In this document: piece by piece, positions 1 to 64,000 of the stretch
How the letters are laid out: every line of letters starts with the position of its first letter
How positions within the stretch are numbered: the stretch's first letter is position 1
NCBI GenBank assembly: GCA_025526995.1
Contig: JAHLKG010000006.1
Span: 1,054,001-1,118,000 of the forward strand
Direction: 5' to 3'
Origin: Powellomyces hirtus
Taxonomy: Eukaryota; Chytridiomycota; Chytridiomycetes; Spizellomycetales; Powellomycetaceae
Length of the DNA: 64,000 bases
The notes under the pieces: model-generated
The model's input: the letters and a program-made list of their open reading frames with translations, nothing else
Database searches by the model: none
What the model was told of the DNA's origin: nothing
Made by a program: the position numbers and the translations under genes

Positions 1-697
1 CGCGAGCTTGTACACCACGGCAAATAACATCCCGGCCGCCGCAGCGAGCATGAGATACACACCGGCGGATCTGTACCTCGTGCTCTTATCGCTCTTCTCC
101 TGATTCTCCGGTGATAGTGGTCTAGAGTGGGGCAATGTCGCCATTTGGACTCCACCGTAGATGCTGAGTGCCGTAGCCGCCAAAACTGCAAGGTGGATGT
201 ACTTGAGGATACGTGTCGTAACGGCCTTTCGCTGTCCATGTTCGGGTTTCGTCGCTTCTGGGTCCACCCATCGGGTGAGAAGAGAGAGGACGCAGTTGAA
301 AAGGAAGAAATAGCCGGCGGTGAAGAACACCGAGTCGACTAGTAGGAGCGTTATTTTGTGATTAACTTCGGAAGCATTGGACATGGGGAGGTCTGCGACA
401 ACAATGCGCATTATAAATGCCGCCATTCGCACTACGCATATACACAACAACAAACAATATCAATATGAATCGAAAATGTGCACTCTCGCATCTCCACAAA
501 TAGCGAGTTTTATGCTTACAGAGAACGTAGGCAATAACCCATCCCAACGCCCATATTTTCGTTCGTCGCAGATTGAGCACAGTGACAGCGAACGCCGCAA
601 TCATGACGACCGTCAGCGACACGGCCGCTGCGATATTGATGCTCGGAAAGGATTCAGCTGGAGTGGACATTGGGAGCGGAGAAGGCTGCTGCTTCAA
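1..697 (-). CDS. Multi-pass membrane protein of unknown function, truncated at the window edge
   Basis: Two exons are visible: 697-520 and 392-1, joined across a 127-nt intron (donor GTAAGC, acceptor GTCGCAG). The reading frame runs off the left edge, so the C-terminus is missing. I chose the ATG at 697; an in-frame ATG ten codons on is an alternative. The visible ~190 residues hold at least four hydrophobic segments: one in exon 1 (residues ~20-42), one starting just after the splice (ITLLLVDSVFFTAGYFFLF), then AVLAATALSIYGGV and GVYLMLAAAAGMLFAVVY. Charged loops lie between them. The helix-loop pattern recalls uncharacterised fungal multi-pass families (RTA1-like or DUF7702-like), but no diagnostic motif is visible, so this is only a suggestion. 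A TATA-like box lies 100 bp upstream. Confidence 0.6.
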
Positions 698-1601
698 AGG
701 GCGATGAGTGGAGAATAAGGCAAATGCTGGTGGAAAGACACAATGAGAGGAGCATAGAGAGAACTTTGGTGGCGAACGCTGGGCGGGACGGCAAGGTATT
801 TATACATTTCTCTAAATTTGTCCGTTCATAATGCGAAGGCCTGCTGAGCATCCAGACCCTTTCGGACGGTCAGTCATGCTCCTGCGCCGCAAGGGGGCGC
901 TTAACCAACCACCATAACCTTCTTCAAGATTTAAAGCATTAGATGGCCTCGCAAACTCGGCCCTTATGAGGTCGTTACCTCGCTACTTGATCGCTGATTG
1001 CGAAAATTCTGTTTCCATCTGTCCCACCAGTGTGACGCAAATTGACTATGGTCAATTCCATCTGACGTGTCCAGGCGTTCGTGGAGGTGTAAGAAGTTTC
1101 TTTTCAGAACCTCTCGTCGCTCAATCACGTGCCACAATAGAACGCGTGACCGGGAAATCGGGAGAGTGCTACACAGAATGGACACTTCTTGATTGCCAAT
1201 AGCGAAGACAAAAGCATGGAAGGTGTCCTGCCCTTATTTTTCAAATAGTTTTCTTGCATCTCCTAATGCTCCGCAGAACTGAAAGAAAACAGGTTGAAGG
1301 AAGGAAAGATTGCAAAATTGGTGCTACTGATGATAAGGCACAATAATACCGAGGAGGAAGACAGATATCAAAATTTTTTTATACAAGTTCTTTCCATCGC
1401 TTCAGCAACAAACATCACAGGTGAAGCGCAAATAAGCCTGCTGCGATGTCTCGCTCTTCACAAAAATGCCTTATGAGAGGACATGTTACCTCAACCACTC
1501 TTCCACACGCACGACGCGCTCGCAAGCCATCAAAGAACAAAAGTCCACACGTTTCTTGCCGCCAAACCTTTTCGGTGGAATTCCACAATCATATCACATT
1601 A
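698..1601. other. Intergenic region, 904 bp
   Basis: This lies between the start of the membrane-protein gene and the stop codon of the J-domain/U-box gene. It holds the TATA-like box at 797-804. The short open frames here show no conserved motif and no splice-consistent extension. I see nothing else in it. Confidence 0.6.
797..804 (-). promoter_or_regulatory. TATA-like box upstream of the membrane-protein gene
   Basis: On the minus strand the bases read TATAAATA, 100 bp upstream of the ATG at 697. Position and sequence suit a TATA box; there is no direct evidence of use. Confidence 0.4.
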
Positions 1602-4600
1602 TCATCGCCAAATACTGGCACCGCCTGGTACGTCGGCAGTCCACCCGCTTAGTCCCATTGTAGCTTTCAGTCCCTGAGAGGCAGGGGGTACCGAGAGCGT
1701 GGTGTCACCTTTGAGGCCTGCAATCGATGGTATAGCTGTGTTCCCCGAACCGCCGGATCCCGCAGAACTGGTGGACGCTGCGCCCGTTGTTCCGTTGAGG
1801 GTGCTTGTGCCGGTGCCATCGGTACTAGTGCCACCCCACAGGTCGCGGGCAGCGTTGAGCGCGCCGACGCTGCCGCGGCGGCGTGCTTTCATGACCCAGG
1901 TGTCAATCACAGACTTGAGAGCTAGATCCGGATTGTTGAGGGCGCGGTGCCAACTTTCGACTGGATGGTACATCAACGTGATGGGGGAACGCCACGAATT
2001 GTCAGCAATTAAGCGAGCGCGCAGAGGGGCATGGTCATAGTAGTATCCTGATGAGACAAGAGTTAGGCATGAGCACAGGGGGATCAACAATGTCACAGAG
2101 AAGCTTACCATCAGGGCCCCGAACAGGGATAGTCATGACCCTCCGCGTAAGAGCGCATATGAATTCCGCGGGAATGCTGCTAGGATGTATTCCATGGCTG
2201 GGCATAACAGCTGGTATGCCGTTCATCTCAGGGGCCAGGAAGTGCTGCGAAGGCGGAGCTCCTGTAACGTCTTGGCGGGAGTAACCTCTCGCTGCTGCTG
2301 GAATCGACTGTAGTAGATGGTGCTGTGCGAGTCCGTGAGGCTGCTGCTGCTGCTGATAAAGATGTTGTTGATGCGACTGCTGTTGAGTGTGTTGCTGTTG
2401 TCGATACAAGGCGGCTCCATGCAAACCGTAAGCGTTCGTGGCCGCAGGGGTGACTGTGTCAAAGGCTGCCGGTACTCCTTGGTGGGCTGCTCGTCCTGTC
2501 CTGCCGGCAGCTCCAGGATAAGTACTATAAGGTGTACTGCTAAACTGGTAGGATTCCAAGGACGGGTAATCTCCGGCCTCAACTTGCTGATTCCACCCGC
2601 CGGTTTCGACGCCGCGCTCACCCCAGGTCGAAACGCCTTGCGTGTTGAGCCCGCCGTACGTATCCGCTGCAATGGCAGCAGCGCCCGGGTATACAACAGA
2701 TCTGATGTTTCCCATCTGATCCGCGAACGGGTATGGGATATTCAGGCCACTGGTGGGCGTCGCACTCACTTTACCATCGGGTTCGACGGGCTCGGAATTT
2801 GGTTCTTCATCAAGGTAGGCAGTGTGCGTAGATTCTGCGAGAACCTCCGTAGGGCCTTCTGCTTCGCCGTCCTTGGTAGCCGTAGACGCCACATCTGCCG
2901 GCTCTCCTTCATCAACCTTGGCAGCTGTAGTGCCTTGATGCACAGAGAGTGGAATGGAGGCGGAGCCGCCGGCCGTCTTTGCGCTCTTGAGATCGCTGAT
3001 GGCACTCAGAATTCTGGCCAGATGCCCAATCTTCTCTATGCCAAAAGTATTGACCAAATCATCCTCTGTCAAAGCCTTGAGATCGTCGAATGCAACTTCC
3101 TCTTTGCTGAAGGCGTCCACGTATATGCCGAGGCCCTGCTGTCCTAGCCATTGAGCCAGATTCTCAGCAACTTGCGAGAAGTCGCTACTTGCGACCGGAT
3201 GGTTGGTGGCTTCCTCGTGGATCAAATGCATGAGACGTTTTCGAGGGCCGACCTTTGTGATGCCGAGTTGTACTAGATCCCATTCCCGAAGATATCGCAG
3301 GTCTGAGTATGTCACATCTTGAGCCTCAAAGTTCTCAAAGTGCTGCTCCAGCCCGAGCGAGGACAGAAAACGGAAAAGACGGCCGTCCTGGAGCGGCTCT
3401 GAGACTGAAGAAGTTCTGGAACTTGTGGTCGTGTCCTCTTCCATGCCATTCGAGTGAAGCTCGATGTTTCCGAATTGAACTGATGTCGCCTTGGGTGATG
3501 GGGAGGAATGGGTGGTGCTAATTGGTTCCGTATGAGCTGCAAAGTCATCCGGCGCGCTTTTGTTGTTTCCGCGGCTTTCTGGCGAGATGGCAGCGGCTGT
3601 CTCCTGATTTCGTACACGATTGCTAGTGCCTCTTCTGGCAGCCCCTGGACTAATGACAGGCTGCTGTGGCGATGAAAACGCTTGTGGAGATTGAGCTGCC
3701 GTGACTGATGAGGATGATAGTGCAGTAATGCTTGTTACTGAGCCGATGTCAGACTCCTTTCGTTTTCGAGCGCCGCCTCGGGTTCCTCGTCTCCTGAGTC
3801 GTGGGGTTCCGACGTACTCAAAATTGTTATTGCCATCATCGTCAGGATCGATCTCAAGACCGGAATCATCATATTCGCGCGGCGTGTAGGGCGGTGGGGG
3901 TTCTTCCATGTGCTTCTGATGATGTGCTTCGTCATCCGTCTCCGCGACCACGGACTTGTCAGCTTCCACCTCGTGCGGCTGGTTCGACACTTCTCTTTCC
4001 ATGGTTGGCCCGGCGGATCTGCTAGCCCTTTCCCGAGCAATTCTGTCGGCCTCGGCTCGAGCTTTCATGCCACGGTCTCGTTCCTTGAGGAACAGCTCAA
4101 TTTGATGTCGTTTTTTGTCCATAGCTCTCGCCGCATCCTCAATCTCTCGCGCGAGGACTCGAGTAGCTACATCAATTTCCCGGAAACCGGCCTGACCTCC
4201 AAGGTATTCTTTCTGCACCAAGGCGGCTCGGCAGATGGCGATGATTCGATTGTACACAAGTTCATGGCTGATTGAGATGCTGATATCCGATGGTTCGTTT
4301 GTGTCTGGCACGACAGAGAGTACATCCAATGGCGGGCGGTTCCGGATGAGAGCCTGAACGTTTTGCACAATCTGATTTCGGATTGTCGCTGGCAGGATAT
4401 AAGGAGTGTCTGGCGGATACATGCTAGGAAGAGATGCCAGAAAGTCTTCGAAATCAGATGACGTGTCAGGGAGAGAGGGACTCCCGACCCCGAGCTGAGA
4501 TTCCTCCGGACTCTTTTGTGAACTCTCACTTCCATTCGTCTCATCTTTGAGCGGAGATACACTTTGATGTTGTTTTTCGTGACCTTCATGCTCCAGGTCG

Positions 4601-6621
4601 TCGTCCTCATCCCCATCTGCAGCCTCCTCGTGCGGAGCCGCAACCTCTTCCTCCTTTGAAATGCGGCCATTCCCGTCTTCTTTCAAAGCAACCTTGATAA
4701 ATTCGTTCAACTTGCTTTTCCATAGATGCTGTTCTTCATTTTTGGCCACACGAGCCTCCATCTCGAGAACTATTTCCTCAGTCTCCACGATGACTTCCTC
4801 CATTCGGCTGCGTCGCGCCTGTTCCAGCAGCTTCCGCAGTTTGGATAGCTTTTCGGTCGTTGGAATGTTTCCCGTTTGATTTAAGACTTGCGAGATCTGA
4901 CCTCGTAGTCTTTTCGCCATCTTTACCCGCCTTTCTTCCTTATTTCTTTCGTATTCTTCCCGCCTCTGCTGCCGTACAGCTTGGATATCCTCAACGTAAT
5001 GGTCCAAAAACGTTGACCACTCACCCAAACCCAAGTTGTTTTCAGCCTAGCGCGAGGGAACAATGATTCATCAGTTTCCGGCAATCTTTTCTTAGATATG
5101 ACACTGCCTCTTACTCGAACGCGGAAGGAGTAATGTCCGGGAGGAAGAACATCCGTCCACCACTCTGTACTCCACCCAAGGTATATCCTGACCCAGTCGC
5201 TAGTAACATTCGGGATATTAGTCATGAGGCGCACCCGTCAAGGGCTGACACATTCATCCAATCCTACCTCGCTTCTGGTCCGATGCTTCGTTGCTTCACA
5301 TGTAGCTCATAACGAGAGATTTGCAATTCTTCTGCAGATGCGCAGCTCCAGCTCAACATCACTCTTGAGTGGCCCCGTTTGGGATCGTTAAGAATGGTAT
5401 CGATAACCCGCGGCATGGTGCACTGATGAGGAAACCCTCCGGTGAGGCGCCGATGGTCATTCGGATGTACAGTGCGCGTTGGTTGCGGAACTGCACGAGA
5501 AGAGCCCGATGAGTTTAACAGAAAAAGCTGCAGGCAAGAGCTTGCATCCTACCAGATGAATGATTGTCTCGTTTAATGACTGGCCGTTGTCCTTCTTGAT
5601 CAGCGTCTTTTGAAGATTTGGGCAGCGTCGCAAGGAACGCGTTGTGATCCATCATTTGGATGTACCGACGCCTCAGTTCGGTATCGGATAAGACCTGGTG
5701 CGCAGTTTGCAGCTCCCGGAATCGTTCTGCATTGAAGGCAACAGGACGAGGTTATATGCGAAGCTTCGCAATGGATAATGCCTGCGCAGTAAAAACTTAC
5801 TGTAGTCTTCTTCGGTCGGTGCTCGAGGAAGTTTGTCCGGATGCATGCGTATGGCAAGAACTTTGTACCTCTTTCGGACGGAATCCATCAGGGCCAGATG
5901 ACCTTTGTCGGCCATGCTATCCAAATCTTTTGATCGTTTCTCCAACGCAGTGACTTTCTCTCGCGCATCTGCCACTTCCCTAAACGCAAGTCCACAAAGA
6001 AGTTGAAAAGTGGTCTCATTTCGTATCGGGCCAGTGTGAAAGTAACGACCGGTGTCAGATACTAGCGTGCCCTCATTCTTGATGACCTCCACTACCCGGC
6101 AAATGTCCTGATGAATGCAAAACTAAGCATTTCAACCCCTTTTAGTGAAGTAGTGAAATGAACATGCGGCTCACCTTCGGACCGGATACTGAAGCCAAAG
6201 ATGCCTGAGCTTCTACGAACGTCAGAACATTGGTACTCGTCACGGTCAGTCCACCACTGACAGGAAAACCGCGTTTTCGGGCAGCGCGTTCAGCATTCTT
6301 CTTTTCCTTCTTGAGCGCTTGACGGGTTTTATCATCCAGCTTCTTTTCATCACGTTTCCGTTCCTGTGCAAATTCTTTGCGAGCCTGTTCAACCTTTCCT
6401 AGAGCTTCTTCTGCTTCCGTAAGCTCCTCTCTACACTTTACAATCTCTTCTGCAAGTCCGATTTGCTCTTGAAAAACGCCGACAAGTGTCCGCGCATTGT
6501 CGTCATTTTCAAGATTCAGTACTTGGAAGAAGTGTGGAAGTGGTCCTATGGACTTTTTTGGCGGTTCAGGTGTCGTCAGTGGCTGCTTGTTCTCTGATGG
6601 CGGAGAGGAAGCGACTGACAT
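1602..6621 (-). CDS. J-domain / FN3 / double SAM / U-box protein (putative chaperone-linked E3 ubiquitin ligase)
   Basis: Seven exons (6621-6175, 6107-5801, 5726-5553, 5490-5268, 5199-5115, 5046-2109, 2047-1602) total 4,620 nt, giving 1,539 residues. In order: coiled coil (~50-115); a J-like domain (~220-275) with intact HPD in YKVLAIRMHPDKL and a helix IV completed across intron 2; an FN3 domain (~335-425) completed across introns 4 and 5 (LPPGHYSFRVR joined to AENNLGLGEWS); a charged coiled coil; SAM domains at ~965-1022 and ~1037-1093; a Gln/His-rich stretch; a U-box (~1371-1445, FICALTRRVMTIP...PDGYYYD...SPIT...NPDLALKSVIDTW) completed across intron 6; and a Ser/Gly/Thr-rich tail. J-domains stimulate Hsp70, U-boxes recruit ubiquitin-loaded E2s, and SAM domains self-associate. 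The natural inference is ubiquitination of Hsp70 clients, as CHIP does with TPR plus U-box. The splice inside the FN3 fold is what shows this is one gene and not two. Confidence 0.85.
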
Positions 6622-7370
6622 TATGACACCAGATGTGTTTCAGCGCGATGGCGGACTGAAACCGAGACTACAGTGTTGATATGATAGCTGAGGCACCGTT
6701 GGCTCTAAACAGGCTGGGTTTCAACCCACGGTGGGATTCGGGGAAGAAAGAGCGAGATCTTTGATGTTTCGCGCGAACAAAAATTCGACCAATCGGCTGT
6801 CGACGGTATAATCCGGGAGATGGAGAGACAAGCCCAAGAACCACAGGCAGTCAGTTTTTGCAGTCCTGATCGGTATGACGTTTAGACCTCCTGCAGGAAA
6901 AGTGGTGAGCTGACAGCTTGCTGGGTGACAGACTCATGTTCCCTGAGCATGGACCTGAAGGCGTACCTTGCCAGTTCGGACACAGACAAGCAGAGAAACG
7001 CAAGTCACAGTTACGGAAAGAGGAGAAGGTGTTAGTACGGAAGAAGCACAATGTATAGGTTTCAAGATATAGGCTTCTGATGTGCAACTTTCGCGTGGGA
7101 AAATGGGGGGTAGGAATGTCTGTGGGCGACGGTGAATGTTGCGGACGTGATCATCCAAACTGTCCGCAGCAGTCATCTCTCTCGCTCTGGGCGGTGCCTA
7201 CATATAGGATACAAGCGAACGCGTCACGCGAGGGTCATTTATCCTTTTTCGGCTTCATTAAACACCAGCGTTGCTCACGCGTCAAGTCAGTCTGTTGGCC
7301 TCTCTCGTTGTGCGCTGCGCTTTGTTTTTTTTTTATATATCCTCGACACTACGATACTCCGCATTGTCTC
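6622..7370. promoter_or_regulatory. Divergent promoter region
   Basis: The two flanking genes start at 6621 (-) and 7371 (+), so this 749-bp stretch must hold both promoters. A T-tract running into a TATATATCC sequence (about 7322-7342) sits 30-50 bp upstream of the plus-strand ATG and is TATA-like. I see no other clear element. Confidence 0.4.
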
Positions 7371-10072
7371 ATGGGTCTCAGGAACAGATCAGGCGCTTAC
7401 GAGCAGCACGGCGATGGCGATCGTGCGCAGCTTCTGCCGCCGCATAAAAGTAACGCTCAAGTCAAGGGAACCTGGCGGCAGTTTGCCTGGCTGGCAGCCT
7501 CCCTGTTCATCCTGGTGGCGGTGGCCTTGTACTGGTCCCGCAGCCGTCATGTTGCTACGTATGTTGTGATGCTAGCTAATGATCGAAGAGTTGTCCTTGA
7601 AGGCTCAATGCGTGATTAATATGTCAACCAGAGAATCATATTATATCGTGCACAATGCGGTTGTCCATACGGTTGACCTAGACCGGCCCTCTGCGGAAGC
7701 GTTCGTGGTCCGCAACGGACATTTCGTAGCCGTCGGTGATAAGAAGATTCTCTTTGAAGCTCACCCATTGGCGGAGAAACTAGATCTGGATGGGAAGACT
7801 GTAGTCCCGGGTCTCATCGACTCACACGGCGTATGTGCATTGCTCACTGTCAGTGCCTTCTCTCCGCGTGATGCCCTCATTTAAAAACGTCCCGCACAGC
7901 ATCTTATAGAACAAGGTCTCGCTTTCTTGCAGGCGGACGTCGGCGGGTCGCAAAACCTCGCAGAGGTCCGTGGCTCACTCGTACGGTATCTCGACGCACG
8001 CCCCGATATCGAAAAGGAGCACGGTTGGGTTATTGGCAAGGGATGGGATCAGTCCAAGTGGGCAGAGACAAATTACGGATTCCCCAATGCAACCGACCTC
8101 GACCAGCATCCTCGCTTGTCCAAAGTCCCGATCTGTCTTTACCGAAACGATTATCACGCGTATTGGCTCAACACAAGAGCATTGGACATCGTTGCGTCGC
8201 ACATACCGCCGCCCGATCAGAAGATGGAAGGCGGAGAAGTTGTGCGAGACGCCAGCGGGCGCCTCATGGGGATTTTTTTGGACAGAGCGATGGAAATGAT
8301 TGACCTGGCCCTACCTCAACCAACCGAAACTATGTTGAAGGACGCGTTACACGCTGTTACATCGCGAATGCTGCAACATGGATTGACCGGACTCCATGAT
8401 GCCGGCGTGTCCGCCTGGCAGATGGGCATCTTGCGAAAGTATAGTCAACCGAATTGACATGTTCTGCGCTTCTGAGGTGTCCTTACGCATAGTTTGTTGG
8501 GTAGAGCGGTTGACGAAGGCAGGATGCCGATCAGGAACTGTAAGTGACATCACAGAAGGCGACAACATGCTTCCCGGACTAACCACACTGCAGATGCTAT
8601 GGTCAGATGCCAAGATCCGGAAAAGTATTGCGGTGATACCTTCACCAAAGGCGACTATGGCGGGAGACTCACAGTTGGTTCAGTCAAACTTTTCCTGGAT
8701 GGTGCTGTTGGCTCTTGGGGCGCCGCCCTGATTGACGTAAGTTCGATTGTCGATGCTTGACCATAGGCGAGAGCAATGTGGAAGGAAATGCTCAATTCTC
8801 ATCTCACCTTTTAGCCGTACTCTGGTGGGTTCGTCGTGTTTGTGACTAAACACGAAGCCCCGACTGAAAGATAGATTCGCAGATGATGTGAGCAAATCCG
8901 GATTCGTGCGAATTCCTACTGAAAGAATCAATGACTTGATTACAGAGGTAAGTGGTGCATCTGGTCCATTACGAATCCACCGGTCGGAACCGCATCATTA
9001 ACAACCATTGCATCAGTGGGCACAAAATGTACGTGACAGATAATCTTCGCGTTGTTAGCAAAATCTGATACTCGGCAATGTGGGCAGGGTTTCCAAGTGA
9101 ATATTCACAGCATAGGGGATCTCACCAACAAGCTTGCTTTAGACGGGTTCGAAACCTGTTTCAGGAGGCTAGGTCTCAACGGCACGGCAGCTTACAACAG
9201 AAGAATGAGAATCGAACACGCCCAGATCATCGTATGGACCCGCTTTCGTCTTCTCTATTGTTGATACAATCATTCATCTGACAGTATCTAGCAACAAGAG
9301 GACATACCCCGCTTTGCATCATTGGGCGTTACGCCTTCCATGCAGCCAACTCATGGTAGGTCTTCAAAGGTCTGCGCGCCATCTGTAAACACGTGTTTAA
9401 ATCACAACAAGCAACCAGCGACATGGCATACGTGGAGAAGAGATTGGGGCATCAGCGCATCCGCGGTGCTTACGCATGGCGATCACTGAAGAATGCAGGG
9501 TACGATTATGTTGCGATTAAATTTTGATTTCCTCGTCAATCACTCACGAGAGAACCCTTCTATTACAGTGTGCAGCATCTTGCGCTTGGTTCCGACTTTC
9601 CAATTGAAGGCGTGAACCCGCTTTTGGGAATCCATGCTGCCGTCACCCGGTTGGACGAAAGTGGCGCTTCAGTACGTGGTCGTAATATCAATGCCTTGAG
9701 GTGCCATTGTCATTTTAACCTGATATTATTGATGTAGCCGCACGGACCAGGCGGATGGTATCCTTCCGAGCGCTTAACTCCCGAAGAAGCTCTGCGAGGC
9801 TTCACACTTGATGCTGCTTGGGCTGCGTTCCAAGAACATGAGGTAAGTGTGTCTCTATATATTAGGCCCTATTGACCTTTTCCGATGTGACCATGCTGCT
9901 GCTGACTGTGCCCATGCGACACGTCTCCACGCAGCTCGGGTCTATCACCGCGGGCAAGAAAGCGGACTTTGCAGTCTTTGACAGAAACTTCCTCGCGGAG
10001 CCGCAAGATATCCTTAAAGCTAATTGCGTCGCCACCGTCGTGGATGGAGTTGTGGCGTATGGTCATCTTTGA
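7371..10072 (+). CDS. Membrane-anchored amidohydrolase (amidohydrolase family 3, YtcJ-like)
   Basis: Fourteen exons: 7371-7558, 7632-7830, 7900-8438, 8493-8539, 8594-8736, 8815-8824, 8883-8947, 9017-9028, 9088-9231, 9292-9355, 9412-9499, 9569-9671, 9738-9842, 9935-10072. They total 1,845 nt, or 614 residues. Residues 37-55 form one transmembrane helix after a short charged N-terminus, so the catalytic part is probably lumenal or extracellular. Metal-site signatures are in order: HxH in GLIDSHGHL (~128-130), KLFLDGAVGSWGAAL, VNIHSIGD, RIEHAQII, TPSMQPTH, ALGSDFPIE, and the C-terminal ITAGKKADFAVFD that closes the composite beta-sandwich. This family hydrolyses C-N or similar bonds; the substrate here cannot be told from sequence. 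Exons 6 and 8 are only 10 and 12 nt, and both are needed to keep conserved motifs in frame. The donor of intron 3 (AA/GTATAG) is the least certain junction. Confidence 0.88.
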
Positions 10073-10475
10073 GGACCTTGAAGGTTGTTGTTGTAAGTAG
10101 ATAGGGACACGTGTCTTGCACGCTTTAGCATAGCCTGCAAGTTAGGCGTAGACATGATTCTGATACAACTGGAGATTACACTGTTACAATAAATCATATG
10201 GGAGAAACTCGAAAAAGTCCGAGCATCTGTGAAGAAATGATCAAATCTACCGGTACCTATCGTCAAAAGATGATATATGCAATAGATACAAGCCTTTCAA
10301 TACATCTGATTTCAATGCTGAAATCGCGTAAGCGTTGCTAACAATCGAGAATCACTGGAATGGACTTTGATAAGGAGGCGGCCCCATTTTGCGCGAAACA
10401 CAGGGAGACAGAAACTATATATTACTCTGATCCCTTCCAGCGGCATTGTACAAGATGCACGCATGAAAGCAGTCC
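10073..10475. other. Convergent 3' intergenic region
   Basis: This 403-bp stretch separates two converging genes. An AATAAA at 10188-10193 lies 116 nt after the amidohydrolase stop and is a plausible polyadenylation signal. I see nothing else. Confidence 0.5.
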
Positions 10476-13400
10476 TCACGAAACGACCTCGTCCAACGCA
10501 AATACCAGATCCTCTGCAGCAACAACATCAAACCCGCGACAATTTGTATACACATAGGGCAAATCATCCCCATCCGGTTCCCGTACCGCCTCCGCACCGC
10601 GTCGATAGAGGCCCAACGGAACCACGCCCCGTTCCAAGAACCAAAGCACGACATCCAAATACTTCCTACCCACGCAATGTGTCGGGATGCGGCGATGTGT
10701 GATGTGGGTCGACATGGCGCGAACGACATCCACGACATATGGGCGGAAGTAGGATTGAGAAAGAAGAGAGTGCATGAATGAAGACGTGGTGATCATGCCC
10801 GCTGCAAAGTGCCGGTCAAAGTGGTACGCAGGGAATGGTGATACGCCCGTGGCGTTCAGCTCGGCCTCATCAACAAGGCGTTGCAGGTACGCGGTCGTGA
10901 GTGGCTGCTGCTGTTGCGTCACTGATGGGACCCCGGCCGCGTCCCCGTTTTGCGAAGACACATCCGAGTCGGCGTCCGAGTCCAAGTCATCCAGAACAGT
11001 GGACGCGCCCGCGGGGACCAGGGGGAGACTCTGGTATGACGATGACTGTGGTGCAGGCGCAAGTATTATTGGGTCGTGATCTCCGCCGTCTCCCCCGCCG
11101 CCGAGGTCTGACAATGGCATATCCGCCCCATCCGCCGCAAACAATACCTCCTCGACCGGCATATCCTTTACGCCCTTCCTCTCTCGATGGAACTTTTTGC
11201 TCTGGCGTTTTTCCTTGCTTCGTCGTTTCGCATCCGTCTTAGCTGCTGCGTTCGCAGCAGCCGTTCCAGCGTCCTCGCCCGCGGCGCCCCACACGAACTG
11301 ATATAACCGCCATGCCAAATTCCCTTCATGGCTTCGGCCTTCGGTTCGTACTTTTTTGTAAAGTGCGAGACGGTCGGCGATACTGAGCGCGTAGTTGTTG
11401 AGAATGGACTGCATTTGCAAGTTGTCGGCGTTCCAGTCCGAGTTCTTTGATGAGAAAAACTTGACGTTGCTGCCGTTGACGAGTTCGACGATAAATGGGG
11501 TGCGTGGCCATTCCTTCCGAATTGTAAAACACAGTAGTATTTTAGGTAAGAGATCCCATTAAATGCCGAGTGGGACAAAAGCACCCATACCTTTTGCAAC
11601 ATCTTGACAATGAACACCGAATTCGCATCCGGCAAGTCCGCGCCGGACACAGCGGACGCCTTCTGATTCTTCGCAAACACCACCATCTTCGCACATCTTT
11701 CCACACCCGCCTGGATTAAACTGCTGCGTTTCAGAGGCGTTCCGCACACAACCATGATATTCGGGTACTGCAAGATATCCGTCCAGATGGCGTCCTGCGC
11801 GACATCCGGGACAGATTCGAGCAAACACACGATTGGGGTCTTGCTTGTCGGAGATGATATTGATGGTTCTGATGGTTCCGATGATGACGTTGAGGACGAT
11901 GAGATGCTGGTGATTCCGGATGTGCGTACGCAGCGCACGAAATGGCGGATTCCCCGGGATGTCATGGATCCGCAGAGGATGATGTGGTTCGTCACCTCCG
12001 CTGGGAGCTCTGCGTGTGATGATTGGTGTTGCGCTGGGGACGCATAGCTCTCGAGTGTCGGGGCCGCAGCGACCGGTTGAGTGTGTCCTATACCAGCTGT
12101 TTTCTGGATGCTGGCACGCACAACCGCATCCATCTCTTTCCCGAGTTCCGTCAAATTCAATTCGTCACGCATAGCCGTGTCTTTGTACTCCAACATAATT
12201 CGCAACATCAGCTCATCCCCTCCATCGGCACCGCCCTCTGCAGCACAAAACACGATATCATCGTGTTGGAACCGATACTCTCGCCCGGGATTCAGCCGCA
12301 CAGGATTCGAGTTGAAACCAGAGTTCCCCGCCATCACTGCAAACACGATGGCTCCAAAACTCATCCACACTTCGCGCACGACGTGGTGGAAGCGGACCCC
12401 AACCAGGCCCATGGGCACTTTGAAGCCATAGATCTGGTGGCCCGCCCCATGCTGGTATTCGGTTGTCCATGTCGTACCGTATCCGAATGCCGCTGCCACC
12501 TCGCCGCGCTGCACGGCGGCCCCTCCACCCCCACTCCCGACTTCAGTAGCTGCGACAACCGCGTCTTTGTATGTGTGGACGAGATTGAACACGAGCGTCA
12601 ATAATCCCGGCACCAGACAATTTCTCGCCAAAATCGACATCTTGATCTCGTCAATGCACAGCACGCGATCGCACCCGCACGCCTGCGACAGGTCTTGCGA
12701 GCGGATATCCTGCACTTCCCCAAAAATGGGCAAGCCTGGAAACGCGTTCTTTGCCACCAGAGCTTGCATGAGAATCTGCGCATCCACCCCGCGCGTCACC
12801 CTCAACTGCTCGCCCTCCCCTCCACCCGCATCATCCGCGGGCGTCGCATCCAGATTCAAAAGGAACAGCGCTGTGGACACATGCGCCTGGCATCTCTTCA
12901 AATCCCCCACATTCAGCGCCGTCCCGCGTAGATACACCACGCGATTGCGATAAAATGGGTGACGCAGCAACTTGCGCACATCCAAGTTCGGTTCTTCGTC
13001 GTTGAGAATCACAACATGTCCTTCTGGGTCTGCGACAAAGTACTCCCGGCAGAAATCGATCACGGCGGTGTATGACACTGTCCCCGCCAAAATGACATGG
13101 CAGTGCTCGGTCTCGGCACTGTATTTGGCCCGTTGGTATGCTGAGGTGCTATTGTAGATTTCAGCAATCCGCCCAGTTTGGATGGGCACAAAGATAATCA
13201 CGACAACGATCAGTAAAATCACAATGATACGGGATGGGATCGAGGAGGGTGTGAGGTCTCCGAATCCAATGGTGCTACAAACAATGATAGACAATCCCTT
13301 CTTTAGCATTGCGCCACTTATTCTTCTATAAAGACATCCGTCGGTCTCACCTGAAGGTCACCATGATGTAGTACAAACTGTCATGCCAATTGTTCAAACT

Positions 13401-14381
13401 GGCCGAATCTACTCTAGTCGAGTTGATCGTCTCAAGCGCATTGATAATACTCGCGCTCAAGAACACAAAGTTCATAAAGCTAAGCGCCAAGATAGTCAAC
13501 TCTCTCTTCTCTTCCGTCTCGCTGAAACTCAGCAATCGATACGTTCTCAAGATCCTGCTCGCGCGAAGGATTCGCAACAGTCCAAGGAACCACACATACT
13601 GCGAGGTCTCGCTAATCAGGACGTACACGAATGGCGGCACGATTGAAAACAGGTCGACAAGGGATGCAGGGTTGAAGTAAAATCTCAGTCTGTCCTCGGA
13701 AGTGTAAAATGAGATCGCGTAGTCGAATAGAAACATTGTGGCGAGGAACAGATCAAGGTACTTGATCAGCCGTTTGTCGGCGCGCTGGATCGAGTACGTC
13801 AAAAGGACATAATTGACAATGGCAAACAACGTGCATCCAACTTGGAACACCATCCATACACGCGCATAACGCGACGTCTCAATCCACCGCCGTACAGCCG
13901 CCGGTGAAAACTGTTCCGCCCATGTGCGTCTCGTTCTGCGTCTCAAATCCCACAAGTACTGTTCGGCCGCATCCAGTGGCGCAAACCCTGTTATAAACCG
14001 TCGAGCAGGGCTTACTGATTCTTCACCACCTCCTACAGACTCCCGCCCGGCATTCCTAGCCAGTTTGCGTTCGGTTTTCCGGACTTCTTTGCGGATCTTG
14101 CGAATGTGTTTCGTGTTGCGGTAGCCTCTGTTGATGCTTAACCCGAGCTCGGCCAATGGATCACTGAATAGATCTTCATCGTATCCATATACGCGTGCCT
14201 GGTAGATTCTCCATAGATATCGGATTAAACGGACCCCGATGATCGTCGCTGGGATGAGGATGAACGGTGCCCAGAGTATAACATTGTACCAACGTGCGTC
14301 CTTGACCAGAGGCACATCTTCGTCAAGTGTATCGTTGAGCACCGCAGAGAAAGTATCCCGTGGAATAAATTGTGTGTGCAT
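10476..14381 (-). CDS. BK/Slo-type potassium channel with tandem RCK domains
   Basis: Three exons (14381-13351, 13274-11591, 11513-10476) total 3,753 nt, or 1,250 residues. Membrane segments: S0 (~31-55), a long basic S0-S1 linker, S1 (~174-196), S2 (~206-226), S3 (~238-255), S4 with spaced arginines (LLRILRASRILRTYRLL, ~268-284), S5 (~294-315), pore, S6 (~357-380). The selectivity filter STIGFGD is made by the first splice. The extra S0 helix is a hallmark of BK channels. After S6 come RCK1 (CHVILAG...) and RCK2 (NHIILCG...), which form the cytosolic gating ring. The segment ELVNGSNVKFF (~914-924) aligns with the BK stretch before the calcium bowl, but the acidic run that should follow is replaced by SSKNSDWNADN. 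A later conserved block (FAAGMITTSSFMHSLLSQSYF) confirms the alignment. An acidic low-complexity insert (DDLDSDADSDVSS) lies between them. Role: voltage-gated K+ efflux at a membrane; Ca2+ gating is uncertain. Confidence 0.9.
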
Positions 14382-14504
14382 GTTGGTGAGTTGGTATGAT
14401 TGGCCTTAACCCGGCCAGACGCATCCATGGAAGGTTCCGCCTAAAATGATTGGCAACGTAAGCTGGGAACGCGCTGTCAAAAATCTGAACCCACAAAAAG
14501 CAAT

Positions 14505-14576
14505 TGAAGCCTACGGGATTTGAACACGTAACCTTCCGATCTGGAGTCGGACGCGCTGCCGTTGCGCCAAGGCTTC
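14505..14576 (-). tRNA. tRNA-Trp (anticodon CCA)
   Basis: The minus strand folds into a complete 72-nt cloverleaf. The 7-bp acceptor stem is GAAGCCT/AGGCTTC with discriminator A. The D-arm is GCGCAACGGCAGCGC. The anticodon stem is TCCGA/TCGGA with loop CTCCAGA, giving anticodon CCA (Trp). The T-loop is GTTCAAATC. There is no intron. It sits 124 bp upstream of the K+ channel gene start and next to a foldback element. Confidence 0.96.
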
Positions 14577-14732
14577 TCTTGAAAATAACTCTCCAATTAA
14601 CAAAATATATAATAAACATCCCAAGTTTCCTCCATGATGCTTTGTGCCCGCTCGGCAAAATAACTGTGTTTTTAAAATGTGTTTTTTTTTTTTGCAGAAA
14701 GCTGCAAGTGTTTTGTTTTTTTTTAAGAGAGA

Positions 14733-15085
14733 AAATATATGCAAACAGTTGTTTTCTTGATAAATATTGACCACGACTCTCAAGCTCGAAGAGCTCAACG
14801 ATGAGATCTCCCGGCCCCGGCCACGGTAGTCGTGGCCGGGACCGGGGCCTGGGCCAGAGCTGGAGCTTCCGCCTGCGGCGCTCGCTGGAGCGGTCTTCCA
14901 TCAACTGACTCAGCAGAAAGTCTTTTGTTGCTTCCGAGCGTGTGATGGTGTTGTGTGTGTATATACGACCTCTCATTGGAAAAATTTTGATGAGAAATGT
15001 TGAAGTTTTTCATTTTGTAATTATATTCACTTTAAAATAGTACAACTTCAATATTTATCAAGAAAACAACTGTTTGCATATATTT
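14733..15085. mobile_element. Foldback/MITE-like element with 38-bp perfect terminal inverted repeats
   Basis: The 38 bases at 14733-14770 and at 15048-15085 are exact reverse complements (the left arm ends in TTGATAAATATTGA). They enclose 277 bp. Weaker similarity (TTAAG) continues outside both arms. The interior starts with a very GC-rich palindrome around 14810-14850 (GGCCCCGGCCACG paired with CGTGGCCGGG...CCGGGGCC), then turns AT-rich. No transposase-like frame is present. I infer a small non-autonomous DNA transposon or foldback element. No clear target-site duplication could be read by eye. Confidence 0.6.
14810..14850. repeat. GC-rich hairpin inside the foldback element
   Basis: GGCCCCGGCCACG is followed after a few bases by CGTGGCCGGGACCGGGGCC, which can pair almost completely. 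It would form a stable stem-loop in DNA or RNA. Confidence 0.6.
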
Positions 15086-17274
15086 CTTAACCGCCAAGCA
15101 GTGAGCAAGAGGCAACTCGAAAACTTGACTATCGAGCGAGAAAAAGGAAACTATTATGATCAGGGCCGAATCATTGGCTACTCAGTCCAATGATGTGAAA
15201 GCATGGTTCACTGTTCGGACATAAAAGGCCGTCGCTGGGTGTATCTTTCAACAGTAAACCCTTTATTGCAATGACTGGGCCCGATTAGTTTTTCACGGTT
15301 GTTTTCACACACAATACATGACAAGTCCAACGTCAAGACATCATCACAAATGCAAGCGAGAAATCAAAGACCCACCAACATACCTAAATCCAAGCAACGC
15401 AGATTTAAGAAAGTTCGAAAGAACGATCTTCACTTGAGCTTATCAGAGGAGCGCGATCGGCTAGAGACCCCAGACGTGCACACAAATAGAATAATTATCG
15501 AACGAATACAACGATCAGTGGCTTCAGTGCAGTGCACGCCTTCCATCCGGCCTCCGCAGAAATCTTTGTACATAGGGATGGCTTCGAGCGTTCTTGCTCA
15601 TAGAATCAAACGGTTTTTAGAATAAACGGAAATGCCCTGTAACGCTGTTGCCCTCTTCGAGTGCATTCTCTTCGCAGGGACGAAATAAACAGTATATTCG
15701 ATGCACCAGAGCTCGCCGGGCCAGGGCTGCCAATTCTACCTACTAGAGTGATAGACTCGGATACAAGGATTCTGTAGCCTCACGCTGCTTTCACAATGCT
15801 CTCGACATGAGAATGCTCAGATGTTCGTTCGCCCACGCTCGCGCCACACGCAGCAGCCAACGATTACGCTGAATTTGACGCCGCGAGGCCGCGTCACTTT
15901 AAAAAAATAATTTTACCATCGCGATCACCAGTTTTCATCAATGACCATGGGTGAATCACTTTTGTTTTTCCAGTCAGCAATTAATGTTCATAGTGTCGTC
16001 ATGCATATCTAGAGCACGTGCGGATGGATACCTGAGCAGTTGACACAGTACCGTACTCGACATCATCATGGATTCCTCCGTTGGCGAGCGTGCTCATCGT
16101 GCCTGATATTGCCTTGATACCATTGATACATGTCAGCTGTAATCCAGCCCGATCATTGACCACGGCGGTTTCTCGAAAGAAGAACGGCGGATGCAGTCCC
16201 CGTCCTGTGTACAAGGACCTGATCTGCCCTTGATAAATATGATATTGCATTCTTTGTGCAATCACTGACTGGGACCGCGAACTTGAACACAGCGAGATAC
16301 AGTAACTGCACATCTGATGACGGAACGATCAAGAATTCTGGCGGAACAAAAGATCTTTTGATCGAGACAAATGACGAACGATGTATTTTCACCCAAAAGA
16401 AGAATTCACCACGATGGGAACGGCACGTTGATTTCAGCAGCAACAGCAGCACTCCAGCGTATCCCCCCGTGTGTATTTCCGGAAAACTGGGATCCTTCGT
16501 TCATCTTTCGTTCCGTGTCACTGTTGGCGCGCCAGCGGCTTTGAGACAGCGCCCAAAGTCTTGTTGTTCACTACCCTGCAAAATCCTACGTGTTGTGTGC
16601 GAGGTTTTGGAGACGCGTCTGCCTACGCCACACAAGCTGATGTCAGCGCCGCTTCCGATAGCGCGAAAATTCTGGGAAAAATTTAGTCCGTGACTTTACT
16701 CTACTCTTCACGAGTTGGGGCTACCAGCTTCTGGTCTTTCCATCGTAGGACTGACAGTCAGACTGACAACGAAGAAACGCGCCGATTAACGAACACTGTC
16801 AATCTTGATCCAATCGCATTGTCACCACTTGCACCTGAGCCGCATACCCAAGTTGCGGGGTTTGAAAAATGATAGGCCGTTGGGAAACCGAGACACACCA
16901 CGGTTGATCAAGGCGCAAATCCTTGATCAATACAAAGCGTACACTTTCCGTATCAGGGGAAGGATGTTCAACAGGATCCCTAGGTCGAAGAAAATGTTGT
17001 GAATCACAGATCTTTGCAAGTGCGCAATCGCGAAGAGTTCCCACGTTCGAGCAACCCACGCAGCTCCACCGTGAACCCTACGTGCAAGCAAACTCAATCG
17101 CATAAAAGCTGCCGCCGCCATGCTCTCTGCCCCAATCTTCAGTCCGCCCACGCACAACGATCACCCCTGTCCTCCCCATTTGTAGAAGCTTGACACAGCG
17201 CTGGCAGCAAGTTCGACAAGTACCTTCCTTTTTGTTCCGTTCCATTCCTTCCACGGTTTATACCTCTTCTAAAT
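15086..17274. other. Long intergenic region, about 2.2 kb
   Basis: This lies between the foldback element and the M36 protease. A CATAAAAG box at 15220-15227 precedes a 91-codon ATG-started frame (15350-15625) with no recognisable feature, which I do not call as a gene. The 5' flank of the protease begins around 16700. I recognise no RNA gene or complete element. Confidence 0.5.
17101..17108 (+). promoter_or_regulatory. TATA-like CATAAAAG box of the M36 protease
   Basis: CATAAAAG lies 167 bp upstream of the ATG at 17275, and pyrimidine-rich sequence follows before the start. The same octamer precedes PNS1. Use as a core promoter is inferred. Confidence 0.4.
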
Positions 17275-19761
17275 ATGGTCAAGATCACATCCACCGTAGC
17301 GCTGGCCGCCGCGATTCTGGCTTCGACCGCCGCTGCTGCTCCGTCTCCGGCCTACGACAAGGGCATCAGCATCCCCGCGTTCCACCGCAAGCCCACCTTC
17401 AACACCTACGGCAAGGGCCTTGCGCAGCCCAAGGGCCTGAAAGGAAGCGATGACAAGGAGACTGCCCTCAGGTTCTTGAGCAAGCAGGTCGGCATTCCGA
17501 CCGCCGAGCTCGAAATCACCGACGACTATACCGGTTCCAACGGAATCCGTCACGTGTACTTTAAGCGCACCATCAACGGTCTTAAGGTCACCAACCAGGT
17601 GGCTAACGTTTCCATCAAGAATGGAAGCATCATCACCTTCGGAAGCACCATTGCCACTGCCAAGCAGTTCGGGAAGCCCCAAATCGACGCGCCTAAACCG
17701 GCCATCACCAAAGAGGCTGCCATCAAGGCTGCTGAGACCGCGACCGGCCTGAAAGTCAATCAGGTTGCTCCTTTCAACCGATATGTTGAGACCGCCGAAG
17801 GCAAGTACGAGTTCGCCTGGACTTTCCAGGTCAAGTCCGCCCCGGATGCCAAGAAGCTCCAATGGTACCAGGTTGACGTGTCTGCCAAATCCGGCAAGCT
17901 TATCAAGGCCACCAGCTGGGTGCAGGATGCCAGCTACTCTGTCGTCAACTTCAGGGCCACCGGCCCCAGCCCTGAGAAGGACCTGATTACCGTCACGGAC
18001 CCCGCCGACAAGACCGCCTCCCCCAAGGGCTGGCACGACGACGGCAAGACTCAGTACAAGGAGACCATCGGCAACAACGCCAATGTCTACATGTCGGACG
18101 ACAGTGGCCGACAGACCACCGCCAAGGCCACCGGTGACAACGACTATCTCGTCAAGTTTGATGTCAACAAGGACGCCAACGACGCTCAGAACAGCATCGC
18201 CTCCATCGTCAACAACTTCTACATCACCAATGAGATGCACGATCTCTTCTACCACTACGGTTTCGACGAGAAGGCTGGAAACTTCCAAACCACCAACTTC
18301 AACGGTGAGGGCAAAGGTGGCGACGCCGTCCAGGTCTCGTCCCAGGACCCTGGAGGCGCAAACAACGCCAACTTTGCAACCCCTCCCGATGGCCAGGAGC
18401 CGCAAATGAATATGTATGTATTTGATACTACCTCGCCGATCCGCGACGGCGGTCTCGACAACGATGTGCCTATCCACGAGTATGGCCACGGAATCTCCAA
18501 CCGTCTGACCGGTGGACCCTCCAACGTCAACTGCCTCGACGAAACCGAGTCTGGCGGTATGGGCGAAGGTTGGTCTGACGTGCTGGCAATCTTTGTGCAG
18601 CGCAAGGCCGACCACACCCGCGAGACTGATCTCGTCATGGGTGCGTGGGTTGCCAACGACCCCAAGGGTATCCGCTCCGTCCCTTACTCCACCAGCCTCG
18701 AGCGCAACCCCCTCATGTACAGCTCAATCGCAAAGATGAACGAGGTGCACAACATCGGTGAAGTCTGGGCCACCATGTGGAACGAAGTCTACTGGAACTT
18801 GGTCGACCAAGCCGGTTTCTCGGACGACATCTTCAACGCTGCCCAGCAGAAGGGTAACATTGTCGCCTTCCAGCTCCTCATCGATGGACTGGCTCTGCAG
18901 CCCTGCAACCCCACCTTGGTCTCTGCCCGTGACGCCATTCTCCAGGCCGACGAGGTCCGCTACAAGGGTGCGCACAAGTGCGCCATCTGGAAGGGCTTCG
19001 CCAAGCGAGGACTCGGTGTCAAGGCGGCCGATCACAACGATGACCAGTCCGTCCCCGCTGAATGCGAGGGTGACCTCCCTTCCCCTACCGAAGTTCCCAC
19101 CGAGCCCACCGCCACTGAGCCTGTGCCGACCGTTGTCCCCACTGTGGCTCCTACCGAAACTGCCACGGAGACCGAGGCTCCCGTCCCTACTGAAGTCCCC
19201 ACTGAGACCGAGGCTCCTGTCCCATCTGAGGTCCCCACTGAGACCGAGGCTCCTGTCCCTACTGAGGTTCCCACTGAGACTCCCACCGAAACGGAGGGTT
19301 TCCCCACTGAGATCCCAACCGAGCTCCCCACCGAAACTTTGGTAGCCGTTGCCACTGAAGTGCCCACAGAGGTCCCCACGGAGACTGAAGCCCCTGTCTC
19401 TTCCGACGTGCCTACCGAGACCGAAGCTCCTATCTCTACTGCGGTCCCCAGCGCGACTACTACCGATGTTGTCCCCACTGAGATCCCCACTGAAGTCCCC
19501 AGCGCGACCACCACGGGCATCGCCACCACTACCTCTGCCGGTGAAGAGGTTCCTACCCGCGCACCCACTTACCCGACCCGCAAGCCCAAGAAGCCCACCC
19601 GCAAGCCCAAGAAGCCCACCCGCAAGCCCAAGAAGCCCACCCGTAAGCCCAAGAAGCCTACTCGCAAGCCCAAGAAGCCCACTAAGCCCACCCGCAGGCC
19701 CCGCAAGACCGTCAAGACTCCTGCCCCCGCCCCGAGGTACCCCGCTCCCCCTTCCTACTAG
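17275..19761 (+). CDS. Secreted fungalysin-type metalloprotease (peptidase family M36)
   Basis: A single uninterrupted frame of 828 residues. A signal peptide (LAAAILASTAAAAPSPA) is followed by an FTP-type propeptide. The zinc site is HEYGH at ~401-405, with the third ligand E431 in GMGEGWSD. Fungalysins are secreted zinc endoproteases that degrade extracellular protein such as keratin, elastin and collagen, and they are expanded in several chytrids. After the catalytic domain (to ~600) comes an unusual ~230-residue tail. First are acidic Pro/Thr/Glu repeats (variants of PTETEAPVPTEV), then about six copies of a basic RKPKKPT heptad (~768-812). I infer a wall- or surface-binding tail; no standard binding module is visible. 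Codons are strongly C-ending and the gene has no introns, unlike most neighbours. A shorter M36 protein would end near residue 600, so the tail is an addition. Confidence 0.96.
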   Translation: MVKITSTVALAAAILASTAAAAPSPAYDKGISIPAFHRKPTFNTYGKGLAQPKGLKGSDDKETALRFLSKQVGIPTAELEITDDYTGSNGIRHVYFKRTINGLKVTNQVANVSIKNGSIITFGSTIATAKQFGKPQIDAPKPAITKEAAIKAAETATGLKVNQVAPFNRYVETAEGKYEFAWTFQVKSAPDAKKLQWYQVDVSAKSGKLIKATSWVQDASYSVVNFRATGPSPEKDLITVTDPADKTASPKGWHDDGKTQYKETIGNNANVYMSDDSGRQTTAKATGDNDYLVKFDVNKDANDAQNSIASIVNNFYITNEMHDLFYHYGFDEKAGNFQTTNFNGEGKGGDAVQVSSQDPGGANNANFATPPDGQEPQMNMYVFDTTSPIRDGGLDNDVPIHEYGHGISNRLTGGPSNVNCLDETESGGMGEGWSDVLAIFVQRKADHTRETDLVMGAWVANDPKGIRSVPYSTSLERNPLMYSSIAKMNEVHNIGEVWATMWNEVYWNLVDQAGFSDDIFNAAQQKGNIVAFQLLIDGLALQPCNPTLVSARDAILQADEVRYKGAHKCAIWKGFAKRGLGVKAADHNDDQSVPAECEGDLPSPTEVPTEPTATEPVPTVVPTVAPTETATETEAPVPTEVPTETEAPVPSEVPTETEAPVPTEVPTETPTETEGFPTEIPTELPTETLVAVATEVPTEVPTETEAPVSSDVPTETEAPISTAVPSATTTDVVPTEIPTEVPSATTTGIATTTSAGEEVPTRAPTYPTRKPKKPTRKPKKPTRKPKKPTRKPKKPTRKPKKPTKPTRRPRKTVKTPAPAPRYPAPPSY
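19060..19720 (+). repeat. Repetitive coding region of the M36 tail
   Basis: Two in-frame repeat families adjoin. One is an acidic unit coding PTETEAPVPTEV-like blocks (about 19090-19540). The other is a 21-bp unit coding RKPKKPT (about 19579-19700). The near-identical DNA of the basic units suggests recent slippage or unequal exchange. Confidence 0.85.
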
Positions 19762-20377
19762 ACGTGCGGACTTCTTAGGCCCCCATAGATGATACCCCAT
19801 CATAGTTTACACTAGACAACAATATTAGATTCTCATTCAACATCATCTTTCCGTCGACACCGCCCGTTCGAAGCGCCTCACGTTGATCGTTGGCACCTCG
19901 TGTGTGAAGATTCCTGTATTTAGCTGTGTATATTTGAACTGAAATAGAAAACAAGTTTCCTAAGACAACAAAAGCTTGCCTCTTCTCCACTATGCGAATT
20001 TGTCGATATTCGGGCGCAGTTGCGAGACCGCGTGGGATTACTTCACAGACACCCTTGTCGGAGCGGAAGGGAAGGAGGGAAGCCGCAACAACGGAATGTT
20101 CTGAGATTCCGTAGTACCGATGCCGGGAAAAAGAGATCATTCGTTGCTATTTATGGCGCCCGAGGTGGCTTCTCCACCTGGCGAACGAAACATTTCATGC
20201 ATAGTGCATGTTCTTTCACATGAAAAGAAACACAAGAGCTCTGTCTTTGTCCTTTTCGTCCCTTGCTGCAATCAGATCTCATTCAGCCCAACCGTTGGAT
20301 CTTCCCCTTCCTCGCTGCTATCATCAATAAACTTCCCACCTTCTACGGACCCAATGTTCAATGACGGACGGCTTATC

Positions 20378-20466
20378 ACGATTGAACACTTCGGGTTTGG
20401 CAACGTAGGAGCGTTTCCCCGGACATCTGATTACGATCGAAGGGTTCGGGTTTGGCAAGGTAGGAG
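20378..20466. repeat. Pair of imperfect ~35-bp direct repeats
   Basis: Copies at 20378-20412 and 20433-20466 share ACGAT...TTCGGGTTTGGCAA.GTAGGAGC with a few mismatches. They are close enough to be paired sites for a DNA-binding protein or simply a small duplication. Confidence 0.55.
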
Positions 20467-21388
20467 CTGTTGCGACAAAAGCAACGCTTCTTCAGAATCT
20501 TACATTTTGTGAAGGTGACGATATTCGGCGCGTCGGAGCTTGCTGACGTCAGCGGATGTGTCATTCTTTGGACAGCTCCGACAGGACTAACTGTGAGTCA
20601 GCGTGTGACACACCTCAAACTGTCAGAGGGTTGACATGCTTGGTGGTCTGTTCTCCTGTGTGGGTTGTGGAAAATGGAGGTCGAAGAATGAAAGCACGCA
20701 GCCCGCCGAAGGGAAGGAGGCTGACCCCCGCATTCTTGTCCGCCAATTTCAAGCCCTTTTGGCAAATCCAGCCCCTGCTTATTTGCCGTGGATAGCTGCC
20801 CTGAGGTCATGCCTGCTGAAAAGTGACAGTTCCAGTTGTCATAAGGTTAGCAGTGTGCAGTCCCTTGTGTGTGACCCTTCCGAAGGGAATGTTAATGAAC
20901 CGTGGAGGGATTCTCCTGCAAATGGAACGCATTCGCTCACTCCAGTCAGTCAAAGAAAGGCAATCCTTACAACTTCAATTGTTTTTTTTTGATTCTCATG
21001 AGGCACAAATGATGAGCACATTGACAAATGTAAAACAGCAAAGGCAAGTCACAGCCGCACCGAAAATTCGGCAGTCGGATGACTCGTTTCCCTGTCACAA
21101 CCGTCGCGTCCACCAGCAGAAACAACCGGAGACTTTTGCCCTTTTCCACCACCCCACCTCGCACAATCTCTTCTAAAACCCCGATATGGAAATTGGTGTG
21201 CCTAGCTCAACACGACAGGGACAAGGACGCCTGCATGGTGCATTTGCGCTGGCACGTGAGAGTGAGTGTGTGCTATCCGATTTCCGGCGCGAGGCTGACT
21301 CTGCGGTTGCTGCTGCTCCTCCACCTCCTTCCTTCCAGGAGAATGCCTACTTTCAGGCAAGCCCCCTACGAAAGGAGCGGGTTTGTGC

Positions 21389-21637
21389 ATGAATTTTATC
21401 CTTGCAATTTGTTTACTCTTTTTGTGCAGCTCTCCATTGCCCTGCGCTTCTCGTCCTTTGTTTCCTCACGGTTACGCACACTCCTACGAAAACCCATCGT
21501 CAATTGCATTGCCCCGAGTCTCTGCCGGCGATGTGTGGTCTGACTCGCTTCTACCTCCCACTCCGCCTTTGCTTATGAATCTGCAGGTCGGCAACGCACC
21601 TACCGCAAACATCAACGGCGCCTTGACCTTTGTTTAA
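21389..21637 (+). CDS. Possible small secreted protein (low confidence)
   Basis: An 82-codon frame starts at an ATG with a short N-terminus followed by a hydrophobic core (MNFILAICLLFLCSSPLPCA). This would score as a signal peptide with cleavage near CA/SR. The remainder is Pro/Ser-rich with no known motif. It lies 127 bp before the next gene start and could instead be part of that gene's untranslated leader. Without transcript data I cannot separate the two. Confidence 0.22.
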   Translation: MNFILAICLLFLCSSPLPCASRPLFPHGYAHSYENPSSIALPRVSAGDVWSDSLLPPTPPLLMNLQVGNAPTANINGALTFV

Positions 21638-21763
21638 AATCAAACTGCAACTCCGGCAACGCCACGACCCCCTGCACAAATAAACGCTCCTCCAGCGCCC
21701 CGGATTCCATCGCCAGACTTACCCAGCTGCGCTCGGTTAACCACCTGCTTTGCATCCAACGCA

Positions 21764-23931
21764 ATGCTCCTGCTCACGCCGTCCCCGTCCAGAGACGCAC
21801 GAAGGGCCGAACTTTCTGTGGACTCCCGCAGCTTTGAAGAAAGGAGGGGCTCTGACCCATATCCATTTCCATCATGGGCATGGGCTGCATGCGGCGGAGA
21901 CTATAGCCATGGACAAGGACTTGGTCAAGCGGACTTGAACAGCAATCGCTCCAGCACATTCCATTCGTACGCAGCGTCGTCATCGGCAATGGGCGGCAAC
22001 GACACGGCAGCAGTCGCAGTCGAGCTCCCGATTCAGCAAGCTGTGTACTCCGACCAGATGATGGCACGCCGCTGGAGCAGTCCCGCACATGTGGGAGCGT
22101 ATCCATCACAGTTCACGCAAGCCGGTTCTGGAGGAGTCACTATGGCAATGTCTGAGTACACTGCCGGGAATTCGTACGCGCACCAGTACTATCTTCCAGC
22201 AGCGACACAACCCACGTACCCATTTCACTACCGCCCTCTCTCGACCGACCCGCTCTGGTTCCGCAACAGTCCGCAGCCCGCGGCTCCCAACGTCGATCTG
22301 CAAGACATTGACTTCACCAAAGAAGAAGCAGATCAGATCATTCTTCATCATGAGACAATTTTGCGGCAACCACCGCCTGCTTCTGAGGTATATGAACTGG
22401 AGCCACCTTCCACAGGACTGTCGTCATCCGAATACTTTGCTGCCTATGGCTCTGCCACCGAAACCACATTTGTCAAAACGGAACATGACATCTCAACTGG
22501 TACATTCGAATTAGACAAGGCAATGGACCAGTCTTTACAAATTGTTCACTACAGCGAACAATCGACGGATTTTACAGCTGATACTTCACACATGATGATG
22601 CAGGAGAGTGTGAAAGAAGACGAGGTACACAGACGAAGCCCACTGCAAGTTTCTTCCGCACAGATCTCTATCCTAACTCCTCCCATCTACTGTAGTCTAT
22701 CTCCAGTGAACCGGCGCACATTCCGCCATTCGATGAGACGCTCATAATTGCAAAAACCAAAGCGCCCTTTGCGGATCACATCCCGCAAGGCTCTGAACAA
22801 GATGCAGAAGGTTCCGAAGAGCCAGAGGACAGCGCGGGATTCGAACAAGGCATGCTGTACCAACCCGTGAATCTCGAGGGATCGCAACAGCATGTCCTGC
22901 CAACCACGCGCGAAAACAAGATGTGGGAGCAAAGCCCGCCATTTGGAACTCCTCACACGGCAGCACGATCAGTTAGGTTCTCGCTGCCTAGCGCTCTTCC
23001 AACCGGGTCTGTGAGCGATTCCTCGCTATGTTCTCCAGATTCCATGAGCGACCAAGACGACAAGGACGACGTAGAGGAGGAAGAGGCGCCCACCATTGAC
23101 GAGGACGACGAGGAGCAGGAGGGGCCTACCATTGACTACATGCAAGCAAATCGTGGTCGCAGTCAAAGTTCTCCACAGACGCACGACAACTCCTCACCAC
23201 AACTCGAATCGGATTTGCTCGTCACGACGGCAGAAACCCTTCTTGAAAAACCTCCTGCATCCGCAGCCGAATACCTGACCTCTACTATGGACAACTTGGC
23301 CCGCGTACTGACCGACATGGGGATTGACGTCAATGTTCTCAATGCCAATCTCCAATCAAAATTCGCCCAGCGTCCCGCTCCACACATGTACGAGTGCGAC
23401 ACCGACCACGAAGAAGATATCAAGAATGAGTCTTACAACGAGCACACGAGCGACGATGAGGACGATTCGTCGTCTTCGCATTCAGAGTATGGTACAGGGC
23501 GCCGGTTGTCAACGCGGTTGAAGCAACTGCGCAAGAAAAAGAAATGTCTCGCACCACGAGGACAAACGCGTACTCCGAAAGCGGCAGCTCGGCCACCACC
23601 ACCACCTCGCCCGAAAAAGAAGGTAAAAATCAAGCGAGAACGGTCGATGTCACCAATCTTCAGCTCTTCGTCTGAACAGTCCGACTCGTCGTCTGCGGCC
23701 TCGGGATCTGAGGAAGTTGGTGATGACGTTGACATTGACGGAAGGATCCCCCGTGCATTACGCCGTGGGAAATTTGCCTGGAATCCCTCCAAGAACAGTC
23801 AGCTTTTGAAGATCGAGCTCTCCTCGTCCCCAAGCCCGTCTTCCACTCAGGGTGGCCGACCACGCAGAGCACAGACAGGGAGACTTGGCGGCGCCAAAAG
23901 GAGAGGGAGGAAAGGAACTCGGGTACGATGA
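21764..23931 (+). CDS. Unrecognised acidic/Ser-rich protein with basic nuclear-targeting segments
   Basis: Two exons, 21764-22624 and 22696-23931, join across a 71-nt intron (donor GTACAC, branch-like CCTAAC, acceptor CTGTAG). They give 2,097 nt, or 698 residues. I do not recognise a domain. The N-terminal third is rich in Ser, Ala, Tyr and Gln. The middle holds two acidic stretches (DDKDDVEEEEAP and DEDDEEQEGP). The C-terminal third alternates basic clusters (LKQLRKKKKC, RPKKKVKIKRERSMSP) with Ser/Glu runs and ends in a Gly/Arg-rich basic tail. These are typical of nuclear, largely disordered transcription or chromatin proteins, and the clusters would serve as nuclear localisation signals. 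The last ~15 codons lie inside a repeat that is duplicated downstream. The start codon is the first in-frame ATG and is unproven. Confidence 0.6.
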
Positions 23932-24135
23932 ACGCATCGATTAGTTCCTACCCGCAAACCAAAATTTCATAAATATGGCCTCTGTTTGTCTTGGGGTACG
24001 TTTTGTTGATTTTTTTTAGCTATTTTGTGAGAACAAGGAGAGGTGGTGGCGCCAAAACGGGAGGGAGAGAAGGCATCTATTCGTTCCTACCCGCAACCCA
24101 AAATGGCCTCTATTTGTCACGGCGTACGTTTTGTT
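23888..24135 (+). repeat. Imperfect direct duplication spanning the 3' end of the 21764 gene
   Basis: Copy 1 (23888-24008) and copy 2 (24046-24135) share, in order, GGCGCCAAAA, a purine-rich block, GTTCCTACCCGCAA, CCAAAAT, ATGGCCTCT.TTTGTC and GTACGTTTTGTT. Copy 1 includes the last codons and stop of the gene; copy 2 is non-coding. Confidence 0.75.
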
Positions 24136-24679
24136 ATATTTTTCTGTATATACAGTGACGGGCACTATGAGCTTTAGCATATTGATGGCTTTCTTATGTG
24201 TTATCTGTTGGGGTTTCCGTTTATAACTTTTTTACGCATTTGTGTTATCTCGAATTTTTTTTTTTTTTTGTTATATATTTTGTCAACAGCAACGGTGCTG
24301 CACTGATGAGATAATATCATGTTGGAGACATCATCCAATATCATCCTTTGCAAGATATATTTGAACGGTATTGTATTTTTCAAGATGCTTTGATTAAAGG
24401 ATAAATTGTAAATAGAAGGCGGTAGAAAAGAAGAACAGAGAGAGGAGCGCAAGAGTAAACAATAGAAAGACGTGATATGTACAAATAATCAAGAAAAGAT
24501 AATCCAAAAAACAAGAAGATAAAGAAAGGAACGGAAAGACTACAATGTGAAGAACATGGCCACGGGAGAGTGGAAGACGCGAGTGCGGGGGAGAGGAGGG
24601 TTTCAGGGTAGATGAGGGTAACGTTTGTGTCGAGGTGTCCGCGGGTAATGTGGGGTTTACGGTATAATGTTACAGATGG
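23932..24679. other. Convergent intergenic region
   Basis: After the duplication ends near 24135 the sequence is AT-rich, with A and T runs, up to the histidine kinase stop at 24680. It holds the 3' ends of both converging genes. I recognise nothing further. Confidence 0.5.
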
Positions 24680-27600
24680 TTACGGTGATGGTGCGGAAGA
24701 CGTGGTTGCCGTAGAGCCATCGGAATGTGTGGGTTGTGGTGTGGAAGTGTGTGACGACACTCCCTGCTTGAGGTGCGCGAAATGCTGGGATATTTTGGCT
24801 TGGAGTTCGAGACCACGAAACGGTTTATTTAGCCAGTCGTGCATTCCAGCTGAGAAGACGCCCAAGGTGCACCCATAAAATAAGCATGTGGACCAACAGA
24901 CATTCATGATTGCGCAAACCTAAGCATACCTTCTTTACATCGTTCAAAGTCCTCGGCAGTGCCTGACGCTGTCAAGGCAATCACGATGGGCGGATGTCCG
25001 CTTTCCGTCCCAGAGCCGTTGACATCGTCAAGGTCAACGCCGCCTCGTCGTTTCAATGCCGTCCAGCGCTTGCCCAGTTCTTTGGTAGCCTCGATACCGC
25101 CCATGCGGGGCATGCTCAGATCCATTCTAAAGAACGGGTAACTATGTTAGTGATCCGACCCACTGAAGCGACAAGGCGGTGGGAGCATGACTTACAGAAT
25201 CAAATCGTAGTGAGTCCTCTCGGCTAACTCCAGAACTCTGACGCCGTCTTCAGCGAGATCTGCGTTGTATCCCATTTTCCGCAGCAAGCTCAAGGCGATT
25301 TGCTGGTTGACTGTGAGTGACAACACGAACAAAACATTTAGGTAACCCCCGCGTAGTGGATATATCAACAGAACCGCACCAGGAAACATACTTGGGTTAT
25401 CCTCCGCAACAAGGATCTTCAGAGGGTATTGTGCGCTAATGATCTTTGCCTGATTAACGCCGAAGCCCTTGTGGGATCTCTTCTCAGAGGACGGTGAAGC
25501 TGAAGGACGAGATCCCCCATTGGAAGCGCTGACAGCTATGGTGGCATTCGGTTTGTTGAGAGGCGACAAGAGGTCAGGTTGGCTTCCGGCCCCTTCCTTG
25601 ATCTGATTTGACGCACTCTTGACGAGGTTGCTAAAGACAGGTTCCAGGAGAGTAGCCACTTCGGCGGCCGGTTTGAAAAGAGGTTCAGTGGCTGGATCTG
25701 GTGCCTGAGGTTGAGATGGTGCTGTTCCACCAGGCGTTTCAAGTTCGCTTTCACTGGAGGGTGAGGCACGCCCGTCATCACCACTGGAATCCTCCGCGGA
25801 TCTGTCGGCAATCGGGAAGGGGATGCAGACGGAGAACTTGGAACCTTGACTTGCTGATGATTCAACCCATATTTGCCCGCCCATCATCTCCACTATTACA
25901 CATAATCGTTAGTCAATGTGCTGTACAGACTTTCCTGTCTCATAGAATTTACCTAAACGCGAAGAGATGGCGAGCCCCAGACCAGTGCCAACGGCCGAGT
26001 CTCTGTTATTAGGGTTGTCAATCTGACAGTACGGGTTGAACAACGACTTGATCTTCTCAGCCGGGATGCCGCAACCAGAATCCACGATCGTAAACAGCAA
26101 AACCGCTTTAGCGGGTACTTCTTCTTCTGCTTCTGAGGAGTCCGAAAGGCTGAGAGTATCTGAGCTACGGCGGCTATCTGGAGGAGTAGGGAGGCACACA
26201 CCGCCCGTGAGAGATTCTGAGCCATGCGACAGCGGGTGATGCTGGCCTTCGAACGTCGTCGGCGCGAGAGTTGTATCGTCTTTCTCAATGCGCGAGATGT
26301 TGAATGACACGTGGCCTTTGTCCGTAAACTGAGTAGTGGCACAATGGAATTTAGCATTCACAGGCGTTGCTTGATATATATGTCCTCAAATGTACCTTCA
26401 ACGCATTGGTGAGCAGATTGAGCACCACCTGTCGAATCCGCGTAACGTCTCCAACGATGTCATCTGGTACAGCTTCTTCCACGTTCCAAGCAAAAATCAG
26501 AGCATTGTCCTCTGAGTTCGGGTTGTTGAGCAAAGCTTTGATGTTTGTAGTTCGACCATCAACGATCTTGATCTTTTTCTTTGCAGCAGCTGGTGAGAGG
26601 GCGGCCAAATGAACTGCAGACGAGTCAAAGCGGTAAGTATCACGACTACCACTGCTCAAGAAAATCCATAGCATAGAAGTATCGCAGTGATCCCTTAGTG
26701 AAAGCCATCAACTTACCAGCCTGCTTGATGCACTTTCTCAATCTCAGTGCGCTCTCCTTCAGCTGGAACCTCACATCTTCGTCCCCGATCTTGCTGAGAT
26801 CAAGTACACCGTTGATAACCGCCAGCAGATGCTCTCCAGAAGAGTTGATGAGCTCGAGCCGCGATCGGTTTTCCGCAGAGAGACGCAGATTGTCCCACAA
26901 GATCATGTCTGTCAAGCCGATGATTGCTGACACTGGAGTCCGGATTTCATGACTGACATTGGAACGAAACCGGTGAGTTGACCTCATGTCTCATGCACAA
27001 CACCAGGTAGTTGTTAAAAGTTACCTCATATTGGCTAAGAAATGGCTCTTCGATTTTGTGGCCAAGTCAGAGGCTCTCTTGTCCCGTTTCAAACGATCTA
27101 TTTCGGTCATACGAGCAATTTCGATGGTAACGCGCGGGGCAACGCGTTGAAGGACAATCTGCAGCTGGTGGACGCTGTCGGTTAGTTTCTCGGCAGGGAA
27201 GACTAAGCCGAGGCAGCCTATGACTTTTGTGTCATCTCCGTGCAGGCCCATGACGCAGCAGAGCTCGCCAGGTTTGGCAAACTCAAACAGGTTGGACAAC
27301 ATTGCTGGCTGCGTAGCGTCGATGACGGAGGCTTGCTGCCGTTTCAGGAGCTCCATCAGATTCGGTGGAACTGTCTGCCTTGAATCCAGGGCAAGGAAGC
27401 TAAAAGAGAGCCGGGTGCAGAGTGAATACATGTCGTCGAAAAGCAAGTCGCACTTGGAGATAGCATCTAGATGGCAAAAGAACACTGCTACGCACCCATC
27501 ACCCTTGGAAAACGCATTGAACTGGAATGCCGAGAAATCTTCTTTTGTGTTTTCGGCGGCAATGCGGTCTCTGTCATTTTGTCGCAAGCCAGTGGCCAGT

Positions 27601-28520
27601 GATGCGAATCCTTGCGGAGGACTTAAAACCGAAATGAGGTCCACGGTGGCAGACGTTATGTGCGGGTCCGCGACATAGAAGCCGATAAAAGACATACGCG
27701 CGTCGAGCTCGAGACACGATAGGCGCACGATTTCCTTGAGGAAGGCATTGCCTACGATGCCGTACGTCGCGGCGTAGATCTTCTTCAAGACCGTGTCGGC
27801 GCTCTCGCGCGCATCGGGCGTGGGACCCGGTATCAAAGATGTAATGGCATCCAATGGGAAAGGCACAGGTGGTACTTGCATGACGTTAGTATTGCCTGTA
27901 TTGGACACGTGCAGCGTTGATGGCGGTGAAAAGATTTTACCAATCTCTATATCAGACGTTTCATCGTCGATTGACACCAAGTGCGTTCGTTGGGAAGAGG
28001 ATTGTGGAGGTATGAAGTTCACAGCGTCAGTTGCGGTGTCCACCTGCGTCACCGCCGCGGTAATGTCGACCAGAGAAACGAGATATCCCAACAATATTGA
28101 TGTATCGGGATGACTGGATCGGATTTCTGTGACTTTCTGCAAGACATGTATGTATTTTCCATCCTGCCGCTGCCTCTGTACGCACTGTGGGGCCGGCTGG
28201 GCGGCGAGTTGAGCGATTTCGGCCCAGGCCACCTGGCGATCTCCCAGATTCGGTCGTCCGGCGGATGCCTTGAGGTTCCGGACGTAATATTCGCCGTCAA
28301 AGCCAAAGAGACGGGAGGCCTTTGCGGACCACCAGCAGGCGTTGCCGTTAGATCCGCATACAATGGCAGACGTGTCGCGCAGACGTGATATCATGGCTGA
28401 CAGGCCGTCGGAAGTCTGTCGAGAGGGCGGAGCGGGTGCAGCGGTGGTCCTGGAGGTTTCCAGCGCGGTATGATAGCTGGGGGTTGCCATTTCAGTGTGT
28501 GCACGCTCATGTAAGTCCAA
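24680..28520 (-). CDS. Soluble hybrid histidine kinase (sensor region, HisKA, HATPase, receiver)
   Basis: Eight exons (28520-27025, 26952-26717, 26613-26396, 26328-25953, 25892-25392, 25310-25196, 25126-24930, 24849-24680) total 3,309 nt, or 1,102 residues. No transmembrane segment is present, so it should be cytosolic. A PAS-like segment (~35-145, WWSAKASRLFGFDGE) and a GAF-like region (~240-470) precede the dimerisation helix. The phospho-accepting His is H500 in FLANMSHEIRTP, created by the first splice. ATPase boxes: N box LLTNALKF, G1 DSGCGIP, G2 GTGLGLAIS. The receiver has acidic EDN (~939-941), the phospho-Asp D983 in LILMDLSMP, and the Lys in LNKPF. The complete phosphorelay set suggests an active kinase that signals through a phosphotransfer protein to stress or osmotic outputs. 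The ligand is unknown. The start could instead be the second ATG, 11 codons on. Confidence 0.92.
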
Positions 28521-30030
28521 AGGGTGTTACTGTTGAAATGTCAACGTCGCAGAGCCACCACGTGCGGAGTGAAGGGAAGTTCGGGGCTGGCGCTGAAGGA
28601 AAGCACTGTGCGTGTGGTGAGTTGTTTTGTTTGACGGAGGAGGTGGAGTGCGAGACACGACACGGCAAGAATGGCGGTGGTGCGTAGGAAGTTGCAGAAA
28701 GTCGGCAGCGATTGGAACTACGGAGGAAAGAGCGATGGCGATAGAAGTTGGAAGAGAAAAAGGGGTTTAGTGTGTGCTGCTGGTACTTCAGGGTTTGTTG
28801 GGGAACAAATTCTAACGGTGGCGGCAACTGTGGTCAACCGATGACGAGCGAGCCTTGCCGATCCTTTTCCTCGATCTGGCAACGTTTCTCCCTTCCAGCC
28901 ACGCATCCTCTTTTCTTTTCTAGTCTGTCTCTTGCCCAACCCGTGCTCTTACGTTGTCAAAGAACTGAAGCACGTAGTGGGGAAACAATTGTTGAGCAGA
29001 CCAGAGTCGTTGAAGGAGAGTGTCAGTCGAGAATAGGAATACACGATGTGGTATATACACTTTCCCAAAGAAACGACGCAAAGTTAAAGGGGCAATCGAG
29101 AACCTCGGGGGATTTGAATAGCAAATGATCGCCAATAGCAAATCAGTTCCGTCACACGCTAGCTTTGCGACCTCAGTTTCGTAGCCGGATGAAAAGAAAA
29201 CGCTTGTGATCGCCAAATCAATCAGGCCATGCTAGAAGACACTGTGGATTTTTTTTCTTTAGTGTTGCTTCCATCCCCAAAGGTGAAATCACCGAGAATA
29301 ATAGTAGCAGCGTTTGGGCTGTTACAATTGTCCTGTATGGCCGGGCTGGTTTTTTCTTCGTTCTGTTCAACGTTCGTGCGAGGTCTCGTTCCCCGGATTC
29401 ATAACGTCACAAATGAAATGGGGCTATCATCATGTGAAGTAAGTCGGTCCGTCGACGCGCTTTCGCGTTTCATTTCATCATAAATACGTCACGGATAACA
29501 AACACATCGACGACGATCGGCTGGTAAATCGGGAAGATCGGGGCAGGGCTTTGGAAAGAAGAGAAGCCCCGAATATCCCGATTCGGGTATGACTGGAGGG
29601 ATGCGGCACGACAAACCGTTGACCAGCGGTACTCTTGAAAGAATCAAATCAACATCAACTGGATATGTGACTGACTGACAGCATTTATCAATTGCAATCA
29701 AATCAGCAGCGACGGGAGCACGGTGCCTCACATGTGATTCAGACGTAACAACACATAATAAATAATCACCTCTTGCCCGCGCACTCTTGGAGGTGCTTTT
29801 TTGTGCTCTGCCAGTGCTGTGGAAAAGCAGTAGCAATGTCAATCATCTCGTGCGTGACCCCGCCAAACTTAACCGTAGGCTTCGCCCGGGTGCGCTCGGG
29901 GAGCAAATGATCGAGCGCCGCTGCTTACCAAATCCCACGCGTCTCCAGCGGTCAAAACCCGCTGGTACTGAAATTTCACACCTTTCCAGCTTTTACCTCT
30001 AGTTTAACTTAACCTTCGATTCCACGACAG
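28521..30030. promoter_or_regulatory. Divergent intergenic region, 1.5 kb
   Basis: It separates the starts of the histidine kinase (-) and the cycloeucalenol cycloisomerase homologue (+). It must hold both promoters; I could not pick out a convincing TATA box. No frame here shows coding character. Confidence 0.4.
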
Positions 30031-30897
30031 ATGGGCCGAAAGCACCCCTCCCCCCTCTTCACACCCTCCACACTCTCAAAGCGCCGGGGGGAAGCCTTCT
30101 TTCTCCGCTACTCGGCATGTTGGGTCTCATTCTTCGCGCTCATCGTCCTCTCCCAAGCCTATGAAAACTTCACACCTACCCACTACATGCTCGTCGGTTT
30201 GGGCATCTTCCTCCCCGCCATCGTACTACCAATCCTCTACCCGCATCGACTCGACGACCCGTCGCTGCCCTGGACAGCTCGATATACCACCAAAGCCAAC
30301 ATTTGGATTGCCATCTACAGTTTCATCGCGAACCATTTCTGGACGCACTACTTTTACAAGGTCCTGCACGTACGGTACACTTTTGAGGCGTATCGGGTTA
30401 ACGACGTACCGCTCGCCCTGCACTTTGTCACCCACGGGTATTTTATTTTATATCATACCATTGCGACACGGGCGGGGCGACTCGTGTGGCGGGCACTGGG
30501 GGCGCGGGACACGTTCAGTAATTACATCGTCATGAGTGCGCTGGTCGTGGCAGGCAGTGTGGCGACGGCGTTCATGGAGACGTGGACCATCAAGAGTTTC
30601 CCATACTACGTGTACCCCGATCAACACGCCATGTATACGGTCGGAAGCATGTTTTACGCATTGTATTTCGTGGTCAGTTATCCCATGTTTGCGAGGATAG
30701 ATGAAAAAGTTGCGGACAGGTGGACCATCAGCAGAACTGTGGGAGACGTGTTGGCCGCTTGCATGGCCGTGACTTTCCTGTTAGATGCTTGGAGGCTGCT
30801 GGTAGGACCACTCAAATTTGATTTGGCTGAGAGTTCGCTGCTGAATACCGCCGACGAGTTGCCCTGGATGCACCACGATGCTGCACATGTCAAATAG
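30031..30897 (+). CDS. CPI1: Cycloeucalenol cycloisomerase homologue (cyclopropylsterol isomerase)
   Basis: One exon of 288 residues with about six to eight hydrophobic helices. It matches the plant enzyme along its whole length: KRRGEAFFLRYSACW near the N-terminus (plant KRWGE.FFL.Y..FW), TTKANIWIAIYSFIANHFWTHYFYKVL, YTFEAYRVNDVPLALHFVTHGYF, ETWTIKSFPYYVYPD, AMYTVGSMFYALYFVVSYPMF, DEKVADRW and DAWRLLVGP. In plants this ER-membrane enzyme opens the 9-beta,19-cyclopropane ring of cycloeucalenol to give obtusifoliol, a step needed only when sterols are made through cycloartenol. Fungi normally start from lanosterol and do not need it. Its presence implies a cycloartenol-type input, scavenging of host or algal sterols, or a changed substrate. 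The lack of introns is unlike most neighbours and fits possible horizontal transfer. Family assignment is from recalled plant sequence and is strong; the function in this organism is inference. Confidence 0.85.
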   Translation: MGRKHPSPLFTPSTLSKRRGEAFFLRYSACWVSFFALIVLSQAYENFTPTHYMLVGLGIFLPAIVLPILYPHRLDDPSLPWTARYTTKANIWIAIYSFIANHFWTHYFYKVLHVRYTFEAYRVNDVPLALHFVTHGYFILYHTIATRAGRLVWRALGARDTFSNYIVMSALVVAGSVATAFMETWTIKSFPYYVYPDQHAMYTVGSMFYALYFVVSYPMFARIDEKVADRWTISRTVGDVLAACMAVTFLLDAWRLLVGPLKFDLAESSLLNTADELPWMHHDAAHVK

Positions 30898-31144
30898 AAC
30901 GCGAGACATGTTGCTCATGAAGGGGTTATCGTATGCATGTATGGGTGGGAGAAGGAAGAACGACAAAGAAAGCAAAGACAACCAACAAGAAAGATTTACA
31001 GAAAGCACAGTCGCTTTGTCCTTACACCTCGTGCGTCCACAATGACAAAGGCAAGCTGCAGTCTGAAGCGGAATAGTAAAATAGAAAGAGAGAGAAAAAC
31101 AGAACTACAGTAACAGAAGATTTGCAGTTGGGCATCACCCTGTT

Positions 31145-34100
31145 TCACTTCCAATCCTCATCGTTCGCATCGTCCCCATCCGAATCCGGCCCCTGGGCAA
31201 CCAATCTTTTGCGTTTCTTGGCAGGCCGCGCTCTGGTTGGTGTCGTGGGCATCGAACCAGCAGCACATGCACCTGAGCTCTGCTTACGTTTCCTGCTGCC
31301 TGTCACAGAGGACAGTTGCTTGAGCGGGTTGGGCACAAACACATTAGGGCCTTTGGTCATTGCCAAAGAATAGCTCTTGTCCGCATCGTCACTGAGCGTG
31401 CTGTTTGGCACGATGGCCACGTCGGTGCCATCATCGACATCGGTGGTTGTGGACACATTTGCAGAAAGATGGCTGTCCTCCCCGAGTGAGATGTTGTCCA
31501 AGTCGCCATCAGCAAAACCGACGAGATAGTCTTGATGCATCATTTCCTTAAACTGCGTGAAGAGGCGATTGCGAAAAAATTGAGCAAAGCGACGTCTTCC
31601 CTAAAGACTTTGTACGACGGCAGCACTGACCTGGTGACATTGCTCAAGATAAGCTGCACCATCATCCATTGGCTTCAAAGCGAACGGGATTTTCTCCCAT
31701 TTCAGGATCGACGGAATTCCGGAGGCTTTGACAGCAGGCTTTTCTGTTGATCGTGGACCTTCATTTGGCTTGAAACTGGATATTCTCCTGCTCAAACATC
31801 ACAATCAATAATCATCTATACATTGAATGAATCGAGTGAATGGCTTACGCTGCCGAGAGCGTGTACGCGCTTTGTAGATGCGTCTTCAGTACAAGCAACA
31901 TGCCCACGCATACCGACGCCTGTGCCAGCACTGGCAGTTCCACTTCCGAATCTGTGGATTGGTAGTTTAGTATCCTACATCAAATGTCTCCAAAGTGGTT
32001 TAGCGAGGAACTGACCAGCTGTCTCCGCATTGTCCTTCTTTTCAATTTCGCGCAAGACGGTTTCGCCCGTGACAGACAAGACTCGGTACGCATGGTATAT
32101 AACCTGCAGAACCTCTTCTTGCGTCTTGTATTCTATCAATGCCAGGTTCTCGGCGATAAAGCGACACAGTGTGATTTGGTCCTGTTGGGTATCCGTTTCG
32201 TTAAATCCATCAGTTCGCTGTTTTGCAAGGGACGCTGGAGGTCCCGATTGCTTACCCATAATATGGGTTTCGACAAGTCAACATCCATAAGCTTGACCAT
32301 ACTGGCGAGGAACTCATTTCTTCTCGGTCGCTTGCTTTGTACTATCCCAAACATTCGCCCCAACATCGGCTCCTGTCGCTCGAGCACTGATCCGTCTTTG
32401 GTCCGCATTTGAAAGTTTAGATACCCTGCAACAAGCGCAATGTCAGTTGATATGGAATTGGGAGACGTCGGCAAAGCCGCATAGGGTGTACCTGTTACAA
32501 GAGAACATGGCGAACCATCTTCGGTTTTGACTCCCTCCTTTGCCATGTCCCCTACGTACTGAAACATGCATTTCACACAGTCCATGTTCTTTGCGTTAAT
32601 GAAGCTGGCATGCTTTTCATTTAGCTGCGTATGCAACCGCCCAGCGCGGTCCCGAATGTCTGAGGAAGCGTTAGCTTCCATTGCTACGATCGCCGGCATG
32701 CACTGTGATTGATGAATGTTACTATGCACGCTCGAGAACGCGTAAAGCGTGAGAAAGAAAAACACACCAGAAGAGGGTGCACAAGCCCTTGCTCGATAAC
32801 CAGCTCCACAAGATCGAAAGCCGAATGCGTCAGTTGCTGATTGCTCGTCAGCATGCACGACAAAATACCATTCAGGTAAGTCTGCATGATGGAAGAGCTG
32901 ATGCCTGCATCGCCCATCTCATCGGCATTGCCTATTAGAACTTTGATGTCGACACCTGCCTCGGCAACTTCTGTGCTTTCTGGAAGATGGTCACGCATGA
33001 GCATTCTAATGCAAAGCACCCTGTTGCTCCGCCGTGACGCTCACTCTTTTTCTCCAGGTCTCTTGCTTGTTCAATGTGCAGATACTCGCCGAAAGCTTTC
33101 AACAATGCCACTTTCAACGTCATCGATTCCCCGGAGAAAATTGTATCCATCAGTGCACGTGCGTCCGTTCGCAGCATCAATCGAGGGTACGCAATGAACA
33201 TATTCCCTGTGAGACAAGGTTGATGTCAATGCCCAGGGTTACAAGAACAGCGGAATGCAGTTGGGGAGCGCTAACCTAAAGCACCGAGACTCAGTGATTT
33301 TGTGCCTTCGCTCATTTGTGGGCCGACAAAGAAAAGGACCATCTCGCACACGAATGTGACAACAGAACCCTGTGAATCAAAGTTTAGCTAGTGGTGGACT
33401 ACAAATGGCAAGACAGTAATCCACATACCGATGTGATGCCGTTCAAGTCTTGCTGTGCGGGTTCTACAATCATCGAGGATTATGGACGACGTTGAGAGAC
33501 GAGTTCATACATAGCAACATACCATTCAGATCTGTTCTTTTCTTGTCGAAATCAAAATGACGAACAAATAGTGAAGCAAGAAGTAGTGAACGCCAAGTTG
33601 CACGCCAACCCGGTTCCGGGATATTGACACCAGCGAGGACCGCCTTCTTGGTCTTGAGCCCAAACTCTGCTCCTCAGGAAATAAGTAAAGTGAATTTGAG
33701 CCTTTCGAGATCGACACTTACCAATGCACTTCTTTAAGATCTTCGTAAGCTTATCATAATGATGTGTTACATCCGAGATGATCGTGCACAAACAGGGAAC
33801 AGCTGCACCAATCAGCTACAAAACACACGTGAGACAAAGAAGGTGGGTAGCGTCTCCAACTGCGTAACTGGGACTTACCTGATGGGCTCCATTCGATAGG
33901 GCCTGAGCCAGATCCGTTTCGACACCGCTCAGATCTTGTATATCAGGGTTTCGCATGACGGGTACAACGTTCTTCAAGATCAGAATGACCAAGAGCTTGG
34001 TCCGTTGTTCCGTCCCGTCTGATTGGTTGGGTGGCTGGAAGCAGGGTGCTGCGAATTAGTGCATCAGTCGCCCAACAACCCCACAGATACTTGATCCTAC

Positions 34101-37100
34101 CCCGGATGATCCCAAATAAGTATGCAGAGTCTTGACATGAGAGCTGACAAGCGAGGGAACGACTTTGCTGAATTGGTGGATCAAGGTCAAGACATTCATG
34201 ACCATAGTCTGCATGTGAAGGGAGCAAACGTCAGTGAAGAGTGACGCTTCAAAGTCGGAAGGAGTTCTTTGCACTGTACCTTGCTATCCTTCTCCTCGAG
34301 GCAAAGAATTTCTTCCATAAGACTTTCGATCAAGCTCCGGCAAACGTTAACCAAATCTTGCTTGGCGAGCTTACTCGCACTTTGCATAGCCCGATCCAGA
34401 AATTGGGAATACGAGTCGGGTGCTGCTTTGAGGTGGGCCACCGCGGCAACCATAATCATCGCTCGGTCGCGAATCGCACTGCGGACGGCCGGAGGCAGGG
34501 CACCCCATGCTTGGTCTTTCTGCAAGGCCTCATTGTCTTCCGTTGGTTGTACGGCACCGGCTATCCCTGGAAATGGGACCAGCCATAACTCTTGTAGCGC
34601 CTTGAATGCCAGGTCTTTCACGCTGTCTTCCTCGTCCGCCAAACGTAACATCAGCTTCGCTGCGATATCGATCGTGATTTTACGGTAAGCGTCTCCGTTG
34701 GCAGCACAGACTCTTGGGTAGATGTCTTTCACTAAGCGAACGATACGCTTGCGCACATTGATGCCAACATCCTTCGCAAGAGACGACAGATCAGAGTCAA
34801 ATTCAGTAGCTCCCGTGCCATCGCAGGACTCACAAGAATTCTGTCCGCGATCATCGGATAGTATTCCATGATCAACATCTCCGCTCCGCCTGTGATCAAA
34901 AACTTGCCAACTAGCTCAATAGCAGCATCTCGGACGCTGGTGCTTTGATCCATCATTCTCGCTTGGATGATCTTTCGAACGTTGCCAATGCTCAGAACAG
35001 TCGGATCAGCAATGAAAATCTCCTGCAAGGCTTTCAGAGCTTTTGCCCGCAAAGTCACTACATCTGAGTCCAGTGCAGCTCCGATGCGAAGAAGGTACTG
35101 ATCAAAGGACTGGTAAAGCGGCTGTCTCTGAGAAAGGAGTTCTACGCAGGATTGAATCGTGGGCCGCGTGTCCAGTGCACTAGCGGCGGTATCGGGCGGT
35201 GTAGGCAATGAGCTCGCGGGTAATAGATCCGATCTATGCGACATGATGAGATCAAGTCATAATGACATGTGCGCCAGCGGTACCAACCTGAAAGCAGTTG
35301 CCGAGTTACCAATGGCACAGTACCCCACGACCATCTGCCTCATGGTGGCGCGCGCAGTTTCACGCCAAGCTTTGTACTCTTCCGTGGAAACGGAGATAGT
35401 CGACCCCCATGTTGCAATGAAGGACAATTGCGCACTCTGCAGAAACCTCATGAGTACTCAAGCGCAGGAGCATACACATCAGCTTGCATTACCTTCAAGG
35501 CAGGCTCGTTTGCTGATCCAGTCTCCAACCAATCCGCAACCCACTTTTGCAATGACCACAAGGTCCGAATGCTTTCAGGCTCCGAAGCTTGTCCGATCTC
35601 ACATTTGATGAGCTTGTCATCACAAATTTGAAGCGTTGCCTCAATCTCTGGCCGTATAGCTTGGCGCGTCCGCAGCTTGGCGCAGATTGCACCTAGCCAC
35701 TCAATCGCAAGAGCTCGCATGCTGGTGTCACCTTGCTTTTTGACATCATCGAGCGATTGCACCTGATAGTATGTAATGTTCAGAACACGATCCGATGAGC
35801 AATACTAACGATGCAACTGACCAGCAGCCGGCTGAACATCATGATGGCCATATCGGCGGCTGGCCACTCGGGCGTATTGTACACGAGTAGTAGATCCCGT
35901 ATCAAGTTTTCCAGCACTCCTTTGTATTCGGCCTCATTGCTTGATGCAAGTGATCTTCTTCCTTTGACTTTGTCTTTGGTGATGAAAGACTCGGTGGAGT
36001 TCTGAACACTTCGATTCAGCAGAAATTTCAGTAGATAGAGGGCGCACTGAGACGCCGCGTCTAGCTGGCTTTTGCATGTTTGTGTGAACTGACCAACACC
36101 TAGTTAGCAAGGGTGCGTTCGACAATTGAGAGGCGATATAAGCTGATACCTTTGTGATGAGCTGCCTTTCGGCATCAAGCTTCTCCACAGCTGCTTGCGT
36201 TGCAGCAACCGCTTCTTTTTGCTGATTCTTCGTCAGCTTTCCTTTCCTGGGCACAACAGTCTCAGCGGCGTCTTCCGATCTCTCAGCACCACCCCACTGT
36301 ACTGATGAAGCGAGGACCTCGCTGGCAACATTCCGCATAGCTTCAGTTGAACAGCAGCTATGCAAAAGCTGCAGTATCAGAGCCGTAACCATTTGGATGG
36401 ACCTTCCATCCGCAAGACGATATAGTCTCGGGGTTCGTTTGACCGCCGACAGTTTGATCAGATTGACTGATATCTCATCAAGAATAAAATTTCGGTGAGT
36501 GCCATATCGCGCAAAGATCGTCTGACACAAGTCTATTCCGCGCATTTGAATCTGGCTCAAACCGATCCCCTCAGCGACGCTTGCAGCATCCACAAAGAAT
36601 GGGGAGAGGGCAACAAAGGCCACAGGAATGACAATCTCATCTCCGAGCATGCCACGTTCCAGAAGGAAACGGAGGTTGACCATAATATCGTTGATTTTGG
36701 CAATCAGTTGATTAACGATTCCTTTCACGTCGACCTGTTCGCATATCTCTTGCATCGTTCTGACATCTGGCGTTGCCTCGTCACCGTCCTTTGATAGTAG
36801 GTCGAGCACCGCATAAATAGTGTCGTTTAGCTGCGTTTTCACTAGACTCACTCCCGCTCCAACAAGCTCCTCGCTAAACCCAGAGTCTGTCAGCAAGTCT
36901 TCTTCTTTGTCATCGGCTGCCAGTGCGCGAAAGAGTCCCAGAGCGATTCGACAAGCATTCAAACTCATGTCCACTCTCGAAAGCGTGCTTCTCATATTCT
37001 TTTCGAAGGTGTCCAAAGAAGGGTGCCCATTGCGAGCTATCGGTGTCGGAGGATTTTGTATTCCATCGACATTGCTTTTTCGCTTCTTTTTTTTGGGTGT

Positions 37101-38819
37101 CCCGGGTCCCTCAGCCTGCTGACCACCAGGTATCTGCAAGAACTCGCCATCCTTCATCCGAGCTTCCAACAACCTTGACAAGCGCTTCAGAGATGACTTT
37201 TCGATGCTCTGCCCGATCTTTGCGCTGGTGTGTGCCGCCGTGCTACGGCGCAGGTATTTGTGCAATCCTTTCAAAGTATCTGCGGAAAGCAGCGGTCCGT
37301 CAAAGTACATGGTACGCTTTTGCTGCTCTAGCAAATCGCAGACTGCATCTTCTTCGGCGAGGATAGATTCGGTCAAGTCTGTCAATTTCCGTATAGCAAT
37401 CGCTGGGTCGCTGACAGGGGTAGAACCTCCGCGCTCATTCCCAGAAACTGTTCGCGTTCTCATAATGTCTGAAGGAAGGGGTATCGGAATATCTCTGACG
37501 GACTCGGTAGGCGTCATTGATTCGGCCTTCGGGTGGAACGCTGCGGGTGGCCTGCGGGGGGATGCTTCAGGGCTACTCTTGTTTGACTTGATGACCACTT
37601 CAATGCCTGCGAAGGTAGACCTACGGCGCACGGTCGTCGACGGAGGCGCACTCGTCTCATCAGCAGAAGATGCTACAGGCATATTATTAACTGATCGGCC
37701 GTTTGCTGCCAGAGATCCTCTTTGGCTTGGTACGTCCTGCACCATTGCAAGCTGGTTGTCGTAAACCGTATGATGGTTGCTGCCATGAGTCGGACCGTGA
37801 GGGATCGCTTGCGAACCATCATTATGCTTAGGGAATAAGTTATCGTGATATATCCGATTTCTTGAAGCGCCTGCGATCATTGGACTTGGAGATGCAATGT
37901 CGAAGGGAGGACGGGCACCAGAGACAGATCCACTATCTACCGGCATCACACCGGGCGAATCTCGCGCTACATCGTTCGTTGCTGTAGAGCTTGGGGTAGG
38001 GTATAAGTGCGGTTGAGTTAGACTGGTATCAGGTCCCGGGGTCCTCGACCTTGGTAAAGATATTCCGTTCGGGCGTTGGGGATAAGGGACTGGTGTGCCG
38101 GAACGCTTCGGCGTTGCTGATTGGACATTCAGATGGGTCTTCTATGCGCTAACTTCAATCCCACGCGTGCCACCTCACCTTGATCTTCTTGACGCGCTTG
38201 CTGCGGAGTGAGAGGCGGCTGATCGGGAACGCTGCCAGGCTCGCGATAGGGAGTCGAATCTTCTGGTCGCTCAAAATATGATTGATTGAGCCGCCTGATG
38301 ATGGCGAATGAGGTTTCTGGTCCCTGTGTAGCGCGTAGGTTCAATCAATGCGGCATCCGCAACTTACAGATATCCAACGTCAGCTTGCGCCAGCAGACTA
38401 TTCACGGCCGCCAAGAGATCCGGAGGTAAAAGCCTTGCTGACGCATTCATCAAGTCGTCCGTGCTTTCTGCAAGGGCGGCCATATGGCGTGGATCAATAT
38501 GGTCGAGCAAAGTGGGCCGTATTGAACTCGCGGCGGAGAGCGTAGGCAGAAGACTACCAGCTAACGTCAAGAATCAGAATGTGAGCGTACAACATTTGCT
38601 TGACAGTCAACGCTAGTATCATCACCACCATACCATCGAGCACTGGTGTCAGTGAGGCCAACGGCTGCTGCCGCATGGCGACAAGATGCCTATGGGCCGC
38701 AACGCCCGCTGTCGGGTTGACTGTTGTTGCTGCAAAAGCACCGATTAGATGGAGACGCATGAGATAGTATCAAAACGCATACCATGTGAGGCCTCGCTCG
38801 TTTGCGTCACGTTTTCCAT
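31145..38819 (-). CDS. SCC2: Cohesin-loading factor Scc2 / NIPBL / Mis4
   Basis: Twenty-four exons: 38819-38783, 38729-38634, 38560-38368, 38323-38179, 38141-36150, 36088-35810, 35762-35493, 35436-35288, 35233-34834, 34771-34280, 34208-34101, 34034-33879, 33815-33722, 33666-33523, 33463-33429, 33369-33276, 33206-33045, 32979-32768, 32702-32492, 32425-32256, 32181-32016, 31951-31849, 31787-31631, 31552-31145. Total 6,273 nt, or 2,090 residues. The N-terminal ~500 residues are mostly disordered and should bind Scc4/Mau2. The rest is HEAT repeats. Diagnostic stretches are DPTVLSIGNVRKIIQARMMD, STSVRDAAIELVGKF, RILDVGINVRKRIVRLVKDI, CMPAIVAMEANASSDIRDRA and LNEKHASFI. With Scc4 it loads cohesin onto chromosomes in the nucleus. 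The C-terminus is a basic KKRKR cluster followed by an acidic end. Confidence 0.95.
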
Positions 38820-39389
38820 TTTCACGAGTTCTGTCGAGAAACGCTCAAAACGGCTTTCCCTCCTCCAGATTTCCCTCCGCCTACTCCCAGACCAACACCG
38901 TGAGATACAATATAATCTGGCAGCACTAGTGGCTCATCCGCAGGATGCTCGCGCGTGTGATGGAACTAGAATGTAAGCCTGGGAAGAAAGTAGAAAGAAA
39001 AAAGCCTGGAGAAAAACAAAGCGGGGAGAAGCCACGAAAGGCCATGGTTCCATTTGGCCGTTTATGGCTAAAGCATGTATTCCACAGCCACATCTGTGTA
39101 CGTAACGCGCAATCACCTCGGCTTTGGCAGGAGGCGGCTGCCTATGAGTACTATAAGAACATGTATTACTCAGGTAAACAGAGGTGCACGCTAATGGGTA
39201 TATCAGGAGACATTTAACCTGGAAGAATGTGTAATCACGTATACAGCGTAGCAGGCTAATCTGGGATACGGGAGAGCATTTAGCTCAGAAATGTATGAGG
39301 AAACCTAAATGTTCTGCACTGGAATCCTCTGGTTTGGATCACTCGTGTTCGGCTGTTGCTTCATTGCTTTGAAGGTTTCGTTGGAATGG
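38820..39389. other. Intergenic region upstream of SCC2
   Basis: This 570-bp stretch holds the SCC2 promoter and the 3' flank of the small gene at 39390. Short frames here look random. I recognise no specific element. Confidence 0.45.
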
Positions 39390-40006
39390 TCATTCAGCCC
39401 GGTCTTCTGCTTTGACTGGCATATCGCTATGTTCATCTTTGATCGCGGTTCCATTGCTGTTCTTTTTAGCAGCCGCTTCCATACGAATGGACCGCATCTG
39501 AAGCTTGTTGTACTGATCCTTGATGACTTCAATCGGAACCACCCACCGAGCAGCGTAGTCTGCGTGGAGCTGCTTGACACTTGCACGAGCACCGTTCTTT
39601 CGAAGCTCTGTCACGCGGTCCACTAGCCAATTCTCTTCGTCATGTGTCAAGTCTCTGAGTGTATGGTTGTGCCCCTGAGAGTTGTACAGACATTTAGGCA
39701 AGAAAAAGATGGAACAACTCGGAAGCTGCAGGTTCACCTGTGGGGCGAGGTCTTCATTTGCTTTGATGTCCGATATGTCGCTGGGGGCTCCTTTCTTTTC
39801 GGCGCGCTTTTCTTTCTTGATCTTTTGTGCAAAAAAAGCCATGTTGCCAAAACTTTAGTTGGGCAGAAGCACTCCCAAAATGAACGTCCACCTACATTTC
39901 CCATTGGTCTCTTCCTTTTCCGCGCAGGTTCGTCCTGCGTCAAAGGGTCCGCCGACTCACTGTGGGCGGCAGAGAAATCTTCCAAGTTTGGCTTGCGGGT
40001 AGGCAT
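39390..40006 (-). CDS. Small basic protein, possibly SANT/Myb-like
   Basis: Three exons (40006-39896, 39821-39738, 39674-39390) total 480 nt, or 159 residues. Splicing removes introns starting GTAGGT and GTGAAC. The N-terminal half has two Lys/Arg clusters (RKRKRP and IKKEKRAEKK), probably nuclear targeting. The central ~60 residues (LTHDEENWLVDRVTELRKNG to VIKDQYNKLQM) are predicted helical and have a tryptophan pattern reminiscent of Myb/SANT-like helices. This is weak. The C-terminus is charged. I do not recognise the family. The acceptor of intron 1 (ACAAAAG) is not ideal, so the first junction may shift. Confidence 0.5.
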
Positions 40007-40916
40007 TGTTTTGTGAGATGTATAGGCCGAGGTGGTGATTCATGTGTTGTTCGAGAAGGTAGTTTTTTGTGTGGTTCAGAGGGCAGATTGGGATGCATGA
40101 GGAGAGGGACGCGAAATTCGGCTGCTTTTTATTGGCGAGGAGGCTCCCTGGTTAAATAAGAGCCTAAATTGGACGCCCACATGAAATAGCACTTTTCACC
40201 AGATTACTACTACTACTATAGTGCATCGTTTGAACCCTTGGCCCATTGACGAAATGCTCAAAATCGGACGAGTCACAATTGATAGTGGTGAAGGTTCAGT
40301 TTAAGGGTGAAACACCCCTCTCTTTCCTTAACGTCTCTGCCTCGGCGTCACGTAAAATAATGCCATTGCATGTAAATGTCCTGTTTGCGAGCATTTAAGC
40401 TGGCATTGGGGTAATTCCTGTTGTGTAGCTTGCACGATGTATCTCGATGACCCTTCGCAGCCTATCCTCCTTTGAACCCTCCATTGAGCTCTGAATGTAG
40501 GCTGCTATTCGCTGAAACTCACGAAGAGTAAAGTGCATTTTTGAGGCGCGAGAAGCCGTTCTAGCTTCTGCTGAAACCGGTGTGACGGTCTCCTGACGAT
40601 GTTAGACTTTCAAAATGCTACCCTCCCTGCGGTTCGCGCTGATGCCCAGAATTTTAATCAGAGACGACATTTCTCCTCATCCCCTTTACATTTTTGAAAC
40701 TGCCAATATTTTTCATAGAAATCGGAAGGCGGCGACTGATTGGGCGAGGGTGTCAGTTAACTTACAGATTTTGCGCACTGCGGTGAATGGGAAGAGGCCC
40801 TTCGACAATCTTCCATGTGTGCCTGAAGCAGGTGGTTTGCAGATTTCTTCCTTCTGCTCGCAATGCGATTCCTCAGTCGGACACGGCGGAATACTATGCT
40901 AACAATGTGAGCGGCA

Positions 40917-41282
40917 ATGAATCAACCCGCGGCGGACATGATAGAGAGACAAGGGGACGGCGGTCATGTTCTTCTGAGCGCGCATCCTTCCCGTGGATGG
41001 CAAGAATACACTGTGCTCTGTAATCGGAACTTTCTCAGATGGAATGTATGGTACGGACAAGGGCTTGCGAAACGCGTGGGACATCCAGAGCGCAAGCCAC
41101 ACGAGCGCCACAACCTGATCCATGTCCACATCGCAAAGGCCCAACTTGATTTGCCCGACAATGGCGATAAGCAAGCTCTGCTTTCAAAGCAGCTCTCCTC
41201 AGCGTATATCTGCACACATTTACAAAAGACCTGGAAGAATGGTGCGCGCAAGATGGCTTTGAGATCGAGTCCTGTGAAATAG
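40917..41282 (+). CDS. Orphan open reading frame, possible gene remnant
   Basis: A 121-codon ATG-started frame with no recognisable domain. Its composition (His, Trp, Asn-rich, evenly mixed) is more protein-like than that of other frames in this gap. No introns or good promoter could be assigned. It may be a real short gene, a decayed fragment of a larger one, or chance. Confidence 0.18.
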   Translation: MNQPAADMIERQGDGGHVLLSAHPSRGWQEYTVLCNRNFLRWNVWYGQGLAKRVGHPERKPHERHNLIHVHIAKAQLDLPDNGDKQALLSKQLSSAYICTHLQKTWKNGARKMALRSSPVK

Positions 41283-41812
41283 ACCACTGTACCTCGCTGA
41301 AGGAACTGACGGACAAGGGAGATATCATTCTTGCACCCTTGGTTGTCTTTTCTACGCCAGTGGGACGCTGATATTATTGTTTCCGAAATCTTCCAATGAA
41401 CGGACAAGCAGTCGGTGCTGTTGCATGATTACGACCGATGTTTTTGCAGGTGGTGCCTTTTACCTGGTCCTCTTACCTCCATCGTCCAACGATGTGTGAT
41501 ATCTGTCATTTAGCGTCTTTAGCGTCAATGCGACGAGCTAGTTAGGCAGAAATACCTTTCCTTGTTGAATTCAATACCGGCTCAATGGAGCATTGAGAAG
41601 CCACGTGACCTTTGAGTGACCACGTCAGCAAGCGAGACAAAGACAACCTTTGGCTACCATCACATCCCAATCAGGCTTTACTCCGCTGAAGAAATCTGAC
41701 GACAAGGTTTTTACTTTGCTTGGCTGGGTTTAGCAAACTACAATTTGGGCGCTCACACCTTGGCAAAACATATACTATACTTCTCCTCCGCTTTCCCTCC
41801 TGTCCTCCGCTG

Positions 41813-41820
41813 CATAAAAG
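41813..41820 (+). promoter_or_regulatory. TATA-like CATAAAAG box of PNS1
   Basis: CATAAAAG, 93 bp upstream of the ATG at 41913, is preceded and followed by pyrimidine-rich sequence. The same octamer occurs upstream of the M36 protease. Confidence 0.45.
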
Positions 41821-41912
41821 GCCTGCCCCTACAGCTTGACTCCCGTTCTTCCCACAGCCCACTCACCACAGTCCCACATTCCCACATTCCCACGTCCCTC
41901 AGTCCCGCGACC

Positions 41913-43910
41913 ATGTCCTACGGAAAGGTCGACGACTACAGCAACAGCGCTCAGAACAGCACACAGAACCTGATGCCGCAAGGCGGTTATCAGCAGCAAT
42001 ATGGTGCACCCGCCTATCCGCCGCAGGGTCACCCTCAACACCAGTATGGCCAACAGCAGCAGCAGTACAACCAGTACAACCAGTACCAGCAAAACCCCCA
42101 GCAATATCAGCCCCAACCGTACGCCGCACCCTACAATGCCCCGAACTACCAACAGCAGAACTACCCACCGCCGCAGGCCCCTCCCCCGCAGCAGGGCAGC
42201 GGAGAAAAGTTTGCCAAGACCTCCAAGTACAAGGTAAAACATAGGCTTTGCGCTCTGCCGAGTGACCAAATTCCACATACACTCGACAGCTGCTGATAAC
42301 TGTCTGACGGTTTCTAGGACCTATGGGCTGCCATCGTCTTTCTGCTCACCATGGCTGCCTTTGCGGTTTGCGTTGTACGGGGTCTCACAAGCTTGAAGTT
42401 TGCCAAAAACAACACTGGAGCCACTAACCCGGAAAACAACAATGCCGGCAACGAGTTTGTCGTGCCCCCGCCTGCCGATCTGGGAGGCATTCTGGCAGCC
42501 AGCGTGGGAACCGGTTTTGTTTTGTCCGTTCTGGTGAGTCAGAACCACTCGTGCATTTCCGCCATGAGGTGAGACTAACCATGGTTTTGCGTCTCAAAAG
42601 TACTTTGTGGCGATGCAAAAGTTTGCCGGAAAATTGATCAAAGTATCGATGGTTCTCAACGTCTTGGTGTTGGCGGCTTTGGCTGCCTACTACGCCTACC
42701 AACGCCAATTTGCCGCCACGATCATCATGGTCCTCATTCTCGGCATCACAGCATTCTTCTTGTGGTCATGCCGCAGTCGGATCCCGCTCGCCAAAATTGT
42801 GTTGAAGACGGTGACAAAGGTCACGGGACAGTACCCTGCTACCCTCTTTGCGGGTTTCATGGCTCTCGTTTTGATTGCTATCTTCAACGCTCTCTGGCTG
42901 GCAAGTTTCGCTGGAATGATGCAGTACTTTGAGACCAACAACTCTGGCAACGGTGTGCGCTACCTGACGATTGTGTTCATGCTCTTTGCGCTCTACTATG
43001 CCAGTCAAGTCATTTCGGTATGGGCCGACATCTGTTCCACGTGCCCTGTGCTCTCATGACTAACGTTTTGCTTTCTCTAACAGAATGTCGTCCATGTTAC
43101 CGTTTCGGGTTTGTTCGCGACATACTACTTTATGGGTCAACCTGGAGGACCTCAAGGGAAAGTGACTATCCCCATCAAGAACCCCACCGCCGCTTCCGCC
43201 AAGCGGGCCTTGACGACAAGTTTCGGTTCGATCTGCTTTGGAAGTCTCGTGATCGCCATCCTGCAAACCATCCGCGCCATGCTCCGAATGGCCTCCCAAG
43301 AAGCCGCTCAAGACGGCAACGTCGTCGGTGCTCTCTGCGCTGCCTGCGCCGGCTGCTGCCTGGGCATCATTGAAGGTCTAATCGAGTACTTTAACAAATG
43401 GGCGTTTGTCCAGGTCGCAGTGTACGGCAAGGACTACATCACCGCGGCCAAGGATACCTGGCGGCTGTGCAAAACGCGCGGCATTGACGCCATCATCAAC
43501 GACCAGCTTATCGGCACTGTCCTCGGGATTGGGGGTCTGGTCGTGTCGTTCATTTGCGGGTTTGTGGCGTTCCTCTACGTGCGCTTCTCGGATAACATCC
43601 CCAACAATGCCCTGCATTACGCCGTCTTCATCATCCTCGCCGTCTTTCTGGGCGCCTCGGAATTCTTTGTCCTGTCCAATGTCATTGACAGTGGGGCTAC
43701 TGCCACGTTTGTCTGCCTCGCCGAAGACCCCGCGGCCCTGCAGAGGACTAAACCCGAGGTAAAATGCTCACATTTGCCCAAAAAAAGCGTGCGCCGCGTG
43801 GGAACACGTCTCTCATCTCATCCTTCTTCTTCTTCTTTTTCCTCGCGCTCTCTTAGCTGTACGAAGCCATCCGCGCTGTCTACCCACAGGTTGCGTACCC
43901 GGGTGTCTAG
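41913..43910 (+). CDS. PNS1: Choline-transporter-like membrane protein (Pns1/CTL family)
   Basis: Five exons (41913-42233, 42318-42533, 42601-43017, 43084-43758, 43857-43910) total 1,683 nt, or 560 residues. Residues 1-105 are a Gln/Tyr/Pro-rich cytosolic N-terminus. About ten membrane helices follow (for example LWAAIVFLLTMAAFAVCVV, and FMALVLIAIFNALWLASF). Family hallmarks are the large loop after the first helix, the run LEYFNKWAFVQVAVYGKDY-like near 390-410 (here IEYFNKWAFVQVAVYGKDY), the preceding Cys-rich CAACAGCCLG, and a short C-terminus (LYEAIRAVYPQVAY). CTL proteins are plasma-membrane or mitochondrial solute transporters; choline transport is shown for animal members but not for yeast Pns1. 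The last exon is only 54 nt. Confidence 0.95.
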
Positions 43911-44456
43911 AACATGTCGCAAGAACTTACGAAATAGCATTAGTACATTAAAGAGCTGTAGCCTGTCTTCTCTCTGTCTCTCTCTCTCTCTCTCGCAATA
44001 ATTCCTTTTTGGCAACATGAGAAACAAGAGCGATCAAAGTAATTGCATTTGGTGTTTCTTCTTTTCTTTCTTTCCCTTCTCACATCTGTCACAACAACAT
44101 ATTTGTCCATAAAATGCCATAAAACAAATGAGGCTTTGTATTCCATTTCCTATTCCATCAACAAAAAGACCCCCCGCCCCCTCAATGTGATGTGATGTGA
44201 TGTGTGATGTTCCACCAAGCCAAGCGAGCGCAGACGCCTCCACTCAAATAACAGAAAAACCCACACAACCCTTCGTGACAAAAAAATAAAATCTATATGT
44301 CAGTGCAAGCACCGTGAAAAGAGAGAAAAAAACGTTCACATTATAGTGAAAAGGAAGGGGGGGGGGAGTGGGGGAGACGGTGGAAGGAGGGTCGGGGAGG
44401 TGAGGCGGAAGGGGGGGGGGGGGGGGGGGACGCAAGTGTGTATTGCCCCGTGCACT
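43911..44456. other. Convergent 3' region with purine-rich G tracts
   Basis: A (TC)n tract around 43969-43995 follows the PNS1 stop. A purine-rich stretch at 44346-44430 contains G10 (44357-44366) and G19 (44411-44429). It falls in the 3' flank of the succinate-CoA ligase gene. Confidence 0.7.
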
Positions 44457-46214
44457 CTAGATAGGTAATTCAAACTTGACCTGCACACCGGCCTTGCGGG
44501 CCATTCCGACAATGTTGGACATCTGGACGGCCTTGCTGGCCGCCACATCCAGATCGTCGACCGAGAACATTCGCAGGCCACTCTCCTTGATCAGTTTTTT
44601 CGCAGCGTCCACCTCTGTTCCCTGGAGGCGGACAATGAGGGGGAGGTTGAGGCCGAGCTGGTTGACGGCCGAGATGATGCCCTGCGCAATAATGTCGCAG
44701 CGCATGATGCCGCCGAAAATGTTGACAAGGATGGCCGACACGCGCGGGTCCGATGAGATGATCTTGAACGCTTCCGTGACTTGCTCGGCTTGCGCGCCGC
44801 CGCCAACGTCCAGGAAATTGGCGGGTTCGCCGCCGTGGAGTTTGATAATGTCCATGGTCGCCATGGCGAGACCGGCGCCGTTGACTAAAAATACGCGTCA
44901 ATGGAGGAGATGGTTTTAGATACAAACGGCGTTCGTGGGTTCATGGGGGTACATGAATGCTACGTTACTCACCAAGGCACCCGATGCTTCCGTCCAGACC
45001 AATGTAGTTGAGGTTCCACTTGGCAGCGGCAACCTCACGGGGGTCCTCCTGAGTGGTATCACGCAGGGCAAACACATCCTTTTGTCGGAACTCGGCATTG
45101 TCGTCGAAGCCGAATTTGGCGTCCATGCACATGACTGTTGATTGACCCATAAAATGAATATAGGATCTAAAAAAAATTCGCTGCAGTTTTTTCAGGTTGG
45201 TTTCGTACCTGTGCTGCCCCCACCCTCAACGTGCACCTCGGCAAGAGGGTTGATTTCGATCATGGTAGAGTCCTTCTCAATGAAGAGCTTGTAGAGACGC
45301 TCGAATGTGTCGGCAGCCTAGGATCCCACGGGTTCATGAATAAACGGATATGTGCGAGACATTTGGCTCAACAATTGCATACCTCGTCAAGAGCGGATCC
45401 GGTGAATCCAAGCTTCTTGGCAACGTTCAAAGCGTCATCACGCTTCAAGCCAACATTGATGTCGATAGCGTGCGTCACAAGCGCCTCAGGCGTCTCAGCA
45501 GCAACGGTCTCAATATCCATACCACCTTGCGACGACGCCACGATGACGGGGCCCTGGGTAGCGCGGTCCTGGATGATCGCAAAGTAGTATTCGCGACGCA
45601 CATACAAGCGCTCAACCACATAAACAGCGTTGCATTCCCGGCCGCCGGCTCCAGTCTGCTTGGTAATCAACTTGTGGCCCAACATCTTCTCCGCAAACAT
45701 CTTCACTTCAGTCGGCGAGTACACGACTCGCACACCGCCCTTCAGACCCGAGTCAAAGTGGCCCTTGCCCCGCCCTCCCGCGAGAACTTGCGCTTTGATG
45801 ACGTAGTCGGCGCTGGACAGGTCGCGGGCGATTTGTTCGGCTTGCTGTGGTGTGGTCGCGACGGCGCCCTTGGGGACTTGGATGCCGTATTGCTGCAGAA
45901 GGCCCATAGAGTTGTGCTCGTGAATCGAGAGGTTACGCTTTTGGGCGAATTGGAGCTGGGTTGTGCGAGGAGCGGCCGCACGGAGCTGGAAAAGAACCAT
46001 GTGTGATTCGTCAGTATTCATCAGCCTGGGATTCATTTTCGAATTCCACGGGGGGGCTCTGCTGATGCCGGCAGGCATTGCCCAGGATCCCATTTCCCAT
46101 CACGCAAAAACCTCCTGCACAAAAAGGTGAACCCCCCAGAAACCGGTTGAACATCACACTACCCACCTTGGCGAGCCCGCATGCCCGGCTGGAGCGGAAA
46201 GCAGAAGCAAACAT
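44457..46214 (-). CDS. LSC2: Succinate-CoA ligase (ADP-forming) beta subunit, mitochondrial
   Basis: Five exons (46214-46167, 45985-45383, 45317-45209, 45134-44973, 44884-44457) total 1,350 nt, or 449 residues, the usual length. The first ~40 residues are a mitochondrial presequence rich in Arg, Ser and Ala ([13 protein letters not shown]). The mature start is [19 protein letters not shown]. The ATP-grasp domain has [25 protein letters not shown] and EINPLAEV. The C-terminal ligase domain has [33 protein letters not shown] and [10 protein letters not shown]. It pairs with the alpha subunit to convert succinyl-CoA to succinate with substrate-level phosphorylation in the TCA cycle. The sequence is closer to the ADP-forming (SUCLA2) type than the GDP-forming type, from recalled human sequence. 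Confidence 0.97.
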
Positions 46215-46559
46215 TGTTTCTGATGAGGAGGGAGGGTGGGCGGCGGTTGGTGTTTTTCGTAAGAACAGGCGTGCCGCGTCGGTCTTCGTCGTCGAGAGAG
46301 TGCTGTTTGGTTGATGTGGGCAACCATAGTGGCTAGATTTAGGGTTTGACGGCAAGGGCTTGTGCCTAAATATAGTGTAGTCCATAAAGTAGTTATCACC
46401 GGTGCTATTGTGATTATCACTTGGCTTTAAAAACGGGCGGAGAGGCGGGACAAACAAGGGAGAATTGCCATAGCGCGCGACGAGTAACTCCCAGAAAGCG
46501 CCGAATCTCACACAACGCACAATCACCAAAACACAACTACATCCACTCACTGACTAACC
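46215..46559. promoter_or_regulatory. Divergent promoter region, LSC2 / HRP1
   Basis: 345 bp separate the two start codons (46214 minus, 46560 plus), so both promoters lie here. I saw no clear TATA box. Confidence 0.5.
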
Positions 46560-48975
46560 ATGGACAACAACGACGAGTTCGGCCTAGTCGACGGTCTGCA
46601 GGACCCTTATGGCCTCGACAATGGCAGCTACCTGGATGACGACGCCACATACCTCGGCGGCGGAGAAGACATGAACAACGACCTGGACGGACTGGGCGGT
46701 GACGGCGGCGGCCATTTGGATGATCATGGGGATCCGTATGCGGATAGCAAGGCGAATGGCAATATCCTGGATCCGAACAAGAGTGAGGCTGGGTGAGTGA
46801 TATGTGACAGTGTTGTGGTTTTTGGGGTTTGGGGGGCGGGGAGTGGTGTTTGGGGAGGACACGGGCAGTGAATGCACCGGTTTCAAGCAGGGCTACTTGC
46901 CAGAAGGTGAGTTGAGTTGCTCTCTTTCACATTCGCTCTCCAGTAGGAAGAAAAAGTACCTGACTCTACAGGTGGCATCGTAGGATATAGCGCGACCATT
47001 GTTCTAGAAAAGGAGTTAGATAGTAGAACACTGGTAGCAGTTAAGATCGAATGCACTGCATACACTCTTCAGTAGCCGGAGCTCGTTTTCATGGAAACTA
47101 GGAGTAGGCACAACACTTTCGTAGTTGCAGCAGACTAGGCTAATTAGGTTTATCTATCGACCCGCGGCCTATGTAGGAAAATGTTTATAGGAGGTTTAAA
47201 CTGGGAAACAACCGATGGTAAGAATATAATATCCATCGTCTTTCAAAAGCATCCCTTTTTTTCTTTGTCTCTGCTTTGTAGAGCAAAATTCCCCACCCGC
47301 GGGGTTCTGCCGACTTTTGCTACGACTAGGAGACGAGAGCGAGAGGAATTTGGGATGGGTATCTTGATTTGGTATTGATATGTGTGTCTCTCTCTCTCTT
47401 TTTCTGCCCGCCGGTTTCTGTAGAAAGCATGCGCACCTACTTTGAAAAGTTTGGCGAAGTGGAGGACTGTGTTGTCATGAAGGATCCGACGACCTCGAGG
47501 TCCAGAGGATTCGGGTTCCTGACGTTCAAAGACCCGCGCTCGGTCGAGGAAGTCGTGCAATTGGAGCACACGCTTGATGGCAAAATCGTAAGTCACAACG
47601 CAGCAGAGTTTGACGCCAACATACCCGGATTGATATACATGCGGGGAGTACATTCTTTGTAACTGATTGCTTGCAAACTGTTCTGCGCATTTTTATTTTT
47701 TTTTTTTTTGGGTTTTGGCTTTTCCCCGGAAAGATTGATCCGAAACGCGCCATCCCGCGCGAAGAGCAAGAAAAGACAGAAAAGATCTTTGTCGGCGGCG
47801 TCGGGCCCGACGTGACGGAAGACCAGTTTCGCGACTACTTTATGCAGTTTGGCAAGGTCATTGACGCCACCCTCATGATTGACCGCGAGACGGGTCGGCC
47901 ACGCGGGTTTGGGTTCATCACGTTTGAGAACTCGGATGGCGTGGATAAGGCGATGGCGAAACAGTCGATGGGGGAATTGGCGATCAATGATAAAACGGTA
48001 TGTGTGGTGGTGGTTGTGATTTTGGTCGGGGCCGCATGCGGTGTTGAGTTACTGATATGGTGGAAATTTTTTTTTTTCCGTTTCGTTTGGTAGGTCGAAG
48101 TGAAGCGCGCCATGCCCAAGCACAAAGTCCCGCAGACCGGCGGGGCCTCCCAGTCTCGCTACGGCCGACCCGATTCGTTTGGCGGAGGTGCCGACACGCG
48201 CTCGTCTGGGTTCGGCCCGATGCGCTCACGCATGGGTTTTGGAGGCAGCAACGAGTACCCCGGCATGGGGGGGATGAACCGCATGGCTGCGGCCCGGTTC
48301 GCCTACCCCGGCGGCGGCATGGGCTACGCCGCCGCGCGCTACGGTGGAGGTGCCGACGGTGGGCCCGGCGGCGGGTACGGCGCGGCTGGGTTTGGCTATG
48401 GCATGTTTGGCCGGTATGGTGGGTACGGTGGAATGGAGGGGTACCCCGCCGCCGCAGCAGCAGCCTACGGACGCAACCCGGCGGCGATGGCGGCGTACTA
48501 CTCGTCACGAGGGTATGGTGGAGGCGCGCCGTACGGGTACGCGTATCCCCAAGCGTACGGATACGGGGGTGGAGCGGGTGGCGGTGCTGGAGGCGGCGGC
48601 GGTGCGGGAGATATGTACGCAGGGCGGTACGGCGGCAGCGGCGGGGTGAGATACCTTTCCGAAGGCGGGTACCGGCGCGGAGGCGAAGGGTCGCCCGACG
48701 GCACATCGCCAGGCCGTGGTGGTGGGGGTGGTCGGGGGTACGGCTCACCGGGCGGGTCACGCCGTGAGGACGACGAGGGTGAGTCGCTGCAACTTGCGGG
48801 AGGCGATATGGACGTCAAGCCAACCATCACACCCTCGGGCCCGCGCTTTGAACGGGACCACCGCGAACGAGATTACAGCGGCCCAGGCAGGAGTGGGCCC
48901 AGTGGCGGCGGCGGCAGTGGGAGTGGAATGCGGTCCCACTCGTCTTCACATGGATATCACCCGTATTCGCGGTAG
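46560..48975 (+). CDS. HRP1: Hrp1/Nab4-type hnRNP with two RRM domains
   Basis: Five exons (46560-46792, 47177-47217, 47424-47587, 47734-47997, 48094-48975) total 1,584 nt, or 527 residues. An acidic Gly/Asp-rich N-terminus precedes RRM1 (KMFIGGLNWETTD...SRGFGFLTFKDP) and RRM2 (KIFVGGVGPDVTEDQF...RPRGFGFITFENS). The linker IDPKRAIPREEQEKTEKIF is diagnostic for Hrp1. The C-terminal half is Gly/Tyr/Arg-rich with RGG-like repeats and ends in HGYHPYSR. Yeast Hrp1 binds the polyadenylation enhancer element, acts in cleavage factor IB and shuttles with mRNA. Intron 1 is long (384 nt). I spliced directly from 46792 to 47177, which keeps frame into KMFIGG; an additional small exon there cannot be excluded. 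AATAAA lies at 49078-49083. Confidence 0.95.
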
Positions 48976-49293
48976 ACCAACCCCTACCGCCATCCCACCA
49001 CGTGCATCCTGCTCTCTGCATTCTTTTCTCGGGCCCTCCCTTTTTCCTGGTGATTGTTTTGCGCGTGATTTCAAAAGAATAAATCCTTCGGCTAGTCACC
49101 CTACACATTTCTACATACATCCATTTGAGCATATAACCCACGCCTCGTGTCATGTTTTGCGATTGTGACGCCGCTTTATGTAAAGCGCCGTAAAGTGAAT
49201 GAGTGCGTCAGCAGGCCAACCAACTTCTACAAAGGTCTATGGAAAGGGGGGGGGGGGGGGGAGAAGTCTACCTAACGTTTAGCTAGTTTAACT
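48976..49293. other. Convergent 3' region, HRP1 / MOB1
   Basis: AATAAA at 49078-49083 is a plausible HRP1 polyadenylation signal. A G16 run lies at 49246-49261. Nothing else is visible. Confidence 0.6.
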
Positions 49294-50537
49294 CTACATG
49301 GGAACGTGATCACTCGACGTTTTTGGATTTTGCTCCAGAATCTGCGCTACTATAGACGCTAGCGGTTGCAGTTCTCTAGAATCTACAAGATCAAACTATT
49401 GCACACCATCGCGGGTTATTGAGCGTATGGTTAGGGATTGTTGTGGCGCGGTCCAAAAGATGTAGCGAAGCACCACGACGGTTACCTCAGTGACAAACAT
49501 GATGAAATGTTTGAAGCAGGTGTTCAAGTGGCGGTCTTCGCCGACATCTTCCAGTTGCTGCTTGGGTAAATGCGTCAAGAGGAGGACGTTAACTGCAAAT
49601 TGTCGGATGTTATGCGTTAAGAAAAGGTGATCTTGCGAACCTTGAGGTGATTGTGGTATACATGTGCGTAAAAGCGGAATAATCGCTTGAAGATCTGTCG
49701 CACAGTTATGAGGAATTGTGGGGGGAACACGTCGGATGGTGGGAATATCGACTCGTCATCTAGTTGGCTACAGTTGGCGGGTAAGGCTCGAGAACGTTTT
49801 GGGGGGCGAGTGTGGCTCGCATCCGAGTCCCCATTTACCAGTCAACCCATGACAGGAGATACTCGATGTATTCGGGGGCCGAGCACTTGATGGGTTTTGG
49901 TACGGATTTGCCGTCCGCCCATAGGTACTCATATCTAGCACAAACCCGCCATAAGAGATCAGCACATGATCGGCAGCAGCCGGCGGGAGGGTTGGTAAGG
50001 GATACGGACCTGGGCCCAGCGGTCATTGTTGGGCAGTTTTGATGGGTGCAGTACTCTGATATGCAGCCATACAGCAGATTTATCTGGTTGTAGAAATCGA
50101 CAGCTGCGGGTGGAACGGAACAAAAAGTAGCGGGGCATGAGCCTGGCGAGTATGTGTTAGTGCGTAGTCAAATAGGGAAACCTACTGTTTACGGCGAGCC
50201 ATTCCTCACGGGTAGTATCTGGTGGAAGCTCGACAGCAGCTCGCAGACTTTCTCCTCCCAGTGTTTTCTAACATAGAGGGGCAGGCAACACAAGCGGCGT
50301 GACTGACTGTTAGTGGCCTGCACGGTGCAAGTCATTAGCCGTAGTTGTGGGTACCCTACCACAATGTACTTTTGCAGCTGGTCCCGCTTGGTGCCTTGAA
50401 AGAACTGTTTCTTTGCCTTGAAGGTTTTTCCTTCGTAGTTCCCCCTGGGAACAACAGAGGGAGAGGTCAGCTGGGAGTTGCAGAGGACCAAGCGTTCGCC
50501 GAAATGCGGTCACTCACAAAAACTTGCGGTAGTCCAT
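49294..50537 (-). CDS. MOB1: Mob1-type kinase activator
   Basis: Eight exons (50537-50518, 50444-50360, 50267-50186, 50103-50010, 49934-49839, 49767-49641, 49560-49486, 49395-49294) total 681 nt, or 226 residues. The first exon is only 20 nt. Family motifs in order: FKAKKQFFQGTK, ELPPDTTREEWLAVNTVDFY, NLLYGCISEYCTHQNCPTM (zinc Cys), MTAGPRYEYLWADGKSVPKP, IKCSAPEYIEYLLSW, then FKRLFRFYAHVYHNHLK (zinc His) and [27 protein letters not shown]. The Mob1 hallmark AGPRYEY..AD distinguishes it from Mob2. Mob1 binds and activates NDR/LATS-type kinases (Dbf2/Sid2) in the mitotic-exit or septation network. The donor of intron 6 (GTTCGC) is non-standard. Confidence 0.94.
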
Positions 50538-51210
50538 TGTTGTGAGGGCAGAATGCAGCAAAGAGTTTTATGAGACGAACTCTGGTTTTTTTGCTTGGAA
50601 TGGACAGACGGAAAGAAAAAGAATAGTGGAAAGGGAATGCGGAGGGTTGACGAAACTGACGGCAATAGGGGACTGTTCTGTGCAACTATAGGCAGAAAGG
50701 GGAGAGCGTGGCGGTGAGTCAGCCATCCCATATTGAGGATTATCTTCAATCATCCCACAAATAGGATGTTCGCTGTCTCGTGACTCACTCATCATCTCTC
50801 GACTTGCCGCGTTCCTTTCCTTCTCTCTCTCGCTCTCTTTCAACCTGAGAGAGAGTCCTGCGAAACCGCACTGCCGACTGACTGACCGACTGACTGACTG
50901 ACTGACGTGTGAAGTCGTTTCCTTTGGATTGATTGATTGATTCATTGACTGACTGACTCACTCGAATGAATGAATGAGTGATGATGACATACTGGATGAC
51001 ATAATACACTTGTGTGACGTTCAATTCAAGCCATGCTATAACTGGGATAACAATGACAACCGTCGACTCCGCGTATTCTTTGCGCTTGTTCCAATCCATC
51101 ACCAGTACGCCGTACACTACTGTAGACCTTCCATCTTCCACCAGCCCCCCGTCGATTCCACCAACTTCCAAACAATCCCCTTCCTTCTCTATCACTGTAC
51201 CGCACCAAAC
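50538..51210. promoter_or_regulatory. Divergent promoter region, MOB1 / CNB1
   Basis: 673 bp separate the two starts. The middle is taken up by a tetranucleotide microsatellite at 50876-50980. I saw no clear TATA box. Confidence 0.45.
50876..50980. repeat. Compound tetranucleotide microsatellite
   Basis: Runs of GACT/TGAC, then GATT (about 50927-50942), then GACT again and finally GAAT (about 50964-50976). Each unit differs from the next by one base, typical of slippage plus point mutation. Confidence 0.9.
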
Positions 51211-51992
51211 ATGGGAAACAATGCATCAAGTCTAGAAGAACTCGTCGCAACCACAAACTGTATGTCCCCTGCCTCACTCCCACCACACGCGGCATGGCAC
51301 CCACGCCCTAACTCTTCTGCACCCTAGTCTCCGCCGAAGAAATCCAACGTCTCTACAAACGTTTCGTCAAACTCGACAAGGGTGGTTCCGGCCTGCTGAC
51401 CAAAGAAGAATTCCTCTCCCTGCCCCAGATTGCATCCAATCCACTCGGACAACGACTGCTCGCCGTGTTTGACAACGACGGGTCCGGCCATGTCGACTTT
51501 AAGAAATTCATCCAAGGTCTGAGTGCCTTCTCCACAAAGGGGAAGAGGGAGGACAAGTTGAAATGTAAGCTGGGCTTTTTTTTTGCGTGGCGGATGAGCA
51601 GTTTGAGCGTGCGGGCAGACGCTGAACAGGACGGAAATGGAATTCGGACCCAGTGCCAAAAAGAGAGAATGGGACTCTTCCATCGCCCATCCCCAGAGCG
51701 TCTTCTCACTCGCGCTAACAATCTCTGTACACCCCCCCTCCCCACTCTAGTCGCATTCAAAGTATACGACATGGACCGCGACGGCTACATATCCAACGGC
51801 GAGCTCTTCCTTGTTCTAAAAATGATGGTCGGCAACAACCTCAAAGATAACCAACTGCAGCAAATCGTTGACAAAACCATCATGGAAGCCGATCTCAACA
51901 CGGACGGCAAAGTCTCGTTCGAAGAGTTCCAGAAAATGGTCGAGGGCACAGATGTTGCGCACCAGATGACGTTGGAAGACGATCGCATTTGA
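51211..51992 (+). CDS. CNB1: Calcineurin regulatory subunit B
   Basis: Three exons (51211-51259, 51328-51564, 51751-51992) total 528 nt, or 175 residues, the usual length. It begins MGNNASS, a consensus N-myristoylation site. Four EF-hands follow: [42 protein letters not shown] and [14 protein letters not shown]. Each has acidic residues at loop positions 1, 3 and 12. The linker after the third hand ([20 protein letters not shown]) is conserved in calcineurin B. It binds the catalytic A subunit and makes the phosphatase Ca2+/calmodulin-dependent. In fungi this controls stress responses, ion homeostasis and morphogenesis. Confidence 0.97.
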
Positions 51993-52303
51993 AACACCCA
52001 CGCGCGCGCGGCTTTGGGGGATAGACGATTTCTTTGCTGGTCAAACCACAACCATGCAATAGTCGGGTTGTGAGGCGTGGATTGGGAATGATGGGCTTGT
52101 GGCTCTGTTATTTGGTCATCCTCTGCCGTCACTCGAGGAGAGCTCGGGAAATGTACATATATTTTGCAGGATATGGTGTTCAACAGCAAACGCAAAAACG
52201 AGTGGGAATGACAAGAGTGGCGCTTGGATCCCGCTCAAACAAGACACGAAAACTGTGAGAAAAATAGACCTCCGACATTAGGGAGAGACTTCACAGAATA
52301 GAT
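51993..52303. other. Convergent 3' region, CNB1 / SPF45
   Basis: 311 bp between the two stop codons. I see only unstructured 3' sequence. Confidence 0.5.
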
Positions 52304-53765
52304 CTATTCGTACTGCTGTTGCCGGAACCGTTGCATGTTGTAGAAAGAAGCCGTTACGACGCGGCCACCAAAAAATCGACCATTGAGTTCCGCTTGTGCT
52401 AAAGATCATAAAGGGAGAGAAATAAGGTCCCACACAAATGTGACGACATCCGACGTTGAAAGAACCGTCGTCCGCCAGGCACATACCTCGTTTCGCTGAG
52501 GAGATGTCCGAAAACTCAACAAAGATGCGGACCGCCTCGTTATCAGGGGCCTGGTAAGGCAGCTCGTACACAACACATCGTTCCACCCGGCCAAAGCGGC
52601 TACATTCGTCCGCCGTCTCATGTTGCAGATCTGCATCTACTTGACCGTTGCCGACCATGTTGGTCAAGAGTACGACGTGGGTTGCAAAGTCGATCGGTGC
52701 TGCGAAACTTGTTGCGGAGCCGGGTAGTTGCGCGGGGTGCGTCTGTGAGCGGGGATGCGGCGGTTGTTGTTGATGTGGGAGGGCATGCTGGTGTTGAGGA
52801 TGTGGGTGATGAGATCCGTTGTGATGTGGAGGATGGCCAGGTGGGGATGGTTGCCTCCCAGCTTCACGTTGATTAGAGAAAGAATAACACGGAAGCCAAA
52901 GACTGTAAATGACCAACCTGGGGGGACAGGCGCCGGCATAGCCGCCATGCGCATTCGTCTCATATAAGCTTCCTCTCCAGACGCCGCCTCGCCAGTTGGA
53001 TGGACAAGCGGTGTCGGGTTCGCCGCTGGCTGCTGACGAACTGGTGACGCAGCACGGGGTCGGTATACTTCCTCTACGGGTGGTGGCATGTGATGATGGT
53101 GTGAGTGAGATGGACGCCCGCCTGTGCAAATCACGGTTAGACACGACTTTTGCAAAGTCAACGATCACATCTGTGAACACGCACGATGGTGGTCGTCCCC
53201 GCTCGTCCACCGGTCCTGCGCATCATGTTCCATCGCTCTTTTCGCCGCTTTCCGCCGCTTCGTCTCTCGCTTGAACTGGTAGTAGTCGTTTGGCTTCGAC
53301 GGCTCATATATTTCCTCATTGTCCATATTGGATTTCCCATTACGCCGGTTTCGCTGAATTCACATCAAATGAGAATACTACCCAGAAAAGCAATTTTGCG
53401 GGGGTACGCACCTTTGGTTCCTGAACATCGTTCCTCGGCTGGTCCGACATCTGCGGGATTTCCACCTGCCCACTCGCATTTTCACTCCCCCTCATTTCCA
53501 CCTTCACTTTCCGCGGCTCTACCAACGATGCCGCCGCCTGCTGCCATTTTGCGACATCTCTCAACGCCCGTGGTTTCACCGTCGTCGCTGGGGGCTTGCG
53601 TTTTATAGCTATAGGTTGCAACAATCGTTGCGCCGCGCTCCAGCCTGCTGGCACGACGACTTTCTTCTTGGCAGGTTCGGCACCACCTGCTGCTGTTGTG
53701 GTGGTTGTGGTGGTCTCGGCTGATGCGGTTGTCGGCTGCTCTAGCGCGGCGTAAAGGGATGCCAT
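52304..53765 (-). CDS. RBM17: SPF45/RBM17-like splicing factor with a C-terminal UHM-type RRM
   Basis: Five exons (53765-53412, 53353-53185, 53121-52918, 52861-52487, 52398-52304) total 1,197 nt, or 398 residues. I chose the ATG at 53765 because MASLYAAL matches the family start (MSLYDDL in human); an in-frame ATG at 53870 exists. Family features: IYEPSKPNDYYQFKRE (human YDPMFPNDYEK), SGEEAYMRRMRMAAM, and the C-terminal RRM from THVVLLTNMVGNGQVDADLQ through DNEAVRIFVEFSD to LNGRFFGGRVVTASFYNMQR. SPF45 acts in the spliceosome at 3' splice-site choice, its UHM binding ULM ligands on U2 components. The G-patch (GFA..YG..GQGLG) found in human SPF45 is not visible; a His/Pro/Gln-rich segment lies in its place. 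Confidence 0.9.
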
Positions 53766-53970
53766 GTTGGAATGTGTGTCATTGACAGGGGTGATCTGGG
53801 CTTTGAACGGATTGACGGGATTGACGGCAGGGTTTGTATTGCCGCGCGACACGTGACTGTTAAAATGCATGTCACTTTCACGAATTTAGCGTGAGCATCC
53901 CGTATTGACAGTGTGAACCCTCAGACGAGTATCCAGCTAGGGTAGAATTGGGCGATAGACATACTGTCAA
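53766..53970. promoter_or_regulatory. Short bidirectional promoter, SPF45 / PAF1
   Basis: Only 205 bp separate the start codons of SPF45 (-) and PAF1 (+). The two are likely transcribed from one shared nucleosome-free region. Confidence 0.5.
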
Positions 53971-55737
53971 ATGTCGAAAAAGGAACAAAAGCGGTACGTG
54001 AACCCTCTCTCCTCATCAACATTGACTGGCATTGACCAAATCACTTAGATATGGCGGGGACTGGGCCTTCCGCTACGTCTACCGCAACGAGCTCCCCGAA
54101 TACACGTCCGAACCCAAACTCCTCGCATACCCCTTTCCCGTGGACCGGCACTACCGCTACGAGCCAGGCACGGGCTCCGTCGCTGACAAATTCCTGTTTG
54201 AAGTGTGTGGGCGGAATGTCGAGAATGGGGTGCCGTGTGCTCCACTGAGCATGGGGTTCTTGGCGGATAGGTTCTATAGGCCTGATGGTAGGACGGCCAG
54301 CAATGTAACTCTAGTGAGCTGCAAATTGATTGACTGACGCGTGGGATGTTTGGTGGAATGCTTTAGAGAAGCTTGTCCCGCAACAGCTTTCCCCGGAAGA
54401 CGAGGAGCTACTCGCACCGCCATTCGAGCCGGAACAGGGCGCCGTCTCTGCCGTCCCAGCAGCGCACAGCAATGTGCTGTTTATCAAGCAGGGCCGAATC
54501 AACATGGCTGGAGATCCGAGGACTTACGGCCAATCATCCGGGTAAGCCAATCTCATCTCTGCTGTCTGTCCTTCTGACATCAACGCGCTCACCCCACATC
54601 CCACCTGCAGACCCAGCCGTCCAAAAACCATCGACCCGGGCCACATCCCGCACACCGCCGCGCAAAAACTTGCCCTCATCACAAACACCTTTGACACCGT
54701 CAAGCACTTTACAGTCGACAACCTGAAACACCCGAGCGGGCGACCCCTCAAAGCCGTCGAAATCATCCCCATCTTCCCCGACTTCAGCTCCGCGTGGTCG
54801 GACCCCCTGGCTCTATCGGTTTTCGATACAGACCCCCTCGAAAAAGGCTTGAATGTGAAACAGGTGCGAGAGAGAGACAGCCATAGAATCAATTGTTTTC
54901 CATGTGGGGCTGATGAATGCGACAAATGTTTTGTTGTCTGGTGGGTGGGTAGAGCGACCCAGGCCCCGACAAACAAATCGCGTTAGAAGAAGCGATCCTC
55001 AAACCGATGAAAAACCCACATAACCCGCACGACGAGTTCATGGGCTACTATACCCCGACTCCGGACAGCGTCGCCAAATTGGCCGAGAAGCGCAAACGGC
55101 AACTGGATCAACCCGAGGATGAGACACAGGAGGAGCAGGAGGTAAGAGAAAAAAAAAAACAAGAAAGAAAAAATTAAAAAATCACTCGCCGGGCTGTAAT
55201 CGACGATTGCTTCCTCATCATTCGTCACCTCCACAACCCCCAGCTCGAGTACCCCCTCGTCCGCGACTTTCTGTACCAAAAATCCGACAACAACAACAAA
55301 CAACTCGTATGGCGCGTTGACACCCGAAACGGAGGGGTGTTTTACAAACGCGTGCCAACCCGCTTCAACTTTAAACGACGGCGGGCAAAGGTATGAGGAC
55401 TAGATAGAGCGCCACCACCACCACACACAACCTCCCCCCCCCCCCCCTCAAAACCCAGTCTTACTATTTTCCTATCGTTTCTTTAATTTTTTATTCTGTC
55501 CCATTGTAGCGCCAAAACGAAGCCGAAGACACATGGGACCGCCCCACCCTCCTCGAAGTCACCCGCCGCCCGCTAGACGCCGACAATCTGCAGCGGCGCA
55601 GAGCGATCCTGAAAGAAGACCTAGGGATCGACCACGATGGCGATTCGGGCGAATCGGCCGGCTCGAAATCGTCAACGAGGTCAAGTCCCTTGCGCGACGA
55701 CGGTACGCGCGACGAGGCGGTGGAAATGGAACTGTAA
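53971..55737 (+). CDS. PAF1: Paf1 complex subunit Paf1
   Basis: Seven exons (53971-53993, 54049-54287, 54367-54541, 54611-54863, 54953-55141, 55244-55390, 55510-55737) total 1,254 nt, or 417 residues. The first exon is 23 nt. Conserved stretches: YVYRNELPEYTSEPKLLAYP (human FRNTLPDLPFDPKFLAYP), PQQLSPEDEELLAPP, FTVDNLKHPSGRPLKAVEII followed by PIFPDF, FMGYYTPTPDSVAKLAEKRK, and YPLVRDF...GVFYKRVPTRFNFKRRRAK near the end. The C-terminus is acidic. Paf1 is the scaffold of the Paf1 complex, which travels with RNA polymerase II and promotes elongation, H2B ubiquitination and H3K4/K36 methylation. Confidence 0.94.
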
Positions 55738-56134
55738 AATACCCCGACCCACATTTCCCCCTTCAGTCGGGATCGGTGTGATGGTGGAGGGAAAGGGAAA
55801 TTACGGGCCTACGTTACAACCCTGCCAAGCTCCCACAGTGGGTCTGCGGTGCGTGATCGAATCACAATCTCCCAAAATCAGTGCACGATGAGTTATTCGC
55901 TATTTAGCCCGAAACTCTGTTTGCAATTTACATATTTCTCGGACAAGGGCTCCGAAATCCGCACCGCATGCAAATGTACAAAATCGTCAAAGCCCCCCCC
56001 CCCCCCCCCCCCACATATAATGCCTCCACGTATAGATAAATACTCGGCACCCCTCCCCCCGTTTTTTTGCATACAAACCGCTGATGGGAGACACACAAAG
56101 ACATCTGAATGAGAGCGCGCAAACTGTGGGACAC
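55738..56134. other. Convergent 3' region, PAF1 / THO1
   Basis: 397 bp between stops. It carries a C20 run at 55993-56012. No other element is seen. Confidence 0.6.
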
Positions 56135-57208
56135 TTATACCTTTGCCTTCTTTTCTTCGACCGGGGACTTGGGGAGAGAGACAAGAGGATATGAGTAAGA
56201 GAGAGCGCGATAGATGACCCAACGGCGGAGTCGGGGGAAACAAACACGAGGCCGTCTGTTTTACCTTTGCCGAATCGGATCCGAACCGCTCCAAGCGTTT
56301 CCGTTTCTTTTCTTCTTCTTGTGTACGGGCAATGACTTTGGGGAGGTCTGGGACGACGGCACCGAAGCGCTCTGCGCGTTTTTTCAGGGTTTCGGAATCA
56401 ATCTGAGGAAGAAACGACAGGGTTGCATTCAGCATTTCATAATCCTCCAATCTGTTACGTATTTCATGATGTTCAAGCACTCACGTTGACTGTCAGATTC
56501 GCTTTGCCTGCATGAACGGCCGCGGCGGCTGGCGCTGCTCGTTGTTTGGTCTTTGCACCAGCAGCAGCGTTTGCTTCTGATTTGACAGCAACCGTTTTGT
56601 CCGCGGCCGCCTTCACGTTTACTTTAGCTGGCCCGGGTGCGAGCGGGATGCCGAACCGCGCGGCGCGTGCTCTTCGGCGCTCTTCTTCCGTTTCTGCGGT
56701 TGTCGGCTGAACCTGCACATACACAAAACACCAGTGTGGTCAACGGGGGCCTGCTCAAATCATCAAAATCTTTTAAAACGCCATTGTACAACTCCGCTAC
56801 CTTGACAGGCCCAGAAAGCGTACTATTGGCCGCTGGTGCATTAGCGGTTGCATTCGCAACAGTGGCACTATTAGCAGTAGAGGTTGTAGCCTGCTGCTGC
56901 GGCGCCGGGGTAGGGGTAGGCGACCCGATCGCGGGTTCTTCCAGTTTCAATTCAGCTTCCAATGCCAACGTGTCGGTCCCCGCGCTGCCGCTTCCCTTGC
57001 TGCCCATATGCTCGAGCAACCGCGCCAAAAGCTCTTCCTTCTTGCCGGCGGTGGACAGGCCGGCTTTAGCAAGTTCTGGAAAGTAGATTGGTATCTCGTA
57101 AGCGGTCAGGGTGTGGGATGGACGCTTTTTTGCTTTTTTTTTTCTTCTACCTGCTTTGAGCTCGGGCACGCGCATCTTGTTTAGAGTTGCTTCGGTCGTT
57201 TCGGTCAT
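56135..57208 (-). CDS. THO1: SAP-domain mRNP protein Tho1 / SARNP (CIP29)
   Basis: Five exons (57208-57151, 57075-56801, 56712-56485, 56402-56265, 56167-56135) total 732 nt, or 243 residues. The N-terminal SAP motif (LNKMRVPELKAELAKAGLS, KKEELLARLLE) is completed across intron 1; SAP helices bind DNA or RNA. An Ala/Thr/Pro-rich middle follows. The C-terminal half has the repeated Tho1/MOS11 signature: ARAARFGIP, KKRAERFGAV and RKRLERFGS. The last exon (33 nt) encodes SPVEEKKAKV. Tho1/SARNP binds nascent mRNA and the DEAD-box ATPase Sub2/UAP56 and supports mRNA export and genome stability. Confidence 0.93.
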
Positions 57209-57634
57209 TTCGTTTTTGGTACTCTGAGGGGTGTTGACTCGTATTTTGAATTGTGTGATCTGTGACGGGGACTAGTGGATGTCGGAGGCGGTAGGTAGAT
57301 GGATAGAATATTTCCCCAGATGTGCCCCGGCGCGTTGGGAGAGAAGATGTAGCGGGTATGGACCAACTGCTTTTGAGAGTGCTGTATTGACAAAGAGGTC
57401 GTGTGAGCGATGATGCGGGATATGGATATGAGGATGTTGTTTTTTGGAAAAGTTTCAATTAAGTACCGTTGTTGAGCTGTCTGTTTTGAGGAATGTGAAA
57501 CCAACTGGAATCCCGTCTTGTCTCGTCGCGATCCGTTGAGCCAAGCCACAGCCCACCTTCTCCCGTCAACCCTCCCACCCGAAATCCCAACGTCTCCAGC
57601 GAGACCCTCTCTCATCTATCGCTCACCAGCAGGC
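57209..57634. promoter_or_regulatory. Divergent promoter region, THO1 / CDK10
   Basis: 426 bp separate the two starts. I see no clear TATA box. Confidence 0.45.
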
Positions 57635-59653
57635 ATGACGACCCGCGGGCCACCCCGCCCCTACCGACCGCACCCGCACCGCTCCACATCACCTCCCGCG
57701 AAACCACGCACCATTGTCTCCCTCACCCACCCGCCCACGCACACCACCCTCCCGCCCGCCTTCACGGGCCGCGCGACCTCGGTCGAAAGCTACGAAAAGC
57801 TCAACCGCATCGGCGAAGGGACCTACGGCATCGTCTACCGCGCGCGCCACCGCGCCTCGGGGGCCATTGTCGCGTTGAAGCGGATTCGGATCGAGGAGCA
57901 GACCGAGGGGATGCCCCTCAGTTCGCTGCGAGAGATCTCCCTACTGAAAAAGATCCGACATGAGAATGTCGTCGAGGTCAGGGATGTCGTGGTGGGAAAT
58001 GAGTTAGGTGAGTCGCTTGTCCTTTCCAATGCGCTTTTCAAATACCCCGAATCTCTAAATGGTTGCGTTGCGTTGTGTAGAAAACATCTTCATGGGTAAG
58101 TCCTCGCCTCCATGCCCTTCCCCTTATTTTCGCCCATACCCCTGGATTCATGAGCGATAATCCATTCTGAAACCGCTACCTAACCAATGAGTGATGGAAT
58201 ACTGTCAACAGGTAACCCCCTCCCCCCTAAAAAGACTAGAACCCCAATCTACTTGCTATCACCCATCTCAGCTTTTTCTAACCTCTCACTGTGCTCAGGA
58301 CATGGGAAACCTGATGGACAATGTGATTAGTAAAGGCCCGAGTCCGGGATACACCGATGCCGAAGGTGCGTGCGGGCCGGATGTTTGCAAAAGCAGCAAC
58401 AAAGAATTCGGCATTTGTATGATTTCGCCCGTGTGCTTATCTCGCTCGTATATGTGTGGGTTACCAAAGTCAAATGCCTGATGATCCAGTTGTTGGACGG
58501 ACTCGGTAAGACACCCCTCCATCTGCAAACTGTTGTCTCAGAGATCGACGCGAATCGAAAAACTCATATATCTCCCACCCCCGTCCCCCAGCATATCTGC
58601 ACGACAACTACATCATTCACAGGTAAAACCGTCCCACCCTTGAAAACCTCCCCACACCCCATAATCGGATATACACCCCAGACCCCCTCACGCTCCCACC
58701 CCCACACAGAGACCTGAAAATGACCAATCTCCTGCTCACCTCTGCGGGCGTTCTCAAAATCGGTAAGAAAAGGGAGAAACACCACCTCCCAACGAATCCC
58801 GGGGTTCTCACATGGACGCGACCCCTAACTCTTCTTTTGACACATGTGTGATGGGGGTGTTCTCGTCTTCTAGCGGACTTTGGCCTCGCGCGCACATTCA
58901 GTCTACCCCCGACCCCCATGACCCCCAAAGTCGTCACACTGTGGTACCGCGCCCCGGAACTCCTCCTGGGCGAAAAAACGTACACGACCGCAATCGACAT
59001 GTGGTGGGTTGGAAAAATAAAATAAAAATAAAAAAACAAAAGACGCAGAACCGTGCGCGCGCCTCGAATTAAACCCTTTGACCGTTTCGTTCCTTCCCTG
59101 TGTCGCAACCCCTAGGTCCGTCGGCTGCATCCTCGGCGAACTCCTCCTCTGCCGCCCGCTCCTCCCCGGCAAATCCGAACGCCACCAACTCGTCCTCACC
59201 ACCCAGCTCCTCGGCACCCCCACGCCGCGCATCTGGCCCGCCCTCCCCACCCTCCCCCACGCCTCGGCCATCACCTCCCTCCCCACCGTGCCCTACTCGA
59301 CCCTCGCATCCACGTGTCGCGCCACCGACGCCGCACACTCCCTCCTCATGGCTTTGCTCACGTACGACCCTGCCCGCAGGTCCAGTGTCCACACGGCCCG
59401 CGCCGCAAAGTGGTGGATGGAACACCCGCCCCCGTGTGCTAAGGTCCTGTTGCCGACGTACCCCGAGCCACGCAATGAGGACGCGGGGAAGAGGGAGCGC
59501 GAGCGACGCGGAAAAGAGAAACACAAACATCACGAACAACAACAACACCACCAACACCTCTCCCCGTTGAGAAAACAGGTCAAGCGGCCCTGTGAGGAAC
59601 CCACGGAATGGGAGCTGGGCGCGCCTGCGTTTAAACAGTTTTGCTTTTCGTGA
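57635..59653 (+). CDS. CDK10: Cyclin-dependent kinase 10
   Basis: Nine exons (57635-58007, 58081-58095, 58192-58211, 58299-58365, 58470-58505, 58592-58622, 58710-58762, 58874-59003, 59116-59653) total 1,263 nt, or 420 residues. Seven of the nine are 15-130 nt. Start is the first in-frame ATG. Kinase motifs: G-loop [10 protein letters not shown] (~59-68), [10 protein letters not shown] (catalytic Lys), the cyclin-binding helix [21 protein letters not shown], catalytic [20 protein letters not shown], activation segment [20 protein letters not shown], and [21 protein letters not shown] plus VVVGN.LENIFMVMEYC and MTPKVVTLW fit CDK10 better than CDK11. The C-terminal ~80 residues are a Lys/His-rich tail. 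CDK10 with cyclin M phosphorylates transcription factors in animals. Yeasts lack a clear orthologue. Confidence 0.93.
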
Positions 59654-59992
59654 GAAAATCAAATTTAGAGGAATGACAACAGAAAAAAAAATGTGTGTTG
59701 TACGAGAAATATCGTTTTTTTTTTGAATATTTTTTTATTTTATTTTTTTATTTTGTGAATCTGGTTATGATGTGAAAATGCAAATTAAAAAAAAAAACAT
59801 TTCGCTCACGCGTAATACTAAAATATACAAATAAATTCTGGAAGCCCCGCCCCCCCCCCCCCCCCCTCCCCGCTGGAAAAGAACATGACTACGAAAAAGA
59901 GAAAGAGAGAGAGACAAAAGAAAAAAGAAAAAACCACGGCGTTCGTTCGTGCGTTCGTTCATTCCCTCTCTGCCCGGCGGGCGCAAAACACT
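59654..59992. other. Convergent 3' region, CDK10 / PNO1
   Basis: 339 bp, AT-rich at first (T/A runs around 59710-59800), then a C17 run at 59850-59866. No other feature is visible. Confidence 0.6.
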
Positions 59993-61352
59993 CTAAAACC
60001 GCTCCTTCATCCTCGCGCTCACAGTCCTGAGGTGCGAATATACTTTTCCCGGTGTGCTGCCAAGGATGAGCGCAACAACAGCGTCACGGGCGACACGGAT
60101 ATTGGCAAACGAGCCGAGAATGTGGATCTTGGTGTCGGCAATGACGACGCGGGTGCGCGACGTGTTCTCGATCGCGAATTTCGTCTTGCCGTCCTTGCCC
60201 ACGATGCGCCCCACTGCGCGCGACAGGTTGTCCCCCGCCAGCGTCTTGACGTCCTTGATCTCGAATGTGTCGATAAAGAGGTCGTCGAGCCGGAGGAGCG
60301 CGATGGCGTCCTGAGCGAGAAGAAAAGAAAAAAAAAATACGACATGGATTAACACCATGCCAAAGAAAAGAGGGGTGGTGTGTGTGTGTGTGTGTGTATG
60401 TGCCACCCGCGACATTCTCTCTTTCGTTCCCGTTTTGGTGTGTGTGTGGGGGGTGCCTCTTTTTTTATTATTATTACTTTACCTCAATCTCAAACCCCAG
60501 ACAATACGCCTTGACGAAATCGGCGCCCTTTTGCAGCGCGCCCGCGTCCTCGGTCTGGGGACACGTGCGCATCTCGACCGCTTTGGCTTTGAGGTTGACG
60601 CGCACCTGCAGCTTCATGTGCTCCACGAGCGGCGAGTACAGCTTGAGCCAGTCCTTTTGCAGCGGCGTCAGGCGGTGCGGCGGGACCGGGATGCGCCGGA
60701 AGGAGAGTTTCGACGTCTGCGGCGGAGGAGGGGGGGCGAGAGGTGAGAAGAAGGGTAAGGGTCTATGTGTGTGTGTGTGTGTGTGTGTTTCTTTGCGCCG
60801 CCTTTTTTTAAGCGCGGATTGGGACGGCACACACTGCACGGGTTGATGGGGGGGGGGGGGGGTTCTCATTCAGGGGAGGCGGGGGGAAAACGGCCCACAA
60901 CGTACCATCAGCTCTCCCGGCTTCACCTTCCCGAACCGCGGTTTCGCGGATGTGCGCTCGGCCGCTGCTCCATCCACCGCCATCGCATCACCCGCAGGCG
61001 CAACCTCCGTATCCATATCCACACCTTCACCACCGCCTTCACCACCTTCACCACCGCCGCTGGTCGTCTTCGTCTTATGTTTGCGTCTCGGTTTCCGGCC
61101 CGCCGCTCGTGGCAGGGCATTCGGCCCCGCATTCCCCGCACCGTCGACAGTCCCAGCCCCACTCGCGCCATCCGTATCCATCTCCATCGCGTGCGTCGTC
61201 GTCGTCGTCGTCGTCACCCGGGCCCGCTGCCGCCGCTTCCGTTTCGGTGTTGCCGTGGGAATCGCATTCGTGCTCTCGAGGGGTGCGGCCATGGTACGTG
61301 CACCACCGTCGCCTGCGCTTGCGTCCGATTTCTTTTTATCTGCTCGAGTCAT
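59993..61352 (-). CDS. PNO1: Ribosome-assembly factor Pno1/Dim2
   Basis: Three exons (61352-60906, 60716-60483, 60310-59993), each in phase 0, total 999 nt, or 332 residues. The N-terminal ~150 residues are a low-complexity Ala/Gly/Lys region, longer than in yeast. The conserved core starts [20 protein letters not shown] and continues [79 protein letters not shown] (the KH-like GRIxGKDG loop) and ends [17 protein letters not shown]. Dim2 binds pre-18S rRNA at the 3' end with Nob1 in pre-40S particles and protects site D until final cleavage. Intron 1 holds a G15 run and a TG microsatellite. Confidence 0.97.
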
Positions 61353-61783
61353 GGTGTTGAGTAACGGGGGGCAAATGCTAGGAAGCGGGAATGACAATGA
61401 AACAAAAAAAAAAAACTAAATGCACACTGTAGGAAATATGGGCCAAAGTGCCTTCGTTTGCTTTTGTTTTGTTTCTTTTTCGCGTCTCTCGCCCTCTCGA
61501 CTTCGAAATTTGGTTTTTGCATGACTGCGCCGCTATGCATACATATAGGATCACACCCAATCCGGGGCTCGCGTTTTCAATGTTTTGTATGTTTCAAGAT
61601 GGAAAGCGTGACTGTTTTATTTCGCAAATGTACAAAATGAGTAAGTGTCCCCCCGAGGATGAGGTAGGGGGTTGAACAAAACTAAATGAAAGCGTGGTGC
61701 GTGTGTGTGTGTGTGTGTGTGTGGAACTTGACATGAATGGAATTTTTTTTTGGCCAAGTGTTCTTCTCCTTTTGTTTTTGTTT
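61353..61783. other. Promoter of PNO1 and 3' flank of the second histidine kinase
   Basis: 431 bp. It contains a TG microsatellite at about 61701-61721 and an A-run near 61407-61417. No TATA box could be chosen confidently. Confidence 0.45.
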
Positions 61784-64000
61784 CTAACAGAGGTCGCGGA
61801 GTCGCGTGACAAGGTCCTTGATCAACAAGGGTTTGGATAGGAACGAGTTCTACATATAAAAAAAACCGCCCAGAGTCAGCAAAGCAACGAGTCTACCCGG
61901 TCATGAATTCTTTTTCTTTCCCATGCAGCGTTCTCATCTCAAAAACTCACCATGCCAACCAACAAGCATTTTTGCCGTTCCGCCTCGCCTCGTTCCGCCG
62001 TGACCGCAATAATCGGGATCGCACAGCCCTTCTCCCTCAACAGGCGCGTGGCGGTGATGCCATCCATATTCGGCATTCGGATGTCCATAAGGACGGCATC
62101 AAAGCCCTCGGTGTTTTCTTGCCACGTCCGCACCGCCTCCATGCCATCGCTTGCAATCGTGACCGCGCACCCCAGCTTTTTCAGGATCTGTGCGAGCACT
62201 TTTTGGCACAGCATGTTGTCTTCCGCCGCGAGGATCCGCAGCCCGAGCGGGTTGTGAGGGTCAAAATCCGAACACGAGGACATGACAGAGGAGGTGTCGG
62301 AGCGGGTGTCGTGGAAGTAGGCCGGTTCGTGCTGGTGAGGTGTGGGTGCGCGAGGACGTTGTAGGGAGGTGGTGTTGGTGGTAGCGGGGTACGTGGGCCG
62401 GGTGAGGTAGGGGGGAGAGGTGTGGTGGTGCTGTTGCTCTTGCTGCTGCTGCTGCTGTTGCTCTTGCTGTTGCTGTTGGGGTTGTTGCTGGACGTTGTTG
62501 TACGCTAGGCGCGAAGCGGGTTGATAACGTTGCTGCAATTGCGGTTGTTGCTGTTGTTTTTGCGGCTGCTGCTGCTGCTGGGGCTGGCCGTGTTGATAAT
62601 ACTCTGGTTGCTGCTGCTGTTGCTGCTGTGGTTGGCCGTACCCAGTGTGATGGTTGTATTCCACTTGCTGCTGCTGCTGCGGCTGCTGTGGTGGCCCATA
62701 TCCCGCGTGCTGACTATACTCTGACTGCTGCTGCTGCTGAAGCTGCGGTTGTGGCTGACCGTATCCAGTGCGCTGATTGTAATCGGAATGCTGCTGCTGA
62801 CCCATTGGCATTGGTATCCAATAACTCTCTCGCTCCTGGTATCCTCCATTAAAAAGATGCTCCGGTGGCCGCTGGTACGTCGCTGGAGGCGGTGGCGGCG
62901 GCGATGAGGCATTCTCAATCTCAGACACAGGCGTGACTTGCATCGTCGAGAATTCCTGCACCTTTCGCCCTGGGTACTTTACAATCGGCGGTGAGACCAA
63001 ACGACATCCGAGCCCCGCCGCCGAGATCGGGAGCTGCGGTTGCGGTGGCACACCATCAAACTGCATGTGCTGCACCGCCACGGGTGTCGATGGAGGGTAG
63101 CTGTTGGCCGAGACGTGGGGCGGTGGCCGGATGGTGTCCATGGGCAACCTGACTTCTGGGACGCGTTCCGAGGCACACGAGTGAGTGGGTGGGGCGGGAT
63201 GGGGTTGGTTTTCGGACACGACGGTCATGTTGGAAGAGGGGCGGTGGAGTGCGGACCCGGAACGGTCGGTGCCAATGTACCCGAGGGAGTGGATTGTGGA
63301 AGAGGATCCGAATCGTGACGATGGGGAGGCGAAATCGAGGCTTTGGTTGCTAAAGGACGCTGCTAATGATAGGTCGGGGTTGGAGAGCTGGCTCTCGCTC
63401 TGCGTCGTCGAGATGCGTCGCCCGTCACCCGGCTCCGACGTTGCGTGCGCGAGTTCGTTCCGAGACATGATGGGCCCACTGTTCCCTGGTTGCTCTCGTC
63501 CAACTCTCTTTTTCGCTGCCGCCGAGGGGTCCGGGATGACTTCCAGAGGCAACTTGAACCAAAAGGTGGTTCCATTGCGTCCGACTTGCTGCGAACTGTC
63601 GACCCCGATTTGGCCTCCCATGGCCTCGACCGCCATGGCACAAATGGACAGGCCGAGTCCCGCTCCACCGATACCAAGCACACCCAGTACCTCCTTGTCT
63701 CCCGTGCCCGGTTCGGCCGGCTTTTGCCAATATCGCTGAAAGACGAGTGGTTGTTCTTCTTTGGCGATCCCTCGGCCCGTATCCGTCACGGCAAAGCGGT
63801 AGCACAGGCCGCTGGGTTCAGATGGGTCGTATTTGACCGATACAGTGATGAATCCTCTATCGGTAAACTTGATGGCATTGCCAATCAGGTTGATCAGGAT
63901 TCGCTTGAAATTCACGGCATCGCCCATGACCCATTCGGGCAAGCGTCCGGTCGTATTCCCGTGCCACGCCAGACTCAGTAGAACATCCTTGTCGTGGAGC
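61784..64000 (-). CDS. Hybrid histidine kinase, 3' part (HATPase, Gln-rich linker, receiver)
   Basis: The last exon is 61849-61784 (22 codons with stop). It is joined by a 95-nt intron to a long exon that runs from 61951 past the right edge, so the sensor region and phospho-His are outside the window. The ATPase domain has N box LIGNAIKFTD, G1 DTGRGI and G2 GGAGLGLSI. A ~430-residue linker follows, Ser-rich first and then Gln/Tyr-rich with tandem repeats. The receiver has LAAEDNMLCQKVL, the phospho-Asp in FDAVLMDIRMPNMDG, and the conserved Lys supplied by the final exon (NSFLSKPLLIKDL). The Gln-rich linker between kinase and receiver is much longer than usual. It is not a copy of the kinase at 24680-28520: motifs and linker differ. 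Confidence 0.9.
62400..62810 (-). repeat. Gln/Tyr-rich tandem repeat coding region
   Basis: On the minus strand about four units of the pattern TGYGQPQ...QQQQ..EY.QH occur, followed by long Gln runs. The DNA is CAG/CAA-rich and imperfect, so the repeat is old enough to have drifted but keeps its periodicity. Confidence 0.85.

Follow-up and report, generated by a model that had tools for sequence, protein, structure and literature searches.

The window analysed here, a stretch of 64,000 nucleotides at positions 1054001-1118000 of contig C6 of the chytrid Powellomyces hirtus (Spizellomycetales, Powellomycetaceae), carries on its minus strand a gene of seven exons (6621-6175, 6107-5801, 5726-5553, 5490-5268, 5199-5115, 5046-2109 and 2047-1602), which sum to 4,620 nt, or 1,539 codons and a stop. 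All six introns run from GT to AG and are 61-74 nt long. The exons had been picked out by eye from the letters of the DNA, and that original prediction was exactly right, in that the joined exons reproduce, letter for letter, the public protein DFJ77DRAFT_321866, a hypothetical protein of P. hirtus. From the N- to the C-terminus the encoded chain incorporates; 1) a J-domain that is apparently split; 2) a fibronectin type III (FN3)-like domain; 3) a conserved region without a Pfam match; 4) two SAM domains; 5) a variable linker followed by a divergent U-box; and, 6) a conserved C-terminal tail (Table 1). We found no second copy in the P. hirtus genome, where all seven protein matches are pieces of this same gene.

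The window also holds part of a membrane-type protein at 4-459 (minus strand; DUF7702 match of 30.9 bits, cut-off 27), a frame for part of an amidohydrolase at 7888-8454 (plus strand; Amidohydro_3, 57 bits) and a tRNA gene at 14505-14576 (minus strand; Rfam RF00005, 60.6 bits), the sole Rfam match in the window above the gathering score.

Table 1. Features of the gene, with positions in the window and the basis for each.
Feature	Positions	Strand	Basis
Whole coding region, 7 exons, 1,539 aa	1602..6621	-	Exon joining; identical public protein
J-domain helix I-like motif HFFQVLNLENDD, residues 30-41, far upstream of the HPD helix	6499..6534	-	AF2 helix 30-34; Pfam gain 8.1 bits; best of 210 windows
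J-domain core, residues 219-281 (end of helix II, HPD, helices III-IV), exons 2 and 3	5638..5900	-	Pfam DnaJ, 39.8 bits
FN3-like domain, residues 327-432, exons 4, 5 and 6	4987..5440	-	Predicted fold; PDB-sequence profile match
Intron 5, 68 nt, CTGAT inside; junction queried in the original prediction	5047..5114	-	Splice-site model
Conserved region without Pfam match, residues 609-735	4078..4458	-	Pfam; identity comparison
SAM domain 1, residues 966-1030	3193..3387	-	Pfam; Caskin-1, E 3.1e-15
SAM domain 2, residues 1036-1105	2968..3177	-	Pfam; ANKS1B tandem, E 1.3e-15; Caskin-1, E 4.2e-13
Q-/P-rich variable linker, residues 1106-1368	2179..2967	-	9-30% identity to 7 other proteins
Divergent U-box, residues 1370-1446, intron 2108-2048 within	1884..2175	-	Pfam, 29.3 bits; poor AF2 model
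Conserved C-terminal tail, residues 1512-1539, ending GLKATMGLSGWTADVPGGASIWR	1605..1688	-	Identity comparison

Relatives and unity of the chain

Protein searches returned eight proteins in total, from six genera and two orders. Besides P. hirtus, the Powellomycetaceae are represented by Geranomyces michiganensis, G. variabilis, Thoreauomyces humboldtii and Fimicolochytrium jonesii; the remaining members are from Gaertneriomyces sp. JEL0708 (Spizellomycetaceae) and, in another order, the Rhizophlyctidales, from Rhizophlyctis rosea, which contributes two proteins. The eight are 1,504-1,675 aa long, the other seven with 30-62% identity to the P. hirtus protein, and the relatives are named in the databases as hypothetical, uncharacterized or 'J domain-containing', with these Pfam labels already attached.

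It had been proposed that the chain continues across a 68-nt intron with a CTGAT motif. Such an intron is present at 5114-5047, and the peptide that spans it (YSFRVR/AENNLG in P. hirtus) is unbroken in the identical public model and in the seven further proteins; the predicted FN3 fold also runs across the junction. All eight public proteins are themselves gene predictions, and a false join is unlikely because proteins only 30-62% identical to that of P. hirtus would hardly hold it in register. The proposed order of J-domain, FN3, SAM, SAM and U-box is backed by the same set of proteins, and sequence comparison thus supports the assignment of all these parts to one gene. Separately, we note that keeping intron 5 would put the sequence beyond it out of frame and cut the protein short right after FN3, giving a possible short J-FN3 isoform.

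An apparently split J-domain

The intact HPD motif of the J-domain lies at residues 238-240 (positions 5843-5835, minus strand) and is found once in each of the eight proteins, all of which score above the curated Pfam DnaJ cut-off of 27.8 bits (35.7-44.8 bits). In the whole P. hirtus protein the match (39.8 bits) covers profile positions 14-62 of 63, and since it starts only at position 14, helix I is not adjacent to helix II. The highest-ranked of five AF2 models of the N-terminal region (mean pLDDT 76.4, against 72.5 to 61.3 for the others; pTM 0.48) places a helix at residues 30-34 (HFFQV) in a block with a pLDDT of 91, followed by a helix at 41-94, further helices, and a helix of 58 residues (180-237) that runs into the HPD; helices III (248-265) and IV (267-276) come after it. 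In structure searches with this model the displayed matches were of FN3 type.

When residues 30-41 were joined in silico to the J-domain core, the Pfam DnaJ score of the P. hirtus protein rose from 47.5 to 55.6 bits and the match widened to positions 2-62, while four hand-picked control stretches gave 47.0-49.1 bits. Joining raised the score in all three proteins so treated, by 8.1 bits in P. hirtus, by 6.6 in Gaertneriomyces (46.7 to 53.3 bits) and by 1.5 in one Rhizophlyctis protein (45.4 to 46.9 bits). Scored against a profile built on six canonical J-domains of this genome, the motif was the best among all 190-217 windows in six of the eight proteins; of the two Rhizophlyctis proteins, one had it fourth among 232 windows and the other below the first four of 241. 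When helix I alone was used as a position matrix, the motif ranked first upstream of the HPD in seven of the eight proteins, with a better place elsewhere in P0007, and over whole proteins it was beaten in two of eight; shuffles did as well in 4-29 of 500 trials in six proteins and in 127 of 500 in P0008. Support for a split J-domain is thereby good in six of the eight proteins and weak in both from Rhizophlyctis. In the Spizellomycetales proteins a predicted helical insertion, about 180 residues long, most likely separates helix I of the J-domain from helix II.

The FN3-like domain and the SAM pair

Run on the whole protein, Pfam places DnaJ, the two SAM domains and the U-box above their cut-offs and leaves FN3 uncalled. 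The fn3 family is listed in one of the eight proteins (14.2 bits, below the cut-off of 25), and an Fn3-like phage-protein family is sub-threshold in two of them (14.3 and 14.9 bits, cut-off 27). The predicted structure, however, contains the FN3 beta-sandwich, structure searches give FN3-type matches, and a profile of this region matches FNDC3A among PDB sequences (E 3.4e-4), so that the FN3 domain originally predicted is upheld by fold and profile, although it misses the Pfam cut-off. Further along the chain, residues 609-735 are 62-72% identical in the four other Powellomycetaceae proteins and 34-38% in the remaining three.

The SAM profile exceeds its curated cut-off in all eight proteins, with two stretches in seven of them; in P. 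hirtus SAM_1 scores 96.1 bits over two stretches and SAM_2 71.5 bits. The best PDB-sequence matches are tandem SAMs, with several polymer-forming SAMs also present, and the top matches are Caskin-1 for the first domain and ANKS1B (AIDA-1) for the second. Both are animal proteins and are not known to carry a J-domain or a U-box. A G-x-x-[KR] pattern, the basic pattern of a tail surface, occurs in the first SAM domain in all eight rows of the alignment and in the second in only two of seven. The tandem SAM of Caskin-1 is described as building helical fibrils (PMC4994250). From the matches to tandem and polymer-forming SAMs, polymerisation of the chytrid protein is plausible, although the ANKS1B match of the second domain and the scarcity of the basic pattern in it count against this.

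The U-box, its linker and the C-terminal tail

The Pfam U-box profile scores 29.3 bits in P. hirtus (cut-off 21.4) and lies above the cut-off in seven of the eight proteins (28.2-32.8 bits). A profile of the region set against PDB sequences returns U-box proteins on top, namely LubX (E 2.9e-8, two stretches), followed by plant PUB12 (0.001), UBE4B (0.0095) and CHIP (0.014). Identity within the U-box is 60-78% to the four other Powellomycetaceae proteins and 40% to Rhizophlyctis; in contrast, the linker before it has 16-30% identity to those four Powellomycetaceae proteins. The 16 residues directly after the U-box have 94-100% identity in the Powellomycetaceae. L1378, which aligns with an isoleucine of this genome's own CHIP, and P1413 are invariant in all seven U-box proteins, at or close to the E2-contact sites of other U-boxes. 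Loop 2, after the central helix, where that CHIP has an arginine, can be aligned with it in two ways, one from MAFFT and the other from spacing, and may or may not keep this residue. The predicted U-box is borne out by Pfam in seven of eight proteins, but the AlphaFold model, built from seven sequences, is poor (pLDDT 53.4), its structure search gave no usable match, and the domain is missing in the Gaertneriomyces protein.

With Pfam hits taken up to E 10, no U-box is listed for the protein of Gaertneriomyces sp. JEL0708, although this orthologue retains the J-domain, the FN3 region, one SAM domain and the C-terminal tail. This may be a true loss of the U-box or an exon overlooked in the annotation; since each of the two orders has the U-box, a single loss (or an overlooked exon) explains the pattern more simply than a pair of gains. 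The tail itself is 86-93% identical in the four other Powellomycetaceae proteins, 46% in Gaertneriomyces and 36-39% in Rhizophlyctis. Its ending, GLKATMGLSGWTADVPGGASIWR, is identical in all five Powellomycetaceae proteins and lies outside every Pfam match, and the C-terminal GWMGDVDGIWR of Gaertneriomyces resembles GWTADVPGGASIWR of the other proteins. The Powellomycetaceae ending may be a docking peptide.

Other U-box loci in the genome

A U-box search of the P. hirtus genome gave three further loci. One, at 655142-658303 of contig C9, has on one strand and in order TPR_1 (44.4 bits), CHIP_TPR_N (33.8 bits, cut-off 26.7) and a U-box (69.1 bits), and by these separate pieces, taken with their exons unjoined and in the P. 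hirtus genome only, we recognise a separate CHIP gene beside the gene described here. The second is Ufd2 (core 84.1 bits), and the third yielded no identity from the one frame tried. In the J-SAM-U-box protein itself Pfam detects neither a TPR nor a WD40 family at E up to 10.

Discussion

The component domains of this protein are known and the pairing of SAM with U-box has precedents, whereas the combination of a J-domain, a SAM pair and a U-box is undescribed in the literature searched. WDSUB1 is composed of WD40, SAM and U-box, and a protein of the choanoflagellate Monosiga has two SAM domains and a WDSUB1-like U-box without WD40, so that SAM and U-box share one protein there as they do here (PMC3087547). 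Their description, unlike that of the chytrid protein, names no J-domain or FN3. No described J plus U-box protein was found in the open-licence PMC literature, nor was a class C J-domain protein with a SAM pair and a U-box, and the suggestion that no protein of this order had been described agrees with that search. With class C J-domain proteins the chytrid protein shares an HPD-containing J-domain within a multidomain chain, but its helix I motif lies far from helix II. Auxilin has a short insertion between these two helices. The other obvious comparison is CHIP (STUB1), which docks Hsp70 by its TPR and carries a U-box; the chytrid protein would likewise couple Hsp70 to a U-box E3, although CHIP has a TPR instead of a J-domain, lacks SAM and FN3, and is encoded by a separate gene in P. 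hirtus.

The most likely role of the protein is that of a self-assembling scaffold which docks Hsp70 and bears a U-box arm of putative ligase activity. In the proposed mechanism the J-domain, with its intact HPD, would dock ATP-bound Hsp70, and a long helical excursion would return helix I to helix II and set the J-domain atop a helical stalk. The SAM pair would join molecules head to tail, FN3 and region 609-735 may bind partners or clients, and the U-box, on its flexible Q-/P-rich tether, would recruit an E2 and ubiquitinate Hsp70-held clients or the scaffold itself. That one chytrid gene thus provides a co-chaperone scaffold in which the J-domain docks Hsp70, the SAM domains assemble and the U-box ubiquitinates clients is a reading to which we give an even chance. 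The original suggestion, that a single molecule could cover the work shared by Hsp70/Hsp40 and CHIP, is tempered by the low-confidence U-box model, by the one protein of eight without that domain and by the separate CHIP gene.

Somewhat less probable, yet a serious contender, is that the protein is a structural scaffold of J-domain and SAM domains which draws Hsp70 to an assembled array, its U-box being a non-catalytic and dispensable protein-binding fold that ubiquitinates nothing. The E3 arm would be dispensable in Gaertneriomyces, because its protein keeps the J-domain, FN3 region, one SAM and tail without a U-box, and the modest U-box scores (28.2-32.8 bits), the poor model and a divergent loop 2 point the same way. 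However, the U-box is well conserved wherever it is present, L1378 and P1413 do not vary in any of the seven, and the Gaertneriomyces protein, a protein prediction only, may merely be mis-annotated. More doubtful is the narrower proposal of a chytrid-specific, self-polymerising E3 ligase whose J-domain, interrupted by a helical stalk some 180 residues long, would recruit Hsp70 directly. Docking of the chaperone, ubiquitination of clients and assembly would then all sit in a single chain that acts beside CHIP rather than replacing it, and the two may divide the labour.

Two further alternatives are very improbable. A false fusion of adjacent J-FN3 and SAM-SAM-U-box genes would fit with the parts being joined within the window by splice signals only, and with intron 5 retention shifting the frame and ending the protein soon after FN3, but eight public gene predictions, drawn from two orders and six genera, run through the junction without a break, and it is crossed by the FN3 fold as predicted. 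No more credible is the idea that the lineage lost CHIP and that the fusion, whose Hsp70 docking and U-box resemble the logic of CHIP, took over, since contig C9 of the P. hirtus genome carries a CHIP gene. Loss of CHIP in P. hirtus is contradicted by the ordered TPR_1, CHIP_TPR_N and U-box pieces there.

The choice between refolding and degradation of Hsp70 clients is made by separate proteins, the J-proteins and CHIP. A natural J/U-box fusion would offer a way to learn whether coupling both arms tips clients towards degradation, and whether SAM assembly tunes this. If real, the split J-domain would mean that adjacency of helices I and II in the sequence is not required, and such a domain would be under-called by standard searches, as here, where the Pfam match begins at position 14.
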